The position numbers were made by a program, and so were the translations under genes. Shown piece by piece: positions 1 to 64,000 of a stretch of DNA of 64,000 nucleotides (within the stretch, counting starts at the first letter, position 1; the number at the start of each line of letters is the position of its first letter). The stretch lies in contig NC_014364.1 of NCBI RefSeq assembly GCF_000143985.1, positions 2,666,001-2,730,000 on the forward strand, in the 5' to 3' direction. The DNA comes from Sediminispirochaeta smaragdinae DSM 11293. Lineage in GTDB: Bacteria; Spirochaetota; Spirochaetia; DSM-16054; Sediminispirochaetaceae. The notes under the pieces are model-generated. The model was not told where the DNA came from and did no database searches. It worked only from the letters and a program-made list of their open reading frames with translations.

Positions 1-59
1 AACCGACAGCGATATTGCTTGACACAATAAAAAGATTCATGGTAGGTTTTGCTCACCTC

Positions 60-132
60 GGGCGATTAGCTCAGTTGGGAGAGCGCCTGCCTTACAAGCA
101 GGAGGTCGCAGGATCGTGCCCTGCATCGCCCA
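60..132 (+). tRNA. tRNA-Val (anticodon UAC), prophage integration target
   Basis: A full cloverleaf can be drawn: acceptor GGGCGAT pairs with ATCGCCC, the anticodon stem is CCTGC/GCAGG and the loop CTTACAA gives anticodon TAC (valine). The discriminator is A and CCA is not encoded. A TTGACA box at 20-25 lies a promoter distance upstream. The T arm is odd: stem GCAGG/CCTGC encloses loop ATCGTGC rather than the usual TTCRANY, so positions 54 and 58 are A and T instead of T and A. The 3' half (from about 91) is inferred to come from the phage, because the integrase gene lies on this side and a canonical 3' half is displaced to 37991-38033. Confidence 0.93.
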
Positions 133-133
133 C
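91..133 (+). other. attL, prophage left attachment site inside tRNA-Val
   Basis: The 13 bases CTTACAAGCAGGA at 91-103 recur at 37991-38003, and CATCGCCCAC at 124-133 recurs at 38024-38033 with the same spacing. The identical block covers the anticodon loop and the 3' side of its stem, a common crossover place for tyrosine integrases. The bases between the two blocks differ between the ends, as expected where phage and host tRNA halves are not identical. Confidence 0.85.
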
Positions 134-161
134 TATTAAATCTATATATAATATAGAATTA

Positions 162-194
162 AAAAGACCACCTCAAATTGGTGATCTTTTTTTT
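162..194 (+). terminator. Rho-independent terminator after tRNA-Val
   Basis: A stem GACCACC / GGTGATC (one mismatch) with a short loop is followed by eight T residues. It ends the tRNA transcript and separates it from the integrase gene. The displaced attR copy of the tRNA 3' end also has its own hairpin terminator. Confidence 0.8.
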
Positions 195-201
195 CTGTTT
201 A

Positions 202-220
202 GTGTGTACGATATGTGTAT
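202..220 (+). repeat. Putative integrase arm-type site (left copy)
   Basis: GTGTGTACGATATGTGTAT lies between attL and the integrase start. A near copy (one extra base and one change) lies at 37879-37898, about 90 bases inside attR. Repeats of this kind at both prophage ends fit the arm-type binding sites of tyrosine integrases. This is inference from position and similarity only. Confidence 0.4.
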
Positions 221-252
221 AAAAAAATATTTTGTAATGCTATAATCCTCCT

Positions 253-1515
253 ATGGGACGAGCAAGGAAGCCTTTCAAGTATTATTTCCGTCAGGTTAAA
301 GGAAAGAATATCTGGTATTATTCGATTTCCCCGGTTTCTGGTGTGCCTTTCGAGTTATGCGAGGACCGGAAAAGTAGCCATATAGAGGCTGAACTTGACG
401 GTTCAGGCAAGCCAAAGAGATCGAGTGAACAAAAGATAGTACGCTTTTGCCTTAACAGAATACGCGAGCTGAAAGACGGTTCAGAATCACAATCGCCAAC
501 GCTCGCGGAATTCCTTCGTCCATACTTCACGCCAGAATGCCCGCACATTACCCGCGTTCTATCAGACGGCAGGCGTTATTCTGACACCTTTCGTAAAGAC
601 CAACGATCACGAATAGACCGTCTGGTTCTTACGCACCGAATAGCCGAATTCAGAATGGACGAACTGACTCCGGGAGATATCGAGGACTTTAAAAAGGATC
701 TTCGAAGGTCAGGAACAGGAACGAGAACAATCAACCTTACCGTCGGAGCGATAAGGACAGCTATCAATGAGGGGCTTCACAGAGGCGACATAAAAAACGA
801 TCCAACCGTCGGGGTACATAGTATTAAATCCGACGAAGAGGAAAGAGGAATTTTCTCAATCGAAGAAATTAGAAAGATGTTTTCCTTTCCTGGTGGATTA
901 AGATTGTGGGGATATGATACCGGATACCACGGATCTCCGTCTGGGGAGAAGGTATTGCCGATTATTCCTTACACTCTTGCACTCTTGATGTTTGCAACCG
1001 GTGAAAGGCCATCCGCCATATTGCGACTTAATTGGGAAGATGTAGATAGTGATATGATCACGTTCAGGGTTACAAAGGCGGCAGGGGCCAGGAGTATACC
1101 CATTGTCACGATGGCAACAAAGGCGCTTCGTGAGCTCTCTGATTCAATGCTGCATGTGGCCCCTGCCGATCCTGTTTTCTGTCATGACGACACTGGCCAG
1201 CGTTTAACATATGCGTTTTTCCCAAAACGTTTCGCCCACATGATGGCTACGCTTGACCTGCCGACTAATGATGCTGACGGACGAAAGCGAACGCCCTACT
1301 CACTTAAAAGTTCTTTGATTACTCACCTCATTGACGGCGGAGCCGATCCTATCCTTGTACGGGAATATGTAGGACACTCACACGGGACGGGTGAAAAACG
1401 GCTCACTAAGGTACAAAGTAGGTATAAAAAAGCCCAACGAGAGAGGCTTAAGATATTGCTGCCGGATATTGAGGTTCTTCTTTCTGCGGAATCTGTTGTA
1501 ATAACAGAAAGTTAA
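253..1515 (+). CDS. int: Phage tyrosine recombinase (integrase)
   Basis: Site-specific recombinase of the prophage, expected to join attP with the tRNA-Val attB and, with a directionality factor, to excise it. The 420 residues have the usual layout: an N-terminal arm-binding part, a core-binding helical domain (about 85-190) and a C-terminal catalytic domain. Catalytic candidates are Arg252 (TGERPSAIL), His375 (VGHS) and Tyr391 (QSRYKK). Box II reads Y349-S-L-K352, where most relatives have HxLR or YxLR, so the second arginine is replaced by lysine. It lies next to the restored tRNA, as expected. Its stop overlaps the stop of the convergent HTH gene by about 4 bases. Function is safe; whether it is still active is not known. 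Confidence 0.93.
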   Translation: MGRARKPFKYYFRQVKGKNIWYYSISPVSGVPFELCEDRKSSHIEAELDGSGKPKRSSEQKIVRFCLNRIRELKDGSESQSPTLAEFLRPYFTPECPHITRVLSDGRRYSDTFRKDQRSRIDRLVLTHRIAEFRMDELTPGDIEDFKKDLRRSGTGTRTINLTVGAIRTAINEGLHRGDIKNDPTVGVHSIKSDEEERGIFSIEEIRKMFSFPGGLRLWGYDTGYHGSPSGEKVLPIIPYTLALLMFATGERPSAILRLNWEDVDSDMITFRVTKAAGARSIPIVTMATKALRELSDSMLHVAPADPVFCHDDTGQRLTYAFFPKRFAHMMATLDLPTNDADGRKRTPYSLKSSLITHLIDGGADPILVREYVGHSHGTGEKRLTKVQSRYKKAQRERLKILLPDIEVLLSAESVVITES

Positions 1516-1916
1516 GGAGTATCCTCTTTGGCCAAAAGAAGTAGTCTCCAAGCGGCTGTTGGTATCCCTCTCTCTCCCCCTACCCACTTTCTAATTGTGC
1601 GAGGGTTGACCCCTGCAATCTTGGCAGCCTGCGAACCAGTTAAGCCTTTTTCCTTGAGCAGTGCCCTGAGTTTTGCCGGTGACGGTGCTGTATTTTCAGC
1701 AATTGCCCATTCTGAGTTGTCAGGGTAATTATAAGAGAGCTCACCCGGCTTGTCTTTATTGCCCTTTCCTATGTATCTATTTGCCAGGATATCAATTTTA
1801 CCATTTTCAACTTTGTAGTATATTTCCTCCCCCTCTTCGTCGTGTACAAAAATCTGCAAGTCGCCACGTTGGAAGATGATGAAATCACTTTTCGGTCTTA
1901 ATTTATCTTCTACCAT
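1512..1916 (-). CDS. Small HTH protein
   Basis: The last 55 or so residues carry a helix-turn-helix of XRE-like type (LRALLKEKGLTGSQAAKIAG followed by NPRTIRKWVGGERGIP). The N-terminal 75 residues are unlike anything I recognise. I chose the start at 1916 because a strong GGGGAGGAGG Shine-Dalgarno sits just before it; an alternative start at 1952 would overlap the RadC-like gene by ATGA. It is probably cotranscribed with that gene from the promoter at 2412-2440. A DNA-binding regulator of the accessory block, or an excision regulator because it abuts the integrase, are both possible. Confidence 0.7.
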   Translation of the reverse strand: MVEDKLRPKSDFIIFQRGDLQIFVHDEEGEEIYYKVENGKIDILANRYIGKGNKDKPGELSYNYPDNSEWAIAENTAPSPAKLRALLKEKGLTGSQAAKIAGVNPRTIRKWVGGERGIPTAAWRLLLLAKEDTP

Positions 1917-1948
1917 ATTCGCCTCCTCCCCATTGAGGGAGAGGCGGG

Positions 1949-2332
1949 TCATAAAGACCCTGCCTCAGCGAAGCTATAATACCGGCCGTTACCAATGATT
2001 ATATGGTCAAGTACCGGTATCCCAAGTATTTCGCCTGCATCATGCAGCCTTTGTGTTATTTGCTCATCCTCTGGACTCGGCAAAATCTGTCCCGATGGGT
2101 GGTTGTGAGCAACAATGATTGCCACAGCATTGTCAACAATCGCCGGATAAAATACCTCACGAGGATGCACAAGCGTCCTGTTTGCAAGCCCTATTGTGAC
2201 AATATGCTGACCGTTTACCTGGTGCGCACCATCAAGCGTCAGTACAATAAAATGATCCTGCCGCTCGCTGGCATAGCGGCTCAATAAGTCGTATGCATCT
2301 ACTGGATTGTTGATTTTGGTTTTCTCGTTCAT
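1949..2332 (-). CDS. RadC-like JAB/MPN+ domain protein
   Basis: The 127 residues correspond to the metal-binding JAB domain of the RadC family; the helix-hairpin-helix N-terminus of chromosomal RadC is missing. The zinc motif is intact: His76 and His78 in VAHNHPSGQ, Ser80 and Asp89. Short versions like this are frequent on phages and genomic islands, often near anti-restriction or integration genes; their biochemical role is not established. It is the first gene behind the strong promoter at 2412-2440, and the GGAG five bases ahead of ATG supports the start. Confidence 0.85.
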   Translation of the reverse strand: MNEKTKINNPVDAYDLLSRYASERQDHFIVLTLDGAHQVNGQHIVTIGLANRTLVHPREVFYPAIVDNAVAIIVAHNHPSGQILPSPEDEQITQRLHDAGEILGIPVLDHIIIGNGRYYSFAEAGSL

Positions 2333-2411
2333 CGGTAACTCCTTGGTTCCGGTATTTCAGCCTTCCCATACGGGCGGCCTTGGTTGATCTCTCAATCAAC
2401 CTTACTTTTAT

Positions 2412-2440
2412 AGTATAGGCCCATTGGGCCTATGTGTCAA
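2412..2440 (-). promoter_or_regulatory. Sigma70 promoter with palindromic operator in the spacer
   Basis: On the - strand TTGACA (2440-2435) is followed after exactly 17 bases by TATACT (2417-2412). The spacer and -10 are overlaid by a perfect 19-bp palindrome, ATAGGCCCATTGGGCCTAT (2415-2433), an obvious repressor site. The 17 bases downstream of the -10 are identical to those behind the second promoter at 3923-3951. It drives the RadC-like and HTH genes. Confidence 0.8.
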
Positions 2441-2603
2441 CTATTTTTATTATAAATTATTTAATTTTTTAGATATAAATAGTATCAGTGTCGTCATCAT
2501 ACCCTATCAATAATTCATGATCATTTTTGACAAAACGATGCATATCAATTTCGCAATCTACAATTTTAGAGCCAGAAGAGTGATCAACCCCTCATACTTC
2601 TAA
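2441..2603. other. AT-rich intergenic stretch, no gene seen
   Basis: About 160 bases between the promoter and the end of the XRE gene. It is very AT-rich and holds no convincing reading frame; the region upstream of the -35 may act as an UP element. Confidence 0.5.
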
Positions 2604-2852
2604 TTATAAATATTGCACCGCTTTCCCGTATTCTGGACCGCCATTGATAGATGTCGTCCAATCGTTATTGATACCGATCTCCTGCTCTATTCGTTGCAGA
2701 GTGTCTCTACTATCTATGATCATGCCTTCATTCAATATTCTGGTAATCGTAGATTTGTTGACGCCGATCTTTCTTGCAAGATCAGCTCTTGATAATTCTT
2801 GTTGTTCCATGTAATCAATGATCTTCTTCTGTGCTATCGTCACCGCCAGCAT
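2604..2852 (-). CDS. XRE-family HTH regulator
   Basis: A compact protein of about 82 residues from the start at 2852. The recognisable part is a helix-turn-helix, ELSRADLARKIGVNKSTITR, followed by an N-x-G turn and a short tail. It overlaps the preceding gene (2815-3231) by about 38 bases, so the two are translated from one message and probably act together, as in antitoxin or regulator pairs. The motif R[SA]DLARxxxVNKSTITR also occurs in the small winged-helix gene of the CRISPR operon (21794-22030). I do not know its target. The start could also be the downstream ATG at 2810. Confidence 0.65.
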   Translation of the reverse strand: MLAVTIAQKKIIDYMEQQELSRADLARKIGVNKSTITRILNEGMIIDSRDTLQRIEQEIGINNDWTTSINGGPEYGKAVQYL

Positions 2853-3231
2853 CTCCCCGGAGCTCCTCAAGATAGTCAACAAGTGCAAACTGCTGACCAA
2901 TATTGAGTGACCTGAGCTTTTTTATAATATCCCCGCGGTTAACCCCAAAATATTCAAACTGTGCATCTATCTCGTCTTCCGTATCCGCAAGGACCGCTCC
3001 AGGAATAACAGCGCCAGGCTCATAAGCTGTTGACAATGCATTATTAAGCATCAGATTCACTTCTCCATCTGAAAATAGCTCACGAAGCGTTCGCTTCTCC
3101 CTCTTCATGAGTTCCTCGTACCTGTCGGCAACTATAGTGATTGCTCTCGATGCTCCACCATGACGTTTGACAAGAGGATCAAGCTTCTTCTCAAGTACCG
3201 AATTCCAATAGATCGATGTTTTCCCGCTCAT
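2815..3231 (-). CDS. Hypothetical protein, partner of the XRE gene
   Basis: A 138-residue, mostly helical and acidic protein that I do not assign to a family. The N-terminal segment (SIYWNSVLEKKLDPLVKRHG, then a helix ending ADRYEELMKRE) could be a ribbon-helix-helix or dimerisation module, and the C-terminus is very acidic. The overlap with the downstream XRE regulator suggests a two-gene functional unit. A toxin-antitoxin pair is possible, but no catalytic motif supports this. Confidence 0.6.
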   Translation of the reverse strand: MSGKTSIYWNSVLEKKLDPLVKRHGGASRAITIVADRYEELMKREKRTLRELFSDGEVNLMLNNALSTAYEPGAVIPGAVLADTEDEIDAQFEYFGVNRGDIIKKLRSLNIGQQFALVDYLEELRGDAGGDDSTEEDH

Positions 3232-3263
3232 GCTCGTTTCTCCTTTTGCTTTATAAATAGACA

Positions 3264-3281
3264 GCCCCGCCGAAGCGGGGC
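3264..3281 (-). other. GC-rich hairpin between genes
   Basis: GCCCCGC-CGAA-GCGGGGC forms a seven-pair stem closed by a stable tetraloop (UUCG on the - strand). It lies between the acidic-protein gene and the 2815-3231 gene. There is no T-run behind it on either strand, so it is more likely an RNA-stability or attenuating element than a full terminator. Confidence 0.5.
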
Positions 3282-3289
3282 ATGATTGG

Positions 3290-3850
3290 TTAAGCCTCTA
3301 TGATATAATAATCAGGTCTACCAGCTTCGTTGTGAGATAGGTAATATATACCATCTTCCTCTTCGTCAATCCATTCTTGAGCCTGAGCCGCAGAATCAAA
3401 TGTAATCTCTTCCCATCCTGATTCATCCCTTGCCCACTGGATTGGCTGATATCCATAGTAATTTCCGATAACCAAAACTTTACATTCCCCGGTATACTCA
3501 GGATCTGCTTTAATACTATCAGGATCTCTATGACCCCATGCAATAGATTCCATAATCGGATCATCAGAATTGCTTATCCACTCGCTTACTTGTTCGCTGA
3601 CAAAGGCCTCGTAATCTTTTTTAGTATTTCCAAGCAAATCATCTTCTTCAACTTCCCATAATGAGTATTCATTGATCTGATCTTCATAATAGTAAATTCT
3701 ACCAGTTTCAGGGTCTTTGTAAAGCGTGGAAGAATAGTTATCAAATTGATTAGTATTTTGATGTTCTTCGGCTAAGATTTCCCATCTTTCCCGAACTTCA
3801 GCCTGATCGATTTCGTCTGTGCTTAACTTCTCAACTCTTATTTCTGTCAT
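3290..3850 (-). CDS. Very acidic hypothetical protein
   Basis: 186 residues from the start at 3850, chosen because AAGGAG lies seven bases ahead of it; the longer frame from 3910 would begin practically at the transcription start. Roughly a quarter of the residues are Asp or Glu, with few basic residues and many Trp and Tyr. The C-terminal 45 residues (WEEITFDSAAQAQEWIDEEE onwards, ending HNEAGRPDYYIIEA) look like a separate small domain. Small, strongly acidic phage proteins are often DNA mimics such as anti-restriction or anti-CRISPR factors; here that is only a hypothesis. It has its own strong promoter. Confidence 0.65.
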   Translation of the reverse strand: MTEIRVEKLSTDEIDQAEVRERWEILAEEHQNTNQFDNYSSTLYKDPETGRIYYYEDQINEYSLWEVEEDDLLGNTKKDYEAFVSEQVSEWISNSDDPIMESIAWGHRDPDSIKADPEYTGECKVLVIGNYYGYQPIQWARDESGWEEITFDSAAQAQEWIDEEEDGIYYLSHNEAGRPDYYIIEA

Positions 3851-3922
3851 TTCTTTCTCCTTCGCCTTCCCTTCCGGGTAGCGTTTTGGTTTTGTTAAGG
3901 TCTCAATCAACCTTACTCTTGC

Positions 3923-3951
3923 ATTATACCTCTATATAGCGGTACAGTCAA
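3923..3951 (-). promoter_or_regulatory. Sigma70 promoter with palindromic operator
   Basis: TTGACT (3951-3946) and TATAAT (3928-3923) are separated by 17 bases on the - strand. An 18-bp near-perfect palindrome, TACCTCTATATAGCGGTA (3927-3944), fills the spacer. The stretch TCTCAATCAACCTTACT directly downstream (3901-3917) is identical to 2390-2406 behind the other promoter, although the two operators differ. It drives the acidic protein. Confidence 0.82.
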
Positions 3952-4023
3952 CAGAAAGTTTCAAAAAAAATGTTAATTTTCTTTGTTAATTTATTATGGT
4001 ATTTTATTGCGAAATGAGGAAAT

Positions 4024-4479
4024 TCAGAAGATTGCCTGTAGGATGTTCACAATAATAGAGACAGCCAGGACAGAGCCACCGGCTTTAAGGGTCGTCTGCT
4101 GCCGCCGGTTCTGCCTCTCTAAGCCTTCGCAATAGATCAAGAGCTCTTGATAGTCCTTCCTCAGCCCGTCCCGCTCGCTCTGCAATGCTGCTACTTTCGC
4201 TTTGCGCTCCTCCGATTCGCTCTGTAAGCTTTCCAGCCTCTTTTCTGTATCCTGCCACCTCTTTTCGAAGTTCTGCGAGCTCTCCCTCGTACGTCTCAAC
4301 TGCTCGCTCATACTCATCGCTGAGTGCTTGATACTCTGTATCTCGCTTTTTGCCTCGACTATCGTATTCTGCAGCTCGTCCACTATTGCCTCTTCCTGAG
4401 CGGTAAGTGCCCAGGAGGAAGCCAGCGGAAAAACACACGCCAAGAGCAAGGATAATGCTAATAATTTTGCGCATCTCAA
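4024..4479 (-). CDS. Putative spanin, lipoprotein signal plus C-terminal membrane segment
   Basis: Read from a TTG at 4479 (GAGGTG lies upstream, and the TTGA overlaps the holin stop), this frame gives about 151 residues. There is a hydrophobic N-terminus LLALSLLLAC with a lipobox-like Cys15, then a long charged coiled coil (about 30-125), then a hydrophobic C-terminal segment SVLAVSIIVNILQAIF. That order (lipid anchor, coiled coil, C-terminal TM) is that of unimolecular spanins such as T1 gp11, which fuse outer and inner membranes at lysis. A second frame with its own start six bases on (4085-4474) overlaps it almost completely. Which of the two is expressed cannot be told from sequence alone. 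Confidence 0.6.
   Translation of the reverse strand: MRCAKLLALSLLLACVFPLASSWALTAQEEAIVDELQNTIVEAKSEIQSIKHSAMSMSEQLRRTRESSQNFEKRWQDTEKRLESLQSESEERKAKVAALQSERDGLRKDYQELLIYCEGLERQNRRQQTTLKAGGSVLAVSIIVNILQAIF
4085..4474 (-). CDS. Overlapping-frame i-spanin-like protein
   Basis: 129 residues in another frame of the same DNA as 4024-4479. The ATG at 4474 has AAGGA six bases upstream and lies one base after the holin stop, so its initiation signals are better than those of the other frame. The protein has an N-terminal signal-anchor (IISIILALGVCFSAGFLLGT) and then an uninterrupted coiled coil, the layout of an inner-membrane spanin (Rz type). It may form an Rz/Rz1-like nested pair with the other frame, or one of the two may be a shadow. 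The window has no other spanin candidate. Confidence 0.55.
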   Translation of the reverse strand: MRKIISIILALGVCFSAGFLLGTYRSGRGNSGRAAEYDSRGKKRDTEYQALSDEYERAVETYEGELAELRKEVAGYRKEAGKLTERIGGAQSESSSIAERAGRAEEGLSRALDLLRRLREAEPAAADDP

Positions 4480-4724
4480 TCCTTCACCTCGATACTGATC
4501 TTCGGTCCGTGGATGGAAACAACCGACGGCAGGATCAGCCACACCATGGCCAGCACATTGGTAACCAGGGCCATTTCCATCTGGCCCCGGGTGTAGAAGA
4601 CTCCGGAGAAGTAGTCGATGATAAACTTGATGTTCACCGGGAAGGCAAAAAGGAAACCGATGATTGTCGCCACCTTTCCTTTCTCTCCCAGAGCCTTCCA
4701 CAGCTTTACGATGAGCTTTTTCAT
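4476..4724 (-). CDS. Putative holin
   Basis: 82 residues from ATG at 4724 with two hydrophobic segments (VATIIGFLFAFPVNIKFII and ALVTNVLAMVWLILPSVV), a basic N-terminus MKKLIVKLWK and a short charged tail. Size, topology and position (after the peptidase, before the spanin) fit a phage holin that permeabilises the inner membrane at the end of the lytic cycle. The start is fixed by the ATGA overlap with the end of the peptidase gene. I cannot name the holin family. Confidence 0.7.
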   Translation of the reverse strand: MKKLIVKLWKALGEKGKVATIIGFLFAFPVNIKFIIDYFSGVFYTRGQMEMALVTNVLAMVWLILPSVVSIHGPKISIEVKD

Positions 4725-5190
4725 GCCGCTACTTCTCCAAGATCGAGAAAGATGCGCTTCGACCGAAGTTCCCCCTCGCTTGCAGTCTTGCTGAATGGAG
4801 CCCATGGATCATAGACGGTCATGCCACGGCCGTTACCCAGGGTGAAATGGTAGATGTACTTGCGCGTTTTTCATTCCACCGTCGCCACAAGAGTATTTCT
4901 ATCTCGTTCGGCTGGCATATATAGTCCGCGTCTTTTTTCCCGAGGTAGCGTACATTCAGGCCGAAGAGGCGGAAGATCCCGGCGGGGTCCGCCACATACA
5001 TAAAGGTTCCAGGCGCCTCCGGGTCCTCGGTCAGATAACGACGGTTTTCAGCCTCAACCACAGCGTTCACAAACTGCTCTTGTGAAATGACTCGTTTCGT
5101 TCTGCCTGCTGCTCCCGCAGCAATTGAAGTAGCGTAGCATCCCCACTGCTGCACCCGATCCGGCATCTCAATACTGTTTTGATAATACAT
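4721..5190 (-). pseudogene. C39-like cysteine peptidase of phage (DUF261-like), frameshifted
   Basis: The N-terminal part (MYYQNSIEMPDRVQQWGCYA, Cys18 in the catalytic position) resembles the C39-like peptidases of spirochaete phages and plasmids, and is a candidate cell-wall hydrolase. The open frame drifts into an unlikely tail and stops at 4819. Shifting by -1 at the A5 run (4867-4871, T5 on the + strand) gives a convincing C-terminus, YIYHFTLGNGRGMTVYDPW, with the expected His. That frame ends in TGA overlapping the holin ATG (ATGA), so it is very probably the original frame. A one-base deletion, a sequencing error in the homopolymer, or recoding could explain it; no classical -1 slippery heptamer is present. 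Confidence 0.7.
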
Positions 5191-5196
5191 ACGTCT

Positions 5197-5430
5197 TCAC
5201 CCTCCCAAAACGACGGGGAGTAGTCCCCCGATAATCGAACCACCAAGACCGCACACCATTCCGACAATGACTGTTCGGTACTCAATCTTCTTCTCATGGC
5301 GTTTCTCAACAGGGCACGTACTTTCCCGGTTGATGAAAAAGTCGGTGAGCTTACTGTTGATCTCTTTGATGTCCCGGCCTTGTTCCGTCACAATGCTTAA
5401 GACCATATCGATTTTGTCGTTATCGCCCAT
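5197..5430 (-). CDS. Small membrane protein of the lysis cassette (XhlA-like)
   Basis: 77 residues: a soluble helical N-terminal part (DKIDMVLSIVTEQGRDIKEI) and one C-terminal hydrophobic segment (VIVGMVCGLGGSIIGGLLPV). This is the layout of haemolysin XhlA-type phage proteins that associate with holins. It lies between the tail-fibre assembly gene and the peptidase. It could be a holin accessory or a second holin; the family assignment rests on architecture only. Confidence 0.6.
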   Translation of the reverse strand: MGDNDKIDMVLSIVTEQGRDIKEINSKLTDFFINRESTCPVEKRHEKKIEYRTVIVGMVCGLGGSIIGGLLPVVLGG

Positions 5431-5434
5431 TGGC

Positions 5435-6046
5435 TTAGCTCCTTTTCTCCGGTACCTGTGGCCAGGAAATCTCCTGCGGGAAGCCTGGCTGTAGGGGAAT
5501 GTCCCTGAGAGCCTGCCGGTAGGCTTCCCAGTCCGACTTGTCGGTAAGGGGATAGTCGGCCATCATGATGTAGTCACTCTCAGATAACAGCCTGTCTCGT
5601 TCTAAGCGAACCCGTTCGGAGAGCACCTCCTCGGGAACCGTCCAGCCCGTTTCGTTCCACACGGCCTGCGGGTCCGAAGGCTCTATATCGGTCATACTCT
5701 CATCGGGCTTTCGGCCGAGGGACAGGTGTACCGCCGCTCCTGTGGCCTTGTTCCAGTAGGGAACACCGGTATAGTCAGGGGTAAGCACATACCTACCGCC
5801 TTCCCAGGTGATAGCCTCATGTTCTCCGGCCTCAGGCACAAGCCCGGCTTCTGTTGCGGCTGCTATCGAAAGCCGATTTCCTTCCTCATCGAAGAAGCGG
5901 ATATCATCGCCTTTGTTTCCGGTAAACCCTGCAGGAACCTCCTTGATGGTTTTTTCCGGAAACAGCTCTGCAAGCTTTGCCGTCTCATCGGCACTTTGCA
6001 CCACAGCGGTGATCATTGAGCCATCTACTACGGCGTAGGTTTTCAT
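5435..6046 (-). CDS. Tail fibre assembly / tail chaperone-like protein
   Basis: About 203 residues from ATG at 6046, preceded by GGAGGAG and overlapping the tail-fibre stop (ATGA). The C-terminal 60 residues (RDRLLSESDYIMMADYPLTD ... YRQALRDIPLQPGFP) match the short conserved module at the end of many tail-fibre assembly proteins and caudoviral tail chaperones. The N-terminal part has the small beta-rich segment typical of fibre chaperones. It probably assists folding or attachment of the fibre encoded just upstream. Confidence 0.8.
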   Translation of the reverse strand: MKTYAVVDGSMITAVVQSADETAKLAELFPEKTIKEVPAGFTGNKGDDIRFFDEEGNRLSIAAATEAGLVPEAGEHEAITWEGGRYVLTPDYTGVPYWNKATGAAVHLSLGRKPDESMTDIEPSDPQAVWNETGWTVPEEVLSERVRLERDRLLSESDYIMMADYPLTDKSDWEAYRQALRDIPLQPGFPQEISWPQVPEKRS

Positions 6047-9000
6047 GCAATTCTCCTCCATATCCTCATGAGGCGGTTACGGTCGGATGTTCTTGCCCCA
6101 ATGCGAGGAGTACCGTTCGTACCATCACTTTTGGGGCCCGATGTTTTGCCTTGAATTGTTGTATCAACATTGGCAGCCGCATTGATATCCTCAGCTTTTC
6201 CTGGTACGTCTTCAGTCGTGTATCCATAGACAAAAATTTTAGGATTACTTCCGCTTGTATTAGTTCCTACACCATTAAGTGTGATAAAGCCTTGGAGATT
6301 ATCGGGCATTAGCCCATTTGTTCGGCCAGAACCGTTGTAACCTTCGGTATGAAAGTCTATGCCTTCACCGTCCCACAGTTTCTCCCAGGTCCCTCCAAAC
6401 AGGTAAGCAGGGGACTCGTTAGTCGGAAAGGCAACCGATAGGTCGTTACTTGCGCTTGAGGCGTATTGTGTGTACTGGGAGCCTACAGGGTGGGAATTTT
6501 GTTCTACATCGAGATTCCCTTTGTGGTAAATATCATATCCTTTGTAACTCAGGTGCTCGTTATTGACGATAAAATCCTGTCCGCCTAACTCAACGATAAG
6601 TTCAAGTGAAGCAACTATCTTTCTGGTGGTTAATTTTTCACAGTAAAACCCACCGTTGCCAAATAACGACAATCCATCGGGGTTAGCTTCTGTAACATAA
6701 AGCTGTACATAACCAACATCATTATCCGCGGGGAATTTCAGAACATCTCTAATCCACATGGTATTTGTATGTATTTCGCCGTCCCAGACAAAGTTTGCGA
6801 GATCTATATATCCGTACACTCTCTTGGACCCAAAACGTGTAAATGTAATCAATCTTTGCGGCTCAATTGAAAGAGAAGGTTCATCCGGCATGCCGGCAGG
6901 ATAGGAAGTGAAAGCAGAGCGGGCCTTACCGAAGATAACCTGTTCTCCGGCAGCCTTGATACCATCGGCCACCAGAGACAGAAGAGGCGCTTCCGTCTCA
7001 TCGAAGAAATGCACACCCTGTCGTCCGGCATTCGATCCCACCCGAAGGATCGCCTTACCGGTGGTACTGTCCTGGATCTCTAAGGCCGCATCATCCTGGA
7101 GCACATACTGACCATCAACAAGGCGCATCTCGCCCCTGATCTCGATCGAATCCCCGTCGGCCGTCCAGAAACCGAAAATGGTAGAGGCAAGGCTTTTTGC
7201 TCTGTCCGAAGGGTCAGAAAGCCCCCCAAGGTATCCCATGGCAACCCGAGGCTCGGCCCCGGCAGCCCCCCACACCTCGATACGGTTGTCTCCGGGATCA
7301 AGCTCTATCCTCGCTTTTCCCACCTCATCCGAGCGTATGGCGGTGGATGAAAGCAGCCAGTTGCCGACCCGTCCCGCATTGGCCCTGATCCCCGAAGCAT
7401 CGAGGATCGTATCCCCCGCCTTGATGGCCCCGCCCGAGAGGGTCAGGTTTCCGTCAATGGTCAGGTCATGGAGTATGCCGTACAGGTCCCCACGAAGCCA
7501 CACGTTGTTAAAAAAGGCATCCCCGTCCCCTCCAATCTTCCAGCCCGAAACACCACCCTGCTTGTAGTCGTCACTTTCAATACCGTTGCCTGCGGTAATC
7601 TTTCCCCGAAGCTCTGAGTCACCGGAGAGAAACAGGTCTCCATGAATCTGGAGGGTTCCGCCGTCCCACTTGATGTAGTTATTCCCGTCCCCGAGAAAGG
7701 ACCAGGTACCATCATTATTAATGACTGCTGTCCACTCCTCTCCATCAAAGAAGCCCAGAGCGCTTGCCGTCATATAGAGCCCTGCCACCGTGGTGTCGAT
7801 ATCCACCAGCTGGTTGCCGTTGACCGGCTGTATGATGCTTCCGTCCGACTCAAGGCCCACATCCACCCGCTCGGCCACACTCTTCGCCTCATCCGGATTG
7901 GTCGGCACCACAATCTGCCCTGCAACAACCGTCCCGAGGATGGTTTCAAGCGGGGCCACACTTACGCCCTCGTATTCCCATATCTCCGTTTCAACATCCC
8001 AGCTTCGGGAAGTGATACGAACGGTATTTGATATGCCGAGGGAAAGGGAGCTCACCGTAACGTAGCTTCCAAGGCTCTTTTCGGTAAGACTTTTAAACGT
8101 GTAATGAAGTCTTCCTGTGGTAATCGAGGAATACAAAGCGTTTGCAAGCTCGGTTGCCGCGTCATCGTCATACAGGTAGTTGGCTGAATACTTTTTCAGT
8201 TTGCCCGTGCTCTCCGGCCTTGAGAATACGGAGGTTTTCTTTTGATCCTTGTAAACAATATCGAGATCACCGGTTACCTTGATCTCATTGATAAGCTGGC
8301 CGTCTGCAAGGTTAAATTGGAATTCCGAATAGGTTGTTGCATGGTTTTCCATAACAAGGTCATAGACACCGAACAACTGTCCCATCCCTAAAATATCTAT
8401 CCATGTGCTGTGTCCAGGCTCCGGACCGAAAGAAACCCACGTATACCCATGGAGTTCCAGTTTTTGGTTTTCAGCTCCGACTATCTCATAATTTGAACTA
8501 CCAATATCGAGATTGTAGTCACAGCGATAGGGACCATCTGCCGGCCAAAGCGCCGGACCTTCGGCATCCTGGCCGCTATTTGATGCTATCGATTCCCATT
8601 TATCAACCTTCTCATAGTAGAGGGTAAGCCCGGTAAGCTTCTCATACTGATTGAAGGATACCTGTACCTGCTCAGCCTCAGAATCCTTTCTCTCAACCTC
8701 CAGAGATCCTATGATATTCTGTTCACTGAAAGCCCCGTCCGCTTCGACAGAAGAGGATGCCCAGTCGTAGATGTCGATCACCCCGTCGGGGAATACATTG
8801 TAGAGATGATGGTAATCCCAGAGGATTGCCTCAAGATCGTCTGCATAGCTGTCGCCGGAAGCAAAGGCAAGCTTCGGGATAACTTTGTTTATCGTTTCCC
8901 GTATTCCGATGTACTGGGAAGGGTAGCCGGCCGATGCCAAGAGTATGTGAACAATAGAATGGTCGGGATCATCAGGGTCACAGATCTTCCCGTCCGATAT

Positions 9001-9357
9001 CATCACGTCGTCCTGCAGGGTGGATTCAAGCAGATACCCATAATCATAGATCTCGAAGTCGATCGTCCGGTCGTTATCGGTGACCTTGTACTTGGTCACC
9101 GGCCGGGAGAAGCCGCGAAACCAGATCACCCCGTCACGATAGATTTCACACGGAATATCTCCGGTACACTGCAAAAGCCGCATTGCAAGGGCCGGAGTGA
9201 GAGTAGCCGAGAACGTGGCCGAACCTAAAGCAGGTTTGAAATCATCGTCATGAAGCTTCTCGGTAAGCTTCAGAGAGTCTCTGACAAAGTTATCTCCACC
9301 GTAGCCGGTGATATCGACCCAGCCGTCCCCGTAATCAATGAGAATTTGCCAGCTCAT
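6043..9357 (-). CDS. Phage tail tip / tail fibre protein (receptor-binding)
   Basis: Large structural protein of about 1104 residues. I start it at 9357 (MSWQILIDYGDGW) because GGGGAG lies seven bases upstream. Residues 1-500 resemble a tail-tip or baseplate hub with beta domains; the middle (about 560-760) is a repetitive beta-rich shaft with segments such as GNLTLSGGAIKAGDTILDAS; the C-terminus ends RNRLMRIWRRIA after a Gly/Asn/Thr-rich tip, as in many host-range fibres. It follows the tape-measure gene after two bases. It is expected to bind the host surface; the receptor is unknown. Confidence 0.88.
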   Translation of the reverse strand: MSWQILIDYGDGWVDITGYGGDNFVRDSLKLTEKLHDDDFKPALGSATFSATLTPALAMRLLQCTGDIPCEIYRDGVIWFRGFSRPVTKYKVTDNDRTIDFEIYDYGYLLESTLQDDVMISDGKICDPDDPDHSIVHILLASAGYPSQYIGIRETINKVIPKLAFASGDSYADDLEAILWDYHHLYNVFPDGVIDIYDWASSSVEADGAFSEQNIIGSLEVERKDSEAEQVQVSFNQYEKLTGLTLYYEKVDKWESIASNSGQDAEGPALWPADGPYRCDYNLDIGSSNYEIVGAENQKLELHGYTWVSFGPEPGHSTWIDILGMGQLFGVYDLVMENHATTYSEFQFNLADGQLINEIKVTGDLDIVYKDQKKTSVFSRPESTGKLKKYSANYLYDDDAATELANALYSSITTGRLHYTFKSLTEKSLGSYVTVSSLSLGISNTVRITSRSWDVETEIWEYEGVSVAPLETILGTVVAGQIVVPTNPDEAKSVAERVDVGLESDGSIIQPVNGNQLVDIDTTVAGLYMTASALGFFDGEEWTAVINNDGTWSFLGDGNNYIKWDGGTLQIHGDLFLSGDSELRGKITAGNGIESDDYKQGGVSGWKIGGDGDAFFNNVWLRGDLYGILHDLTIDGNLTLSGGAIKAGDTILDASGIRANAGRVGNWLLSSTAIRSDEVGKARIELDPGDNRIEVWGAAGAEPRVAMGYLGGLSDPSDRAKSLASTIFGFWTADGDSIEIRGEMRLVDGQYVLQDDAALEIQDSTTGKAILRVGSNAGRQGVHFFDETEAPLLSLVADGIKAAGEQVIFGKARSAFTSYPAGMPDEPSLSIEPQRLITFTRFGSKRVYGYIDLANFVWDGEIHTNTMWIRDVLKFPADNDVGYVQLYVTEANPDGLSLFGNGGFYCEKLTTRKIVASLELIVELGGQDFIVNNEHLSYKGYDIYHKGNLDVEQNSHPVGSQYTQYASSASNDLSVAFPTNESPAYLFGGTWEKLWDGEGIDFHTEGYNGSGRTNGLMPDNLQGFITLNGVGTNTSGSNPKIFVYGYTTEDVPGKAEDINAAANVDTTIQGKTSGPKSDGTNGTPRIGARTSDRNRLMRIWRRIA

Positions 9358-9359
9358 CG

Positions 9360-11537
9360 TCAGGCTCCCCACTTCTCGACACGGCCGGATGACTGGCCGC
9401 GCTTTACCGTCTGGACGATGTACTTTGCAAAGGCCTCCGATCCTCCGGGACCGTACACGCTGTCCACATGCACCTGTACCGTCGTCCCGCCGCTTTTGAG
9501 GTTCCGGATGTCAAAGGGGATGACCGTCTCAGCTTTGTTTTTATCTCCGAGCCGGTACAATCCTCCGGACTCTCCCTGCGCCGGCACAATACCGCCGTCT
9601 GCAAGGCCCGTGTACTGCTGCTGATTGATCAGCGCCACCTTGCGGGCGGTCAGCCCTGCAATGACGGCGGCCATGGCCGAGGCCGCAATCGGGTTCATGG
9701 ATGCATAGGCATTGATAACCGCCTGTGCTCCCGATGCTATGGTTTCACTCTTCCTGTTCTTCTTGTCCCGTTCGAACTGCTTCCGCGCAAGCTTGTCCTC
9801 TTTCTCCGTCTTCTCGGCTTCAAGGTCTTCGTATGTTTCCCCGGCCGCCTTCTTAAACTCGATCTGGTTGTCGAGGTTGGAAATTTCCTTCTCGGCCGCA
9901 GCATCCGAGAGATCCCCCTGGAGGCTGTAGATATCAGAAAGCATGCCGTTTAGCTGGTTGTAGATGGCCATAGCCTCCTGGGCCCTTGAGGCATACAGCT
10001 GGATGATCTGCTCGGTTTTCCACTTCTCAACATCCACCTCATCCACACCGGCCTGTTTGGCCGCATCCACCTGCAGGCGTATCTCATCAAGGCGGGCCTG
10101 CAGCTGGCTCTTTCCAAAGCTCTCCCGTATCTCGGCAAGACGGGCCTCCTCGTCCCGTTCCATCTGCTGCCGGTCAAGGGAGGCTTCATTTAGAATGTCT
10201 TTATACTCTTGTTCCCACTCAGAAAGCCCTTCAAGCGGCTGTGACCAGTCGGTCTTGCCTTCCGAAAGCTTTCGGTTTCTCTCATCGATAAGATCGTTAA
10301 GGAGCCTCTGGACCTCAGCCATATCCTGACCGGCGGCCACCCCGGCATTACGAACGGCAGCCCACTTGTCGATCTCATCCTGCAGGAGTTTCAGCTGCTT
10401 CTCGTTCGGCTCCATGGCATCGAGCCGGCGCTTTCTGTACAGCTCAAGGGCTTGTACATTGTTCTTTGCAGCCTCGGCGGCAATTCGGTTTTGTTCGGTT
10501 GAGATGCTCGCAAGTTCCTGTTCAGCCTGTTTCTGCTGACCTAATGCCCTGATCGTTGCAATGATCTCGGCGATCTTCGCTTCCTGGTTTGCAATGATCG
10601 TACTGGAAGCCTCATTCTCCTGGCCGTAGTACCGGTCCTGCAGATCCATGAGCTTTTCCTGTTCAAGGGCAAGCGCCTGCTGAGCCTGCAGGAGTGCTTT
10701 TGACCCCTTGGTATCGACCGTTCCTCCTGCCTTCTCATAGGCATCGAGGACCTCTTTGATATCAAGAAGACTGTTGCGGGCGTTTGCCGCCTCGGTGACG
10801 ATATCGGTCAGCCATCTGACAAAGGGCTCCATACCGTCGGATATCGATCGGCCCAGACTCTCCTTGTAATCACCGACGGCATTACTTAACTGGGTAACCG
10901 CAGCAACACCGTTTTGAGCTTTTGCCTTGGCAAGTTCGAAGCCGTCAGCCATGGCCTTCTGAACGATTGCATGCTTCTCTCCATCGCCGGTGGCGGTCCT
11001 CAACTGCGGGATGTATCGCTGGAGCATGGTGTAATCGTCATTCATCGCCAGAGCAACAGCCTTCATGGATGTTTGCAGGTTGATCCCGAAGGCGTTTGCA
11101 AGCCCGATCGCTCCCTTCGATGCTTCTTCAAGCTTATCGCTTGCAACTCCCTGGCTTTTTGCAAGCTGCATAATACTCAGGATAGCCTCATCACCGTAGG
11201 TCGTGACACTTTGGATCCCCGAAGCTATCTCCTTGAGGCCGGGTAACAGATCATCGGCAGACTCTCCGGTCGCCCTGATTGCCGCGGCAAGAGCATCCTC
11301 GGCTTCTATCTGTACGCCGTACAGCTTGACCGATTCCTTCATCTGCTGCATCACCGCCTTCACTGATACGGCCGCAGCAGCATAAGCGCCGAAACTCTTT
11401 GCAGCCCCCACTGCAAGGTTTTTGAGCTGGCCTTCCAGTGAGTCGGTTTGCTTCTCTGCATCGCGCATGGCCTTTACCGCGGCCCGTGTCTCTGCGCGAA
11501 GAAGTATTTTCAGCTCGTCAATTACTGTTGATCCCAT
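9360..11537 (-). CDS. Tail tape measure protein
   Basis: About 725 residues from 11537 (AGGA six bases upstream of the ATG), rich in Ala, Gln, Glu and Lys, with long coiled coils (about 270-600) and a hydrophobic stretch near the C-terminus. The N-terminal 240 residues (TYGDEAILSIMQLAKSQGVA, MNDDYTMLQRYIPQLRTATG) match the conserved head of siphophage tape measures. It sets tail length and passes through the tube at injection. Its position right after the G/GT chaperone pair is diagnostic. It overlaps the end of the T-like frame by 20 bases. Confidence 0.92.
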   Translation of the reverse strand: MGSTVIDELKILLRAETRAAVKAMRDAEKQTDSLEGQLKNLAVGAAKSFGAYAAAAVSVKAVMQQMKESVKLYGVQIEAEDALAAAIRATGESADDLLPGLKEIASGIQSVTTYGDEAILSIMQLAKSQGVASDKLEEASKGAIGLANAFGINLQTSMKAVALAMNDDYTMLQRYIPQLRTATGDGEKHAIVQKAMADGFELAKAKAQNGVAAVTQLSNAVGDYKESLGRSISDGMEPFVRWLTDIVTEAANARNSLLDIKEVLDAYEKAGGTVDTKGSKALLQAQQALALEQEKLMDLQDRYYGQENEASSTIIANQEAKIAEIIATIRALGQQKQAEQELASISTEQNRIAAEAAKNNVQALELYRKRRLDAMEPNEKQLKLLQDEIDKWAAVRNAGVAAGQDMAEVQRLLNDLIDERNRKLSEGKTDWSQPLEGLSEWEQEYKDILNEASLDRQQMERDEEARLAEIRESFGKSQLQARLDEIRLQVDAAKQAGVDEVDVEKWKTEQIIQLYASRAQEAMAIYNQLNGMLSDIYSLQGDLSDAAAEKEISNLDNQIEFKKAAGETYEDLEAEKTEKEDKLARKQFERDKKNRKSETIASGAQAVINAYASMNPIAASAMAAVIAGLTARKVALINQQQYTGLADGGIVPAQGESGGLYRLGDKNKAETVIPFDIRNLKSGGTTVQVHVDSVYGPGGSEAFAKYIVQTVKRGQSSGRVEKWGA

Positions 11538-11816
11538 ACCCGTTCCTATAGGCACCTTCCGCCGTTTCTATGATCTCGACGATGAAAGCCGGTAATTCCG
11601 CCCATCCCCCTGAGAAGGGAAGAGCGCCGAAAAGCTTATAGCGGTACCACAGACCGAAGGCACTCCAAAACCAGTCATCAAGGTACTCGTTCACTTCACT
11701 TCGCAGGATCGTTACCAGCCTTCCGTCGACCACCACGCCGAGCCTTCCGTCTCCAATCTCCCGGCGCACCTTCTGCGAGCTCTGGCCCTTCATCCACAGC
11801 CCGATTCCAAGAGCTA
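11518..11816 (-). CDS. T-like extension of the tail assembly chaperone (made by -1 frameshift)
   Basis: This frame has an internal ATG at 11793 but reads open back to the A9 run at the end of the G gene. A -1 slip there joins ...SVDKKK to IALGIGLWMKGQSSQKVRRE and continues for about 91 residues to the stop at 11518. Lambda-like phages make gpGT in this way, just upstream of the tape-measure gene, and the extension recruits the tape measure. Independent initiation at 11793 cannot be excluded but lacks a good Shine-Dalgarno. Confidence 0.75.
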
Positions 11817-12215
11817 TTTTTTTTTATCAACGGAAGTCAGGCTCTTGAGCTCGTGCATGAGCTCACTTGCAAGTGCAACAAGGGGTAGATCGGAGAACAG
11901 CTGCTCTCCGCTGTCCACTTCAATACAGTTTCCCTCGACGCACACGACAAGATTATCAATACCGGTAATCATCTTCTTTACCCGAAGTACCCACGCTATT
12001 GTCAGATAGTCGGCATACCACCCTTCGTACGCTGCCTCATTATCCTTATCCGGCACCGGCCCGGCTTCCCGACGTGCCCGGCCGTAGATCTTCTCTTCCT
12101 CTTCAAAGGTGAGAAACCGGTAATGCACCGTTATTCTCTCATCCTTCTTCCGTCCCTTATTGCCCCAGGAGGGGACATACACCCCGTCCCGGGCTATGGT
12201 GATAGGTTTCGCCAT
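11814..12215 (-). CDS. Tail assembly chaperone (gpG-like)
   Basis: 133 residues, soluble and mostly helical after a beta-rich start (MAKPITIARDGVYVPSWGNK). Small size, position between the tail tube and the tape measure, and the A9 slippery run covering its last codons (three AAA followed by TAG) identify it as the G protein of a G/GT pair. The pair coats the tape measure during tail assembly and is absent from the virion. Sequence similarity to lambda gpG is not evident; the assignment is from position and recoding signal. Confidence 0.8.
   Translation of the reverse strand: MAKPITIARDGVYVPSWGNKGRKKDERITVHYRFLTFEEEEKIYGRARREAGPVPDKDNEAAYEGWYADYLTIAWVLRVKKMITGIDNLVVCVEGNCIEVDSGEQLFSDLPLVALASELMHELKSLTSVDKKK
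11817..11825 (-). promoter_or_regulatory. Programmed -1 ribosomal frameshift site (A9)
   Basis: Nine A residues on the - strand put A AAA AAA in the correct zero-frame phase (GAT AAA AAA AAA TAG), an efficient bacterial slippery heptamer, three bases before the stop. The -1 frame is open across it and continues into the T-like frame. Confidence 0.8.
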
Positions 12216-12217
12216 CT

Positions 12218-12910
12218 TTATGCCGCCTCTCTTATGTACAGGGTGGGATCAGGGTCTCCCGGTGCTATGCGAAAGCTACTTGAAAAGTTCTGTGCATCTT
12301 CTCCCGAGGCCCCAAGGCTGGAAGAAAGAATGATGACCTTTGCCCAGATAAAGGCTTCCTTTTCCCCTTTATCCGTTGACTTCTGGATCACGCCCTTGAT
12401 GTAGATCGGCGAGCCGTCCACATCGTTTTTGATGATGGTGCCACTTGCCGACTGCCTTATAACCTTGATGAAGTTGTTGATGACGTAGCCGGCTGCATCG
12501 GTAACATCCAGGGTAGTAAGCCCTTCAAGGCCGCCTGTCATATCCGTTTTCCCTGATCGGTAGCGTTTGACCTTGTCACTCAAGGTGGTCACATCGATCT
12601 CATTTTTATTGAAATCAATCGAAAAGCTCTGGATATCAGCCTTCTCACTTTCCTCTAAAAAGGCACACGCATCTCCTGACTCAGGCACAAGAGAACCGTC
12701 GTCCCAGAACAGCTCGCCATTTTCAAGGACCGAGGCAAAAGCGCTTGTCTCTCCCACTGCCGTGATACTCCACCAGCCGGCGCCTTCTCCGCTTGCCACT
12801 TCTCCTCCTACCAGTTCATCAAGACTCTTTGCCCCGTCGCCTGCAACCTCAGAGTCAAGTTTGACGGTGACAAGCTTCCCGTCACTTCCCACAAGTCTGT
12901 CTATTTCCAT
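12218..12910 (-). CDS. Major tail (tube) protein
   Basis: About 230 residues from 12910, preceded by AAGGAGAAGGATGAT. Position (between the tail terminator and the chaperones) and composition fit the tail tube subunit of a siphophage. It has an Ala/Gly/Ser-rich N-terminal half, a beta-rich middle (IDFNKNEIDVTTLSDKVKRY) with conserved Thr-Gly turns, and a C-terminal half ending PGDPDPTLYIREAA. It polymerises around the tape measure. A longer frame upstream overlaps the preceding gene and is rejected. Confidence 0.8.
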   Translation of the reverse strand: MEIDRLVGSDGKLVTVKLDSEVAGDGAKSLDELVGGEVASGEGAGWWSITAVGETSAFASVLENGELFWDDGSLVPESGDACAFLEESEKADIQSFSIDFNKNEIDVTTLSDKVKRYRSGKTDMTGGLEGLTTLDVTDAAGYVINNFIKVIRQSASGTIIKNDVDGSPIYIKGVIQKSTDKGEKEAFIWAKVIILSSSLGASGEDAQNFSSSFRIAPGDPDPTLYIREAA

Positions 12911-12911
12911 A

Positions 12912-13313
12912 TCATCCTTCTCCTTCTTCCGTGTAATCTGCCCTAATCTCCACCATCCAGCGGTAGAGCCCATTGGGGGCAATGCCGAGAGACGCATCTC
13001 CTGTGACAACCACCGAGGAGAACTTCAAGGCCCCCGATACCCCGCGAATCCTTCGAACCGCATCTTTGACAAAGGCCCGAAGATCAGAGCTTCTCTCATC
13101 CTTTGCATAGATATCGATCTGTATGGCAGCTGATCCCCCGTAGTATGAGAGATACACCTTTTCATTCGTGTCGCTTACAAGGCTCACCACCAGGTACGGT
13201 ATCTTTAACAAAACCCGGCTCTCGGTGTCATAGATCGCTTTGATCCTCTCCATGAGGGCCGTGTCGGCTCGAAGCTGCTCTGTGATCTCAACTTCCGGTG
13301 CTCTGCTCATCAA
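12912..13313 (-). CDS. Tail terminator / tail completion protein
   Basis: 133 residues with an alpha-beta pattern (EITEQLRADTALMERIKAIY, then alternating beta strands with LSYYGGSAAIQIDIYAKDER). This and its place between the gp10-like connector and the tail tube are typical of tail terminators (lambda gpU-like). It would cap the tail tube and join it to the head. The similarity is structural and positional, not by a clear motif. It overlaps the upstream gene by about 26 bases. Confidence 0.7.
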   Translation of the reverse strand: MMSRAPEVEITEQLRADTALMERIKAIYDTESRVLLKIPYLVVSLVSDTNEKVYLSYYGGSAAIQIDIYAKDERSSDLRAFVKDAVRRIRGVSGALKFSSVVVTGDASLGIAPNGLYRWMVEIRADYTEEGEG

Positions 13314-13713
13314 GCGCCTTCCTCAATCCTTCTTTCCAGATCTTCCGTATCTCCCTCATGGCCTTGTTCTTCCCGGCCCGCATGAAGGAATGCGGCTTCA
13401 TACGGCCACGGTTCTCACCGGTCTTTGTCGCCCGTTCCTCTGTTCCATACTCAACAATGAAGGCATGGGGAGCATTGTTCTTCACCGCTCCGGTATGACC
13501 CTTCACGTCATAACTCATGCCGGCTCTTAGGTTCCCGGTCCTGTCCGTCACCCGTTTATCTAAAAACTCGAGGGCATACTCATAGGCCTTCTCGGTCAAC
13601 GGCCCGATCGTGTTCTCGGCCGCCGAGATGGTAAGGCCTGCATACGAGCGCACGGTCTTCCGGCGTCTGACCGTACTTCTCTGGCCACTGCTGCTCCTTT
13701 TCGCCCAGCTCAT
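13288..13713 (-). CDS. HK97 gp10-like head-tail protein
   Basis: 141 residues, strongly basic at the N-terminus. The sequence carries the family pattern: a helix, RVTDRTGNLRAGMSYDVKG, the NNAPHAFIVEYGTEE loop, and KPHSFMRAGKNKAMREI near the C-terminus. Proteins of this family are neck or minor tail components assembled between connector and tail. It overlaps the connector gene by 4 bases and the terminator gene by 26, as part of the tightly packed late operon. Confidence 0.85.
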   Translation of the reverse strand: MSWAKRSSSGQRSTVRRRKTVRSYAGLTISAAENTIGPLTEKAYEYALEFLDKRVTDRTGNLRAGMSYDVKGHTGAVKNNAPHAFIVEYGTEERATKTGENRGRMKPHSFMRAGKNKAMREIRKIWKEGLRKALDEQSTGS

Positions 13714-14267
13714 ACCGAAACCTCACGGTAGGCGTCCCACACATTACGAACCTGAAAAGGCAGGTCCATGACCCCCACATACATGGTTTGATACTCCCCA
13801 CTTAATGCATTCCCCTTATCCAGCCAGCTGATACCCTGGGAACCAAGCCAGTAGCCCACCAGCTGTATCACCGACTCCTCAAGGTCCTCAGGGATAGATC
13901 CTTCCTCATACCCAGCACGGTAGGACACCTTGATATTGCGAAAGCCGCGTACCCAGCATGAGCGGCGAAACAGCCTGCCGGTCTCATCATCCCGTGTGTA
14001 CTCAGTAAGCTCAGTACCGGTGTCAAAGACTCCATAGGTATCAAACCACACTCCCGTGACACTCAGGATCGGATATTGCGGTAATTGCAACGTCCGGCTG
14101 CCGGTTCCCGATAAAATGACAACATGGTCGTCTGCTGAAAGCTTTCTGCTTGTGTAGGTTTCTGCCCGCCGGGATGCCACGGCGATAAGGCTTTCTGCCT
14201 CATTCTCCTGGCTCTCCTCAAGATCAAGCCGCTTCTTCACCGCCTCCCATGTTGTCAGGTTATTCAT
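13710..14267 (-). CDS. Head-tail connector (gp6-like adaptor)
   Basis: 185 residues, starting with the typical helical bundle of HK97 gp6-like adaptors (TTWEAVKKRLDLEESQENEA, SLIAVASRRAETYTSRKL), followed by beta strands (YPILSVTGVWFD, IKVSYRAGY) and a C-terminal helical part. Twelve copies usually bind under the portal to begin the neck. It is directly upstream of the gp10-like gene with a 4-base overlap. Confidence 0.82.
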   Translation of the reverse strand: MNNLTTWEAVKKRLDLEESQENEAESLIAVASRRAETYTSRKLSADDHVVILSGTGSRTLQLPQYPILSVTGVWFDTYGVFDTGTELTEYTRDDETGRLFRRSCWVRGFRNIKVSYRAGYEEGSIPEDLEESVIQLVGYWLGSQGISWLDKGNALSGEYQTMYVGVMDLPFQVRNVWDAYREVSV

Positions 14268-14270
14268 CTC

Positions 14271-14579
14271 TTACGCCTGGCCCTTTGCAGCTGCCTCGCT
14301 GATCGCAGCTTTCAGCCTGTCCTCTCCCCACCGTTCAAGGGTGGACGGAGCTCCCACCTTCAGCTGGGCGGCAAGGTCGACAAGACCACTCTTGTCAAGC
14401 TCATCAAGCTTCACCGTCTCAATAGTTTCCTCGTTTGTTTCAACACCCTTTTCGTCAAGGAATTTCGCATGACCTGCACGTACCAGGTCCTTTGCAACGT
14501 CATCCGGTGCCGAAACCTTCCCCGGTATGTACGAGAAATCCTTCCCGACAACCGAAACCAATACTTCAATGTCTTTCAA
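14271..14579 (-). CDS. Small phage head-region protein, TTG start
   Basis: 102 residues read from a TTG at 14579, which has AAGGAG six bases upstream; the in-frame ATG further up lies inside the capsid gene and is not credible. The first 45 residues form a short beta-rich module (DIEVLVSVVGKDFSYIPGKV). The last 40 (KSGLVDLAAQLKVGAPSTLE) look like a SAP or Rho-N-type helical domain that may touch nucleic acid. It lies between capsid and connector genes, where head decoration or head-fibre proteins are often found. The exact role is unknown. Confidence 0.65.
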   Translation of the reverse strand: MKDIEVLVSVVGKDFSYIPGKVSAPDDVAKDLVRAGHAKFLDEKGVETNEETIETVKLDELDKSGLVDLAAQLKVGAPSTLERWGEDRLKAAISEAAAKGQA

Positions 14580-14637
14580 ATCTTCTCTCCTTTTCCTACC
14601 TTGCAAGCCGGATGCCTTCCGGCTTGCAAAAGGGGCT

Positions 14638-15888
14638 CTATGCCGCCGCCATTGCAAGGTGTTTGATCGGATGCGTACCCGCATCAACCAACAGCGAACC
14701 GTGGCGGAAGAACGCGATAAACCCAACCTGGGCATACTCGGCGTACCGCTCGGTCAAACGCAGAATGATGCCGCCTGTTACATCCCGAATCTTGAAGGCC
14801 GACATATCTCCGAACAGCACCGCTTTCTCTCCGGCTTCCATCCCCGCCATGTTCTGGTTGATGATGTACTTGTACCCGTTGATCGTATCGGGTTCTCTAA
14901 GCGCAACACCGGGAAGCCACAGGGGCCTGCCCTGGCTGTCCTTGAGTTTCTTGAAAGCCTTGAGCGTACCGTCGTTGAACATAAGTTCTGCATTCAACCG
15001 GTAGGAAGGATCGATCGAGTGAATGAGATCTATGACCTCATCGTAGGAAAGAGCTCCCGCCGCTGCTGCGGTCTTTCCGAGTACCGAGCCTGTGACAATG
15101 CCCTGAGGCTGCTCGCTTCCGGTTCCGGTGGTAAAGTAGGCGGATGTGGCCCTGCCGATACGCTCGGCAATCTTGGCCCGCAGGTACGCCTCGATATCAA
15201 CACCGGAGTCCTGCAACAGCTGATAGCTCACCCGGATGATTTTCGATGAGAACATGTAGGCATACAGGTTTTTCGATCCGAATGTCAGATCTTTCTCGCC
15301 AGCGGCCGTGTTCTCCGAGAGAATTTCCCCCACGTTCTCGGTATCGTTTCCCGTCGGAATCTGTATGTCACGGCCGTTGGTGGTGGTGATCACCTCGGCC
15401 CGGCTCTGACGGGGACCGTTGAACTGCTTCATTGCATCCACAATCCCCGAGGCCATTTCATCGGGCACCGTATACCCTCCGGTGCTGTCGGTTCCCACAC
15501 TCAAAGCACGGCCTTCAACCTCTTTGTGGTGCTCCATGAGAATGGAGCGGTGCTCAGCACTCACCCCGGAAAGGCCGTTACGAAGGTAGGAGTCAAAGGC
15601 AGATCGATAGGTATCGTGTTCCTCTTCCTGCTGCCGTCCTTCATCCTTCTTACGGGCATCCTCTTCGAGCATCCGCTCTTCAATGGCAAGCTCCCGTTCG
15701 GCTGCCTCAATGTCGCCGGTAAGCTTTTCAACCCCGTCAAGCCGCTCGTTGTACGAGCGAAGCTCTTCTGAGGTGAGCTTTCCGTCTTCGTTCGCCGCTT
15801 CTTTTTCTTCGCGGTATTTCCTCGTCTCTTCCCACAGGGTTTTGCGTTTCTTCCTCATCTCAACAATCTTGTCGAATCTCTGTGCCAT
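14638..15888 (-). CDS. Major capsid protein (HK97 fold)
   Basis: 416 residues. The first 110 are a charged coiled coil (ELAIEERMLEEDARKKDEGR and neighbours), which serves as the scaffolding delta domain and is removed by the protease encoded next door. The mature part begins near residue 115 and shows the family pattern: STGGYTVPDEMASGIVDAMK, SSKIIRVSYQLLQDSGVDIE, and GDMSAFKIRDVTGGIILRLT near the end. It forms the icosahedral shell. The order protease-capsid-connector is that of HK97-like phages. Confidence 0.95.
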   Translation of the reverse strand: MAQRFDKIVEMRKKRKTLWEETRKYREEKEAANEDGKLTSEELRSYNERLDGVEKLTGDIEAAERELAIEERMLEEDARKKDEGRQQEEEHDTYRSAFDSYLRNGLSGVSAEHRSILMEHHKEVEGRALSVGTDSTGGYTVPDEMASGIVDAMKQFNGPRQSRAEVITTTNGRDIQIPTGNDTENVGEILSENTAAGEKDLTFGSKNLYAYMFSSKIIRVSYQLLQDSGVDIEAYLRAKIAERIGRATSAYFTTGTGSEQPQGIVTGSVLGKTAAAAGALSYDEVIDLIHSIDPSYRLNAELMFNDGTLKAFKKLKDSQGRPLWLPGVALREPDTINGYKYIINQNMAGMEAGEKAVLFGDMSAFKIRDVTGGIILRLTERYAEYAQVGFIAFFRHGSLLVDAGTHPIKHLAMAAA

Positions 15889-15902
15889 AATTCCTTATCT
15901 CC

Positions 15903-16610
15903 TTACATGAGCATGCCGAGCATCTTCTCGCGCTCTGTATAGTTGCAATCAGCCTCAGACCGCTTGCGCTCTTCCGGGTGGCTCGTAGCCGGCGCGGTTA
16001 GCTCTTCGATCTTGCTGCCGATATGTTCAAGTTTCTGTCGCTCCTCTTCGCTGATATCCCCTGATACCGACCTCAAGGTCAGTTCCTGTAGCTCCTCCGG
16101 ATCGAAATCAAGTCCCATTGACCTAAGGTCAACGGAGGTCTGCGGATAGGCCGGGAAGGTCACCGGTGATACTTCAATCAGCTGCACTTCCACCAGCTCC
16201 CGGACCAGCCGGTTGTTCTCGTCCTTGGTCCACTTGTCCCGTATGGTGCGGAACCTAAAGGACATCTGGTCCACATCCCCACGCTCAACCGAAAGCATGA
16301 AGTCCCGTGCCCACTGGGTATCGGGAGGAGATGCCTCAAAGGAAAGCCCGTCCGAGTCCTCGATAATGGACAGGGTCCCGGCCTTCCGTGAGCCCAGGAC
16401 ATAGTTGTTGTCATGGTTCCACAGGGCTTTCACGTTGCTCTCACTCAAGGTCTTGGTAAAAGCTCCGGGATTGATCTTCTCCCGAAAGCCCCCGAGGTCC
16501 TCCGAAAGCTGGTTGTAGACCGCAGGACGTCCTACGATCTTCCGACTCTCTTCTCCTTCCTGCCGGCTTCTCAGCTCAACGGGAAAGGTCAATACGTCAT
16601 GCTTTATCAT
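15903..16610 (-). CDS. Prohead protease (HK97 family, S78)
   Basis: 235 residues with the U35/S78 signature: His in ALWNHDNNYVLGSRKAGTL and catalytic Ser in DVDQMSFRFRTIRDKW, then EVSPVTFPAYPQTSVDLR, the usual end of the catalytic domain. The remaining C-terminal 60 residues are charged and probably disordered. It processes the delta domain of the capsid protein and then itself. It overlaps the portal gene by 4 bases and lies 15 bases ahead of the capsid gene. Confidence 0.94.
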   Translation of the reverse strand: MIKHDVLTFPVELRSRQEGEESRKIVGRPAVYNQLSEDLGGFREKINPGAFTKTLSESNVKALWNHDNNYVLGSRKAGTLSIIEDSDGLSFEASPPDTQWARDFMLSVERGDVDQMSFRFRTIRDKWTKDENNRLVRELVEVQLIEVSPVTFPAYPQTSVDLRSMGLDFDPEELQELTLRSVSGDISEEERQKLEHIGSKIEELTAPATSHPEERKRSEADCNYTEREKMLGMLM

Positions 16611-18223
16611 CCCTCATCTCCTAATGATCTGATTTCGGCTTCAAGCCTCCGGGCCTCCCAATCCTCAAAGCCTCCTGAGTCAAACAGCCGTATGGAGCGC
16701 TCCGTATAGCCTTCAGCATCAAAGCAAAGCCCTGCACGCCGTAATGAAGGCTCTAAGGCAGAGAGCTGTTCGACGAAGCTTTTTCCCTCATCCGCATAAA
16801 AGGCCCGTACCGCTTCCGCATCACCTACCACTTGCATTTCGCTTTTCTTCATCCAGGCCGAAAGGCTTCGCGCCTCACGCCGTGCAATCCGGCTCACTGT
16901 GGATCGCAGATACTCTAGGGCAATCTCCCTGGCCGCTTTCTGTCCTCCTCGCTCCTGACTTCCCGCAGAAGGGGCGGAGAGCGGAACAACGTCCCCTGCC
17001 TCGGTGATCATGGCGTTGTTCATCTGCACGACAAACGAGTCGCCGTATTCGGATTCGATCGGATTCTTGTTCTCCATCTGCCGCCACTCGTTCGGTGTGA
17101 TAATGCCGTTGCGCCTCTCTATCTCCAAAGCCTCGGCCCTGCTTTTCTTATCTCCACGAAGCAGGGAGTCAAAGTTGAACTCCACAAACACCTCAGGCTC
17201 TCCGGCGAAAAGCTTGTAGTTCATCTCCTGCTCAAAGCGCACAAGCCAGGGGCGAAGCGAGTGGACCAGAAAGGAAATGTTCAGGTGTTCGATGTTCGAG
17301 AAGGTTGCATGCTCAAGGTCGTTGATGAAGTGGGCGGGAACTCGCAGGATTCCGGCGATTTCGCTTCGGGTGAACTTTCTCGCCTCGATCGCCTGTGCCT
17401 CTTCAGGGCTTACCGAGGTCTTCTCCCACTTGATCCCTTCCTCAAGTACTGCGGTGCGGTGTGCATTCGAAAGCCCTCCATAGGCCATCTGCCATGCAGT
17501 TTTTAATCTGGTCTTTGCTTCCGGTGTGAGCTTTGACGGGTGACTCAAGAAGCCCGAAGGATGGGCACCGTTTGAGAAAAAGGTCCCTTCATACCGGTCA
17601 AGAGCTGCTGCATATCCCACCGTTTCTTTTGAGTAGTCAAGCAGTCCCCGGCCTTTGATGCCGTCCCCAAGGGCCGAGATGTGCAGGACCCGGTACGAAG
17701 GAAGGCCGATGCGCTGGTTTCCAATTGTGGTCACATACACGATTGACTGCCGCTCGGTGTAAACGACCGTGGTCTGTTCAGGGGCAAGGGGCCAGAGTGC
17801 AACAGGATACCCGTCCCGGTCAAACTCGATTTCCGCATAGTGGTTTCCCCGCATGACAAGCTGCTTCATGGCAAGCTCGCGGTAGTTGATCCCACTCATA
17901 AAGGGATTCGGCCGTACCTTGAGTATCCGGTAAGCCGGGTGATCTGTTGCCCGCATCTTCCCACCGTTTCCCGTCCTCCGGTAGGTCTCAAGGGAAAGGG
18001 AGCCCACCGATTCAGAGAGCACCCGCACACAGGCAAGCACCGAAGCAACGCCCATGGCGCTCTTCTCGTTGACCGCCACGCCCGTGCTGGTCGGCTCCCC
18101 CTCAAAGTAGGAAACAACCTCAGGGGAGGATAAGGGAATTTCCGGATTCTCAAGGCTTCCCCGCATCTTGGCTATTGCCTTTAGTCCTCCGATTGCACCG
18201 CGAAGGTCAGAGAACAAGCTCAT
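16607..18223 (-). CDS. Portal protein (HK97 family)
   Basis: 538 residues. The conserved core is clear: SVLACVRVLSESVGSLSLET, NPFMSGINYRELAMKQLVMR, GLLDYSKETVGYAAALDRYE, FFSNGAHPSGFLSHPSKLTP and EIAGILRVPAHFINDLEHATF, all hallmarks of HK97-like portals. It forms the dodecameric DNA channel at one capsid vertex. The C-terminal 120 residues are variable. It overlaps terminase (4 bases) and protease (4 bases), so the packaging block is translationally coupled. Confidence 0.95.
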   Translation of the reverse strand: MSLFSDLRGAIGGLKAIAKMRGSLENPEIPLSSPEVVSYFEGEPTSTGVAVNEKSAMGVASVLACVRVLSESVGSLSLETYRRTGNGGKMRATDHPAYRILKVRPNPFMSGINYRELAMKQLVMRGNHYAEIEFDRDGYPVALWPLAPEQTTVVYTERQSIVYVTTIGNQRIGLPSYRVLHISALGDGIKGRGLLDYSKETVGYAAALDRYEGTFFSNGAHPSGFLSHPSKLTPEAKTRLKTAWQMAYGGLSNAHRTAVLEEGIKWEKTSVSPEEAQAIEARKFTRSEIAGILRVPAHFINDLEHATFSNIEHLNISFLVHSLRPWLVRFEQEMNYKLFAGEPEVFVEFNFDSLLRGDKKSRAEALEIERRNGIITPNEWRQMENKNPIESEYGDSFVVQMNNAMITEAGDVVPLSAPSAGSQERGGQKAAREIALEYLRSTVSRIARREARSLSAWMKKSEMQVVGDAEAVRAFYADEGKSFVEQLSALEPSLRRAGLCFDAEGYTERSIRLFDSGGFEDWEARRLEAEIRSLGDEG

Positions 18224-19908
18224 AGGACAAGGACCTCCTGGCTGTCGTATACCGATCCGTCCGATCCGTTTTCCACCACCTGGTGAAGCGCCATGATGGC
18301 AGCCACGATCCCGTCGATCCTCTTGCCGTAGGAATCACGCTTCGGCTTCATGGGCATGATGTTTCCCTGCCGGTCGTCTTTGAGCTCCACATTGCTCATC
18401 ATCCAGGAGGCAACCGGGTTGTCCCCGTGAGCGATCTTCCCGTCGATCACCATCCGCTCAAACAGCTGAGTAGGAACCGTCATCCCCGAATACCGTTGAG
18501 GATATTTGACAAGCTCGATCTCTCCCTCAAGTTCCCGCTCAAACTCTCCGGCATGCCACGGATCGTATCCGATCGACCGGCCGCCGAAGGTGTTCGCATC
18601 CTGCCGCAAGACCTCTAACACGATCTCGTAGTTGACCGTCTGTCCCGGTGTTGCGATCATCCACCCCTCATCGATCCACGACCGGTAGTCAACCTGGTCA
18701 CGGTGACAGCGATCAAGTAATCCCTCTTCCGGTATGAAAAACCGCCATAACAGCGGATACCGTCCGTCCTTCTCACCGAATGCCCAACACAGGGCCGTGA
18801 TATCTGTTGTCATCGACAGATCAAGCCCGCCACGGGCCCCTCGTCCGACAAGCTCTTCTTCGGCAACAGGAGCGCTTCCCCGCATCCATACCGAATGGTC
18901 CATCCACCGGGTGGGAGAGGACAGCCATATGTTGAAGTTCTTGGTCAAAACATCGCTGGCTTTCCGGGGCGATCCCTTGGCCTCTGCAATACGCTTTTCA
19001 AGGTAGTCGCGGTAAAAGCTCACCCCCATGTTCGGGTTGCTTTTGATCCACACCGCAGGATCTTCCCACCTGTCCCCCTCATCCAGGCTGTAGATGATCC
19101 CCCAGATGTGTTCCGGAACCGGCTCGATACTTCCTTCAAGGATCTTTGTAACGAGCGTGCGCTCTTCCTGATAGGCAGGCCCGTTGATGTTCGTCCCGGC
19201 CGTGGTAATGATGATCGTTAAGGGCTGACGCCTGGCTCCCATGCCCGACTCATACACGTTGATCAGCTCATTGGTCGCGTGGGCATGGTACTCATCCACT
19301 AAGATCGCGTGAGGGTTCCATGAGTCCTGACTCTTGTGATCTCTTGAGACCGGAGTCATGAAGGCCGCAGGATCATTGATCTTTACAAGGCGTTTTGAGG
19401 ATCGGTACTCCTTGGTAAGCCGCGATAGCGTAGGATTCCGAAGGTTCTGCCGTACCGCCTCGTCATAGCCTTTCTTCGCCTGGTTCCGGTCCACCGCCAG
19501 AAAGAACTCTTCGGCCCCGATCTCTTTATCGAGGTGGAAGCAGGCGTTCATCATTGCAGCCCCTTCGACCGTCTTCCCGTTCTTCCTTGCTACCTCCCGG
19601 TATGCCTTTCGAAACCTCCTCAGGCCCGTGGCCGTACTTTTCCATCCGAAGATGTTCGCCCAGGCAAACTGTTGCCAGGGTTCAAGTACGATCTTCCCGC
19701 TGAAGCCTTGCGTGTGCTCAAGCTCCTGGGCAAAGCTGATATACCTGTTGGCACATTTCTCATCAAAGTAGTAGGGGAACTCCGGAGTATTCTGCCGTAA
19801 GAGGTCCTTCTCCCACCTGGCCACGGCAAGCTTCACCCACCTGCAGGTAACGATCTTCCCGCTTGCAACATCCTGGGCATACTGGCGGTAGGTAAAAAGG
19901 CTACTCAT
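18220..19908 (-). CDS. Terminase large subunit
   Basis: About 562 residues from 19908 (MSSLFTYRQYAQDVASGKIV); a longer frame to 19965 lies within the small-subunit gene. The ATPase has a Walker A-like YREVARKNGKTVEGAAMM and Walker B ILVDEYHAH. The nuclease half carries GGLDLSMTTDITALCW, GYDPWHAGEFERELE and a late Asp (GKRIDGIVAAIMAL). It cuts concatemers and drives DNA into the prohead through the portal encoded downstream. It resembles HK97/P27-associated terminases. Confidence 0.95.
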   Translation of the reverse strand: MSSLFTYRQYAQDVASGKIVTCRWVKLAVARWEKDLLRQNTPEFPYYFDEKCANRYISFAQELEHTQGFSGKIVLEPWQQFAWANIFGWKSTATGLRRFRKAYREVARKNGKTVEGAAMMNACFHLDKEIGAEEFFLAVDRNQAKKGYDEAVRQNLRNPTLSRLTKEYRSSKRLVKINDPAAFMTPVSRDHKSQDSWNPHAILVDEYHAHATNELINVYESGMGARRQPLTIIITTAGTNINGPAYQEERTLVTKILEGSIEPVPEHIWGIIYSLDEGDRWEDPAVWIKSNPNMGVSFYRDYLEKRIAEAKGSPRKASDVLTKNFNIWLSSPTRWMDHSVWMRGSAPVAEEELVGRGARGGLDLSMTTDITALCWAFGEKDGRYPLLWRFFIPEEGLLDRCHRDQVDYRSWIDEGWMIATPGQTVNYEIVLEVLRQDANTFGGRSIGYDPWHAGEFERELEGEIELVKYPQRYSGMTVPTQLFERMVIDGKIAHGDNPVASWMMSNVELKDDRQGNIMPMKPKRDSYGKRIDGIVAAIMALHQVVENGSDGSVYDSQEVLVL

Positions 19909-19940
19909 CAAAAGCCCCACAAGTACGAGTCGTTTCCACA

Positions 19941-20450
19941 TCATCCGGCCCCTTCCAGAAGGCACTCCATGGGGTCCTTCGCTTCAGGTGTGTCGATTGC
20001 ATTTACGCGGGAGCGGGTTGCAGGCGAGAGCCCGAACTCTGCGGATATGGTTTTGACCATGGACAACGCCTGCCGCATGGCCGTGTACTCAGGCATGGTT
20101 TGAGAATTCTTACCACTCATGTACTGGGCTAAACTGCGCTTTTTGGTTTTCCCGGACTCCTCATCTTTGTAGTGGTAGACCGCGTACTGTGCTTCCCGGT
20201 ACTGTCCGTATGCCTCGCATAAGGCTTCCAGCATCGTGAGGTCCGCTTCCGAGAGTACACGGGTCTGTGCAAGCACCTGGGCAAGCTCCTTCCACTTGTT
20301 CTTTGCAAAATTGTTGAGGTGGCTTGGCGCCTTGGGCGCCTCATCAAGTGCCTTGACCTCCGGCTCCTTCTCGTTGGCCCGGTCCTCCCGAAAGGTGCCA
20401 TGGGTTAGCTTTAAAATAGTCGGCTTTTTGTTGTGTCCGCCGCGGCTCAT
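19941..20450 (-). CDS. Terminase small subunit (P27 family)
   Basis: 169 residues with the P27-family pattern: a basic N-terminus (SRGGHNKKPTILKLTHGTFR), then PSHLNNFAKNKWKELAQVL and LSEADLTMLEALCEAYGQYR, and a C-terminal FGLSPATRSRV. It recognises the packaging site on phage DNA and recruits the large subunit. It is the first canonical packaging gene, right after the HNH gene. Confidence 0.93.
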   Translation of the reverse strand: MSRGGHNKKPTILKLTHGTFREDRANEKEPEVKALDEAPKAPSHLNNFAKNKWKELAQVLAQTRVLSEADLTMLEALCEAYGQYREAQYAVYHYKDEESGKTKKRSLAQYMSGKNSQTMPEYTAMRQALSMVKTISAEFGLSPATRSRVNAIDTPEAKDPMECLLEGAG

Positions 20451-20453
20451 GGC

Positions 20454-20852
20454 CTATACCCCCTTTGCCTTTGCTGACAGAGTGTTTTCTTGTATGGGCG
20501 CGTGGTTTGGGCATTTTTCCCCCAGAGATTTACACCCCCCCTCCGTCACTCGGGCTGTGCTCTGATTGATGATAGGAGAGACAGGTCGGGGTTCCTTCCT
20601 CTTTCTGTTGCCAAACCCGTTGTCAAACTTCGCGGTCTTTCTGCTGTGTTCTCCATGGAGCCGGGGGATGAGCTGGTACTTTCGGTGATCTGGTTCAATA
20701 GCCGGGTCATAGGCGGGATTGTGGTCCACATCGTACTTCGGCCACAGTCGCTTTGGGATGCCCCAGGCCTGTAAGACCTCGATGCGTATCTTACGCCAGG
20801 TTGCTCCATACCCGCGCTGTGTTGATGTCTTCCGTCTATCCTGCCTTCCCAT
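20454..20852 (-). CDS. HNH endonuclease next to terminase
   Basis: 132 residues. The N-terminal STQRGYGATWRKIRIEVL and then KYDVDHNPAYDP ... DHRKYQLIPRLHGEHSRKTA form an HNH fold (Asp-His, Asn or Gln, His). The two zinc-binding CxxC pairs of many relatives are missing. HNH proteins beside terminase genes are needed for cos cleavage and packaging in HK97-like phages, a plausible role here. The C-terminal 40 residues are unrelated to the domain. It is the first gene of the late operon behind the structured intergenic region. Confidence 0.85.
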   Translation of the reverse strand: MGRQDRRKTSTQRGYGATWRKIRIEVLQAWGIPKRLWPKYDVDHNPAYDPAIEPDHRKYQLIPRLHGEHSRKTAKFDNGFGNRKRKEPRPVSPIINQSTARVTEGGCKSLGEKCPNHAPIQENTLSAKAKGV

Positions 20853-20890
20853 AGTCTCTCGTCCTCTCCTCTGTCAAAGCCAAAGGGCAC

Positions 20891-20960
20891 AAAAAAAGGC
20901 GGCGAAGTAGCTCACGAAAGACACCTGTTACAGTGTTTAACGTAAGGTACTTCGCCGCCT
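20891..20960 (-). terminator. Long-loop hairpin with T7 run: terminator or attenuator ahead of the late operon
   Basis: On the - strand the 13-base arm AGGCGGCGAAGTA pairs perfectly with TACTTCGCCGCCT across a 38-base loop and is followed by seven T. It lies between the cysH-like gene and the HNH gene. It could end the CRISPR/early transcript, or be the antitermination point that gates late genes. Confidence 0.7.
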
Positions 20961-21096
20961 GATTGCTTCTTGCACCATTAGAGCGACCGGAATCCGTCCG
21001 GAACGGCCAAGGTAAGCATCCTTACCTCGGGTTATCTGACAAGAAAAATCCTATCACGGAAAAATTTTTTTATCAAGTTAAAATGTAAAAAATATA
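20961..21096 (-). ncRNA. Structured intergenic region, candidate non-coding RNA
   Basis: Besides the terminator-like hairpin at 20891-20960, this stretch holds a ten-pair stem with GATG loop (21007-21030, CCGAGGTAAG/CTTACCTTGG on the - strand) and a shorter CCGGA/TCCGG stem near 20985-21003. There is no reading frame. Together about 200 bases look like a folded RNA or 5' leader between the CRISPR operon and the packaging genes. It may be a late leader, a packaging (cos/pac) region, or a small RNA; nothing in the sequence decides. Confidence 0.45.
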
Positions 21097-21804
21097 TTAA
21101 ACTTTTCTTAATCTATTCAAAACGTCATGATAATATTCACGCTCCCAGTTTTCCCAATCATAGAAGTATTGATCAATTCCACCAATAGCATCTACACGTA
21201 TATGATCTCTTTCATAACGTCCACCACCAAGCATTGCATATGCGGGGTGTGTCGGCAAATCGTGTTTCTTCAGATATGCGAATATCTCCCATGTTTTCCA
21301 TAATGAAAGCGGTGCTGCCGTTTTTTTTGAAGTAATCCCATGAACAAAATACCGTATTTTTCTGGTGTTAGATTCTTGCATCCTTATCCCAGTTATGCGT
21401 CGCCCAAATTCTTCAAATAAATAATCTCCTTTTTCTTTAAAAGGCTTCGGACTATACATATTATCTGGCGTGTATTCAATCTCATATTCGTAATATCTAA
21501 TGCTAAAACGTTTTAAGAATGCATCCCTAACCGGTAGGCAATCAGGATTAAAGAATGGCTTTTCTACAATCCAGATGAACGGTACATCTATGCCGGCACA
21601 TACGCACAGATGTGCCAGAACAACTGAATCTTTACCCCACGACACAGAAACGTAACAGACTTCTTTAGCAATTCCTTGAATATCAATGATTGCCTGATCT
21701 ATTTTACTTTGTTTTAAATCAGCTGCCCGTATACCGTCCGCTTCCTCTAATTCTTTCCACAGCTTCAAATCATGCGATGTATTCCTTTCGCTTTTAATCA
21801 ACAT
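21097..21804 (-). CDS. cysH: CysH-like PP-loop ATPase of the type IV-B CRISPR-Cas locus
   Basis: 235 residues of the PAPS-reductase-like superfamily. The PP-loop SVSWGKDSVVLAHL (SxGKDS, residues 55-60) binds ATP; the C-terminal Cys motif of assimilatory PAPS reductases is absent, so sulfate reduction is unlikely. CysH-like genes are a known companion of type IV-B CRISPR-Cas loci, although their reaction is unknown. Its first 11 bases overlap the winged-helix gene, making it the last gene of the operon. AT-rich like the csf genes. Relatives in DndC-type DNA modification are an alternative reading, but the csf neighbours argue for IV-B. Confidence 0.88.
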   Translation of the reverse strand: MLIKSERNTSHDLKLWKELEEADGIRAADLKQSKIDQAIIDIQGIAKEVCYVSVSWGKDSVVLAHLCVCAGIDVPFIWIVEKPFFNPDCLPVRDAFLKRFSIRYYEYEIEYTPDNMYSPKPFKEKGDYLFEEFGRRITGIRMQESNTRKIRYFVHGITSKKTAAPLSLWKTWEIFAYLKKHDLPTHPAYAMLGGGRYERDHIRVDAIGGIDQYFYDWENWEREYYHDVLNRLRKV

Positions 21805-22030
21805 GTAAATACCCTTTTTCGTCTTCCCTGATCGGCACGACTACAGATAAATCATTTACATTGCGGGTAATTGTAGATTTGTTCACGGAAAAGACTCGTG
21901 CAAGATCAGATCGTCTCATAGGCTTTTGTTTTAATAATTCTTCAATCTTCCGACAGCGTATATATTTTGTTTCAAACATCGAATATTTGCCACGATCAGA
22001 CTGTTTTAATTCCCTAAGAAAATCTAACAT
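21794..22030 (-). CDS. Small winged-helix protein within the type IV-B operon
   Basis: 78 residues with a helix-turn-helix (KPMRRSDLARVFSVNKSTIT) followed by a two-strand wing (VVVPIREDEKGYLHVD). It overlaps the end of csf3 by 7 bases and the start of the cysH-like gene by 11, so it is translated with them. It might autoregulate the operon or be an operon-specific subunit. I do not know of this gene as a standard IV-B component. The HTH core resembles that of the XRE gene at 2604-2852. Confidence 0.7.
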   Translation of the reverse strand: MLDFLRELKQSDRGKYSMFETKYIRCRKIEELLKQKPMRRSDLARVFSVNKSTITRNVNDLSVVVPIREDEKGYLHVD

Positions 22031-22701
22031 GGTATTGCAATCTCCATAAATGTATCAGGATGCCAATATGGTGGGAATGCTCCTCCATACGAATGGCGGA
22101 AACCATACCAGTCTTTAACGGCTTCAATCGGCATTGTTTTCATCAGAACTTTTTTACCTTGGTGCATTGCAAAGATAGAATTATCTTCCTCTTGTTCTTC
22201 ATACTCCCATCCTCCGATAATTCCATAACCGACATTTCTTAAATGACCAAGCGAAGGAATTTTTTTCAACAACTTATTGATTTCTTTCCTATCGCCGCGA
22301 ACGAACCAGCATATTTTATCTATAAGCCGAATACGGAGCGGAACAAATCGTGATTTATATGGCCCTGACGATGTTAAGAGTTTTTTCCGATGTAATGGAT
22401 GCAGCATAAGAGCGGACAAATCTGTGTCAAATCGCTTTGATTGATGATCGCTCCATTCTGCTTTGACCTCTCCAAGTATCGGATCAGAGCAACAATATAC
22501 GTCGTGTCCACAAATTGTCCGCTGTGCAAGTGGTATAGGAGGCCTTTTGATTTCAGAAAGAGAAACATTACGTGTTAATTTTCGAGCATGTTTCATTCCT
22601 AACCGCATGGATAATTCGTATTCCAGAAGCGAGTCGATAAATGGCGCATCACCGCAGAGCGGTGATAACAGGTGCGCCGTAACTTTCCAGTTTTTTATCA
22701 T
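22024..22701 (-). CDS. csf3: Type IV CRISPR-associated protein Csf3 (Cas5 group)
   Basis: 225 residues. A RAMP-like start (WKVTAHLLSPLCGDAPFIDS), a middle with RPPIPLAQRTICGHDVYCCS, and the Gly-rich C-terminal segment LGHLRNVGYGIIGGWEYEE are characteristic of Csf3, the Cas5-like subunit that caps the 5' end of the guide in type IV effector complexes. It overlaps csf2 by 4 bases (ATGA) and the winged-helix gene by 7. Sequence family recognised by pattern, strengthened by csf1, cas11 and csf2 next to it. Confidence 0.88.
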   Translation of the reverse strand: MIKNWKVTAHLLSPLCGDAPFIDSLLEYELSMRLGMKHARKLTRNVSLSEIKRPPIPLAQRTICGHDVYCCSDPILGEVKAEWSDHQSKRFDTDLSALMLHPLHRKKLLTSSGPYKSRFVPLRIRLIDKICWFVRGDRKEINKLLKKIPSLGHLRNVGYGIIGGWEYEEQEEDNSIFAMHQGKKVLMKTMPIEAVKDWYGFRHSYGGAFPPYWHPDTFMEIAIPC

Positions 22702-23612
22702 AACAATTCAACCTTTGAAGGAAACGCTTTTGACAGCCATCTTTTGAATGCGTCTGTGTTTGCCTGCACGTGATCGATATATTCCTGTACCAATTCATCA
22801 GGGCCCCTTTCTGTTCCAAACCAGTCTGTCAGTCCATCAATCCAAATTGATGATTTTAATTTTCCATGGCCTATACGTGCGCTTCCACCGATGATGCCAT
22901 CGTTGTCTTGCCATAACTTAATGGCATGCAGGGCTGATCCAACCTCAAGCGGAGAGACATTGTAAAGCGTTATGTCGTGATAAAACAAAGCTCCAGGTAT
23001 AATGTTCTCTCCAGAGTAAATCATAAGGTTAGATTTTTTTTCTGCTATCTCACCGAGTATTTCGGTAGCATCTTTCATGCGAGACGCATCGCCACGGGTA
23101 TATTGATATTTTGAAACAAAATGTTGTGCGGGCTTTAAAACACCATCAGGTAATTCGTAATCGCCAGAAAGTTTTTCAATTACCTCTTGATTTTCGGCAC
23201 AGCACAGAAGTCCACGAGAGACAAATAGCGAGCCACCGACTACCTGATTTTTCAAGCTTCCTCCGAGCAGACGATACAACGGGGATACTTCTTGAAGCTC
23301 TGCAATAAGCGGAATATTATCGTTCGTTGATGACTCGGTAAGGCTTCCTCCGGTCAGCATATAATTCGCCTGATCGATGGTGAGCTTTCCGCGAAGTCCA
23401 CATTGATCGATAAGATATAGCGCTCCAGGTTGTCTTATCATTTTGTGCCGGAGAGCGTTTCCGGAAAGAACAGGGATTTCAACAACGTCGTTGTCATAAA
23501 AAACCTTTTCGCGGTTAATGATAGACTCATTCCCGGAGACTCCCATCATGTGAGTAATAGGAGAAAGCGCTTCTGAGAGAAAATGTATTTTGCATATTCC
23601 AATCTGTTTCAT
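22698..23612 (-). CDS. csf2: Type IV CRISPR-associated protein Csf2 (Cas7 group)
   Basis: About 304 residues from ATG at 23612 (GGTGGAG upstream); the cas11 stop TAA shares its last A with this ATG. The conserved IPVLSGNALRHKMIRQPGA near residue 60 and the C-terminal NDGIIGGSARIGHGKLKSS are hallmarks of Cas7-like Csf2. Multiple copies form the backbone of the type IV RNP along the RNA guide. Between them lies the variable thumb region. A longer frame to 23708 lies within cas11 and is not used. Confidence 0.9.
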   Translation of the reverse strand: MKQIGICKIHFLSEALSPITHMMGVSGNESIINREKVFYDNDVVEIPVLSGNALRHKMIRQPGALYLIDQCGLRGKLTIDQANYMLTGGSLTESSTNDNIPLIAELQEVSPLYRLLGGSLKNQVVGGSLFVSRGLLCCAENQEVIEKLSGDYELPDGVLKPAQHFVSKYQYTRGDASRMKDATEILGEIAEKKSNLMIYSGENIIPGALFYHDITLYNVSPLEVGSALHAIKLWQDNDGIIGGSARIGHGKLKSSIWIDGLTDWFGTERGPDELVQEYIDHVQANTDAFKRWLSKAFPSKVELL

Positions 23613-24040
23613 TACTTCTCCACCTTCTTTGTATTCCATAAGTTCCGAGAATAAACCAAAATAATATTGTATTTTTTCTCCATGATGTAGAGAAAGTGCT
23701 TTTTCCACTCTGTAGGCTTCGTTTCCATGCTTTCGAGAAAATAAGCCAACTCTTCACATGATGCAACTTTTCCCGGATCGGCCTTGATAAACTCAAGGAT
23801 AAGATTAACAAATTCTTCGAAATCCCCTCCACATTTTTTCACTGATGAAACGATTCCGTTCCCGATTCGCTCCCATAGAGTTTTACGATCGAAATCATCA
23901 GAGAAGAGCTTAGGTAAACTCGAACAGAACTTGATCGCTTCCTCCTTGATTACCTTCTCTTCCATTTCCGGTAGACTTTTCGACGTATCTACCAATCCCG
24001 CCAGCTTTTGACGAAATTCTTGTGCTGATAACAAAGTCAT
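23612..24040 (-). CDS. cas11: Cas11-like small subunit of the type IV-B complex
   Basis: 142 residues, mostly alpha-helical and charged (SAQEFRQKLAGLVDTSKSLP, FEEFVNLILEFIKADPGKVA, CEELAYFLESMETKPTEWKK), with no catalytic motif. Position between csf1 and csf2 and size match the small subunit found in IV-B loci, which lines the belly of the effector. Similarity between Cas11 proteins is low, so the call depends on context. The ATG at 24040 is part of an A6 run at the end of the proper csf1 coding region. Confidence 0.78.
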   Translation of the reverse strand: MTLLSAQEFRQKLAGLVDTSKSLPEMEEKVIKEEAIKFCSSLPKLFSDDFDRKTLWERIGNGIVSSVKKCGGDFEEFVNLILEFIKADPGKVASCEELAYFLESMETKPTEWKKHFLYIMEKKYNIILVYSRNLWNTKKVEK

Positions 24041-24722
24041 TTTTTGCCTCTTCCTTTCCCGGGCATAACCATGCCGCGAGCTCTCCCAATGGGGAGGAAT
24101 AGATTTTAATCCACTCAACGAGTGGGCCTTCTGAACCATACAGATCGATAATGTTTTTATAATTGATAAACTCATCAGGATTTTTTAATGCAATTTTCCC
24201 GATAGCAGCAGCGACAAGTTTTGCTTTTTGTAAATATTTTTTTAGCGTTGCTATCTCAACGCTGATTTCCTTTTCTTCAAGAAGTACGGAAAAAATGTTC
24301 TGATCATAATTAACCGGCGCGCGGAAAATAAGCTGCTTTTGTCCAGAATCGGCAAGTACGATAGAAAACGGCGGTTTCGGAGGAGATAAACATATCCGGC
24401 GCAAAACGCGCAGATGTTTTTTTGTCATGGCTAATTTTTTATTTTCAGTCAGTACCCACGAATACATTCGCGGTTGACCAGCGCGTCCTATTTTAGTTGT
24501 ACCGTCTATCTGAGTAACTTCATAAATCCCTGATAAAGATTCAACGCAGCATCCGCAAACATAGTCGGAACCAGGATATTTCACAATATCGCGATTTGTG
24601 AAAGTTTGTTTCACATATTTTTTCTTGGTGTATGTTCCATCGCATGGCATTCCGCAATAAAAGCATCGATGTTCCCCTATATTATATTTATTTGGTGCAA
24701 ATAGATATGATGCTGTTATCAT
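23910..24722 (-). CDS. csf1: Type IV CRISPR-associated protein Csf1 (Cas8-like)
   Basis: 270 residues. A zinc-finger-like N-terminus, C20-x2-C23 ... C56-x-C58-C59, is followed by PRMYSWVLTENKK and the distinctive SPPKPPFSIVLADSGQKQLI / FRAPVNYD stretch of Csf1, the large subunit of type IV complexes. The last 43 codons (after about residue 227) overlap cas11 by 131 bases and read poorly. One more A in the A6 run (24040-24045) would give a stop overlapping the cas11 ATG, so the tail is probably an artefact of a frameshift. The ATG overlaps the upstream small gene by 4 bases. Confidence 0.88.
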   Translation of the reverse strand: MITASYLFAPNKYNIGEHRCFYCGMPCDGTYTKKKYVKQTFTNRDIVKYPGSDYVCGCCVESLSGIYEVTQIDGTTKIGRAGQPRMYSWVLTENKKLAMTKKHLRVLRRICLSPPKPPFSIVLADSGQKQLIFRAPVNYDQNIFSVLLEEKEISVEIATLKKYLQKAKLVAAAIGKIALKNPDEFINYKNIIDLYGSEGPLVEWIKIYSSPLGELAAWLCPGKEEAKNDFVISTRISSKAGGIGRYVEKSTGNGREGNQGGSDQVLFEFT

Positions 24723-24904
24723 ATTTCAGAACCTTTAACATTCTTATCCCTGACCACTTTCTCCACTCCCCTGATATTCCCGCCTTTCACATAGAACGAC
24801 ACTACCACCTCGCCGTCTTTTATTTTCTCAAGTTCATATAAAAGCCAACGGATAGAGTTAGCCACACGCTGATCCTTACAGTCTGCCGATATCATCATAT
24901 TCAT
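24719..24904 (-). CDS. Small hypothetical protein heading the CRISPR operon
   Basis: 61 residues from ATG at 24904 (GGGAGGGGCA upstream). An amphipathic helix (QRVANSIRWLLYELEKIKDG) is followed by a beta hairpin (EVVVSFYVKGGNIRGVEKVV). Its stop overlaps the csf1 start by ATGA, so it is translationally coupled to csf1. No family recognised. It may be a phage early gene that the CRISPR module joined, or a component of it. Confidence 0.6.
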   Translation of the reverse strand: MNMMISADCKDQRVANSIRWLLYELEKIKDGEVVVSFYVKGGNIRGVEKVVRDKNVKGSEI

Positions 24905-24926
24905 TGCCCCTCCCAAGGCTGAAGCC

Positions 24927-25118
24927 TTACTCCCCGGATAGCCCTACCAGCTTCATGATCGGCTCAAAGTCTCCACACGCTGGCATATGCCGTGTCTCTT
25001 CCTTATCAGCCGCAAGACAACCGGGGGAGTAGATTCCAATAAGCTCCTCAGATTCGGCAAAGCACTTTTCGAAGTTTCGGCAATTTCCACAAACTTTTCT
25101 TACACCATACTCGTTCAT
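24927..25118 (-). CDS. Small Cys-rich (zinc-binding) protein
   Basis: 63 residues with Cys pairs in VCGNCRNFEKCFAE and two further Cys (PGCLAADK, MPACGDFEP), a pattern found in many tiny phage proteins that hold a zinc ion. It overlaps the preceding gene by 4 bases. No function can be named. Confidence 0.65.
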   Translation of the reverse strand: MNEYGVRKVCGNCRNFEKCFAESEELIGIYSPGCLAADKEETRHMPACGDFEPIMKLVGLSGE

Positions 25119-25333
25119 GCATTTACCTCTTGCCGCACCTGTATCGATGTAACAGCTCGTTCAAGATCAACATGCCGGAACCGGTAATACGCATTACCAG
25201 CTTTCATTTCAATGATCCCTCGGTCATAGTCCGTTATATCAAGGACTATTTCCTTTTCAATAGGATCATCCCCTTTGAAAACCGTCTTTACCGCCGGAAT
25301 CCTTTCTTTCAGGTACTTATCTGTTAATGTCAT
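25115..25333 (-). CDS. Small hypothetical phage protein
   Basis: 72 residues, mixed alpha/beta (DPIEKEIVLDITDYDRGIIE, YYRFRHVDLERAVTS), no recognised motif. It overlaps both neighbours (17 bases upstream, 4 bases downstream), which supports real coding within the early operon. Confidence 0.6.
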   Translation of the reverse strand: MTLTDKYLKERIPAVKTVFKGDDPIEKEIVLDITDYDRGIIEMKAGNAYYRFRHVDLERAVTSIQVRQEVNA

Positions 25334-25718
25334 TCCGCACTCTCCTCGATTTCTTCACCGGCTTCACCCGCCGCTTTTTCTTCACAAGGTTCTCGATCAG
25401 GTTATGCATAAACTGTGCCGCCTCTTCCCGCTCGGCCACCCGCTCCTCAATCATCTTCCCGTCCCCCTCAAGCAGGTTCGCCGGCGGAAAGTAATGCGGG
25501 TACAGCCGCTCGTCAGCTTCCTTCACGATCGCCAGATCACAGGGTCTCCCGTACTTCGTCGAGTAGCTTTCCGTGATCTCCTGGTACAGCCGCATGAGGT
25601 AATCCCCGGACAGCTGTTTGTCGGCAAGCCAGTCTCCAAGTGCTCCCGCGTGGATCGGCGAAAGACGCCCGTAGTACTGCTGCAACATCGCCATGAATGT
25701 TTTGCTGTTCCACTGCAT
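25317..25718 (-). CDS. Hypothetical protein after the replication initiator (possible helicase loader)
   Basis: 133 residues, helical, with a very basic C-terminus (LVKKKRRVKPVKKSRRVR). It begins five bases after the initiator gene. Many phages have a helicase-loader or primosomal gene at this place, and the N-terminal half (FMAMLQQYYGRLSPIHAGAL) could be a helical replication-fork domain. No ATPase motif is present, so the role remains open. Confidence 0.6.
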   Translation of the reverse strand: MQWNSKTFMAMLQQYYGRLSPIHAGALGDWLADKQLSGDYLMRLYQEITESYSTKYGRPCDLAIVKEADERLYPHYFPPANLLEGDGKMIEERVAEREEAAQFMHNLIENLVKKKRRVKPVKKSRRVRNDINR

Positions 25719-25722
25719 ACGC

Positions 25723-26811
25723 CTATCCTCCCACCGCCTGCTTTGCCTTGCCTCTCACCCCGTAGGGGTCAAGCGCCTCCCACATCCTCGCACCTTCCAG
25801 CTCATCGGCCGTGATCTTCAGCTGCTCCGCCACCCGGTCCCAGATCCCCGAAGCGTTGAGGGTAGACGGGACAAAGGGCTGATCTCGGTAGAACCGATCT
25901 CGGGAATTTTTTAACCGCCATAACTCCCCGATCATCCGCTCGGCACACCCCGCAGGGTCCTCCGGTGACGCCCGTGAGCATTTCTCGATGATCCCGTGGA
26001 TCGCCTTGCCTTCCTTGCCCCAGTTCGAGAAGTCCCCGACAACGGCCAGGAAGGAATCCTTGATCGAGTGGTACAGCGGGTCTGTCGGTTCTTTCCCGCT
26101 TGAAGGCGGTTTTCCCTTTCGCGTTTTCGGTTCCGGGCATTCAAGCTTGAAAACAGGCTCCGGGGAATCGGGTTCCGGATCCTCCGGTGGTGAAACCTCC
26201 CTGTCCCGCTCAGGCTGAGGCTCGGCCGAAGCTGCCGCAGGCATACTAGTCTCACTTCCCTTCACTTCACTTCCCTTCACTTCTGTGGTCACTGGTGCAC
26301 TACCGGTAGCACACTGGTGAGTCACCGGTGACTCACTGGTTGTCGAAGGCGCTTTGTCCTCCATTTCCCGGTTGCTCACCGGTGACTCACCTCTGGAAAA
26401 ACAGGTCTCAAAGGGATACGGGGCTTCACTTCCCCTCCTGAAGGTCTCAAGCCATTCATTCCGGTATTCGTCCGTCAGATACTCTTTCGGCGGCCGGCGG
26501 AATTTCGTCTCCTGCGGCTTTCGTCCTTTCAGGTTCTGATACTTGAACCAGTTCGGGAAAAAGGCGTATCCGCCATACAGGCGGACAAGACCACAGGCCC
26601 CGAAGTCTTCCAGGGCCTCTTTGATCATATCGATGGTGATGTCCTTTCGTGCCAGCCTGAAGTACAGGCTATCCGGTTCAGCCTCGATGATTCCCTCATC
26701 GTCGGCATTCGAGATCATCCCGATGAAGATGAGTACCGACACCGAGGAAAGTTTCATGATCTTGGGGTCCGTCCAGATCCCCGGATCTATCATCCTTTTT
26801 TTTGCACCCAT
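25723..26811 (-). CDS. Phage replication initiator (O-like / DnaD-like)
   Basis: 362 residues. Residues 1-105 form a winged-helix domain typical of phage replication proteins (IDPGIWTDPKIMKLSSVSVL, GACGLVRLYGGYAFFPNWFK). The middle (about 150-240) is low-complexity, Pro/Glu/Ser-rich. The C-terminal 120 residues (SIKDSFLAVVGDFSNWGKEG) are helical. The DNA of the low-complexity part holds tandem repeats and large palindromes, so this gene probably contains its own origin, like lambda O. It lies downstream of ssb. Confidence 0.8.
   Translation of the reverse strand: MGAKKRMIDPGIWTDPKIMKLSSVSVLIFIGMISNADDEGIIEAEPDSLYFRLARKDITIDMIKEALEDFGACGLVRLYGGYAFFPNWFKYQNLKGRKPQETKFRRPPKEYLTDEYRNEWLETFRRGSEAPYPFETCFSRGESPVSNREMEDKAPSTTSESPVTHQCATGSAPVTTEVKGSEVKGSETSMPAAASAEPQPERDREVSPPEDPEPDSPEPVFKLECPEPKTRKGKPPSSGKEPTDPLYHSIKDSFLAVVGDFSNWGKEGKAIHGIIEKCSRASPEDPAGCAERMIGELWRLKNSRDRFYRDQPFVPSTLNASGIWDRVAEQLKITADELEGARMWEALDPYGVRGKAKQAVGG
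26252..26390. repeat. Iteron-like cluster within the initiator gene, candidate replication origin
   Basis: Two perfect tandem 15-mers TCACTTCCCTTCACT (26252-26266, 26267-26281) are followed by a perfect 20-bp palindrome GTGAGTCACCGGTGACTCAC (26317-26336), a 10-bp palindrome CTACCGGTAG (26300-26309), and further copies of the core CACYGGTG (26291, 26312 and 26377). The coding text here is low in complexity, which allows the DNA to serve as a binding array. Confidence 0.65.
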
Positions 26812-26823
26812 AATATCCTGTCC

Positions 26824-27420
26824 TTAAAAGGGTATGTCGTCCTCGAAGTCCATTTCCTGATCCGGGCCCTGATTATTCGGTCCGGGGTTGATCGGGTAGC
26901 CCCACTGATCATAGCCGCCTGTCGGCTTCTGATACCCGGAGTTAGCCCCCTGTCGACGTTGCTGTCCCTGCCGGGAATTCTGCTGTTGCCTTTGCTGTGG
27001 AGGCTGCTGAGAATAGCCGCCCCGCTGGTTCTGCGGCGGTCCCTGGTAGGGGGCTTCTCCATACTGCCCCTGCTGGTTACTCTGGCCGACAGGCTTTCCG
27101 CTGATCAGCTGTACATCCTGGGCAAAGAACGCTACCCTGCTTCGTTTCTGTCCGTTGTCTTCCCACCGGTCTTGTCTCAGCTGTCCTGAAACCACCACCT
27201 GCTGACCTTTGGTGAGATACTTAGCAAGTGCCTCAGCGCGTTTCCCGAATAGGGTGAAATCAAAATAGCTGACTTCCTCCTGCCAGTTGTCATGCACCTT
27301 CCTGCTGTAATTCGATGCTATGCTGAACTTACACAACGGTGTCCCGCTGTTCGTATATCGCAACTCTGCATCACGGGTAAGCCTTCCGACCGCCGTGAAA
27401 CTGGTAATATCGTTTGCCAT
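26824..27420 (-). CDS. ssb: Single-stranded DNA-binding protein
   Basis: 198 residues. The OB fold covers residues 1-110 (FTAVGRLTRDAELRYTNSGT, KGQQVVVSGQLRQDRWEDNG), followed by a Gln/Gly-rich linker (about 115-180) and the acidic tip DFEDDIPF that binds replication and repair partners. It coats ssDNA in phage replication and RecT recombination. It is 12 bases from the initiator gene. The high Gln/Gly content of the linker is normal for SSB. Confidence 0.96.
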   Translation of the reverse strand: MANDITSFTAVGRLTRDAELRYTNSGTPLCKFSIASNYSRKVHDNWQEEVSYFDFTLFGKRAEALAKYLTKGQQVVVSGQLRQDRWEDNGQKRSRVAFFAQDVQLISGKPVGQSNQQGQYGEAPYQGPPQNQRGGYSQQPPQQRQQQNSRQGQQRRQGANSGYQKPTGGYDQWGYPINPGPNNQGPDQEMDFEDDIPF

Positions 27421-27429
27421 GGTTCCTCC

Positions 27430-27843
27430 CTAAAGAACGCCAAAAAAGTCATGGTTCTGTTGTGTGATCGCCTCGTACTTCTTCCGGTAGTACTGTGCAA
27501 TCGTCCGAATCTCTTCCGTTGTAATCTTTACGCCGGACCTCGATTTCAGGTAAAGCGCTTTGTATGCATCCTCTCCGTGAAGCGTAATGAAGTAGCAGAT
27601 AAGCTTCCCCGGATCCCGGTCATGCTCTTCGTTCTCTGCTGCACTCTGACAATAAGCATTCATCTCATCCCAGCGGGTAGCGTAGAATCTTCGTGAAAAC
27701 AGGTGTGAACAGGTGAGGTTCTGTGTACAGTTACTTGTCACTGACCGGTTACCGTCCCTCTGTCGTATGTAGAGACTGAACCACCGGTCAGCCGCATCTA
27801 CAGCCTTCTGTCTTCGTACCGGTTTGCCTTTCGCCTTCGTCAT
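27430..27843 (-). CDS. NinG-like recombination protein
   Basis: 137 residues. The segment DAADRWFSLYIRQRDGN, the Cys pair in SNCTQNLTCSHLFSRRF and YATRWDEMNAYCQ match the NinG/Rap family of lambdoid phages, which acts on recombination intermediates. Cys and His could form an HNH-like zinc site; the usual second Cys pair is only partly kept (NAYCQSAAENEEH). It overlaps the helicase-methyltransferase gene by 4 bases. Confidence 0.8.
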   Translation of the reverse strand: MTKAKGKPVRRQKAVDAADRWFSLYIRQRDGNRSVTSNCTQNLTCSHLFSRRFYATRWDEMNAYCQSAAENEEHDRDPGKLICYFITLHGEDAYKALYLKSRSGVKITTEEIRTIAQYYRKKYEAITQQNHDFFGVL

Positions 27844-30353
27844 GCTGTTATCCCTTCAAGATCAAAAAGTGTAGGCGTTGCCGCTTCAATATCAGCCGCC
27901 TTAAGATAGGACAGCCCATCCTTGAAACTCTGCGGGTTTAGCTCGTACCCGATACCATATCGGCCCATTTTCACCGCCATGTACGGAACGGTCATGAGCC
28001 CGCCGAAGGGATCAAGCACAACTTCTCCTTTGCTGCTGTACCTGTTTATGATCCGCTCCACGATGTCGAACTGCAAAGGGCAGATGTGAAACTCAAGGTC
28101 CTTTCGGGCCTGCTCCCCGTTGAGCGTTCGCATACGGTTCACATCGTCCCACACATCAGGATGCCAGCTCCCAGGTGCTACGACCATGAACCCGGAGGGC
28201 AGTTTCTCACGCTGTTGGAGCTTTTCTGCCAGGTTGATATGGTCGTGATAGTCATAGACAGAAGCACGGGAGAACTCTCTATAGGTTTTCTGCATATCGC
28301 CTACCGATACCTTTTCAAGCTCTGCACTTGTAAGAAGTCTGTCACCGGATGACCGCCAGAATTGATGAGCATCGATCTGCCAACGGGATCGCGGGTATTC
28401 TTGTTTTGTTTTTTTGACGGTCTCATCTGCGTAGGCCCTGGATGTATCGGTCGGCAGCTTCCGAAATAATAGGATATACTCCGGGCAGCCGACGCCCATC
28501 TTCGTGCCGTCCTTACATTGTTCAGTCCATCCGAGACGGTAGGTCTGGTTATTCTCGCGGACCACATCGGTGACAACAGTAATTCGGCCCATGTACATAA
28601 AGCCGTGCTTCATAAAGTGGGATACGGTAAGATCGCTGAAAGGATCAACTGTCGGCATTCCGCTTCCGGTAGCATTACCGAAAAGGATCCTGTCTTTCAC
28701 ATGGATAGCAGCGACCCGACCGGGCTTGAGAACTCGCATAAGCTCCGGAGTAAGATAGTCCATCTGCTCAAAAAACTTGTCATTGTCCACGTTGTGGCCA
28801 AAGTCGTTATAGGTCGGAGTGTATTCATAATGATTTGAAAACGGGATCGACGTATGAATAAGATCGACTGAGTCGTCCGGCCGGTCTGCGATCGCTATGA
28901 CATTGTCGGCATTTACAGCCGTCCAGTTTTTCCCCTTCTTGATGATCTTCTTTTCCCAGATCGACCGCTCAAGGCGGGTGACAGCATCGAAAGAGTTGAG
29001 CCCGTATTTCCGGACGATCTCAGTCATCATGTCTACAAGCCGCCGGTGCTGTTCCCATTTGTGCATGAGTGTTTCATATATTGACCGCTCGCTTTCGGTG
29101 TAGATGATATGGATCTCCACCTGCTCGCTTTGGAGAAAGCGGTAAATACGGTGTACCGCCTGGATGAAATCGTTGAACTTGTATCCGATCCCGAGAAAAA
29201 TAGCCTTGTGGCAATGGTACTGAAAGTTTGCTCCTGAGCCGCTGATTTCCGGCTTGGTAGAAAGGTACTTAAACTTTCCATCGGAAAAACCTATGGCGTT
29301 CTCCGCCCGTTCTTCTTCTTTTTGGCTTCCGTAGATCCAGCGGGACTCCGGCAAAGCCTTCTTGATTGCATGTCTCTCTGCTTCCAGGTCGTGCCAGATG
29401 ATGTAGTGACTATCAGGATCCGCGTCGATGATCTCCCGCATTTTCGCTACTCTGACATAAATACTTTCTCTCTTTTCCCTGCTGGCATCTTTTAGGCCGG
29501 TGGTTGCATCGCGGAACATCTTTACCTGTCCGTCATCCTCAGTACCTGCGGTTGAGTGGTCCACCTTGAGTTCATGCTCTATTACTTTAAGTTGAGGCAG
29601 GTCATACCCGGTATCATCATAGCCAAGGTCTGAAGGTTTGGTGATGAAAAGAGCCCAGGTGGAAAGCCAAAGCCAGAATTCTTCCTCTTTATGAGGGTGA
29701 AGCTTAAGATTGTTTGCCTTGGTACTATCTCGTTTGAAAAAGCGGGTAAGTGCCTGGCCCGTGTCCATGATCTCCAGATACCCGGCGTAGTGGATCAACT
29801 CCTTGTATTTGTTCGGCGAAGGCGTGGCGGTTGCGACGTACTTATATTTTACCCCTTGAAAAAGGTTCAAGAAGGTCTGATAGGTCTTTGTGCCATACCC
29901 GCGAAGTACCGATGCCTCGTCAAGGCTGGTGACAGTGAAAAAGCGCGGATCAATATCACCATCTCTCACCCGCTCATAATTTGTGATCAAAAGGCTTGCA
30001 TCTGCGCCTTTTACCTCATCCATGGTTCGCACATAGCAGAGTTTGACTCCGAGCTTTCGCTCTGCGTCCTTGGCAAACTCGTGACGGACTTCCAACGGAG
30101 CTACAATGAGCGATTTACCTCCTTCGTGTTCGACAATCGTCTTGCAGATAATAAGCTGCTGAATGGTTTTGCCGAGTCCAAAGCTTTGAAACAAGGCCCG
30201 GCGTCCTCCTCTCAACGCCCAGTTGATGGAATCCCTTTGATGTGGCTTGAGTTTCGTTCCGTCGAGAAACTCGATATTGCCAACTTGTGCATCAATACCA
30301 GAGTCCGGTGCAATGCACATTTTATCTTTCAAGAAATCTATGTATGGTTTCAT
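27840..30353 (-). CDS. Fused SNF2-type helicase and DNA methyltransferase
   Basis: 837 residues. The first 430 or so are a superfamily 2 helicase: a Q-motif area KPHQRDSINWALRGGRR, motif I FQSFGLGKTIQQLIIC, a motif II-like TSLDEASVLRG in place of DEAH, and the C-terminal lobe with VHRIYRFLQSEQVEIHIIYT. The last 370 form an N4/N6 methyltransferase of beta type: DLIHTSIPFSNHYEY (motif IV with SIPF rather than SPPF) comes first, then VVLDPFGGLMTVPYMAVKMG (motif I). It may modify phage DNA against restriction, or remodel and mark replicating DNA. Large for a phage early gene; fusion is continuous with no frameshift. Confidence 0.85.
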   Translation of the reverse strand: MKPYIDFLKDKMCIAPDSGIDAQVGNIEFLDGTKLKPHQRDSINWALRGGRRALFQSFGLGKTIQQLIICKTIVEHEGGKSLIVAPLEVRHEFAKDAERKLGVKLCYVRTMDEVKGADASLLITNYERVRDGDIDPRFFTVTSLDEASVLRGYGTKTYQTFLNLFQGVKYKYVATATPSPNKYKELIHYAGYLEIMDTGQALTRFFKRDSTKANNLKLHPHKEEEFWLWLSTWALFITKPSDLGYDDTGYDLPQLKVIEHELKVDHSTAGTEDDGQVKMFRDATTGLKDASREKRESIYVRVAKMREIIDADPDSHYIIWHDLEAERHAIKKALPESRWIYGSQKEEERAENAIGFSDGKFKYLSTKPEISGSGANFQYHCHKAIFLGIGYKFNDFIQAVHRIYRFLQSEQVEIHIIYTESERSIYETLMHKWEQHRRLVDMMTEIVRKYGLNSFDAVTRLERSIWEKKIIKKGKNWTAVNADNVIAIADRPDDSVDLIHTSIPFSNHYEYTPTYNDFGHNVDNDKFFEQMDYLTPELMRVLKPGRVAAIHVKDRILFGNATGSGMPTVDPFSDLTVSHFMKHGFMYMGRITVVTDVVRENNQTYRLGWTEQCKDGTKMGVGCPEYILLFRKLPTDTSRAYADETVKKTKQEYPRSRWQIDAHQFWRSSGDRLLTSAELEKVSVGDMQKTYREFSRASVYDYHDHINLAEKLQQREKLPSGFMVVAPGSWHPDVWDDVNRMRTLNGEQARKDLEFHICPLQFDIVERIINRYSSKGEVVLDPFGGLMTVPYMAVKMGRYGIGYELNPQSFKDGLSYLKAADIEAATPTLFDLEGITA

Positions 30354-30355
30354 TC

Positions 30356-30832
30356 TTAGTCCTCGATGAGTTCAATTTCCATTTCCGCCGCTATCTGGTG
30401 GATAGCTTCGATGAGGATCGATGCATCCTCTGTACTGCACTGTGTTTCACTGATCCCCTGGATATCTCCCCACAGGTCGAGTATGGGCTCCCCGGATTCG
30501 TCCTCAAGGATCGGGTAGCCCATGGTGACGGCAAACTGTTTTGCAAGCCGCTTTACATCCCCGAAGGGCTGGCCGGTTTCCACTGATATCTGTTGACAAT
30601 GGCCGTTGATATGGTGGTTCTGGCTGCCATGCCCGGTTGTCCGGGGACGGTGGGGCACATCGATCGCCAGCCAGTAGTACGGGGCCGGGGACCGTCGTTC
30701 GATCTCCTGGTAGCGGAACAGGTGCACAAGGTACTGTTCGAAAGCCTCACCCACCTTGAAGGAGACAAGGCCCCGCTCGCCGGTTTTGATACGCTCGGCC
30801 GCGGGGATGATGATTGTCCGGGGACTACTCAT
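30356..30832 (-). CDS. NinB-like early phage protein
   Basis: 158 residues. The conserved part GHGSQNHHINGHCQQISVET, GDVKRLAKQFAVTMGYP and the C-terminal STEDASILIEAIHQIAAEMEIELIE correspond to a family common next to recombination genes in Firmicute and spirochaete prophages. A NinB-like role in recombination has been suggested for such proteins, but I cannot point to catalytic residues. It overlaps the ASCH gene by 4 bases. Confidence 0.65.
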   Translation of the reverse strand: MSSPRTIIIPAAERIKTGERGLVSFKVGEAFEQYLVHLFRYQEIERRSPAPYYWLAIDVPHRPRTTGHGSQNHHINGHCQQISVETGQPFGDVKRLAKQFAVTMGYPILEDESGEPILDLWGDIQGISETQCSTEDASILIEAIHQIAAEMEIELIED

Positions 30833-31446
30833 GACGTTTTCGCCAGATTGATCGTATTGTCATATTCGTAAACCCAAACCCAGGGGTTTGCATCCCAGCC
30901 GAGGCCTCGCTCTTTGTAGATAGCATCCCAGACAAACGCAAACTCATGGCCGCATCCTTCGGCTTCCTGGTCATCGGCGCTTATATCCTGTACTCTCTGT
31001 AATCGAACACCGGTGATTCGGCGTTTAGTCCGACAGGCCCATTTCGGCATGTGGATCGATGGATGCCATTTATTTTGTTTAATGTCGTCAACCGAAAAAT
31101 AAACAGTTCCGTAATGTTCAATAACATTGGAATCAGCCTTATATCTAATTGATGTGCCAGAAGTTGAACCAGACCAGATAGATATAGGTTTCCATGTCTC
31201 TCTGATCCAAAGCACATCACCGACGCCTCCATACGGGCCATGCTTTTGCAATTCACTGAAACTACCACAACACTCTATCGTTTCATGCTTTCTCTGTTCC
31301 CACCACGATATGAGCTCCGGCTCGTATTCTGATCGACAAAACTGGTGTTTAACAGGCCGTCTTGTCTGCCATTTCTTTCCGGCAAGATCAGCACGGACCA
31401 TATCGGCGTTGAAGATGATTCCGTGTTCTTTCATGATTCCATGCAC
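30829..31446 (-). CDS. ASCH-domain phage protein
   Basis: 205 residues. The start (IIFNADMVRADLAGKKWQTR), the block GGVGDVLWIRETWKPI, CRTKRRITGVRLQRVQDISA, and the C-terminal WDAIYKERGLGWDANPWVWV define the phage ASCH-like family that binds RNA or modified bases. It is found in early regions of many temperate phages. AAGG upstream of the ATG at 31446 supports that start, but 31434 is also possible. Confidence 0.8.
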   Translation of the reverse strand: MHGIMKEHGIIFNADMVRADLAGKKWQTRRPVKHQFCRSEYEPELISWWEQRKHETIECCGSFSELQKHGPYGGVGDVLWIRETWKPISIWSGSTSGTSIRYKADSNVIEHYGTVYFSVDDIKQNKWHPSIHMPKWACRTKRRITGVRLQRVQDISADDQEAEGCGHEFAFVWDAIYKERGLGWDANPWVWVYEYDNTINLAKTS

Positions 31447-31452
31447 CTTTCC

Positions 31453-32319
31453 TTAAAAGATTTCCAACTCTTCAGGCTCCGGCGTCTGCGGATCCCCGGA
31501 GCCGTTACCCGATATAGGAGGCCTCTGCCCTGCTCTCTGCTGCTGACCATAGAGCCTCTTCTCTACCATCCGAATGTAAGAGTCGAGCGTCTTCCCAGAG
31601 TGCTTCTTGCTGTTTGCAACCATCGTGTTTCTTTCTTCCCTGGTGATCAGTTTCCCGAGAAATGCCCCGTCAAGTCTGTGCTTGAAATCCTCCCGAACCT
31701 TTGCATCCGGATCCTGGGCGGCAGCCTCGGAGTGCTCCGGAACCTTGGTAGATTCTTCTTCCTGTACCGGCGGAGTACCCTGTTCCTCGGTAACATCTCG
31801 GTATCCGGTTTCTTCGTCGGAAAGCTCATCTGCGGTATACGGCATGCCTCCAAACTCATCGGGAAAACAAAACCGGAAGGCCTGGGCGATGGCCACCTTC
31901 TTGATCATGGTCACCGGCTTCTCGTTCCACATACGGTTGTTCTGCTTGTACTCAATCCACCACGCTTCATGTACAAAGGGATTCTGCCAGTCCTTCCGGT
32001 GAATGGTAACAATGGCTCTGAGAGAGCGAGTTCTGATCGATCCGGCCGTTTCGACACTCCACCCGTCAAGCTTTTGGGTTCGCTCCGCCCGTTTGAGATA
32101 GACCTCGTAGCCTGTTATGATCGACAGCCTCCGGTTATCTCCTTCCCCGTAGGCCACACAGTATATTTCACGTTTGAAGGGGTTTAGCTGGTAGGCCTTG
32201 GCCACCTCGATAAACTGCCGTTTTTCATGATCGTTGAGGTTGTTGCCGATTCCCGAAGCTTCCATGTATTGGATGATCTTGTTCTCGGAAACCACGTCCT
32301 GACTCTGCAGATCGTTCAC
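31453..32319 (-). CDS. Phage recombinase RecT/Bet family
   Basis: 288 residues. Residues 1-180 are the Bet/RecT annealing domain (FIEVAKAYQLNPFKREIYCV, LSIITGYEVYLKRAERTQKL, AWWIEYKQNNRMWNEKPVTM, IAQAFRFCFPDEFGGMPYTA). The rest is an acidic, flexible tail. It anneals ssDNA, working with SSB and usually with an exonuclease; no exonuclease gene is seen in the window, although two uncharacterised genes lie upstream. It overlaps the upstream small gene by 4 bases. Confidence 0.93.
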   Translation of the reverse strand: MNDLQSQDVVSENKIIQYMEASGIGNNLNDHEKRQFIEVAKAYQLNPFKREIYCVAYGEGDNRRLSIITGYEVYLKRAERTQKLDGWSVETAGSIRTRSLRAIVTIHRKDWQNPFVHEAWWIEYKQNNRMWNEKPVTMIKKVAIAQAFRFCFPDEFGGMPYTADELSDEETGYRDVTEEQGTPPVQEEESTKVPEHSEAAAQDPDAKVREDFKHRLDGAFLGKLITREERNTMVANSKKHSGKTLDSYIRMVEKRLYGQQQRAGQRPPISGNGSGDPQTPEPEELEIF

Positions 32320-32585
32320 TCAAGTACCCCTTCGTTGAGGGTCTCCCGGATCACCCGCACCAGGGTTGCAAGCCTCATGGCAAAGAGGTCACGATTTGCC
32401 CGGTTGCCGTTCTTAAAGAGGTCCTGGATGAGATGGTCCATAGACTCAAGGTGTTCATCAATTGCCTGTATTTCCTGATTTTTGAATCGGATAGTGCTAC
32501 TTTTCGGGTGATTCATCACAACCTTTCTTTTATTTTCTCTAACCGCTACCGGTTCGGTAGCGGTTTTCATGTCTGTACTGCTCAT
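32316..32585 (-). CDS. Small helical protein next to RecT
   Basis: 89 residues from ATG at 32585 (GAGGTG seven bases upstream). It is helical (FKNQEIQAIDEHLESMDHLI, ANRDLFAMRLATLVRVIRET). The first codons (MKTATEPVAVREN) are encoded by a strong palindrome ACCGCTACC-GGTTC-GGTAGCGGT that could fold over the start of the message. Two decayed copies of the same gene lie beyond attR at 38.9-39.2 kb. A longer frame reaching 33071 runs through hairpins and is rejected. Confidence 0.65.
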   Translation of the reverse strand: MSSTDMKTATEPVAVRENKRKVVMNHPKSSTIRFKNQEIQAIDEHLESMDHLIQDLFKNGNRANRDLFAMRLATLVRVIRETLNEGVLE

Positions 32586-32709
32586 GTTTTGCACCTCGCA
32601 TTGATCTTTGATAAAATCCTCTCCCCGGAGACCATTCTCCGGAGAGAGCCGTTTGTGAAACATGTTTCCCCCACATCCTCGTGGTTTCGGCGTGTGGTTG
32701 GCGCCGTAT

Positions 32710-32848
32710 TGGGACCAGCAGGATTCGAACCTGCAGAGGTTAGCGCTTTCATGGTTGCAACTCCATGCCCCATTTTCTGCCTGAACGCTGCTGTCAGACA
32801 CACTCATCGGAATAGGGTCCCGATACGATACCGTTTCGCTACAGTCCC
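32710..32848 (-). ncRNA. tRNA-like element with a long insertion
   Basis: On the - strand GGGACTG (32848) can pair with TGGTCCC before the discriminator A (32710). A D-arm resembling TAGCGAAACGG and a perfect T-arm GCAGG-TTCGAAT-CCTGC are present. A possible anticodon arm TCGGG-ACCCTAT-TCCGA (CCT in the anticodon place, C rather than T at position 33) follows the D-arm. Between it and the T-arm lie about 70 extra bases with two hairpins (GTCTGA/TCAGGC and CATGG/CCATG). Either a broken tRNA or an unusual tRNA-like RNA. Confidence 0.4.
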
Positions 32849-33140
32849 AAGGTGCGCCACGATTCCCCGGCGCTCGGTAGCTACTGACGTAGCCTCTTCC
32901 CGTTGGTAGACATTTATTAAGGCCGTCTTGAACGGGATGCGAAACCATCCAGCCTTTAACCAGTGTCCGGTTTGGCCCGGAGGTGAGCGATCTGGAGATT
33001 TGACAACCGGACGAACCTATGACCTTTTCAGGCTCTCCCAACGTAACGTTGCTCACTGCGTATCCTCTCATCTGCCTTCCGCAGACTCACTGGTTGCTAT
33101 TTTTGCCAGGCCGGCATAGCTGCCTGTGAAAAGGGCATCT
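32849..33140. other. Hairpin-rich region without a gene
   Basis: About 290 bases without a convincing frame. Several GC-rich hairpins occur (for example TCCGG/CCGGA near 32967-32983 and AACGT/ACGTT near 33040). It may be the leader of the RecT operon or hold small RNAs together with the tRNA-like element. Confidence 0.45.
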
Positions 33141-33344
33141 CTAACCGCTTCCGCCGGTGGTGTTGCTCGCCCGCTTGGGTGGTATCCACTCGATGCCAAA
33201 TACCTGAGATGCAATGATGACGATTACGTTCATAACCACTCCCCAGTCCGGCAGGTCCCAGCCAAACAGCTCGGCAAACGCTAAAACTGCGGCGGCAATC
33301 GCGGTCAACGCATAGGCTATAATGCGCTTCGTTTTGTCCTTCAC
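33141..33344 (-). CDS. Small two-helix membrane protein (holin-like)
   Basis: 67 residues: a basic start MKDKTKRIIAY, a first TM segment (LTAIAAAVLAFAELFGW), a second (WGVVMNVIVIIASQVFGIEW) and a short basic tail. It resembles small holins, but it lies in the early region rather than the lysis cassette, where another holin candidate (4476-4724) exists. It could be a misplaced holin or an unrelated early membrane protein. Confidence 0.6.
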   Translation of the reverse strand: MKDKTKRIIAYALTAIAAAVLAFAELFGWDLPDWGVVMNVIVIIASQVFGIEWIPPKRASNTTGGSG

Positions 33345-33403
33345 ACTTCTCTCCTTTCCCGCTTTCGCGGTGTAAATTGCCGGTTCACTGACCGGCGGCA
33401 GTT

Positions 33404-34138
33404 CTATGAAACGACCTTGATACCGTCCAGGCGTTCAAGGAAATACTCTGCAACCCTCTGCACCGCTTCGATCTTCCACTTCCCCCCGTCTGCCTCGAAC
33501 AATGCCAGGGTGGGAATCTTCCCTTCTTCTGCTTTCATGCGGAAAAGTAGCTGGCTCTCAGGCTGGTCGATCTCCCGGAAGGTCCGGTACGGTTTGAGTG
33601 ATACAATCGGCTTAAATGACCCGGATTCTTTCAAAGCGCCACTCATTCCTCGCCTAAGCGATACTTCCTGAGTCATTCCGTCATCACCGGAGACAACTTC
33701 ATCGGTTACCGTCAGGCGCGAAGTAAACTGCAAAAGCAATTCTTGGTCCTCAGTCGGAACCAATAAGGATCGGAGCTTGATTTGAAATTCTTCACTTACC
33801 ATGAACCGGCTGAAAGGGAAGGTCTCAAAACCGTCACTCAGGTTGACCTCGGCATAGAGATCACGCTGACGTTTACGTCCGGCAAGTTCCCCGTAAAGGC
33901 GGACCTTTTTGTAGGACACAACGTGAATGAGTAGCTCTTCTCTGTTTTCCAGTTCCTTGTCGATCGGCTCATCAAGTAAGTCGACAAGCCCCTGGAGCGT
34001 TTCGAGCTTCAAGCCCTCCGGGTGAGGTTCAAATAGAATAGGTTCGAGATTCGGGGATGCATACTTGATCCCGTCTACTTCCAGCTCCAGGCTTTCCTCC
34101 CGGAGTTTTGCAATTTGCTGTACGGCTGTTCCGTCCAT
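33404..34138 (-). CDS. Hypothetical early phage protein (DUF2303-like)
   Basis: 244 residues; the pattern LFEPHPEGLKLETLQGLVDL at the start, a beta-rich middle (FPFSRFMVSEEFQIKLRSLL) and LKPYRTFREIDQPESQLLFR followed by a WKIEAVQRVAEYFLERL end resemble a family (DUF2303-like) that travels with RecT in temperate phages. Its activity is unknown. It follows the 34139-34486 gene directly, with no spacing. Confidence 0.65.
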   Translation of the reverse strand: MDGTAVQQIAKLREESLELEVDGIKYASPNLEPILFEPHPEGLKLETLQGLVDLLDEPIDKELENREELLIHVVSYKKVRLYGELAGRKRQRDLYAEVNLSDGFETFPFSRFMVSEEFQIKLRSLLVPTEDQELLLQFTSRLTVTDEVVSGDDGMTQEVSLRRGMSGALKESGSFKPIVSLKPYRTFREIDQPESQLLFRMKAEEGKIPTLALFEADGGKWKIEAVQRVAEYFLERLDGIKVVS

Positions 34139-34486
34139 TTACTTTGCCCCCTGCATTTGTACGATGTTCTCTTCCATGGGAAGGTCCTGCTGTCGCGGAT
34201 CGGTCGTGTAGGCTTCCATTGAGCCTCCGCTCTTTGAGAACAACACGAACGATTCCGTCGGTTTGATCGGTGCAAGTTTTGTTTTCACACCGCAGATTGT
34301 GTTTGCGCTGCTCCGGTCCTTTGACGGTTTCACCTTCACGCTGACGGTGACTTCCCGGGTGATCTGGGCATCACAGTTATCGTCTGCAATGTTGTCCATG
34401 ATCTGCTGCCAGGCTTCGTCAAAAAGATCGATGACAGCGCCTTTGTTGAGGGTCTCTATCGTGACCCGCTTGTAATCTTCTGCCAT
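34139..34486 (-). CDS. Hypothetical early phage protein
   Basis: 115 residues with a helical N-terminus (TLNKGAVIDLFDEAWQQIMD), beta strands (AQITREVTVSVKVKPSKDRS) and an acidic C-terminal part. It is the first protein gene of the - strand early operon, just downstream of tRNA-Met. Seen in the same position in other phages as a companion of the following gene; no function known. Confidence 0.65.
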   Translation of the reverse strand: MAEDYKRVTIETLNKGAVIDLFDEAWQQIMDNIADDNCDAQITREVTVSVKVKPSKDRSSANTICGVKTKLAPIKPTESFVLFSKSGGSMEAYTTDPRQQDLPMEENIVQMQGAK

Positions 34487-34517
34487 TGGTCCTCCTTCAA
34501 TTTTTGATTTGTAGGAT

Positions 34518-34587
34518 TGCAGGACTGGGATTTGAACCCAGGGCGACGGGGATATGAGCCCCGCATGTTCCCACTACACCATCCTGC
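34518..34587 (-). tRNA. Phage tRNA with CAT anticodon (Met, or Ile2 if modified)
   Basis: Acceptor GCAGGAT pairs with GTCCTGC, the anticodon stem CGGGG/CCCCG encloses loop CTCATAT (anticodon CAT), and T-arm CTGGG-TTCAAAT-CCCAG is canonical. The D-stem is short. Discriminator A; CCA is not encoded. 70 bases long. Phage tRNAs with CAT may decode AUG or, with lysidine, AUA. It sits upstream of the early operon. Confidence 0.9.
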
Positions 34588-34597
34588 TTTGTGTCAT

Positions 34598-34810
34598 TTA
34601 CTCGAATGGTTTTATATCGAGTTGTGTCTTTCCTGATTGGATGGTTTCGTATCGGTCAAGTTCCTTGATGATGAGCTTGCGAACCCATGTCGCACGACCT
34701 CTTCCTGATGTTTCTTTTAATGGGCCATTATCGATTCTGTTGATTTCATTCTCAGTTAGAACGACTTTCACAGCTGGAGGGCTTTTATGTTCCAATTTTG
34801 CTCTATTCAT
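34598..34810 (-). CDS. Small regulator of immunity module 1 (Cro/RHH-like position)
   Basis: 70 residues from ATG at 34810, six bases behind a TATTAT -10, so the message is probably leaderless. It has a basic strand-helix-helix layout (AVKVVLTENEINRIDNGPLK, RATWVRKLIIKELDRYETIQ) that could be ribbon-helix-helix. It ends IQSGKTQLDIKPFE; nearly the same words end the partner in module 2. Divergent from repressor 1, it holds the place of a Cro or of the first lytic gene. Confidence 0.65.
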   Translation of the reverse strand: MNRAKLEHKSPPAVKVVLTENEINRIDNGPLKETSGRGRATWVRKLIIKELDRYETIQSGKTQLDIKPFE

Positions 34811-34816
34811 ACACTC

Positions 34817-34845
34817 ATAATAGAGCAATAAAAGAACAATATCAA
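34817..34845 (-). promoter_or_regulatory. Promoter of the minus-strand gene of module 1, leaderless
   Basis: TTGATA (34845-34840), 17 bases, TATTAT (34822-34817), then six bases to the ATG at 34810. Copies of TAATAGAGYA (34819-34828, inverted at 34864-34873 and direct at 34882-34891) surround it and are candidate operators. Confidence 0.7.
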
Positions 34846-34890
34846 GTGTTTTTTGTGACATTTTGCTCTATTTATTGCCGATAATAGAGT

Positions 34891-35232
34891 ATGGATTTCT
34901 GGGAACGGTTAAAGACCTTAATCAAAGAACAAAAGACAACTCAAGAATGGGTTGCAAATAAAACCGGCGTGAGTTTTGGAACTTTTCGAAAGTGGATGTC
35001 AAGAAAAACAATGCCCAATGCGGACCAAGCCGTAGAAATAGCTGATGTTCTTGATACTACCGTAGAATACCTGGTAAAAGGTAAGTCTTCAGATACCTGG
35101 CAGCCTCCGAGACGTTACGCCGATATTGTAAAACTGCTCGAAGAGCTTGACGACTCGGAACTTGAGGCCGTAAAAGTCCTGGCCGAGGGGTACGCCTCCA
35201 GGAAGCGAAACAAACCCCAGAAAGAAACGTGA
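34891..35232 (+). CDS. CI-like repressor, module 1
   Basis: 113 residues with an XRE helix-turn-helix in the first 60 (QKTTQEWVANKTGVSFGTFR, KWMSRKTMPNADQAVEIADV), then LDTTVEYLVKGK and a short helical dimerisation tail (YADIVKLLEELDDSELEAVK). The lack of a LexA/S24 peptidase domain means it is not cleaved in the SOS response by the usual route. A -10-like GATAAT ends five bases before the ATG, so its mRNA is probably leaderless. It shares the pattern DTTVEYLVxGK and WQPPRRYADIV with repressor 2 at 36096. Confidence 0.85.
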   Translation: MDFWERLKTLIKEQKTTQEWVANKTGVSFGTFRKWMSRKTMPNADQAVEIADVLDTTVEYLVKGKSSDTWQPPRRYADIVKLLEELDDSELEAVKVLAEGYASRKRNKPQKET

Positions 35233-35371
35233 AGCCAGGTAGCTGAAAAACCCTTCTCTAATCTGTCAAAGATCACCGATCTGAGGTTCCGGCCGGGTAG
35301 GCCAAAACGTCACTCAACCCCTCGTAGTCGAACGCAAGATTTCTTTCGCGGTAGCGCCCAGGCCACAAGAT
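35233..35371. other. Intergenic, no feature identified
   Basis: About 140 bases between repressor 1 and the convergent excisionase-like gene. No hairpin with a T-run was found, and no open frame. Confidence 0.4.
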
Positions 35372-35794
35372 TCAATGCCGACAAATATGGCCCTCAATAA
35401 CAGACACAAGATAATCGGGAAGAGTTCCAGCCGAATGCTGGGCCATGAGCTCAGCAAGCACACCGTCGCCTACATCCGGACACGTTAACAATGCTTCCAG
35501 GTACAGCGCCCGCGTCTCCGATGTGATCTCAAGCCACTCCTCGATCTGCTCTTCTGTCCACATTCGCTTGCTACCCTCAGTGTGGTTAGAAAAACCAGCC
35601 ATAGGCTGCATGTGACGAACAGAGGCAATGGTCTTGTAGCTAACTCCTTTCAGCGCACTTGCCGCCTTCATGTCATACAACCGTCTTCGATTGTTAATTG
35701 TGTTTGCGGTAATATCTCCGAGCTCCTCTATGGCAGTAGCTAATGATCTGAATGCGGATTGGATTCTTTCGGTAATAACTTCATTCTCTTTCAT
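35372..35794 (-). CDS. HTH (excisionase/MerR-like) protein of module 2
   Basis: 140 residues. A helical N-terminus (TERIQSAFRSLATAIEELGD) is followed by a winged-helix-type segment YDMKAASALKGVSYKTIASV and SKRMWTEEQIEEWLEIT, as in HTH_17 excisionases. It begins one base after the small regulator 35796-36014, from the same leaderless promoter. It may be the directionality factor for the integrase or a lytic regulator. Confidence 0.65.
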   Translation of the reverse strand: MKENEVITERIQSAFRSLATAIEELGDITANTINNRRRLYDMKAASALKGVSYKTIASVRHMQPMAGFSNHTEGSKRMWTEEQIEEWLEITSETRALYLEALLTCPDVGDGVLAELMAQHSAGTLPDYLVSVIEGHICRH

Positions 35795-35795
35795 G

Positions 35796-36014
35796 CTACT
35801 CCCCTACTTTCTCGAATGGCTTTGAGTCGAGTTGCGTTTTGCCGGACTGAATGGCTTCCCATTCCTTTACGCGGTTCATCATCTCTACTTTTAGATAGGG
35901 CCCAGCCTTCCGGCCAGTAGATTCGAGGAAGCTAACAAATCTGGCTCTCTCATCTTCGCTGAATGGAATGGATACCTTATAACGACTATCTTGTTGTCGT
36001 TTAGCAACTTTCAT
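35796..36014 (-). CDS. Small regulator of immunity module 2
   Basis: 72 residues: basic strand (RYKVSIPFSEDERARFVSFL) then helices (GPYLKVEMMNRVKEWEAIQS) and the ending IQSGKTQLDSKPFEKVGE, shared with the module 1 partner. Ribbon-helix-helix is the likely fold. The -10 TAATAT ends six bases before the ATG at 36014, so the message is leaderless. Divergent from repressor 2. Confidence 0.68.
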   Translation of the reverse strand: MKVAKRQQDSRYKVSIPFSEDERARFVSFLESTGRKAGPYLKVEMMNRVKEWEAIQSGKTQLDSKPFEKVGE

Positions 36015-36020
36015 AACTGT

Positions 36021-36049
36021 ATATTATGGTCGATCAACAACTTTGTCAA
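36021..36049 (-). promoter_or_regulatory. Promoter of module 2 minus-strand genes, leaderless
   Basis: TTGACA (36049-36044), a 17-base spacer and TAATAT (36026-36021), followed after six bases by the ATG at 36014. TTGTCAA (36043-36049) is mirrored by TTGACAA (36066-36072), an inverted repeat that may be the operator between the divergent genes. Confidence 0.78.
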
Positions 36050-36095
36050 GAAAAATATGCGTCATTTGACAACATTTTTAGACGATAATAGGTGT

Positions 36096-36443
36096 ATGGA
36101 ATTTTGGGATATAGTCAAAAAAGAAATAAAGCGGCAAAACACTACTCAAGAATGGGTTTCTAATCACTCGAATATTAGCTTTGAAACATTTCGAGGATGG
36201 ATAGCAAGAAAACGATTACCTCGAGTTGATGATGGGGTAAAAATTGCCCAATCATTGGATACTACCGTAGAATACCTGGTAACAGGAAAGAACCCCGACA
36301 ACTGGCAACCTCCGAGACGCTATGCTGATATCGTTGCAGCCTTAGAAGTGCTTGATGATAAAGACATCGAGACGGTTAAAACATTAGCGGTTAGCCTGGC
36401 AGAGAGAACAAACATTGAATATCGCAAAAAGAGAGACGCTTAA
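36096..36443 (+). CDS. CI-like repressor, module 2
   Basis: 115 residues from ATG at 36096, paralogous to the repressor at 34891: EFWDIVKKEIKRQNTTQEWV, an HTH (SFETFRGWIARKRLPRVDDG), LDTTVEYLVTGK and PPRRYADIVAALEVLDDKDI. A -10-like GATAAT (36084-36089) ends six bases before the ATG, so this mRNA also lacks a leader. An upstream in-frame ATG at 35991 lies beyond the operator and is rejected. Lysogeny repressor; divergence from module 1 suggests a different operator specificity. Confidence 0.85.
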   Translation: MEFWDIVKKEIKRQNTTQEWVSNHSNISFETFRGWIARKRLPRVDDGVKIAQSLDTTVEYLVTGKNPDNWQPPRRYADIVAALEVLDDKDIETVKTLAVSLAERTNIEYRKKRDA

Positions 36444-36565
36444 CGTAAAAAGTTGTAACATTATTCCTTTTAGACGTTAACATTTTTTACAAAAAGTGAA
36501 TCTCTCATTGATTTAATCGAGTAGTCGTTTTAACATATTCAAAAATAGAGTATTGGGAGATATAA

Positions 36566-37069
36566 ATGAGAAAGAAGTATGCAATACTAAGTGAAGACGA
36601 GCTACACGAAGATATCAAAATCATACCACCGAATGATGACAAGATTATCGAAATAGCCGATAGAGATGGTAATACGTATTCAGTCAACATGAAAGAGCTT
36701 TCATGTACCTGTGAAGATTGGGAAACTGATAGACATAATTTCTGCATCGGCGATCCGAGAAGATGCTGTTTTCATATCAAGAAAGCGTTTAGAAGAAATA
36801 ATGCTATAGAAGAGCAAAAACCTGTCATAAAGGCTATTTTAAACGAATATCACACTGTAAGACTGAATATGCTATTCGGAATGCTTGGAAGCCAACCGGT
36901 AGCAATCTTCTATGATGATGAATCACCATGGATGGATGTATTCACAGAAATTGATCAAAACAAACAAATTGGTAGATCTGGATTTAACTATAAAGAAAAA
37001 CGCTGGGCATATAACGAAGAGCCTGTCAATGGCGATAAAATAGCTTCGTTTATTGTAAATAGTATATAA
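36566..37069 (+). CDS. SWIM-type zinc finger protein, lysogenic cargo
   Basis: 167 residues. The middle segment MKELSCTCEDWETDRHNFC followed by CCFHIKKAF fits a SWIM zinc finger (CxC ... CxH). The C-terminal half (LNMLFGMLGSQPVAIFYDDE, SGFNYKEKRWAYNEEPVNGD) is a small alpha-beta part I do not recognise. It lies on the + strand with the repressors, away from the lytic operons, so it is probably made in the lysogen. AT-rich. A host-benefit or exclusion gene is an inference from position. Confidence 0.65.
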   Translation: MRKKYAILSEDELHEDIKIIPPNDDKIIEIADRDGNTYSVNMKELSCTCEDWETDRHNFCIGDPRRCCFHIKKAFRRNNAIEEQKPVIKAILNEYHTVRLNMLFGMLGSQPVAIFYDDESPWMDVFTEIDQNKQIGRSGFNYKEKRWAYNEEPVNGDKIASFIVNSI

Positions 37070-37116
37070 TTCCAAACTCTTCAAGTAGAGGCTATTTAAA
37101 CATCAGGAGGACATAA

Positions 37117-37407
37117 ATGAGTTTTGTTGTTTTTATCATCTGGGTTGTGCTTGCTTTTCTTTTGGCTTCGAGTGCTAAAAGCAAAGGACGTTCTTACGCA
37201 GGGTTTCTGGTATTAGGGTTGATCCTATCGCCAGTTATCGGATTCATTATTTTGCTTGTGATGGGAGAAAATAAAGACATTGTGCAGCAGCAAAATATAG
37301 AATCCGGTATTACAAAAAAATGCCCTTATTGTGCAAATGAAATTAAGAAAGAAGCCATTGTCTGCCAATATTGCGGGAGAGACCTCCCCCAAAAACCGGA
37401 AGAATAA
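37117..37407 (+). CDS. Membrane protein with C-terminal zinc ribbon
   Basis: 96 residues: two TM segments ([38 protein letters not shown]) and a cytoplasmic zinc ribbon [27 protein letters not shown] precedes the ATG. Proteins of this build are found in phages and genomes as small membrane regulators; a role in superinfection exclusion fits its place but is not shown. Confidence 0.7.
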
Positions 37408-37409
37408 TC

Positions 37410-37772
37410 ATGAGCGATATAGATAATAATGCAAATGATAAAAAAGCCAACAAGTCTAAAAAAGTAACACTTGTTTTGATCCTAATAATCATTGTTGCAA
37501 TTCCGATCTTTACCGGTTTTATAGTAATTCAGCCAGTTGGGGCATTGCCTGACGGTATCACAATATGGTACTTCCGCGCTGGTCTAAACTTACCCTTTAT
37601 CACCTCGCCAGACGGATTTTCTTTGAAACAGACTGGCCAATTGTCTTTAATGAGTAGAATGGTATCTATGTCAGCAATAACAACGGCGATTAAAGATAGG
37701 ATTATTATTCGTTTGCCATATAGTAGAACTCTATACAAGATTTCAACAGGCGGGCAGGAGTTTGGCCAATAA
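37410..37772 (+). CDS. Single-pass membrane protein, lysogenic cargo
   Basis: 120 residues from ATG at 37410, three bases after the preceding gene. A lysine-rich cytoplasmic start (DKKANKSKKV), one TM segment (LVLILIIIVAIPIFTGFIVI) and an outside domain of 85 residues with no known motif. It forms a pair with the zinc-ribbon membrane protein. Confidence 0.6.
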   Translation: MSDIDNNANDKKANKSKKVTLVLILIIIVAIPIFTGFIVIQPVGALPDGITIWYFRAGLNLPFITSPDGFSLKQTGQLSLMSRMVSMSAITTAIKDRIIIRLPYSRTLYKISTGGQEFGQ

Positions 37773-37990
37773 AGGGAAAATAGTTCGAAACCTTAATTTC
37801 AACGATAGCGGGGAATTCTATCCCCATTCCCCGCTACAGCCTTTTATACTGTGTACAAAATAATATCAAAAACACCTTGTGTGCACGATATTGTGTATTA
37901 AATGTTAGATTTTATAGAAATTATATCCTATATACACCATATATAGCGTATATTTAGCTATACAGAACTACAAAAACCACTATAGACGGA
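37773..37990 (+). other. AT-rich attachment arm region with hairpin
   Basis: A ten-pair hairpin AGCGGGGAAT/ATTCCCCGCT (about 37812-37840) follows the last cargo gene; no clear T-run follows it. The rest is AT-rich and holds the right-hand arm-type repeat GTGTGCACGATATTGTGTAT (37879-37898), similar to 202-220. No gene seen. Confidence 0.55.
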
Positions 37991-38033
37991 CTTACAAGCA
38001 GGATGTCGGCGGTTCAAGTCCGTCATCGCCCAC
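37991..38033 (+). other. attR, displaced 3' half of the host tRNA-Val
   Basis: It repeats CTTACAAGCAGGA and CATCGCCCAC of the tRNA at the left end. Between these blocks it has the canonical T arm GGCGG-TTCAAGT-CCGTC. Joined to the 5' half at 60-90 this gives a normal tRNA-Val(UAC), so this is inferred to be the original host half cut off by integration. Confidence 0.85.
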
Positions 38034-38065
38034 GAAGAAATTTCTCTATTATATAGAGTTACAAA

Positions 38066-38092
38066 GGCCATCAAATATTGATGGTCTTTTTT
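38066..38092 (+). terminator. Original terminator of the host tRNA-Val
   Basis: GGCCATCAA / TTGATGGTC with a short loop and six T residues, at the position relative to attR that the left terminator has relative to attL. Confidence 0.75.
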
Positions 38093-38105
38093 ATTGATTA
38101 CTTAC

Positions 38106-38248
38106 TGTTTCGAATCCTGGTGGTTGAAGGAACGTAATTCCTTTTCCTGCAGTTAACTGAAAACCATGTTATGGGAAAAAGCATGCATCGGCACAAAAGT
38201 AAGTATTCTACCGACAAAACGACATGCATACCACCAGGATTCGGAACA
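38106..38248. mobile_element. MITE-like element, copy 1
   Basis: 143 bp with terminal inverted repeats of about 19 bp: TGTTTCGAATCCTGGTGGT at the left and ACCACCAGGATTCGGAACA at the right. A second copy with the same ends and similar inside lies at 57023-57166. It has no gene. It enters the 3' end of the lipoprotein gene 38208-38612, changing its last residues. Confidence 0.75.
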
Positions 38249-38612
38249 CTACATAACCCTTACGATAATACGTTACAATATAGGTGGAGTCATCGACATT
38301 TGTATGCTTCATCTTATTCTCACCATCGAACCCCACCGTATATGAGTACTTTCCAGAGAGTGTCATGATATTTCCGGAGATATCGTATGAGGTACTGCTC
38401 AATATGGTTGTTTTTGCATAATCCGAGTAACAAATTAATCTTCCATCCGCTGTATACTCATTAACAGCAGAGTCAGCAGTGGTTGTATCATCCTTAACCC
38501 AAGAACCTACAATTGGAGAATCGATGACAGTCGGATTACCACCGCCGTCATCGTCTCCGTCATCGCTATTACCAAACATGTTGCAACCAATAAGGCCTAT
38601 TGACAACAGCAA
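38208..38612 (-). CDS. Lipoprotein, C-terminus altered by the MITE
   Basis: 134 residues. An N-terminal signal with lipobox (MLLSIGLIGC, Cys10), an acidic Gly-rich linker (SDDGDDDGGGN), then a lipocalin-like beta pattern (PIVGSWVKDDTT, AVNEYTADGRLICYS, YDISGNIMTLSGKYSY). The last 13 residues and stop are provided by the MITE, so the native end is lost. The small secreted lipoprotein type is common in spirochaetes; function unknown. Confidence 0.7.
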   Translation of the reverse strand: MLLSIGLIGCNMFGNSDDGDDDGGGNPTVIDSPIVGSWVKDDTTTADSAVNEYTADGRLICYSDYAKTTILSSTSYDISGNIMTLSGKYSYTVGFDGENKMKHTNVDDSTYIVTYYRKGYVVFRILVVCMSFCR

Positions 38613-38917
38613 TAATGGAGTGATCCATACCCCTTCATTAATTTCTTCATCAATCTCTCCTTATGTTTTTGGTTTACCATTACGGGACCCACATTATACA
38701 CAATGGAAAAATCAATATGTGCATCCGCATTTTTTTGAAATTCTGAAAATACTACCGGAGAAATAATGTTGTATAAGAACGCCTCACGATTTTAAATTCG
38801 ATTTAACGTCAATCAAGATAGCAAACGGCTGTTTCATTTTTCAAAACCAACAGAAAATTCGGTATTCGCCCGTGTTTAGTGATACAACGATGTTTTGGGA
38901 TCTTGACTATGAACACA
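38613..38917. other. Intergenic, no gene seen
   Basis: About 300 bases, AT-rich, upstream of the lipoprotein. It should contain its promoter on the - strand, but no good -35/-10 pair stands out. Confidence 0.4.
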
Positions 38918-39160
38918 AATGCCTGTAGTATGTAGTTGGTTTTTGCGTACTAACTTTTCACCCATTGTGTCCGCTACTGATCCGGTAGCGGTTTTTATTT
39001 TCTCAAGGTAGATGAATGTTCCTTATGAAAATAGATAAATCTTCATTTATTGCCTGAATTTCTTGTTTTTTGTATCAAAACGTAGTACTTTTTAGTTGGC
39101 TTCTATGTACCAACTTCCTACCTAGGGTGGCCGCTACCAAACTGGTAGCGGCCTTTGTAT
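38918..39160 (-). pseudogene. Two decayed copies of the phage gene next to RecT
   Basis: On the - strand both stretches (about 38918-39000 and 39040-39160) recall the 32316-32585 gene. The second reads KAATSLVAATLGRKLV, then KSTTF, a stop, YKKQEIQAINEDL; compare KTATEPVAV and KSSTIRFKNQEIQAIDEHL in the phage. The first reads IKTATGSVADTMGEKLV. The palindrome CCGCTAC...GTAGCGG at the start of the gene is kept in both. They are likely relics of an older prophage at the same site. Confidence 0.6.
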
Positions 39161-39438
39161 TTCCGGTCTTTTCAATATCTTCCTGACGTTAATGTTTGTA
39201 TGATATGATCTCGCATCAGCATAATAGTTACTGCATGGAAGCCACGACATCATTCAAAGCATAAAAGAAAATTTATACACATCAGACAGAGTATCATTTC
39301 TTCATGCTGGCCACTGCAACCAGGCCAATACCAACAGAAATGTATAGAGCGTCTCTTCAACGAAATGTTTATTATATACACAACCATTGTTCACAAAATA
39401 CCAACATCTTGATACATTGTAGCGATAAGGATGGCATC

Positions 39439-40107
39439 ATGAAGAGGATTCAGAACCACAGCTTTGACGAAAAAAAGAGTTCTTTACTGGGATATTGGAC
39501 TTCAGATTATTATGCGGTTCCCGAAAGTATCGTTATGGAATTCCAAAGTTGTGGAATCTTCAATCTATACAATGATTATTTAATTAAAAAGCAATATGCG
39601 ACCGGTCGGTGGTCCTTTGTTGATAAGGAACTACTATTGTATGACACACTCTATACGGTGGCGTTTATCGATTCCTGTACCATAGAACTTGAAAATGGTG
39701 ACAGTAGGAAGTATTTATACCGGCTTGGTCATGAACCCGGTGGATATATCTTCGACAAGAAACCCCATCAACTTTCATTAGGAATATACAACGGAGAATT
39801 CACGACCATTGAACCCCAGTTGTTCTCCGTATGTGTAAGAGAGGGATCTTCATATATGATTTCCTGGGAAGACAGCTGGCAGTCAGATTCTGACGCCTGT
39901 TTTAATGGAGCCATAGAGATATCCGCTTATAAAGCTGACAAAAAACATGCCTATTTCACATCGATCGACAGTAGAAAAAAGCGACCGCAATTCGTTGTTG
40001 CAAGAGGAAATAGTATCTATTTTATCATTCATCCCCTTTTTCTACTCAACGCCTATACAGGAACATACGCTCTTACGATTACGGAAAAGGAGTCGGCTCA
40101 GGTTTAG
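39439..40107 (+). CDS. Hypothetical protein
   Basis: 222 residues from ATG at 39439 (AAGG upstream); the frame is open to 39304, but that part is weak. Beta-rich with many aromatic residues (SSLLGYWTSDYYAVPESIVM, ATGRWSFVDKELLLYDTLYT, SLGIYNGEFTTIEPQLFSVC), suggesting a lipocalin- or beta-sandwich-like fold. No signal peptide. Its stop overlaps that of the convergent EAL gene by 4 bases. I do not recognise a family. Confidence 0.6.
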   Translation: MKRIQNHSFDEKKSSLLGYWTSDYYAVPESIVMEFQSCGIFNLYNDYLIKKQYATGRWSFVDKELLLYDTLYTVAFIDSCTIELENGDSRKYLYRLGHEPGGYIFDKKPHQLSLGIYNGEFTTIEPQLFSVCVREGSSYMISWEDSWQSDSDACFNGAIEISAYKADKKHAYFTSIDSRKKRPQFVVARGNSIYFIIHPLFLLNAYTGTYALTITEKESAQV

Positions 40108-41765
40108 GATTCCGAGCACATATAGACTCCGTTACATCTCTCATACCAGCTTTTGAACGCATCAGGCGCCAAGGGATGAGTAATGGCATATCCCTGAGCC
40201 ATATCGCAGCCTATGGAATGAAGAAACGTGTAAACCTTTTCATCCTCCACTCCTTCTGCAATTGCTTTTATTCCTATTTTATGGGCCAGATCAACCGCCA
40301 CTTCAAGGATACCAGCGGCTCCCCTATCAGCCGGGGAACGACTAACAAAGGATTGATCGATTTTTATGAAAGAGATAGGAAGCTTATGCAAGTATTGTAA
40401 CGATGAATAGCCGGTTCCGAAGTCGTCAACCGACATGATGATCTTTAAACCAGCAAGTTTCATCATTTCGGCAACCGTCTGCTCTATATCCACCATTAAT
40501 GATCCTTCCGTTACCTCCAGTTCCAGCAATTCGGCACGTATACCGTATTGATCGATAAGCTTTGCGATAAAGTCGCTAAAATCGGGCTGAAGGAGGTTCC
40601 TGGTCGATATGTTTACCGCTATCGGAATCCGAATACCATAGCGCTCCCATACGACGATCTGTTCCATCGCCTGCTTCAGGGCAAATTCCGTAATCAATTG
40701 AATTAATGTGCTTTGCTCTGCACGGGGGATAAACATGCCAGGGGGAATGTTTCCGCGCGTTGGATGTGTCCATCGCATCAAGGCTTCGGCACCACAGACC
40801 ATTCCGTCGGCAATACGGACCTTTGGTTGATAATGTAAAGAAAGCTCACAATGCTCAATTGCCTTCTTCAGTTCTCCAAGGGTGACAAGATTTTCCGTCG
40901 TGGCTGCCATAATCTCCGGACTATATGGGAAGCTATCTTGTAGCTTTTCCTCCGCAATGGTCAAAGCGGCCTCAGCCTCCTGGAGGTAGCGCTCCGGTGG
41001 TTCAAACACATTCTCACCTATTTCGGTAACCCCCATCCGGGAATCAACATGAATGGAAATCCCGTTATACAGTATAGGTTCCCGTGAGGCAGAGATCAGG
41101 GTTCGCAGCGCCACATCTTTATCCTCTGTGTCCTTTAGAAACAGAAGAACTGCAAGCTGTCTCGTCTCAATTCGAAAGATTGCTTTCCCCATGTCCATTT
41201 TTAAAAAACGAGCCGCCAACTGCCGGACCGCCTCATCGATAACCGAAAAACCCAGGGTAGATTTCAGCTCCATGACATTTTCCAATGAGATAACAATAAG
41301 CAGAGAATTGGGCGTCAGCCGATCGAGCAATGCCTTGCGATTGGGTAATTCCGTCGAGGAATCATGCAGAGAAAGCCATTGGAGATGCGTGATATAGGAC
41401 GTTGCGCTATCCGCGGCCAAGCCGCTAAGAATCCCAAACAAGAGGAAGAACCCACTTCGATAAAGCCAGTTTATCGCCAGCTGCTGTTCCCCTGTCGCCA
41501 CCTCAATCGGCATGAAAGGACCGAGAGCAAGCCCTCCAACAAGAGCCGTGACAATCCCCCCTTTGATTCCGAAAACGAAACCGGCAATCAGTATAGGTAG
41601 GTACATAGAGTGTGAATACACGAATTTTATTCCACCGGTAGCATAGACGAGTAGATACACCGATGCAACAAGCATTGCCAAGATCGGAATCATCCAAGTC
41701 TTTATTGCATGCTGCCGTTTTTCAATCCATTCAAACAGGTGTTTCATATCCATTGCATACCACAA
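40104..41765 (-). CDS. Membrane-bound c-di-GMP phosphodiesterase (degenerate GGDEF plus EAL)
   Basis: 553 residues. Four or so TM segments (about 20-125) precede a GGDEF-like domain (SLHDSSTELPNRKALLDRLT) whose signature is lost (IETRQLAVLLF in the active-site place), so it cannot make c-di-GMP. The EAL domain (from about 295) is complete: GAEALMRW, EVTEGSLM, the loop DDFGTGYSSLQYLHKLPISF and KIDQSF, then AEGVEDE. It would hydrolyse c-di-GMP in response to a membrane signal, in keeping with the PilZ protein at 56236. Confidence 0.9.
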   Translation of the reverse strand: MWYAMDMKHLFEWIEKRQHAIKTWMIPILAMLVASVYLLVYATGGIKFVYSHSMYLPILIAGFVFGIKGGIVTALVGGLALGPFMPIEVATGEQQLAINWLYRSGFFLLFGILSGLAADSATSYITHLQWLSLHDSSTELPNRKALLDRLTPNSLLIVISLENVMELKSTLGFSVIDEAVRQLAARFLKMDMGKAIFRIETRQLAVLLFLKDTEDKDVALRTLISASREPILYNGISIHVDSRMGVTEIGENVFEPPERYLQEAEAALTIAEEKLQDSFPYSPEIMAATTENLVTLGELKKAIEHCELSLHYQPKVRIADGMVCGAEALMRWTHPTRGNIPPGMFIPRAEQSTLIQLITEFALKQAMEQIVVWERYGIRIPIAVNISTRNLLQPDFSDFIAKLIDQYGIRAELLELEVTEGSLMVDIEQTVAEMMKLAGLKIIMSVDDFGTGYSSLQYLHKLPISFIKIDQSFVSRSPADRGAAGILEVAVDLAHKIGIKAIAEGVEDEKVYTFLHSIGCDMAQGYAITHPLAPDAFKSWYERCNGVYMCSES

Positions 41766-41886
41766 GAATCTAGTATAATGGTTCTAAAGGCCATCGCAAG
41801 CTTTCCTACCGGATCAACTGAAAAAGTAAATTTGCCATAATATATATTTTTCTATATATTACACTACAACAAATATGGAGATGCAC

Positions 41887-42216
41887 ATGCTTGAATCAGT
41901 TACGACACTCACGGAATATTCGAAGCGAGTCGAAACCACCCCCCTTTTCCTCGCCTATTTCACCGCCCCCGGTTGTGGAGTTTGCACCTCCATACGACCT
42001 AAAATCGAAGGATTACTGGCAGCACATCCCTCAATCGAATCCTGTATCATAGATATCTCGACTCAACAGAAAATCTCGGCCCAGCTTTCCATCTTTTCCA
42101 TTCCCGCCGTTCTTTTTTATGCCCAGGGTAAAGAGACGATCAGAGAGGCCCGTTATTTCAGCGTCGAGCAACTTGAAGAAAAGATAGAGCGTTATCAGGC
42201 CCTTTTAGAAGAATAA
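41887..42216 (+). CDS. Thioredoxin-like protein
   Basis: 109 residues from ATG at 41887 (GGAG eight bases upstream; 41875 is also possible). The motif FTAPGCGVCTSIRP gives a CGVC redox pair with Pro ahead, and the cis-Pro loop IFSIPAVLFY is present. A cytoplasmic thioredoxin-fold reductase of unknown partner. The GV dipeptide in the active site differs from GP of classic thioredoxin. Confidence 0.88.
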   Translation: MLESVTTLTEYSKRVETTPLFLAYFTAPGCGVCTSIRPKIEGLLAAHPSIESCIIDISTQQKISAQLSIFSIPAVLFYAQGKETIREARYFSVEQLEEKIERYQALLEE

Positions 42217-42277
42217 GTCTCATTGAATCCGATTCCCGTTTTATGGTATCATTGTTCATCGAATAGGATGGAGACGT

Positions 42278-44314
42278 ATGGAAACAAGGCAAATGCGCAA
42301 TATCGGCATCATGGCACATATCGATGCGGGAAAGACGACAACCACCGAAAGGATCTTGTTTTATACCGGAAAAAGTCACAAGATCGGTGAAGTCGATGAC
42401 GGTGAGGCCGTCATGGACTGGATGGAACAGGAGCAGGACCGCGGAATCACCATCACCTCCGCGGCAACCACGTGTTTCTGGAAAGAAACCCAGATCAACA
42501 TCATTGATACACCGGGACATGTCGACTTCACAGCCGAAGTTGAACGCTCTTTACGTGTTCTCGATTCTGCCATTGCCATTTTCTGTGCAGTAGGGGGGGT
42601 AGAACCTCAGTCCGAGACGGTCTGGCACCAGGCCGATCATTATAAAATTCCAAGAATCGCCTACATCAATAAAATGGACCGCCTCGGAGCCGACTTTTTC
42701 GGTGTCATTGAAGAGATTAAAGAAAAATTAAAGGCAAACCCTGTCCCTCTCTATCTCCCTATCGGTAAGGAATCCGATTTCACCGGTATCATCGATCTCA
42801 TTGAAGAGCAGGAAATAAGTTTCGAGCCGACGAACTACGGAAGCGAAATGCACCATAGTCCAATCTCGGAGGAGTACAAGGAACTCTGTGCACAGTGGAG
42901 GGAACACCTGATTGATCAGCTCTCCGCTTTTTCCGATGAGATAACCGAACGCTATCTCGAGGGTGAAGAAGTTCCCAAAGAAATGATCAAAGCGGCCATC
43001 AGGAAAGGAACGATCTCCAGAGAGATTATCCCCATTTTCGTCGGTGCATCACTGAAAAACGTGGGTGTTCAGCCCCTTCTCGACGGCGTCGTTGCTTATC
43101 TCCCCTCTCCCTGGGAAACCCCTCCCATCGAAGGGCTTCATCTGAAACAAGACAAAATGGTGGCCGTTGCGATAGACGAGCAGCAGCAGCCTCTCGGTTT
43201 GGTTTTTAAGATTCAATTTGATCGGGAAATGGGTGCCCTCAGCTTTGTCAGAATGTACAGCGGAACCCTAAAAAAGGGACAAACCGTGTATAACATCACA
43301 AAACGAAAACGGGAACGAATTAATCGTATCTTGAGAATGCACTCGAATCGAAGCGAAGCAATGGACTCGATAAGTGCAGGGGATATTGCGGTCATCGTAG
43401 GGTTCAAGCTTGCCCAAACAGGGGATACCATTGGTTCGGAAGGATACCAGGTTTCTCTTGAGCCGATGCAGTTCCCCGAGCCGGTCATCTCGGTCGCCAT
43501 CGAACCGAAAACGGCAAGCGACCAGGAAAAGCTTCATAAGGTGCTCGACCAGCTTCACCGGGAAGATCCGACCTTCACGGTGAGAGAGAATGTTGATACG
43601 GGGCAGCTTCTCATATCCGGTATGGGAGAGCTTCACCTTGATGTGTTGGTGACCCGAGTCATAAAGGACTTTAATGTTGATGCGCGCATTGGGAACCCTC
43701 AGGTTACCTATCGTGAGTCCATCTCCAAAGAACATACCCATACGGAACATTTCCATAAGGTGGTTTCGGGCAAGGAAACAAATGCGGTCATCACACTTAA
43801 GGTCGAACCTGTTAAGCAGGGAGCAGGAAACGTCTTTGAATGTCTTGTTAACGAAAGGGAATTTCCACGTGAATTTCGTGATGCTGTCGAGCGGGGAGTA
43901 ATGAACGCCTTTGGTGGCGGTATCATGTACGGCTATCCCGTTTTCGATGTTAAAGTCAGTCTCTTGTCCGTAGAATTCGATGAAATGACTGCGACGGCTG
44001 CCGCATACGAGGCTGCAGGCTCTCTAGGCTTCGATGCTGCGTGCCGTGACGCCGACCCCATTCTCCTCGAACCGGTTATGAAGGTTGATGTCATGTGCCC
44101 CAAGGAGTTCGTTGGAGAGGTCATGAGTCAGATAACCAGCAGAGGGGGTATGATTGAGAGTCTTGAAAGCAAGCAGTCAATCGAACATATCCGTGCCGAG
44201 GTTCCTATGATAAAGATGTTTGGCTACTCCACCAATCTTCGCTCCGTCACCCAGGGACGCGGAACCTTCGCAATGGAATTCAGTCATTTTCAGCCGAAGG
44301 AAGGCGGGATCTAG
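42278..44314 (+). CDS. fusA: Translation elongation factor G
   Basis: 678 residues with the five EF-G domains. G1 [10 protein letters not shown]2 region [11 protein letters not shown]3 DTPGHVDF and G4 NKMD are intact. Domain IV includes [20 protein letters not shown] in the usual place. It drives translocation with GTP, or ribosome recycling if it is the second of the two EF-Gs often found in spirochaetes. It stands with an AEC transporter and a second, more divergent EF-G-like gene downstream. Confidence 0.95.
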
Positions 44315-44326
44315 GAGATTCCAACC

Positions 44327-45289
44327 ATGTACAGTATCCTCTTCGCCGCCCTTGCTCGTCTTGCGGGGTTTGCAATTGGCGGTTTCCTGCTTTTCAGATT
44401 TACCCCCTTGAACGATAAACATTTGCAGCCTGTGCTGGGGCTTACCATGAATGTTTTACTTCCCATCTATTTCGTTCGTAACTTCATCGTCGGATGGGCT
44501 AGTGCCGAGGGAGCAGGGTATCCCTTTATGGTTGGTTTCTTTGCAGGCAGTATCTTTTTTCTGTTTTTTCAGATGGGATTGGGTCGCCTGCTCTCCCCTT
44601 TGGCCGTTTCCGAAAAAGCCCACCGCCGTGACTTTATCCTCCTCTTTGCCTTTCAAAATGCAGGCTATGTGGCACTCCCCATCATGGAATCCTTTGCCCC
44701 TCCGGAACTGATGATCTTCATGTTTTTCTGGATCTTCGGGTTCAATATCCTTTTCTGGACGCTCACCATTTCTCTCCTCAATTCCGACAAGGCCGCCTTT
44801 ACCTTCAAGGTAAGCGGACCGCTCGTCGGAATTCTCATCGGCTTTTCTCTTTCTGTCTTCGGACTCGACAAACCGCTTTACGATTTTGCAGACACGGTAC
44901 TCACCCTTCCCGCAAAGCTTAGTATGGATCTCATTCTTGTCGCTCTGGGAGGGATCCTCGCTCTTATTCCAAAGGGCTCCTTTAAATTCCGCAAGGATTA
45001 TCTTTTTTTCGTTATTGTAAAACTTTTACTCTACCCGCTCCTCATGTTAGCCATCCTCTACCCTCTACATCCGACATGGATTCCGGAATCCCTTTTGGTT
45101 CCCATGAAGCTGGCCCTTATCTTGCAGGCGGCGGTTCCTCCCTCAACAAATCTAATGATTGCCACAAAGAAATATGGAACAGAACAACAGGTTGCCTATA
45201 TTGCCGGGGGCGAGATCGTTACCTATCTCGCGTCGGTGCTTACCATGCCCATAGTTTTGATAATTTCCTTTTATTTTCTCTTCTCATAG
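44327..45289 (+). CDS. AEC family transporter
   Basis: 320 residues with about ten TM segments in the two-bundle layout of the auxin efflux carrier/AEC superfamily. The segment AFQNAGYVALPIMESFAPPE in the middle and QAAVPPSTNLMIATKKYGTE near the C-terminus are typical crossover helices. Bacterial members export or import carboxylates such as malate; substrate unknown here. It starts 13 bases after fusA. Confidence 0.88.
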   Translation: MYSILFAALARLAGFAIGGFLLFRFTPLNDKHLQPVLGLTMNVLLPIYFVRNFIVGWASAEGAGYPFMVGFFAGSIFFLFFQMGLGRLLSPLAVSEKAHRRDFILLFAFQNAGYVALPIMESFAPPELMIFMFFWIFGFNILFWTLTISLLNSDKAAFTFKVSGPLVGILIGFSLSVFGLDKPLYDFADTVLTLPAKLSMDLILVALGGILALIPKGSFKFRKDYLFFVIVKLLLYPLLMLAILYPLHPTWIPESLLVPMKLALILQAAVPPSTNLMIATKKYGTEQQVAYIAGGEIVTYLASVLTMPIVLIISFYFLFS

Positions 45290-45387
45290 CCATCATTCTC
45301 AATCATTAGAGTACTATGAGCTTTTTGTTGACAACAGAAAACTCACCTCGTATAGTAAATCAAACAGAAAGCAAAAAGGAGACTGTT

Positions 45388-47469
45388 ATGAGTTTTACCT
45401 CTGCCGACATCAGAAATTTAGCGATCATAGGTCACAACGGCACCGGGAAAACCACCTTATTAGAACAGATTCTCTATAACGGTGGTATTATTCCGAAAGC
45501 CGAAGGTGTCGATTCGGGGAAATCGGTAAGTGATTTTACCGATGAAGAACAGGAGCGGGGAATGTCTATCCACACTTCCCTTGCATCGCTCGAGTGGAAA
45601 GGCCATCAGATCAACTTGCTGGATACTCCCGGAACTGCCGATTTTATAGGAGAGGTGGTTTGCGCATTTCGAGCGACCGAATCGGCAGTTATGGTGGTAT
45701 CGGGTAGATCCGGGGTTCAGATTGAAACAATAAAGCTGTGGCGGAGGCTAAACGGTAGAAACATGCCGAGGATTGTTTTCATCAACGAGCTTGATAAGGA
45801 ACATTCCAGTTTTCAAAAGAGTTTTGGCGACCTAAAAGAAAAGTTTGAAAAGACCTTTGTTCCCGTGACCATCCCCATTGGGGACGGAACGGATTTTAAG
45901 GGAATTGTGAACCTTATCGAAAATAAGGCCTACCTCATCCATGAAGCAGCGGAAAAAGATGAGCCCATCGATATTCCCGCCGATATGAACGCTATGGTCG
46001 AGGAATATCGGCTTCAGATGATCGAATCCGCCGCTGAAGGCGACGATGATCTGATGGAAAAATACTTTGCCGAAGGAACCCTGACCGAAGATGAGATTCG
46101 CAAGGGACTTCGCGAAGGACTGCGCGACAATAAAATCGTACCGGTGCTATGCGGCAGCGCCGTACACAACAATGGCATAGCAAGTCTCCTTAATTTTATT
46201 ACAAATAACGCACCCAGCCCCGAACATGTCAACGAAAAAGCCGACGATGCCGATGGAAAAGAGGTCGAGGTAGAAATCAGCAAAGAAAAGCCGATGAGTT
46301 GCATGGTCTTCAAGACAACGATCGACCAGTTCAGTGGTAAGCTCAGCTACGTCAAGGTTGTCACCGGGGAGCTCAATTCCAATAGTGAGCTATACAATCC
46401 GAGGGAAAAACGCAGAGAAAAGGGATCAAAGATCTACCGGGCGATCGGGAAAAAGCTGATTGAAGTTTCCGAACTTACCGCCGGAGATATCGGCATCATA
46501 ACGAAACTCGACGGTGTCAGGACCAACGATACCCTCTGCAGCAGTAATGAGATTCTTACCTATCATAAACTTGCCCTTCCCCAGCCGGTGTTTGGTCTCA
46601 CCGTAAATGCTGCCAGCAAAAAGGCAGAAGACAAGCTCAATGAGTTTTTACACAGGGCAAGTGAAGAAGATCCTACCTTTGATGTTTCCTTTAATAAAGA
46701 AACAAAAGAAAGTGTTATAAGCGGGATGGGAGAGCTGCATATCACGATCATTCTGGATAAAATTCGAAATAAGCAAAAGATAGAGGTCGAAACAAAAACC
46801 CCAAAGGTTGCCTACCGGGAAACCATTACAAAGTCGGCAAATGCAGAATACACACATAAAAAGCAGACCGGTGGTCACGGCCAGTACGGCAAAGTGGCCA
46901 TGGAAATAAATCCCCTCGCTCGTGGAGAAAAATTTACCTTTCAAAATGCTATCAAGGGCGGATCGATCAGCAAGGGGTATATGCCCGGAATCGAAAAAGG
47001 GATCATTGAAGGAATGGAAGAAGGGTACCTGGCCCACTACCCCATCGTCGATCTCGGCGCAGTCATTATCGACGGTAAGGAACACCCCGTAGATAGTTCG
47101 GAAATGGCCTTTAAGATGGCGGCAAAGGGAGCCCTTCGGGCCTGTCTTGAAAAGGCGGGGGTTATGCTACTTGAGCCGATCATGAAGCTGCGGGTCTTTG
47201 CCGATGAGCAATACCTCGGTGATATTCTTTCCGACCTTTCGGGAAAACGAGGTCGTGTACTTGGTCAGGAAAATCTGGGCGGAGGTATCGTGGAAATCGA
47301 TGCCGAGGTGCCTCAGGCAGAAATGCTGCGCTATGCCATCGACCTTCGTTCGATCACGAGCGGAACCGGCAGTTTCGAACTCGACTTCGACCACTATGCC
47401 ACCTTGACGGGCAAGAACGCCGAACAAGTTATCGCCGAATCAAAGGCGATGGTCACCGAAGAGGAATAG
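45388..47469 (+). CDS. EF-G-like GTPase (second elongation factor G paralogue)
   Basis: 693 residues from ATG at 45388 (AAAGGAG upstream). The translational GTPase domains are present, but G1 reads GHNGTGKTT, G3 DTPGTADF and G4 NELD instead of NKxD. The C-terminal part has QTGGHGQYGKVAMEINP and the domain V pattern LEPIMKLRVFADEQYLGDIL. Paralogues with such differences form the EF-G-like (EF-G2) group; their role is not settled. A GTP-binding change at G4 may alter affinity. A terminator follows. Confidence 0.92.
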   Translation: MSFTSADIRNLAIIGHNGTGKTTLLEQILYNGGIIPKAEGVDSGKSVSDFTDEEQERGMSIHTSLASLEWKGHQINLLDTPGTADFIGEVVCAFRATESAVMVVSGRSGVQIETIKLWRRLNGRNMPRIVFINELDKEHSSFQKSFGDLKEKFEKTFVPVTIPIGDGTDFKGIVNLIENKAYLIHEAAEKDEPIDIPADMNAMVEEYRLQMIESAAEGDDDLMEKYFAEGTLTEDEIRKGLREGLRDNKIVPVLCGSAVHNNGIASLLNFITNNAPSPEHVNEKADDADGKEVEVEISKEKPMSCMVFKTTIDQFSGKLSYVKVVTGELNSNSELYNPREKRREKGSKIYRAIGKKLIEVSELTAGDIGIITKLDGVRTNDTLCSSNEILTYHKLALPQPVFGLTVNAASKKAEDKLNEFLHRASEEDPTFDVSFNKETKESVISGMGELHITIILDKIRNKQKIEVETKTPKVAYRETITKSANAEYTHKKQTGGHGQYGKVAMEINPLARGEKFTFQNAIKGGSISKGYMPGIEKGIIEGMEEGYLAHYPIVDLGAVIIDGKEHPVDSSEMAFKMAAKGALRACLEKAGVMLLEPIMKLRVFADEQYLGDILSDLSGKRGRVLGQENLGGGIVEIDAEVPQAEMLRYAIDLRSITSGTGSFELDFDHYATLTGKNAEQVIAESKAMVTEEE

Positions 47470-47483
47470 TCTAAAAAGGATAA

Positions 47484-47517
47484 CTAAAAACGGCCGGATT
47501 CCTCCGGCCGTTTTTTT
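47484..47517. terminator. Bidirectional terminator between EF-G-like gene and gltA
   Basis: AAAAACGGCCGGA / TCCGGCCGTTTTTTT forms a GC-rich stem with A-run before and T-run after, so it can end transcripts from both sides. It covers the last codons of citrate synthase by two bases. Confidence 0.9.
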
Positions 47518-48868
47518 ACACCCGCTCATGTAAGGGAAGATATTCCCGTTGTACGGTTCTGATATGCTTATAAGCGGGACGCATGATTCTTCCGCCGTTG
47601 ATGATCTCCTCGATCCGATGAGCACACCATCCGGCGATCCTTGCAACGGCAAAAATCGGGGTATACAGGTCTTGCGGAATACCCAACATCGCATAGACAA
47701 ATCCCGAATAGAAATCGACATTGGCACAGATCACCTTGTCCACCCCCTTCAGCCTGCCGATCACCGCAGGAGAAAGGCGTTCAATCATGTGATACAATTC
47801 GAATTCCTCAAGCAGCCCCTTCTCTTGTGCCAAAATCCGGGCCTTTTCCTTAAGCAAAACAGCCCGAGGATCGCTGTAGGTATACACTGCATGGCCCATT
47901 CCATAGACCAAGCCGCTCTTATCGTATGCCTCTTTTCGAACGATCTTTTCGATATAAGTGCTGATCTCCTCTTCATCCTTCCAGTCGCCGACATTGGCCT
48001 TAAAATCCTCGATCATCTCCCGGACCTTGATGTTTGCCCCACCATGCTTTGCTCCTTTCAGCGAACCGACTGCGGCGGCAACGGCCGAATAGGTGTCTGT
48101 ATCGCTTGAAGAGACAACATGGATGGTAAAGGCGGAGTTGTTCCCTCCTCCATGCTCGGCATGAAGGACCAAGGCAAGGTCGAGGAGTTCCGCCTCAAGT
48201 TTCGTGTATTTTGCATCGGGACGAATCAGACGGAGAAGATTCTCCGCGGTTCCAAGCTTCGGGTCGGGGGAGTGAATAAAAAGGGTCTTATTTGCATGGT
48301 AGTGCTGTTTTGCCTGAAATCCATAGGAAACAAAGACCGGAAAGCGAGCGATCAGGCACACTGCTTGTCGCAGCACGTTTTCGATGCTGGAATCCTCGGC
48401 GTTATCATCATAGGAATAGGAGGCAAGAACACTCCTGGCCAGCTTGTTCATAATATTTGAGCTGGGAGCCGTGAGAATCATATCTTCGGTAAAACCGTCC
48501 GGCAACAAGCGCCTGCTACCGAGAACCGTCTTGAACTCCTCCAGCTCGGCCTCATTCGGAAGCTGTCCGAAGAGCAGCAGGTAGACAGTCTCCTCATAAC
48601 CGAAACGCCGTTCCCTCTGAAAACCGTTCACAAGGTCGGCCACATCGATTCCGCGATAACGAAGCCGTCCTTCCACCGGGACCTTCTCTTTCTCATCGAC
48701 TATATATCCATGAACATCACCAATCTGGGTGAGCCCGACAAGAACGCCGGTACCATCGTTATTCCGAAGGCCCCGCTTTACATCGTAACGGCTGAAAAAA
48801 GAGGGATCAATCTGATTATTTTTTAAAATGATAGCAGAAAGTCTTTGCATATCGATGCTATTTACCAT
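47516..48868 (-). CDS. gltA: Citrate synthase
   Basis: 450 residues. The catalytic regions are recognisable: HAEHGGGNNSAFTIHVVSSS, GSLKGAKHGGANIKVREMIE, GMGHAVYTYSDPRAVLLKEK and the Asp in CANVDFYSGFVYAMLGIPQD. It condenses oxaloacetate and acetyl-CoA to citrate, the first reaction of the TCA cycle. The N-terminal 60 residues are slightly longer than in short type I enzymes, as in other anaerobes with this subfamily. Monocistronic; it ends in the bidirectional terminator. Confidence 0.95.
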   Translation of the reverse strand: MVNSIDMQRLSAIILKNNQIDPSFFSRYDVKRGLRNNDGTGVLVGLTQIGDVHGYIVDEKEKVPVEGRLRYRGIDVADLVNGFQRERRFGYEETVYLLLFGQLPNEAELEEFKTVLGSRRLLPDGFTEDMILTAPSSNIMNKLARSVLASYSYDDNAEDSSIENVLRQAVCLIARFPVFVSYGFQAKQHYHANKTLFIHSPDPKLGTAENLLRLIRPDAKYTKLEAELLDLALVLHAEHGGGNNSAFTIHVVSSSDTDTYSAVAAAVGSLKGAKHGGANIKVREMIEDFKANVGDWKDEEEISTYIEKIVRKEAYDKSGLVYGMGHAVYTYSDPRAVLLKEKARILAQEKGLLEEFELYHMIERLSPAVIGRLKGVDKVICANVDFYSGFVYAMLGIPQDLYTPIFAVARIAGWCAHRIEEIINGGRIMRPAYKHIRTVQREYLPLHERV

Positions 48869-48952
48869 AGATGTGGTACCCCTCCAGGTGATAAATGAAT
48901 ATTATTGCAACAATAGTGCTATAAAATCGATTTTTATGCAATAGAAGAGGAA

Positions 48953-58900: not shown

Positions 58901-58941
58901 AAAAACACTATTCCTTGAAAGCGAGGGAATAGTGTTTTTTT
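58901..58941 (+). terminator. Terminator after the tRNA pair
   Basis: AAAAACACTATTCC / GGGAATAGTGTTTTTTT, a long stem with A-run and T-run. Confidence 0.88.
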
Positions 58942-58980
58942 ATAGTCTTTTCTTTTGTACCTGATTTGTACCATTTTCGC

Positions 58981-59199
58981 GGTTTCTCTCTTTCATAACT
59001 AGTAAACGGTACGCAGAAATACAAAGACTTAATCTCAAGAAATACATTCTGCCATCGAATCTACGAAAACTCAAAATGAACACAATCAGACGATCACATA
59101 TCATTGATTTTCGTTCTACCCTTTTACGAAAGAATCTGGCAGCAGGAACAGTGAATAAAATTATCTTCCATGAAGCGCTCTTTAGAGAAGTATGCTGAG
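58981..59199 (+). pseudogene. Integrase remnant behind tRNA-Val(CAC)
   Basis: Reading from about 58981 gives a stop and then LVNGTQKYKDLISRKYILPS, NLRKLKMNTIRRSHIIDFRS, TLLRKNLAAGTVNKIIFHEA, LFREV and a stop: the core-binding domain of a tyrosine recombinase without a catalytic part. It lies immediately behind a tRNA-Val and its terminator, in the same arrangement as the live prophage. A relic of another integrated element. Confidence 0.75.
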
Positions 59200-59257
59200 C
59201 CCGTTTGTCAAACAGTTTTCTAAACTATTTAAAGTGGAACCTGCCGGTATAATCTGA

Positions 59258-59446
59258 CTATGCAGCAGCCTTACGCTCCTTTTCCTGGAATGCTACATAC
59301 ATCTCCTCCGGCGTTCGATAATCCAGACTTTGGTGAAATCTTCGGCTGTTATAGAACCGGAAGTACCGGGTGAGTCCAGCTTTCAACTCCCTCACCGACT
59401 CATAGGATTTCAGATAGATATCTTCATATAAAAAGAATGATGACAT
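59258..59446 (-). pseudogene. IS3-family transposase fragment (OrfB C-terminus)
   Basis: 62 residues ending RYFRFYNSRRFHQSLDYRTP EEMY, the typical C-terminal end of the IS3-family integrase-type transposase. The first two-thirds, including the first two Asp of the DDE triad, are missing. No complete terminal repeats were found. It adds to the evidence that the area behind the tRNA pair is a graveyard of mobile DNA. Confidence 0.85.
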
Positions 59447-59936
59447 AATTGATATGACTATGGGGAATTCTCAGCTTCGTTGAACTTTTCAGGAAGCATT
59501 GGCCCGGAACATTTTAAAGTGGTTGAAGGCAGAAACATCTTTTGAACATATAATAACAAATGCGGATAGGAATCGATCTCTTAGCGGCAGTGTCCAGTAA
59601 ATCTTTAATTACGATTCTGATAAGGTGGGATGGCAAAAAGTCTTCATAAGCTTGCCGTTGACTTGCTTAAGGAAGGGTACCCTGAACACTTGGGTATTGT
59701 AATCCCATATCTGACGGATCATAGGAGAGTCTCTATGAAAATTAATCGCTTTTACTGGTCCTTCTGTGAACCCTATTGTGGGATATCTTCAACAAAGCAG
59801 AAGGTCTTATTTCTCATGTGGAGGAATACAGAGGACAACGATATGGATATTATCCTGAATCAATTTTGTACCAAAACGGGATAAAATCTGTTCGGCTGAG
59901 TTGGCCGAGATGAGAGATCAATATAAGATAAAGAGA
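59447..59936. other. Remnant region, possible short gene 59630-59884
   Basis: About 490 bases behind the IS fragment. An 84-codon + strand frame (MAKSLHKLAVDLLKEGYPEH at 59630) is open but matches nothing I know and seems to change character half-way, as a broken gene would. Nothing else is seen. Confidence 0.35.
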
Positions 59937-59971
59937 TAAAAGGCTTCCCGAAATACTTTTTCAGGAAGCCC
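59937..59971 (-). terminator. Terminator of the hydrolase operon
   Basis: On the - strand GGCTTCC / GGGAAGCC with a 14-base loop followed by TTTTATC, 33 bases behind the stop of the 60004-61188 gene. Confidence 0.8.
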
Positions 59972-60003
59972 TATTTATCATTAGAAAAAGAATATAGACA
60001 TAA

Positions 60004-61188
60004 TCAGAAGGTATATCTGAATAAAAGATTATGTGTCATTCCTACAGGCAAAAAGTCTCGTTCTGCATTCCAGCCAATACCGCTTCGAAAGTTAAAACTT
60101 GCCTTATTACCGAGTTTAACGAATAGGTCTACTGCGGATCCTTGATATAAACGCTCTTTTTCTCCATAGTAGAAAGCATCATAAGATACCAAAAACTCAA
60201 CCCTGTCTGGTATCGAAACAATCTGTAAATTCATATTAAGCAGAAAAGACTCATCTGTCATAAACTCTCCAGGGTAGTAACCATCAAGGCGAGGACCTCC
60301 GTTGAATGCGTTTGTTGAGCCTACAGCCCATTTCTCTAACTGGTACAAGTTCTCCCCGTGCAAATAGGATAATTGACCTTTCCAGTTCACACGCTTCACG
60401 GAAGCATTGTAGCAACTTACTTGATAAAGTCCCCTGTAGGCAGGGGTATCATCATGAGTGTAAAGATTATCTTCAGGCCCCCAATCTTCATAATTAAGCT
60501 GATAGATAACTTCCGGAATTGCCATTATTTGAAATCCTACAGGAAAAGAAGATTCTGATGAATCTTCATTGGGTTGATAGGTATATGACAAATCCAGATT
60601 TCCCGTATATGTGGCTGTGTTTTCAGGAGAGACAAAAGCCGTATCATTGCTGTCATAATCACTAAAATTCATCAATTGGGTTGTCTTTATAGAAAATCCG
60701 CAATCCATATCCCTGCTGAGTATGACTGCCAGATTACAGCCGGGGCCTTTCAGAGTCCAGTCCGTTTCTTCTCCCTTTTCATAGAAGGTAAAGTCCGAAC
60801 CCAGCAGCTTGGCGGTTCCGTCCGTATGAATGGTTATATTGAATGGGATTTCGGCTTTCTGGGAAATCGTATAATCAAGGCTGAGAAATATTCCCGCAAA
60901 TAGCAGGTTGAAACAGTTTCCGCTGCCAAAAACATCAACATCGGTGAATTGAAGAACAGGATTTAGATTACCTTCATAGTTTCCGTCATATCCGTTATAT
61001 ATCATACTGTCGGCTATTATTTCCCAATTCCGGGAAGATGCCTCGGTTTTACTGTTATTTAAGGCTTCCGAGCTTTTATCTTGTTCTTTTTCCGTCAACG
61101 CCGCAAGAGGAAGTGACAGTAATGCAAGAAAGGCTATAATAACGCATGCCTCTCTTTTTACAGGAAGTCCCTTAATTCCTTTTAACAA
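60004..61188 (-). CDS. Secreted beta-rich (outer-membrane-like) protein
   Basis: 394 residues. A signal peptide (ACVIIAFLALLSLPLAAL) is followed by long alternating beta strands with many aromatic residues (SLDYTISQKAEIPFNITIHT, YTGNLDLSYTYQPNEDSSES) and ending in GWNAERDFLPVGMTHNLLFRYTF, with a C-terminal Phe as in outer-membrane barrels. A beta-barrel is likely, but no family is named. It overlaps the serine hydrolase gene by 17 bases and closes the operon. Confidence 0.7.
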   Translation of the reverse strand: MLKGIKGLPVKREACVIIAFLALLSLPLAALTEKEQDKSSEALNNSKTEASSRNWEIIADSMIYNGYDGNYEGNLNPVLQFTDVDVFGSGNCFNLLFAGIFLSLDYTISQKAEIPFNITIHTDGTAKLLGSDFTFYEKGEETDWTLKGPGCNLAVILSRDMDCGFSIKTTQLMNFSDYDSNDTAFVSPENTATYTGNLDLSYTYQPNEDSSESSFPVGFQIMAIPEVIYQLNYEDWGPEDNLYTHDDTPAYRGLYQVSCYNASVKRVNWKGQLSYLHGENLYQLEKWAVGSTNAFNGGPRLDGYYPGEFMTDESFLLNMNLQIVSIPDRVEFLVSYDAFYYGEKERLYQGSAVDLFVKLGNKASFNFRSGIGWNAERDFLPVGMTHNLLFRYTF

Positions 61189-62890
61189 AGTCGCATCCCC
61201 CGTATTTTAATATTTCTCCGGATTCCGAAAGGCTGTATTCAATAATATTTCCCATATTTCTACCGTAACCCTGAACTTTTAGCAGATCATCTGATAGCTC
61301 TGTCAGGGCAAATCTCATATTTCCATCTGTTTCTGATTCTATCAATAAAGTTAACACTCCCATTTTCTCGTCAAATGAAAGATCAACCGCATCAATGAAT
61401 CCGGCTCCCTCGTAGCGTCCTGTCCGCTGCCTCCAAACAGACGATACCGGTTCAGGTGAAACAGCGGACACTGGGCCCATAAAATAATTCCCCATATAAC
61501 ATAAAAAGACCGCTTTATCTGTATCAGTCGTCGGTTTGAAAACAAGACCAGTGTCACCAAATGCTATTGAGTTATCAGACAGGATTTTCATGGGAGATTT
61601 GACATCCATTTCAGGAATTCGCCCGGTTAAGACGCCATCTATGTTTTCGATTGAAACTATTCCGGTTCCTCCGTTCACATAATAACCGGCCAAATCGGAC
61701 AAATCCGTTTCCTGAGAGATTTCAGTATTAATAAGAGGGGAGGAGGGAGAAGGCTTTTTGCCGATAAGAAGGTCTGCAATATCCATAGTCAAGGAAGTGA
61801 GTTGGTCATTGTCTCCTGCATTGTCATTTGACGCCAGAAAAATGCCTATTCCCTTTTCTGGTATGATTTCCATCTCGGAATAAAATGGCGGAATTGTACC
61901 TCCGTGTTCAAAAACATCACATCCATTTTGCGATTCGATCCAGAAGGTCAACCCTATTTTAAATGAGCCGTCCAGAGGGGTATTCATGTTCTGTAGAGAA
62001 AACATGGACAGTAATGTTTCGGGCTGTAATATCCTATTGGATTTGCCGGCGCTACAATTCAGTAATTCTCTTAGAAAAGTATCCATATCCACTGCGGACA
62101 GAAGTATCGAGCCCGCGGGAATATCCTTGATAAACCACATGAGGTCTTCCGGTTCTCCCCTTGTAAATCCTCCTGATACATTGGGCTCGTCTTTTGAAGA
62201 AAGCATGACAAGGGAATCATGCATGCCAAGAGGGGTAAAAATATGATCCGTGATATATTCTTCGTAAGTAGATCCTGAAACTCTTCCAATCAACTCTCCC
62301 AAAAGACTGAAACCGGAGTTGTTATAAGCAAAGACAGTACCGCTGTCCCATACCATATACTCTTCAGAAAGCATGTTGGAGGTATCCATAAACGCATCGG
62401 GATCCGGGGCCTCCAGGGTAAAGTCCTTGAAGTATGCACTGGGGAGTCCTGAATGGTGAGTAAGAAGATTCCGGATTGTAATTTCCTTATTTACGGTTCC
62501 AAAGGATTTTGGGTGAAACTCCGGAAGATATGTCCTGATATCGGCATCAAGATCAATTGTGCCATTTTCTTCCAATTGCATTATGGCAATAGCCGTAAAG
62601 ATTTTGGTAACGGAACCAATCTGAAATAATGTATGCTCGGTCACGGGCAGCTGTTCGGGAACTGTTTCCCGGAGCCCGAATCCTCTGGTCACAATAGACT
62701 GATCACCGTATACTACCGCGGCTGTAAGCCCGGTAATTCCCTGTTTGTCTATCCGACTTTGTATCAGCTGTTCCACTACCTGCGCTTTGTCTTTCTTCGC
62801 AGAAGAACTGACACAGCTTACAGACGATATAAGAATGATCAAAAAAAAGATCAATCTAAAAAATACGACACCATGTTTAATGTCTTTCAT
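61172..62890 (-). CDS. Serine hydrolase (class C beta-lactamase-like) lipoprotein
   Basis: 572 residues. Lipobox at the N-terminus (LIILISSVSC). The catalytic domain (about 40-390) has SxxK in LFQIGSVTKIFTAIAIMQLE, YxN in GTVFAYNNSGFSLLGELIG, and HGGT in place of KTG. The C-terminal 170 residues (DLSDLAGYYVNGGTGIVSIE) are beta-rich, as in esterase or D-aminopeptidase relatives. It probably acts on peptides or esters in the periplasm; antibiotic hydrolysis is not implied. AAGGAG lies before the ATG at 62890. Confidence 0.88.
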   Translation of the reverse strand: MKDIKHGVVFFRLIFFLIILISSVSCVSSSAKKDKAQVVEQLIQSRIDKQGITGLTAAVVYGDQSIVTRGFGLRETVPEQLPVTEHTLFQIGSVTKIFTAIAIMQLEENGTIDLDADIRTYLPEFHPKSFGTVNKEITIRNLLTHHSGLPSAYFKDFTLEAPDPDAFMDTSNMLSEEYMVWDSGTVFAYNNSGFSLLGELIGRVSGSTYEEYITDHIFTPLGMHDSLVMLSSKDEPNVSGGFTRGEPEDLMWFIKDIPAGSILLSAVDMDTFLRELLNCSAGKSNRILQPETLLSMFSLQNMNTPLDGSFKIGLTFWIESQNGCDVFEHGGTIPPFYSEMEIIPEKGIGIFLASNDNAGDNDQLTSLTMDIADLLIGKKPSPSSPLINTEISQETDLSDLAGYYVNGGTGIVSIENIDGVLTGRIPEMDVKSPMKILSDNSIAFGDTGLVFKPTTDTDKAVFLCYMGNYFMGPVSAVSPEPVSSVWRQRTGRYEGAGFIDAVDLSFDEKMGVLTLLIESETDGNMRFALTELSDDLLKVQGYGRNMGNIIEYSLSESGEILKYGGCDFVKRN

Positions 62891-63017
62891 ACAATTATTA
62901 CTCCTTAAGAATTAAAATTTTCATTTTAAAAGTAGGCTTAAAGAGTGTGGAAAGTAATCATCCGTTGTATGAGAAAGGAGGTATTTTTAGGATGATTTTT
63001 GTATGACTTGGTTGTTT
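62891..63017. other. Intergenic between regulator and hydrolase
   Basis: 127 bases, AT-rich, with no clear terminator or promoter pair that I would defend. The hydrolase operon may start here or be read from the regulator gene. Confidence 0.4.
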
Positions 63018-63890
63018 TTACTTCGTAACAAGCGTATGAAGCCCGGATTTTCCCTGTGAACCCGTTTTTTTGTAAATTCGGGAAACATGAGTTTTAACCG
63101 TAGGCATAGTGATCCCCAGATGAAAGGCAATTTCTTTATAAGAATAGGATTTAAGAAGAAGTTCTGTAACTTCTGCTTCCCGCTTGGTTAGATTAAACTT
63201 TTCCTGAATATCGATTAGGGAGACCTTTCCATCCTTTTTTCTCTGCACAAGGTAAGAAATAGAAAAGATCATACTTGATATGGTTAAGAAAAGATAAAAA
63301 TTGGCATCGGCAAAATGGATAAAAAAATCGGGAATGGCAAAGCGCTGTAGTATTATGAGAAGAATATTCCCTCCGAATCCTATTAGTCCTGCAATCTGAA
63401 TCTTTCGTATAAATGGGTTGTCAATCTTAATGGTAAGAAGATAACACCAGAGGAAGACCGGACTAAAATATATTATTAAATCCCAAACAGGTCTTCTTTG
63501 AGCGCCGGGGAACATATGTATTACATCTATAACTATAACGAAAAAAACAACAAATACGGCCCTGCAAAGTATACCAAATACTGAGTACCTGGGAGTTCCT
63601 AAAGATTCAATAAAAAGCAAAGAGACGTAGAAAGTAGCTATGGCGGAAAGAACCTGGATCAATAGGAATATGCCTGAAACGATAGAGGATGTACTAAAAG
63701 CTTTAACCTCATTTACATATCCAAGAATTCCCATAAGATAGTTTAACGAAACTGTTATAACAATCATAAGGGCAAATCGCAGACGTTTGGAGCGGGGAAA
63801 CACAGAGCATAAGTAGAATAATATGATAAGTGCACCTGAACCAGCAGATATTGCAAAAACTTGAAGAATAAAATCAGAAAAGTGGTCCAT
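63018..63890 (-). CDS. LuxR-family regulator with membrane N-terminus
   Basis: 290 residues. The first 215 form about seven TM segments (ISAGSGALIILFYLCSVFPR, FALMIVITVSLNYLMGILGY, VFGILCRAVFVVFFVIVIDV and others). The C-terminal 65 are a LuxR HTH (NLTKREAEVTELLLKSYSYK, IAFHLGITMPTVKTHVSRIY). A membrane-bound one-component regulator. The hydrolase and outer-membrane-like genes downstream on the same strand are its likely targets. Confidence 0.88.
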   Translation of the reverse strand: MDHFSDFILQVFAISAGSGALIILFYLCSVFPRSKRLRFALMIVITVSLNYLMGILGYVNEVKAFSTSSIVSGIFLLIQVLSAIATFYVSLLFIESLGTPRYSVFGILCRAVFVVFFVIVIDVIHMFPGAQRRPVWDLIIYFSPVFLWCYLLTIKIDNPFIRKIQIAGLIGFGGNILLIILQRFAIPDFFIHFADANFYLFLTISSMIFSISYLVQRKKDGKVSLIDIQEKFNLTKREAEVTELLLKSYSYKEIAFHLGITMPTVKTHVSRIYKKTGSQGKSGLHTLVTK

Positions 63891-64000
63891 AGGTAATATT
63901 ATATCCTCTTACTATTAATATTGCTATCAAATCGGCATTAGAATTGTGTCTTGTTTTCAGGAACCTTTAAAAGTTTTTGTAAAGGCCTTTGCTGGCTTGT
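63891..64000. other. Upstream region of the LuxR-type gene
   Basis: A TATAAT ends seven bases before the ATG at 63890 on the - strand, so this message may also be leaderless; no good -35 stands 17 bases away. The window ends in sequence with no evident gene. Confidence 0.4.

Follow-up and report, generated by a model that had tools for sequence, protein, structure and literature searches.

A putative two-module immunity region of exchangeable CI/RHH cassettes in a prophage of Sediminispirochaeta smaragdinae

Control of the antirepressor by the second immunity locus of phage P22 uses ribbon-helix-helix (RHH) proteins, and the two loci of this phage (immC with c2; immI with mnt, arc and ant) combine a CI-like repressor with RHH-type regulators. 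Immunity that depends on several loci is known from a number of phages: it is bipartite in P22, in which the second locus controls the antirepressor and is unrelated to the first, and tripartite in phages P1, P7 and N15, in which several repressor loci form a multilayer circuit (PMC6550527). The loci of phages P1, P7 and N15 are separate and of different kinds. The usual view is one immunity type per phage, with extra loci of a different kind. In lambda (cI/cro), in lambdoid heteroimmunity and in PY54, a repressor and a lytic regulator are divergent and exchangeable in specificity; these phages have one module each, their Cro is an HTH protein, and CI of lambda has a self-cleaving C-terminal domain. 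Short phage repressors are also found in the RstR family (NF041951).

Here, we describe prophage W of the salt-loving spirochaete Spirochaeta (now Sediminispirochaeta) smaragdinae, the genome of which is published (PMC3035371). The window, i.e., the whole stretch of 64,000 nucleotides that was analysed, corresponds to bases 2,666,001 to 2,730,000 of the 4,653,970-bp chromosome. W carries an inner module A and an outer module B, each with a short CI-like repressor opposite a small, probable RHH protein. As in P22, there are two loci, with CI-like repressors and, in W probably, RHH-type regulators; in contrast to P22, the loci of W are complete modules of the CI/RHH kind that are related to each other and lie in tandem, and an antirepressor-like gene was not recognised among the reading frames of 34 to 38 kb. 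As in phages P1, P7 and N15, there are several repressor loci, but those of W are tandem modules of one family. Compared to lambda and PY54, the divergent layout is the same, whereas W has two modules and its putative lytic regulators are probably RHH-like. In the open-access literature, we found no tandem, homologous and differently specific CI/RHH immunity modules. Multi-locus immunity is already known, and the tandem homologous CI/RHH arrangement appears to be a new variant of it.

Prophage W and the proteins of its two modules

W extends from attL (~60–133), within a tRNA-Val gene, to attR (~37990–38033), a tRNA-Val 3' remnant. It has an integrase (253–1515), and phage-family matches include portal, terminase, major head protein, helicase and RecT-like genes. 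Based on the integrase, portal, terminase, head and RecT genes, W looks like a complete phage. Two adjacent prophages that had lost one att site between them are unlikely because both modules are enclosed by the tRNA-Val att repeats and occur in the same order in L010, a separate viral contig (IMGVR 3300035548_000648). W also carries Type IV-like CRISPR effector genes inside the prophage (21097–24722), i.e., Csf1/Cas8-like (23910–24722), Csf2/Cas7-like (22698–23615) and Csf3/Cas5-like (22024–22701) genes beside a PAPS-reductase (CysH-like) gene (21097–21804). PADLOC matches of the Csf-like genes are strong, their NCBIfam matches are below cut-off, and the stretch 21097–24722 has no DNA match in the sister prophages P1, P2 and P3 described below. 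From the outer or only repressor to the end of the prophage, there appears to be a variable cargo site (W 36566–37772; L012:5800–8705; L011:4850–7724; L010:8318–11402). At this site, W encodes small membrane proteins and zinc-ribbon proteins, prophage P1 has a HerA/mads-like gene, prophage P2 has defence-like genes (NsnA/PD-T4-2-like), and L010 has a methylase and an ATPase weakly similar to PD-Lambda-5.

The sequence-only reading had recognised two divergent modules with repressors starting at 34891 and 36096 and small proteins starting at 34810 and 36014, and had taken the repressors to be paralogues. The modules are present as described, and the two repressors are 55% identical: rep-A (34891–35232, + strand, 113 aa) has a type A HTH and a class I C-terminus, and rep-B (36096–36443, + strand, 115 aa) a type B HTH and a class II C-terminus. 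Both belong to the CI/HTH_3 type, with an N-terminal HTH domain above the Pfam cut-off (P0001, HTH_3 30.3 bits with a cut-off of 23 and Phage_CI_repr 26.2 with a cut-off of 22; P0002, Phage_CI_repr 23.7 bits with a cut-off of 22), and a search of the PDB with the repressor profile finds P22 C2. The S24 peptidase domain is absent from both short proteins in Pfam searches, and they are, therefore, not self-cleaving repressors like CI of lambda. The RstR-family profile NF041951 of NCBIfam matches rep-A with 53.8 bits over positions 1–108 of 108 and rep-B with 36.5 bits over nearly the whole length. Thus, rep-A and rep-B resemble RstR-family repressors in size and extent of match; they score under the curated cut-off of 80 bits and are not counted as members. 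Decay of one module, which had been put forward as a finding that would speak against two working switches, is not seen: in both modules the frames are intact and dN/dS is low (0.02–0.06 for the HTHs, 0.12–0.13 for the RHHs).

RHH-A (34598–34810, − strand, 70 aa) is 84% identical to its copy in prophage P2, with a dN/dS of 0.13, and is ~37% identical to RHH-B (35796–36014, − strand, 72 aa). The two proteins have a common tail, IQSGKTQLDxKPFE (34598–34651 and 35796–35850), which is constant while the N-terminal parts vary; this tail may serve as an arm for recombination or as a surface for contacts. The small proteins had no Pfam match, and Foldseek returned nothing at E≤0.001. The structure model has two helices (20–33 and 37–56; pLDDT ~90), and the profile search gave a weak match (E=0.027) to HP0222, which we take to be an RHH protein. 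On the basis of this two-helix model and weak match, the RHH fold is probable rather than proven.

Directly behind the RHH gene of the inner module is a phage-borne tRNA-Met (CAT) gene (34517–34588, − strand), which is conserved at this position in L010 and apparently truncated in prophage P3; early genes up to RecT and helicase follow. The first gene behind RHH-B encodes P0005 (35372–35794, − strand, 140 aa), which has a 70% identical homologue in L010, and a small winged-helix/Xis-like gene likewise lies behind the only RHH gene in prophages P1 and P2. By position and weak similarity to an excisionase family (phrog_66, E=0.027), P0005 is probably a winged-helix, Xis-like protein; it had no Pfam or NCBIfam match above cut-off. 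Its structure model is poor (pLDDT 59), and a structural assignment was dropped for this reason.

Promoter geometry and candidate operators

As the sequence-only reading had noted, a −10 box ends 5 or 6 nt before the ATG of all four genes (5, 6, 6 and 6 nt), and this geometry is kept in relatives. The promoters of RHH-A (TTGATA-17-TATTAT; 34817–34845, − strand) and RHH-B (TTGACA-17-TAATAT; 36021–36049, − strand) both end 6 nt before the ATG. The −10 box of rep-A (GATAAT; 34880–34885, + strand) lies within a conserved CGATAAT and ends 5 nt before the ATG, and that of rep-B (GATAAT; 36084–36089, + strand) ends 6 nt before the ATG and has no good −35 box. Two lines of evidence argue that this geometry is not due to chance. 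First, the −10 box of the RHH promoter ends 4–8 nt before the ATG in 10 of 11 related modules vs. ~12% in shuffled upstream sequence; TTGACA-like −35 boxes with spacers of 15–17 nt are also present in 10 of the 11, in which the −10 box ends 6–8 nt before the ATG, the exception being module C of prophage P3, which has a normal Shine-Dalgarno-like leader. Second, in all nine modules of ~80 bp, the −35 box starts 29–30 nt from the RHH ATG and CGAT is found 12–13 nt before the repressor ATG. Taken alone, the repressor −10 box is weaker evidence, with the best single hexamer 4–8 nt before the ATG in 6/11 modules compared to ~11% expected. No good −35 box was found for the repressor promoters in the modules compared, as expected for weak PRM-type promoters. 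Altogether, all four messages are predicted to be leaderless or nearly so and would be translated as such. Leaderless cI and cro mRNAs have already been mapped in PY54 (PMC4488713); the geometry alone is, therefore, not new.

Of the operator words proposed previously, the A word TGCTCTATT/AATAGAGCA stands and occurs in two pairs, while the B word TTGTCAA does not. The first candidate A operator, TGCTCTATT-N11-AATAGAGCA (34799–34827), covers the start and −10 box of RHH-A, and the second, TGCTCTATT-N10-AATAGAGTA (34864–34891), covers the rep-A promoter. The window contains these two word pairs and none further, and 20 shuffled windows contain none. The half-sites of a pair are separated by roughly two turns of the helix, which is unusual for a CI dimer and counts against the two-switch model proposed below. 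TTGTCAA (36044–36050) was rejected as a B operator: on the − strand it reads TTGACA, the −35 box of the RHH-B promoter, and it is present at the same spot in nearly every module, whether B-type, of another type or even the A-type module of prophage P2. The better candidate for B is the perfect palindrome GTCATTTGAC (36061–36070), which is unchanged in prophage P1 and for which inspection suggests a degenerate partner, the imperfect palindrome GTCGATCAAC (36029–36038). Across the modules, operator words correlate with HTH type.

Cassette exchange and the source of the two specificities

The same chromosome contains three further related prophages, P1, P2 and P3, one of which matches an IMG/VR record at 100% identity. 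P1 has one B-type and P2 one A-type module. The N-terminal HTH of rep-A is 98% identical to that of P2 and the HTH of rep-B 97% identical to that of P1, compared to 38–60% for all other pairs. The operators likewise agree, those of A with P2 and those of B with P1. Because of these matches, A and B are not copies of each other. Duplication of one module in place, as implied when the modules were first described as duplicated, is thus rejected, each being far closer to a module of another prophage than to its neighbour; A and B come from a shared pool. The earlier suggestions that the two modules differ in specificity and could provide immunity to two phage types gain strength from the occurrence of A in P2 and of B in P1.

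L010 has the order tRNA-Met, RHH1/rep1, a P0005 homologue, two small genes and RHH2/rep2, and its flanking early genes are ~90–100% identical to those of W. Along the inner module, identity falls from 97–100% to 40–58% (34681–35040) and returns to 97%, and the low-identity stretch runs from the middle of the RHH gene through the end of the repressor HTH. In L010, the outer cassette is replaced as well as the inner. By this comparison, cassettes are exchanged between conserved arms at both modules, and the exchangeable unit would comprise the N-terminal part of the RHH protein, the operators and the repressor HTH, in total ~400 bp. Exchange at both modules and dN/dS values of 0.02–0.13 argue for two functioning immunity determinants.

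Outside the exchanged part, the C-terminus of the inner repressor is 98% identical between W and L010, and that of rep-B' of P3 is 63% identical to these. The C-termini of outer and single repressors are 65–86% alike, and identity between the classes is 41–59%. In 3/3 tandem cases the partner repressors differ in C-terminal class, which, given the few cases, is only suggestive of insulation between partners. A strict assignment of C-terminal class by position did not hold, the single-module relative L073 having a class-I-like tail.

Clear tandem cases in the close family are three only (W, P3 and L010), of which two come from one chromosome. In the stretch examined, P1, P2, L073, L133 and L134 have a single module and, therefore, two modules are not required. 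L130, a Treponema-like prophage with homologues of the early genes of W, has a short inner repressor and, behind an xis-like gene, a longer outer repressor that is LexA-like as judged by eye. Other spirochaete prophages or contigs (L129, L130, L052, L074 and L075) also have two or three repressors of the CI type inside a few kb, and in another spirochaete chromosome a PIN-domain-like toxin-antitoxin pair lies between two near-identical short repressors (L131:3137–4728).

P3 has the order RHH-B'/rep-B', lipoprotein-like gene, C-terminal fragment of rep-A, recurring segment, xis-like gene, RHH-C/rep-C and integrase; B' is a third module type and C, beside the integrase, a fourth and distant one. 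The recurring segment (35247–35370 in W) joins the inner and outer modules and is also found in P1, P2 and P3, where it lies toward the early operon from the Xis-like or RHH gene. As a structured RNA or terminator it was rejected (folding z 0.40 and −0.24, i.e., no excess; no good terminator). The rep-A leftover between the modules of P3, the two copies of the segment in this prophage and the existence of single-module relatives would fit a scenario of passive stacking, in which recombination between related phages brought two immunity regions side by side and W tolerates one, probably B, as a passenger with no remaining role in its life cycle. Such a passenger is not expected to be intact with low dN/dS, as both modules are, nor does stacking readily account for L010, which keeps the order though both cassettes are replaced by other complete ones; we consider passive stacking unlikely. 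Alternatively, rep-B could be immunity cargo, retained against competing B-type phages and not for the life cycle of W itself. The match of its HTH and operator to another prophage, P1, and the defence-like genes that P2 and L010 carry in the cargo stretch leading to attR are in line with this idea, yet a pure decoy would need neither the RHH gene, nor the operators, nor the early-type gene for P0005 that module B keeps, and we regard immunity cargo as a somewhat poorer explanation still.

Two proposed switches in tandem and their meaning

Together, the two intact modules, the matching specificities elsewhere, the cassette exchange, the conserved tandem order and the promoter geometry lead us to lean towards a model whereby a single temperate phage has, in A and B, an immunity region of two insulated modules in tandem, with exchangeable specificity cassettes. 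In this model, each module would be a complete lysogeny switch, in which a CI-like repressor acts on its own operators opposite an RHH-type, Cro-like protein. Inner module A would front the replication/recombination operon and outer module B the small, probably Xis-like winged-helix gene, the product of which we infer to act in excision; this division of labour is suggested by gene order. Because the paired repressors differ in HTH, operators and C-terminal domains, A and B would act independently, and full induction would require relief of both repressors. With both repressors acting in trans, a W lysogen would be immune to A-type as well as B-type phages.

A layered switch, which the sequence-only reading had also raised, is possible from gene order and convergent transcription, in that the leftward transcript of module B would head toward the 3' end of rep-A; however, a hierarchy in which the derepressed B transcript runs antisense through rep-A, so that the outer module controls the inner, is in our view improbable, given that the scan that found no convincing terminator in the ~140-bp gap between the tail-to-tail genes for rep-A and P0005, present in W and L010, is blind to Rho-dependent and unusual terminators.

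Returning to two independent switches, we tentatively extend the model, at a confidence well short of an even chance, to a two-key lysogeny lock in this family of spirochaete phages. Here, two adjacent, mutually insulated switches, serving replication and excision, respectively, would carry hot-swappable cassettes and, thus, two independently changing immunity types, and sister prophages with matching types would be held or released together with W. If the tandem reading is correct, tandem homologous switches would widen the range of immunity and guard against accidental induction, and rep-A and rep-B would be a natural pair of repressors without cross-talk. Because the chromosome of S. smaragdinae contains four related prophages with two specificities common among them, polyimmunity is directly testable in this organism. 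A layout that is kept while the specificities are swapped suggests one virus that can guard itself twice and, at the same time, block two kinds of rival virus.
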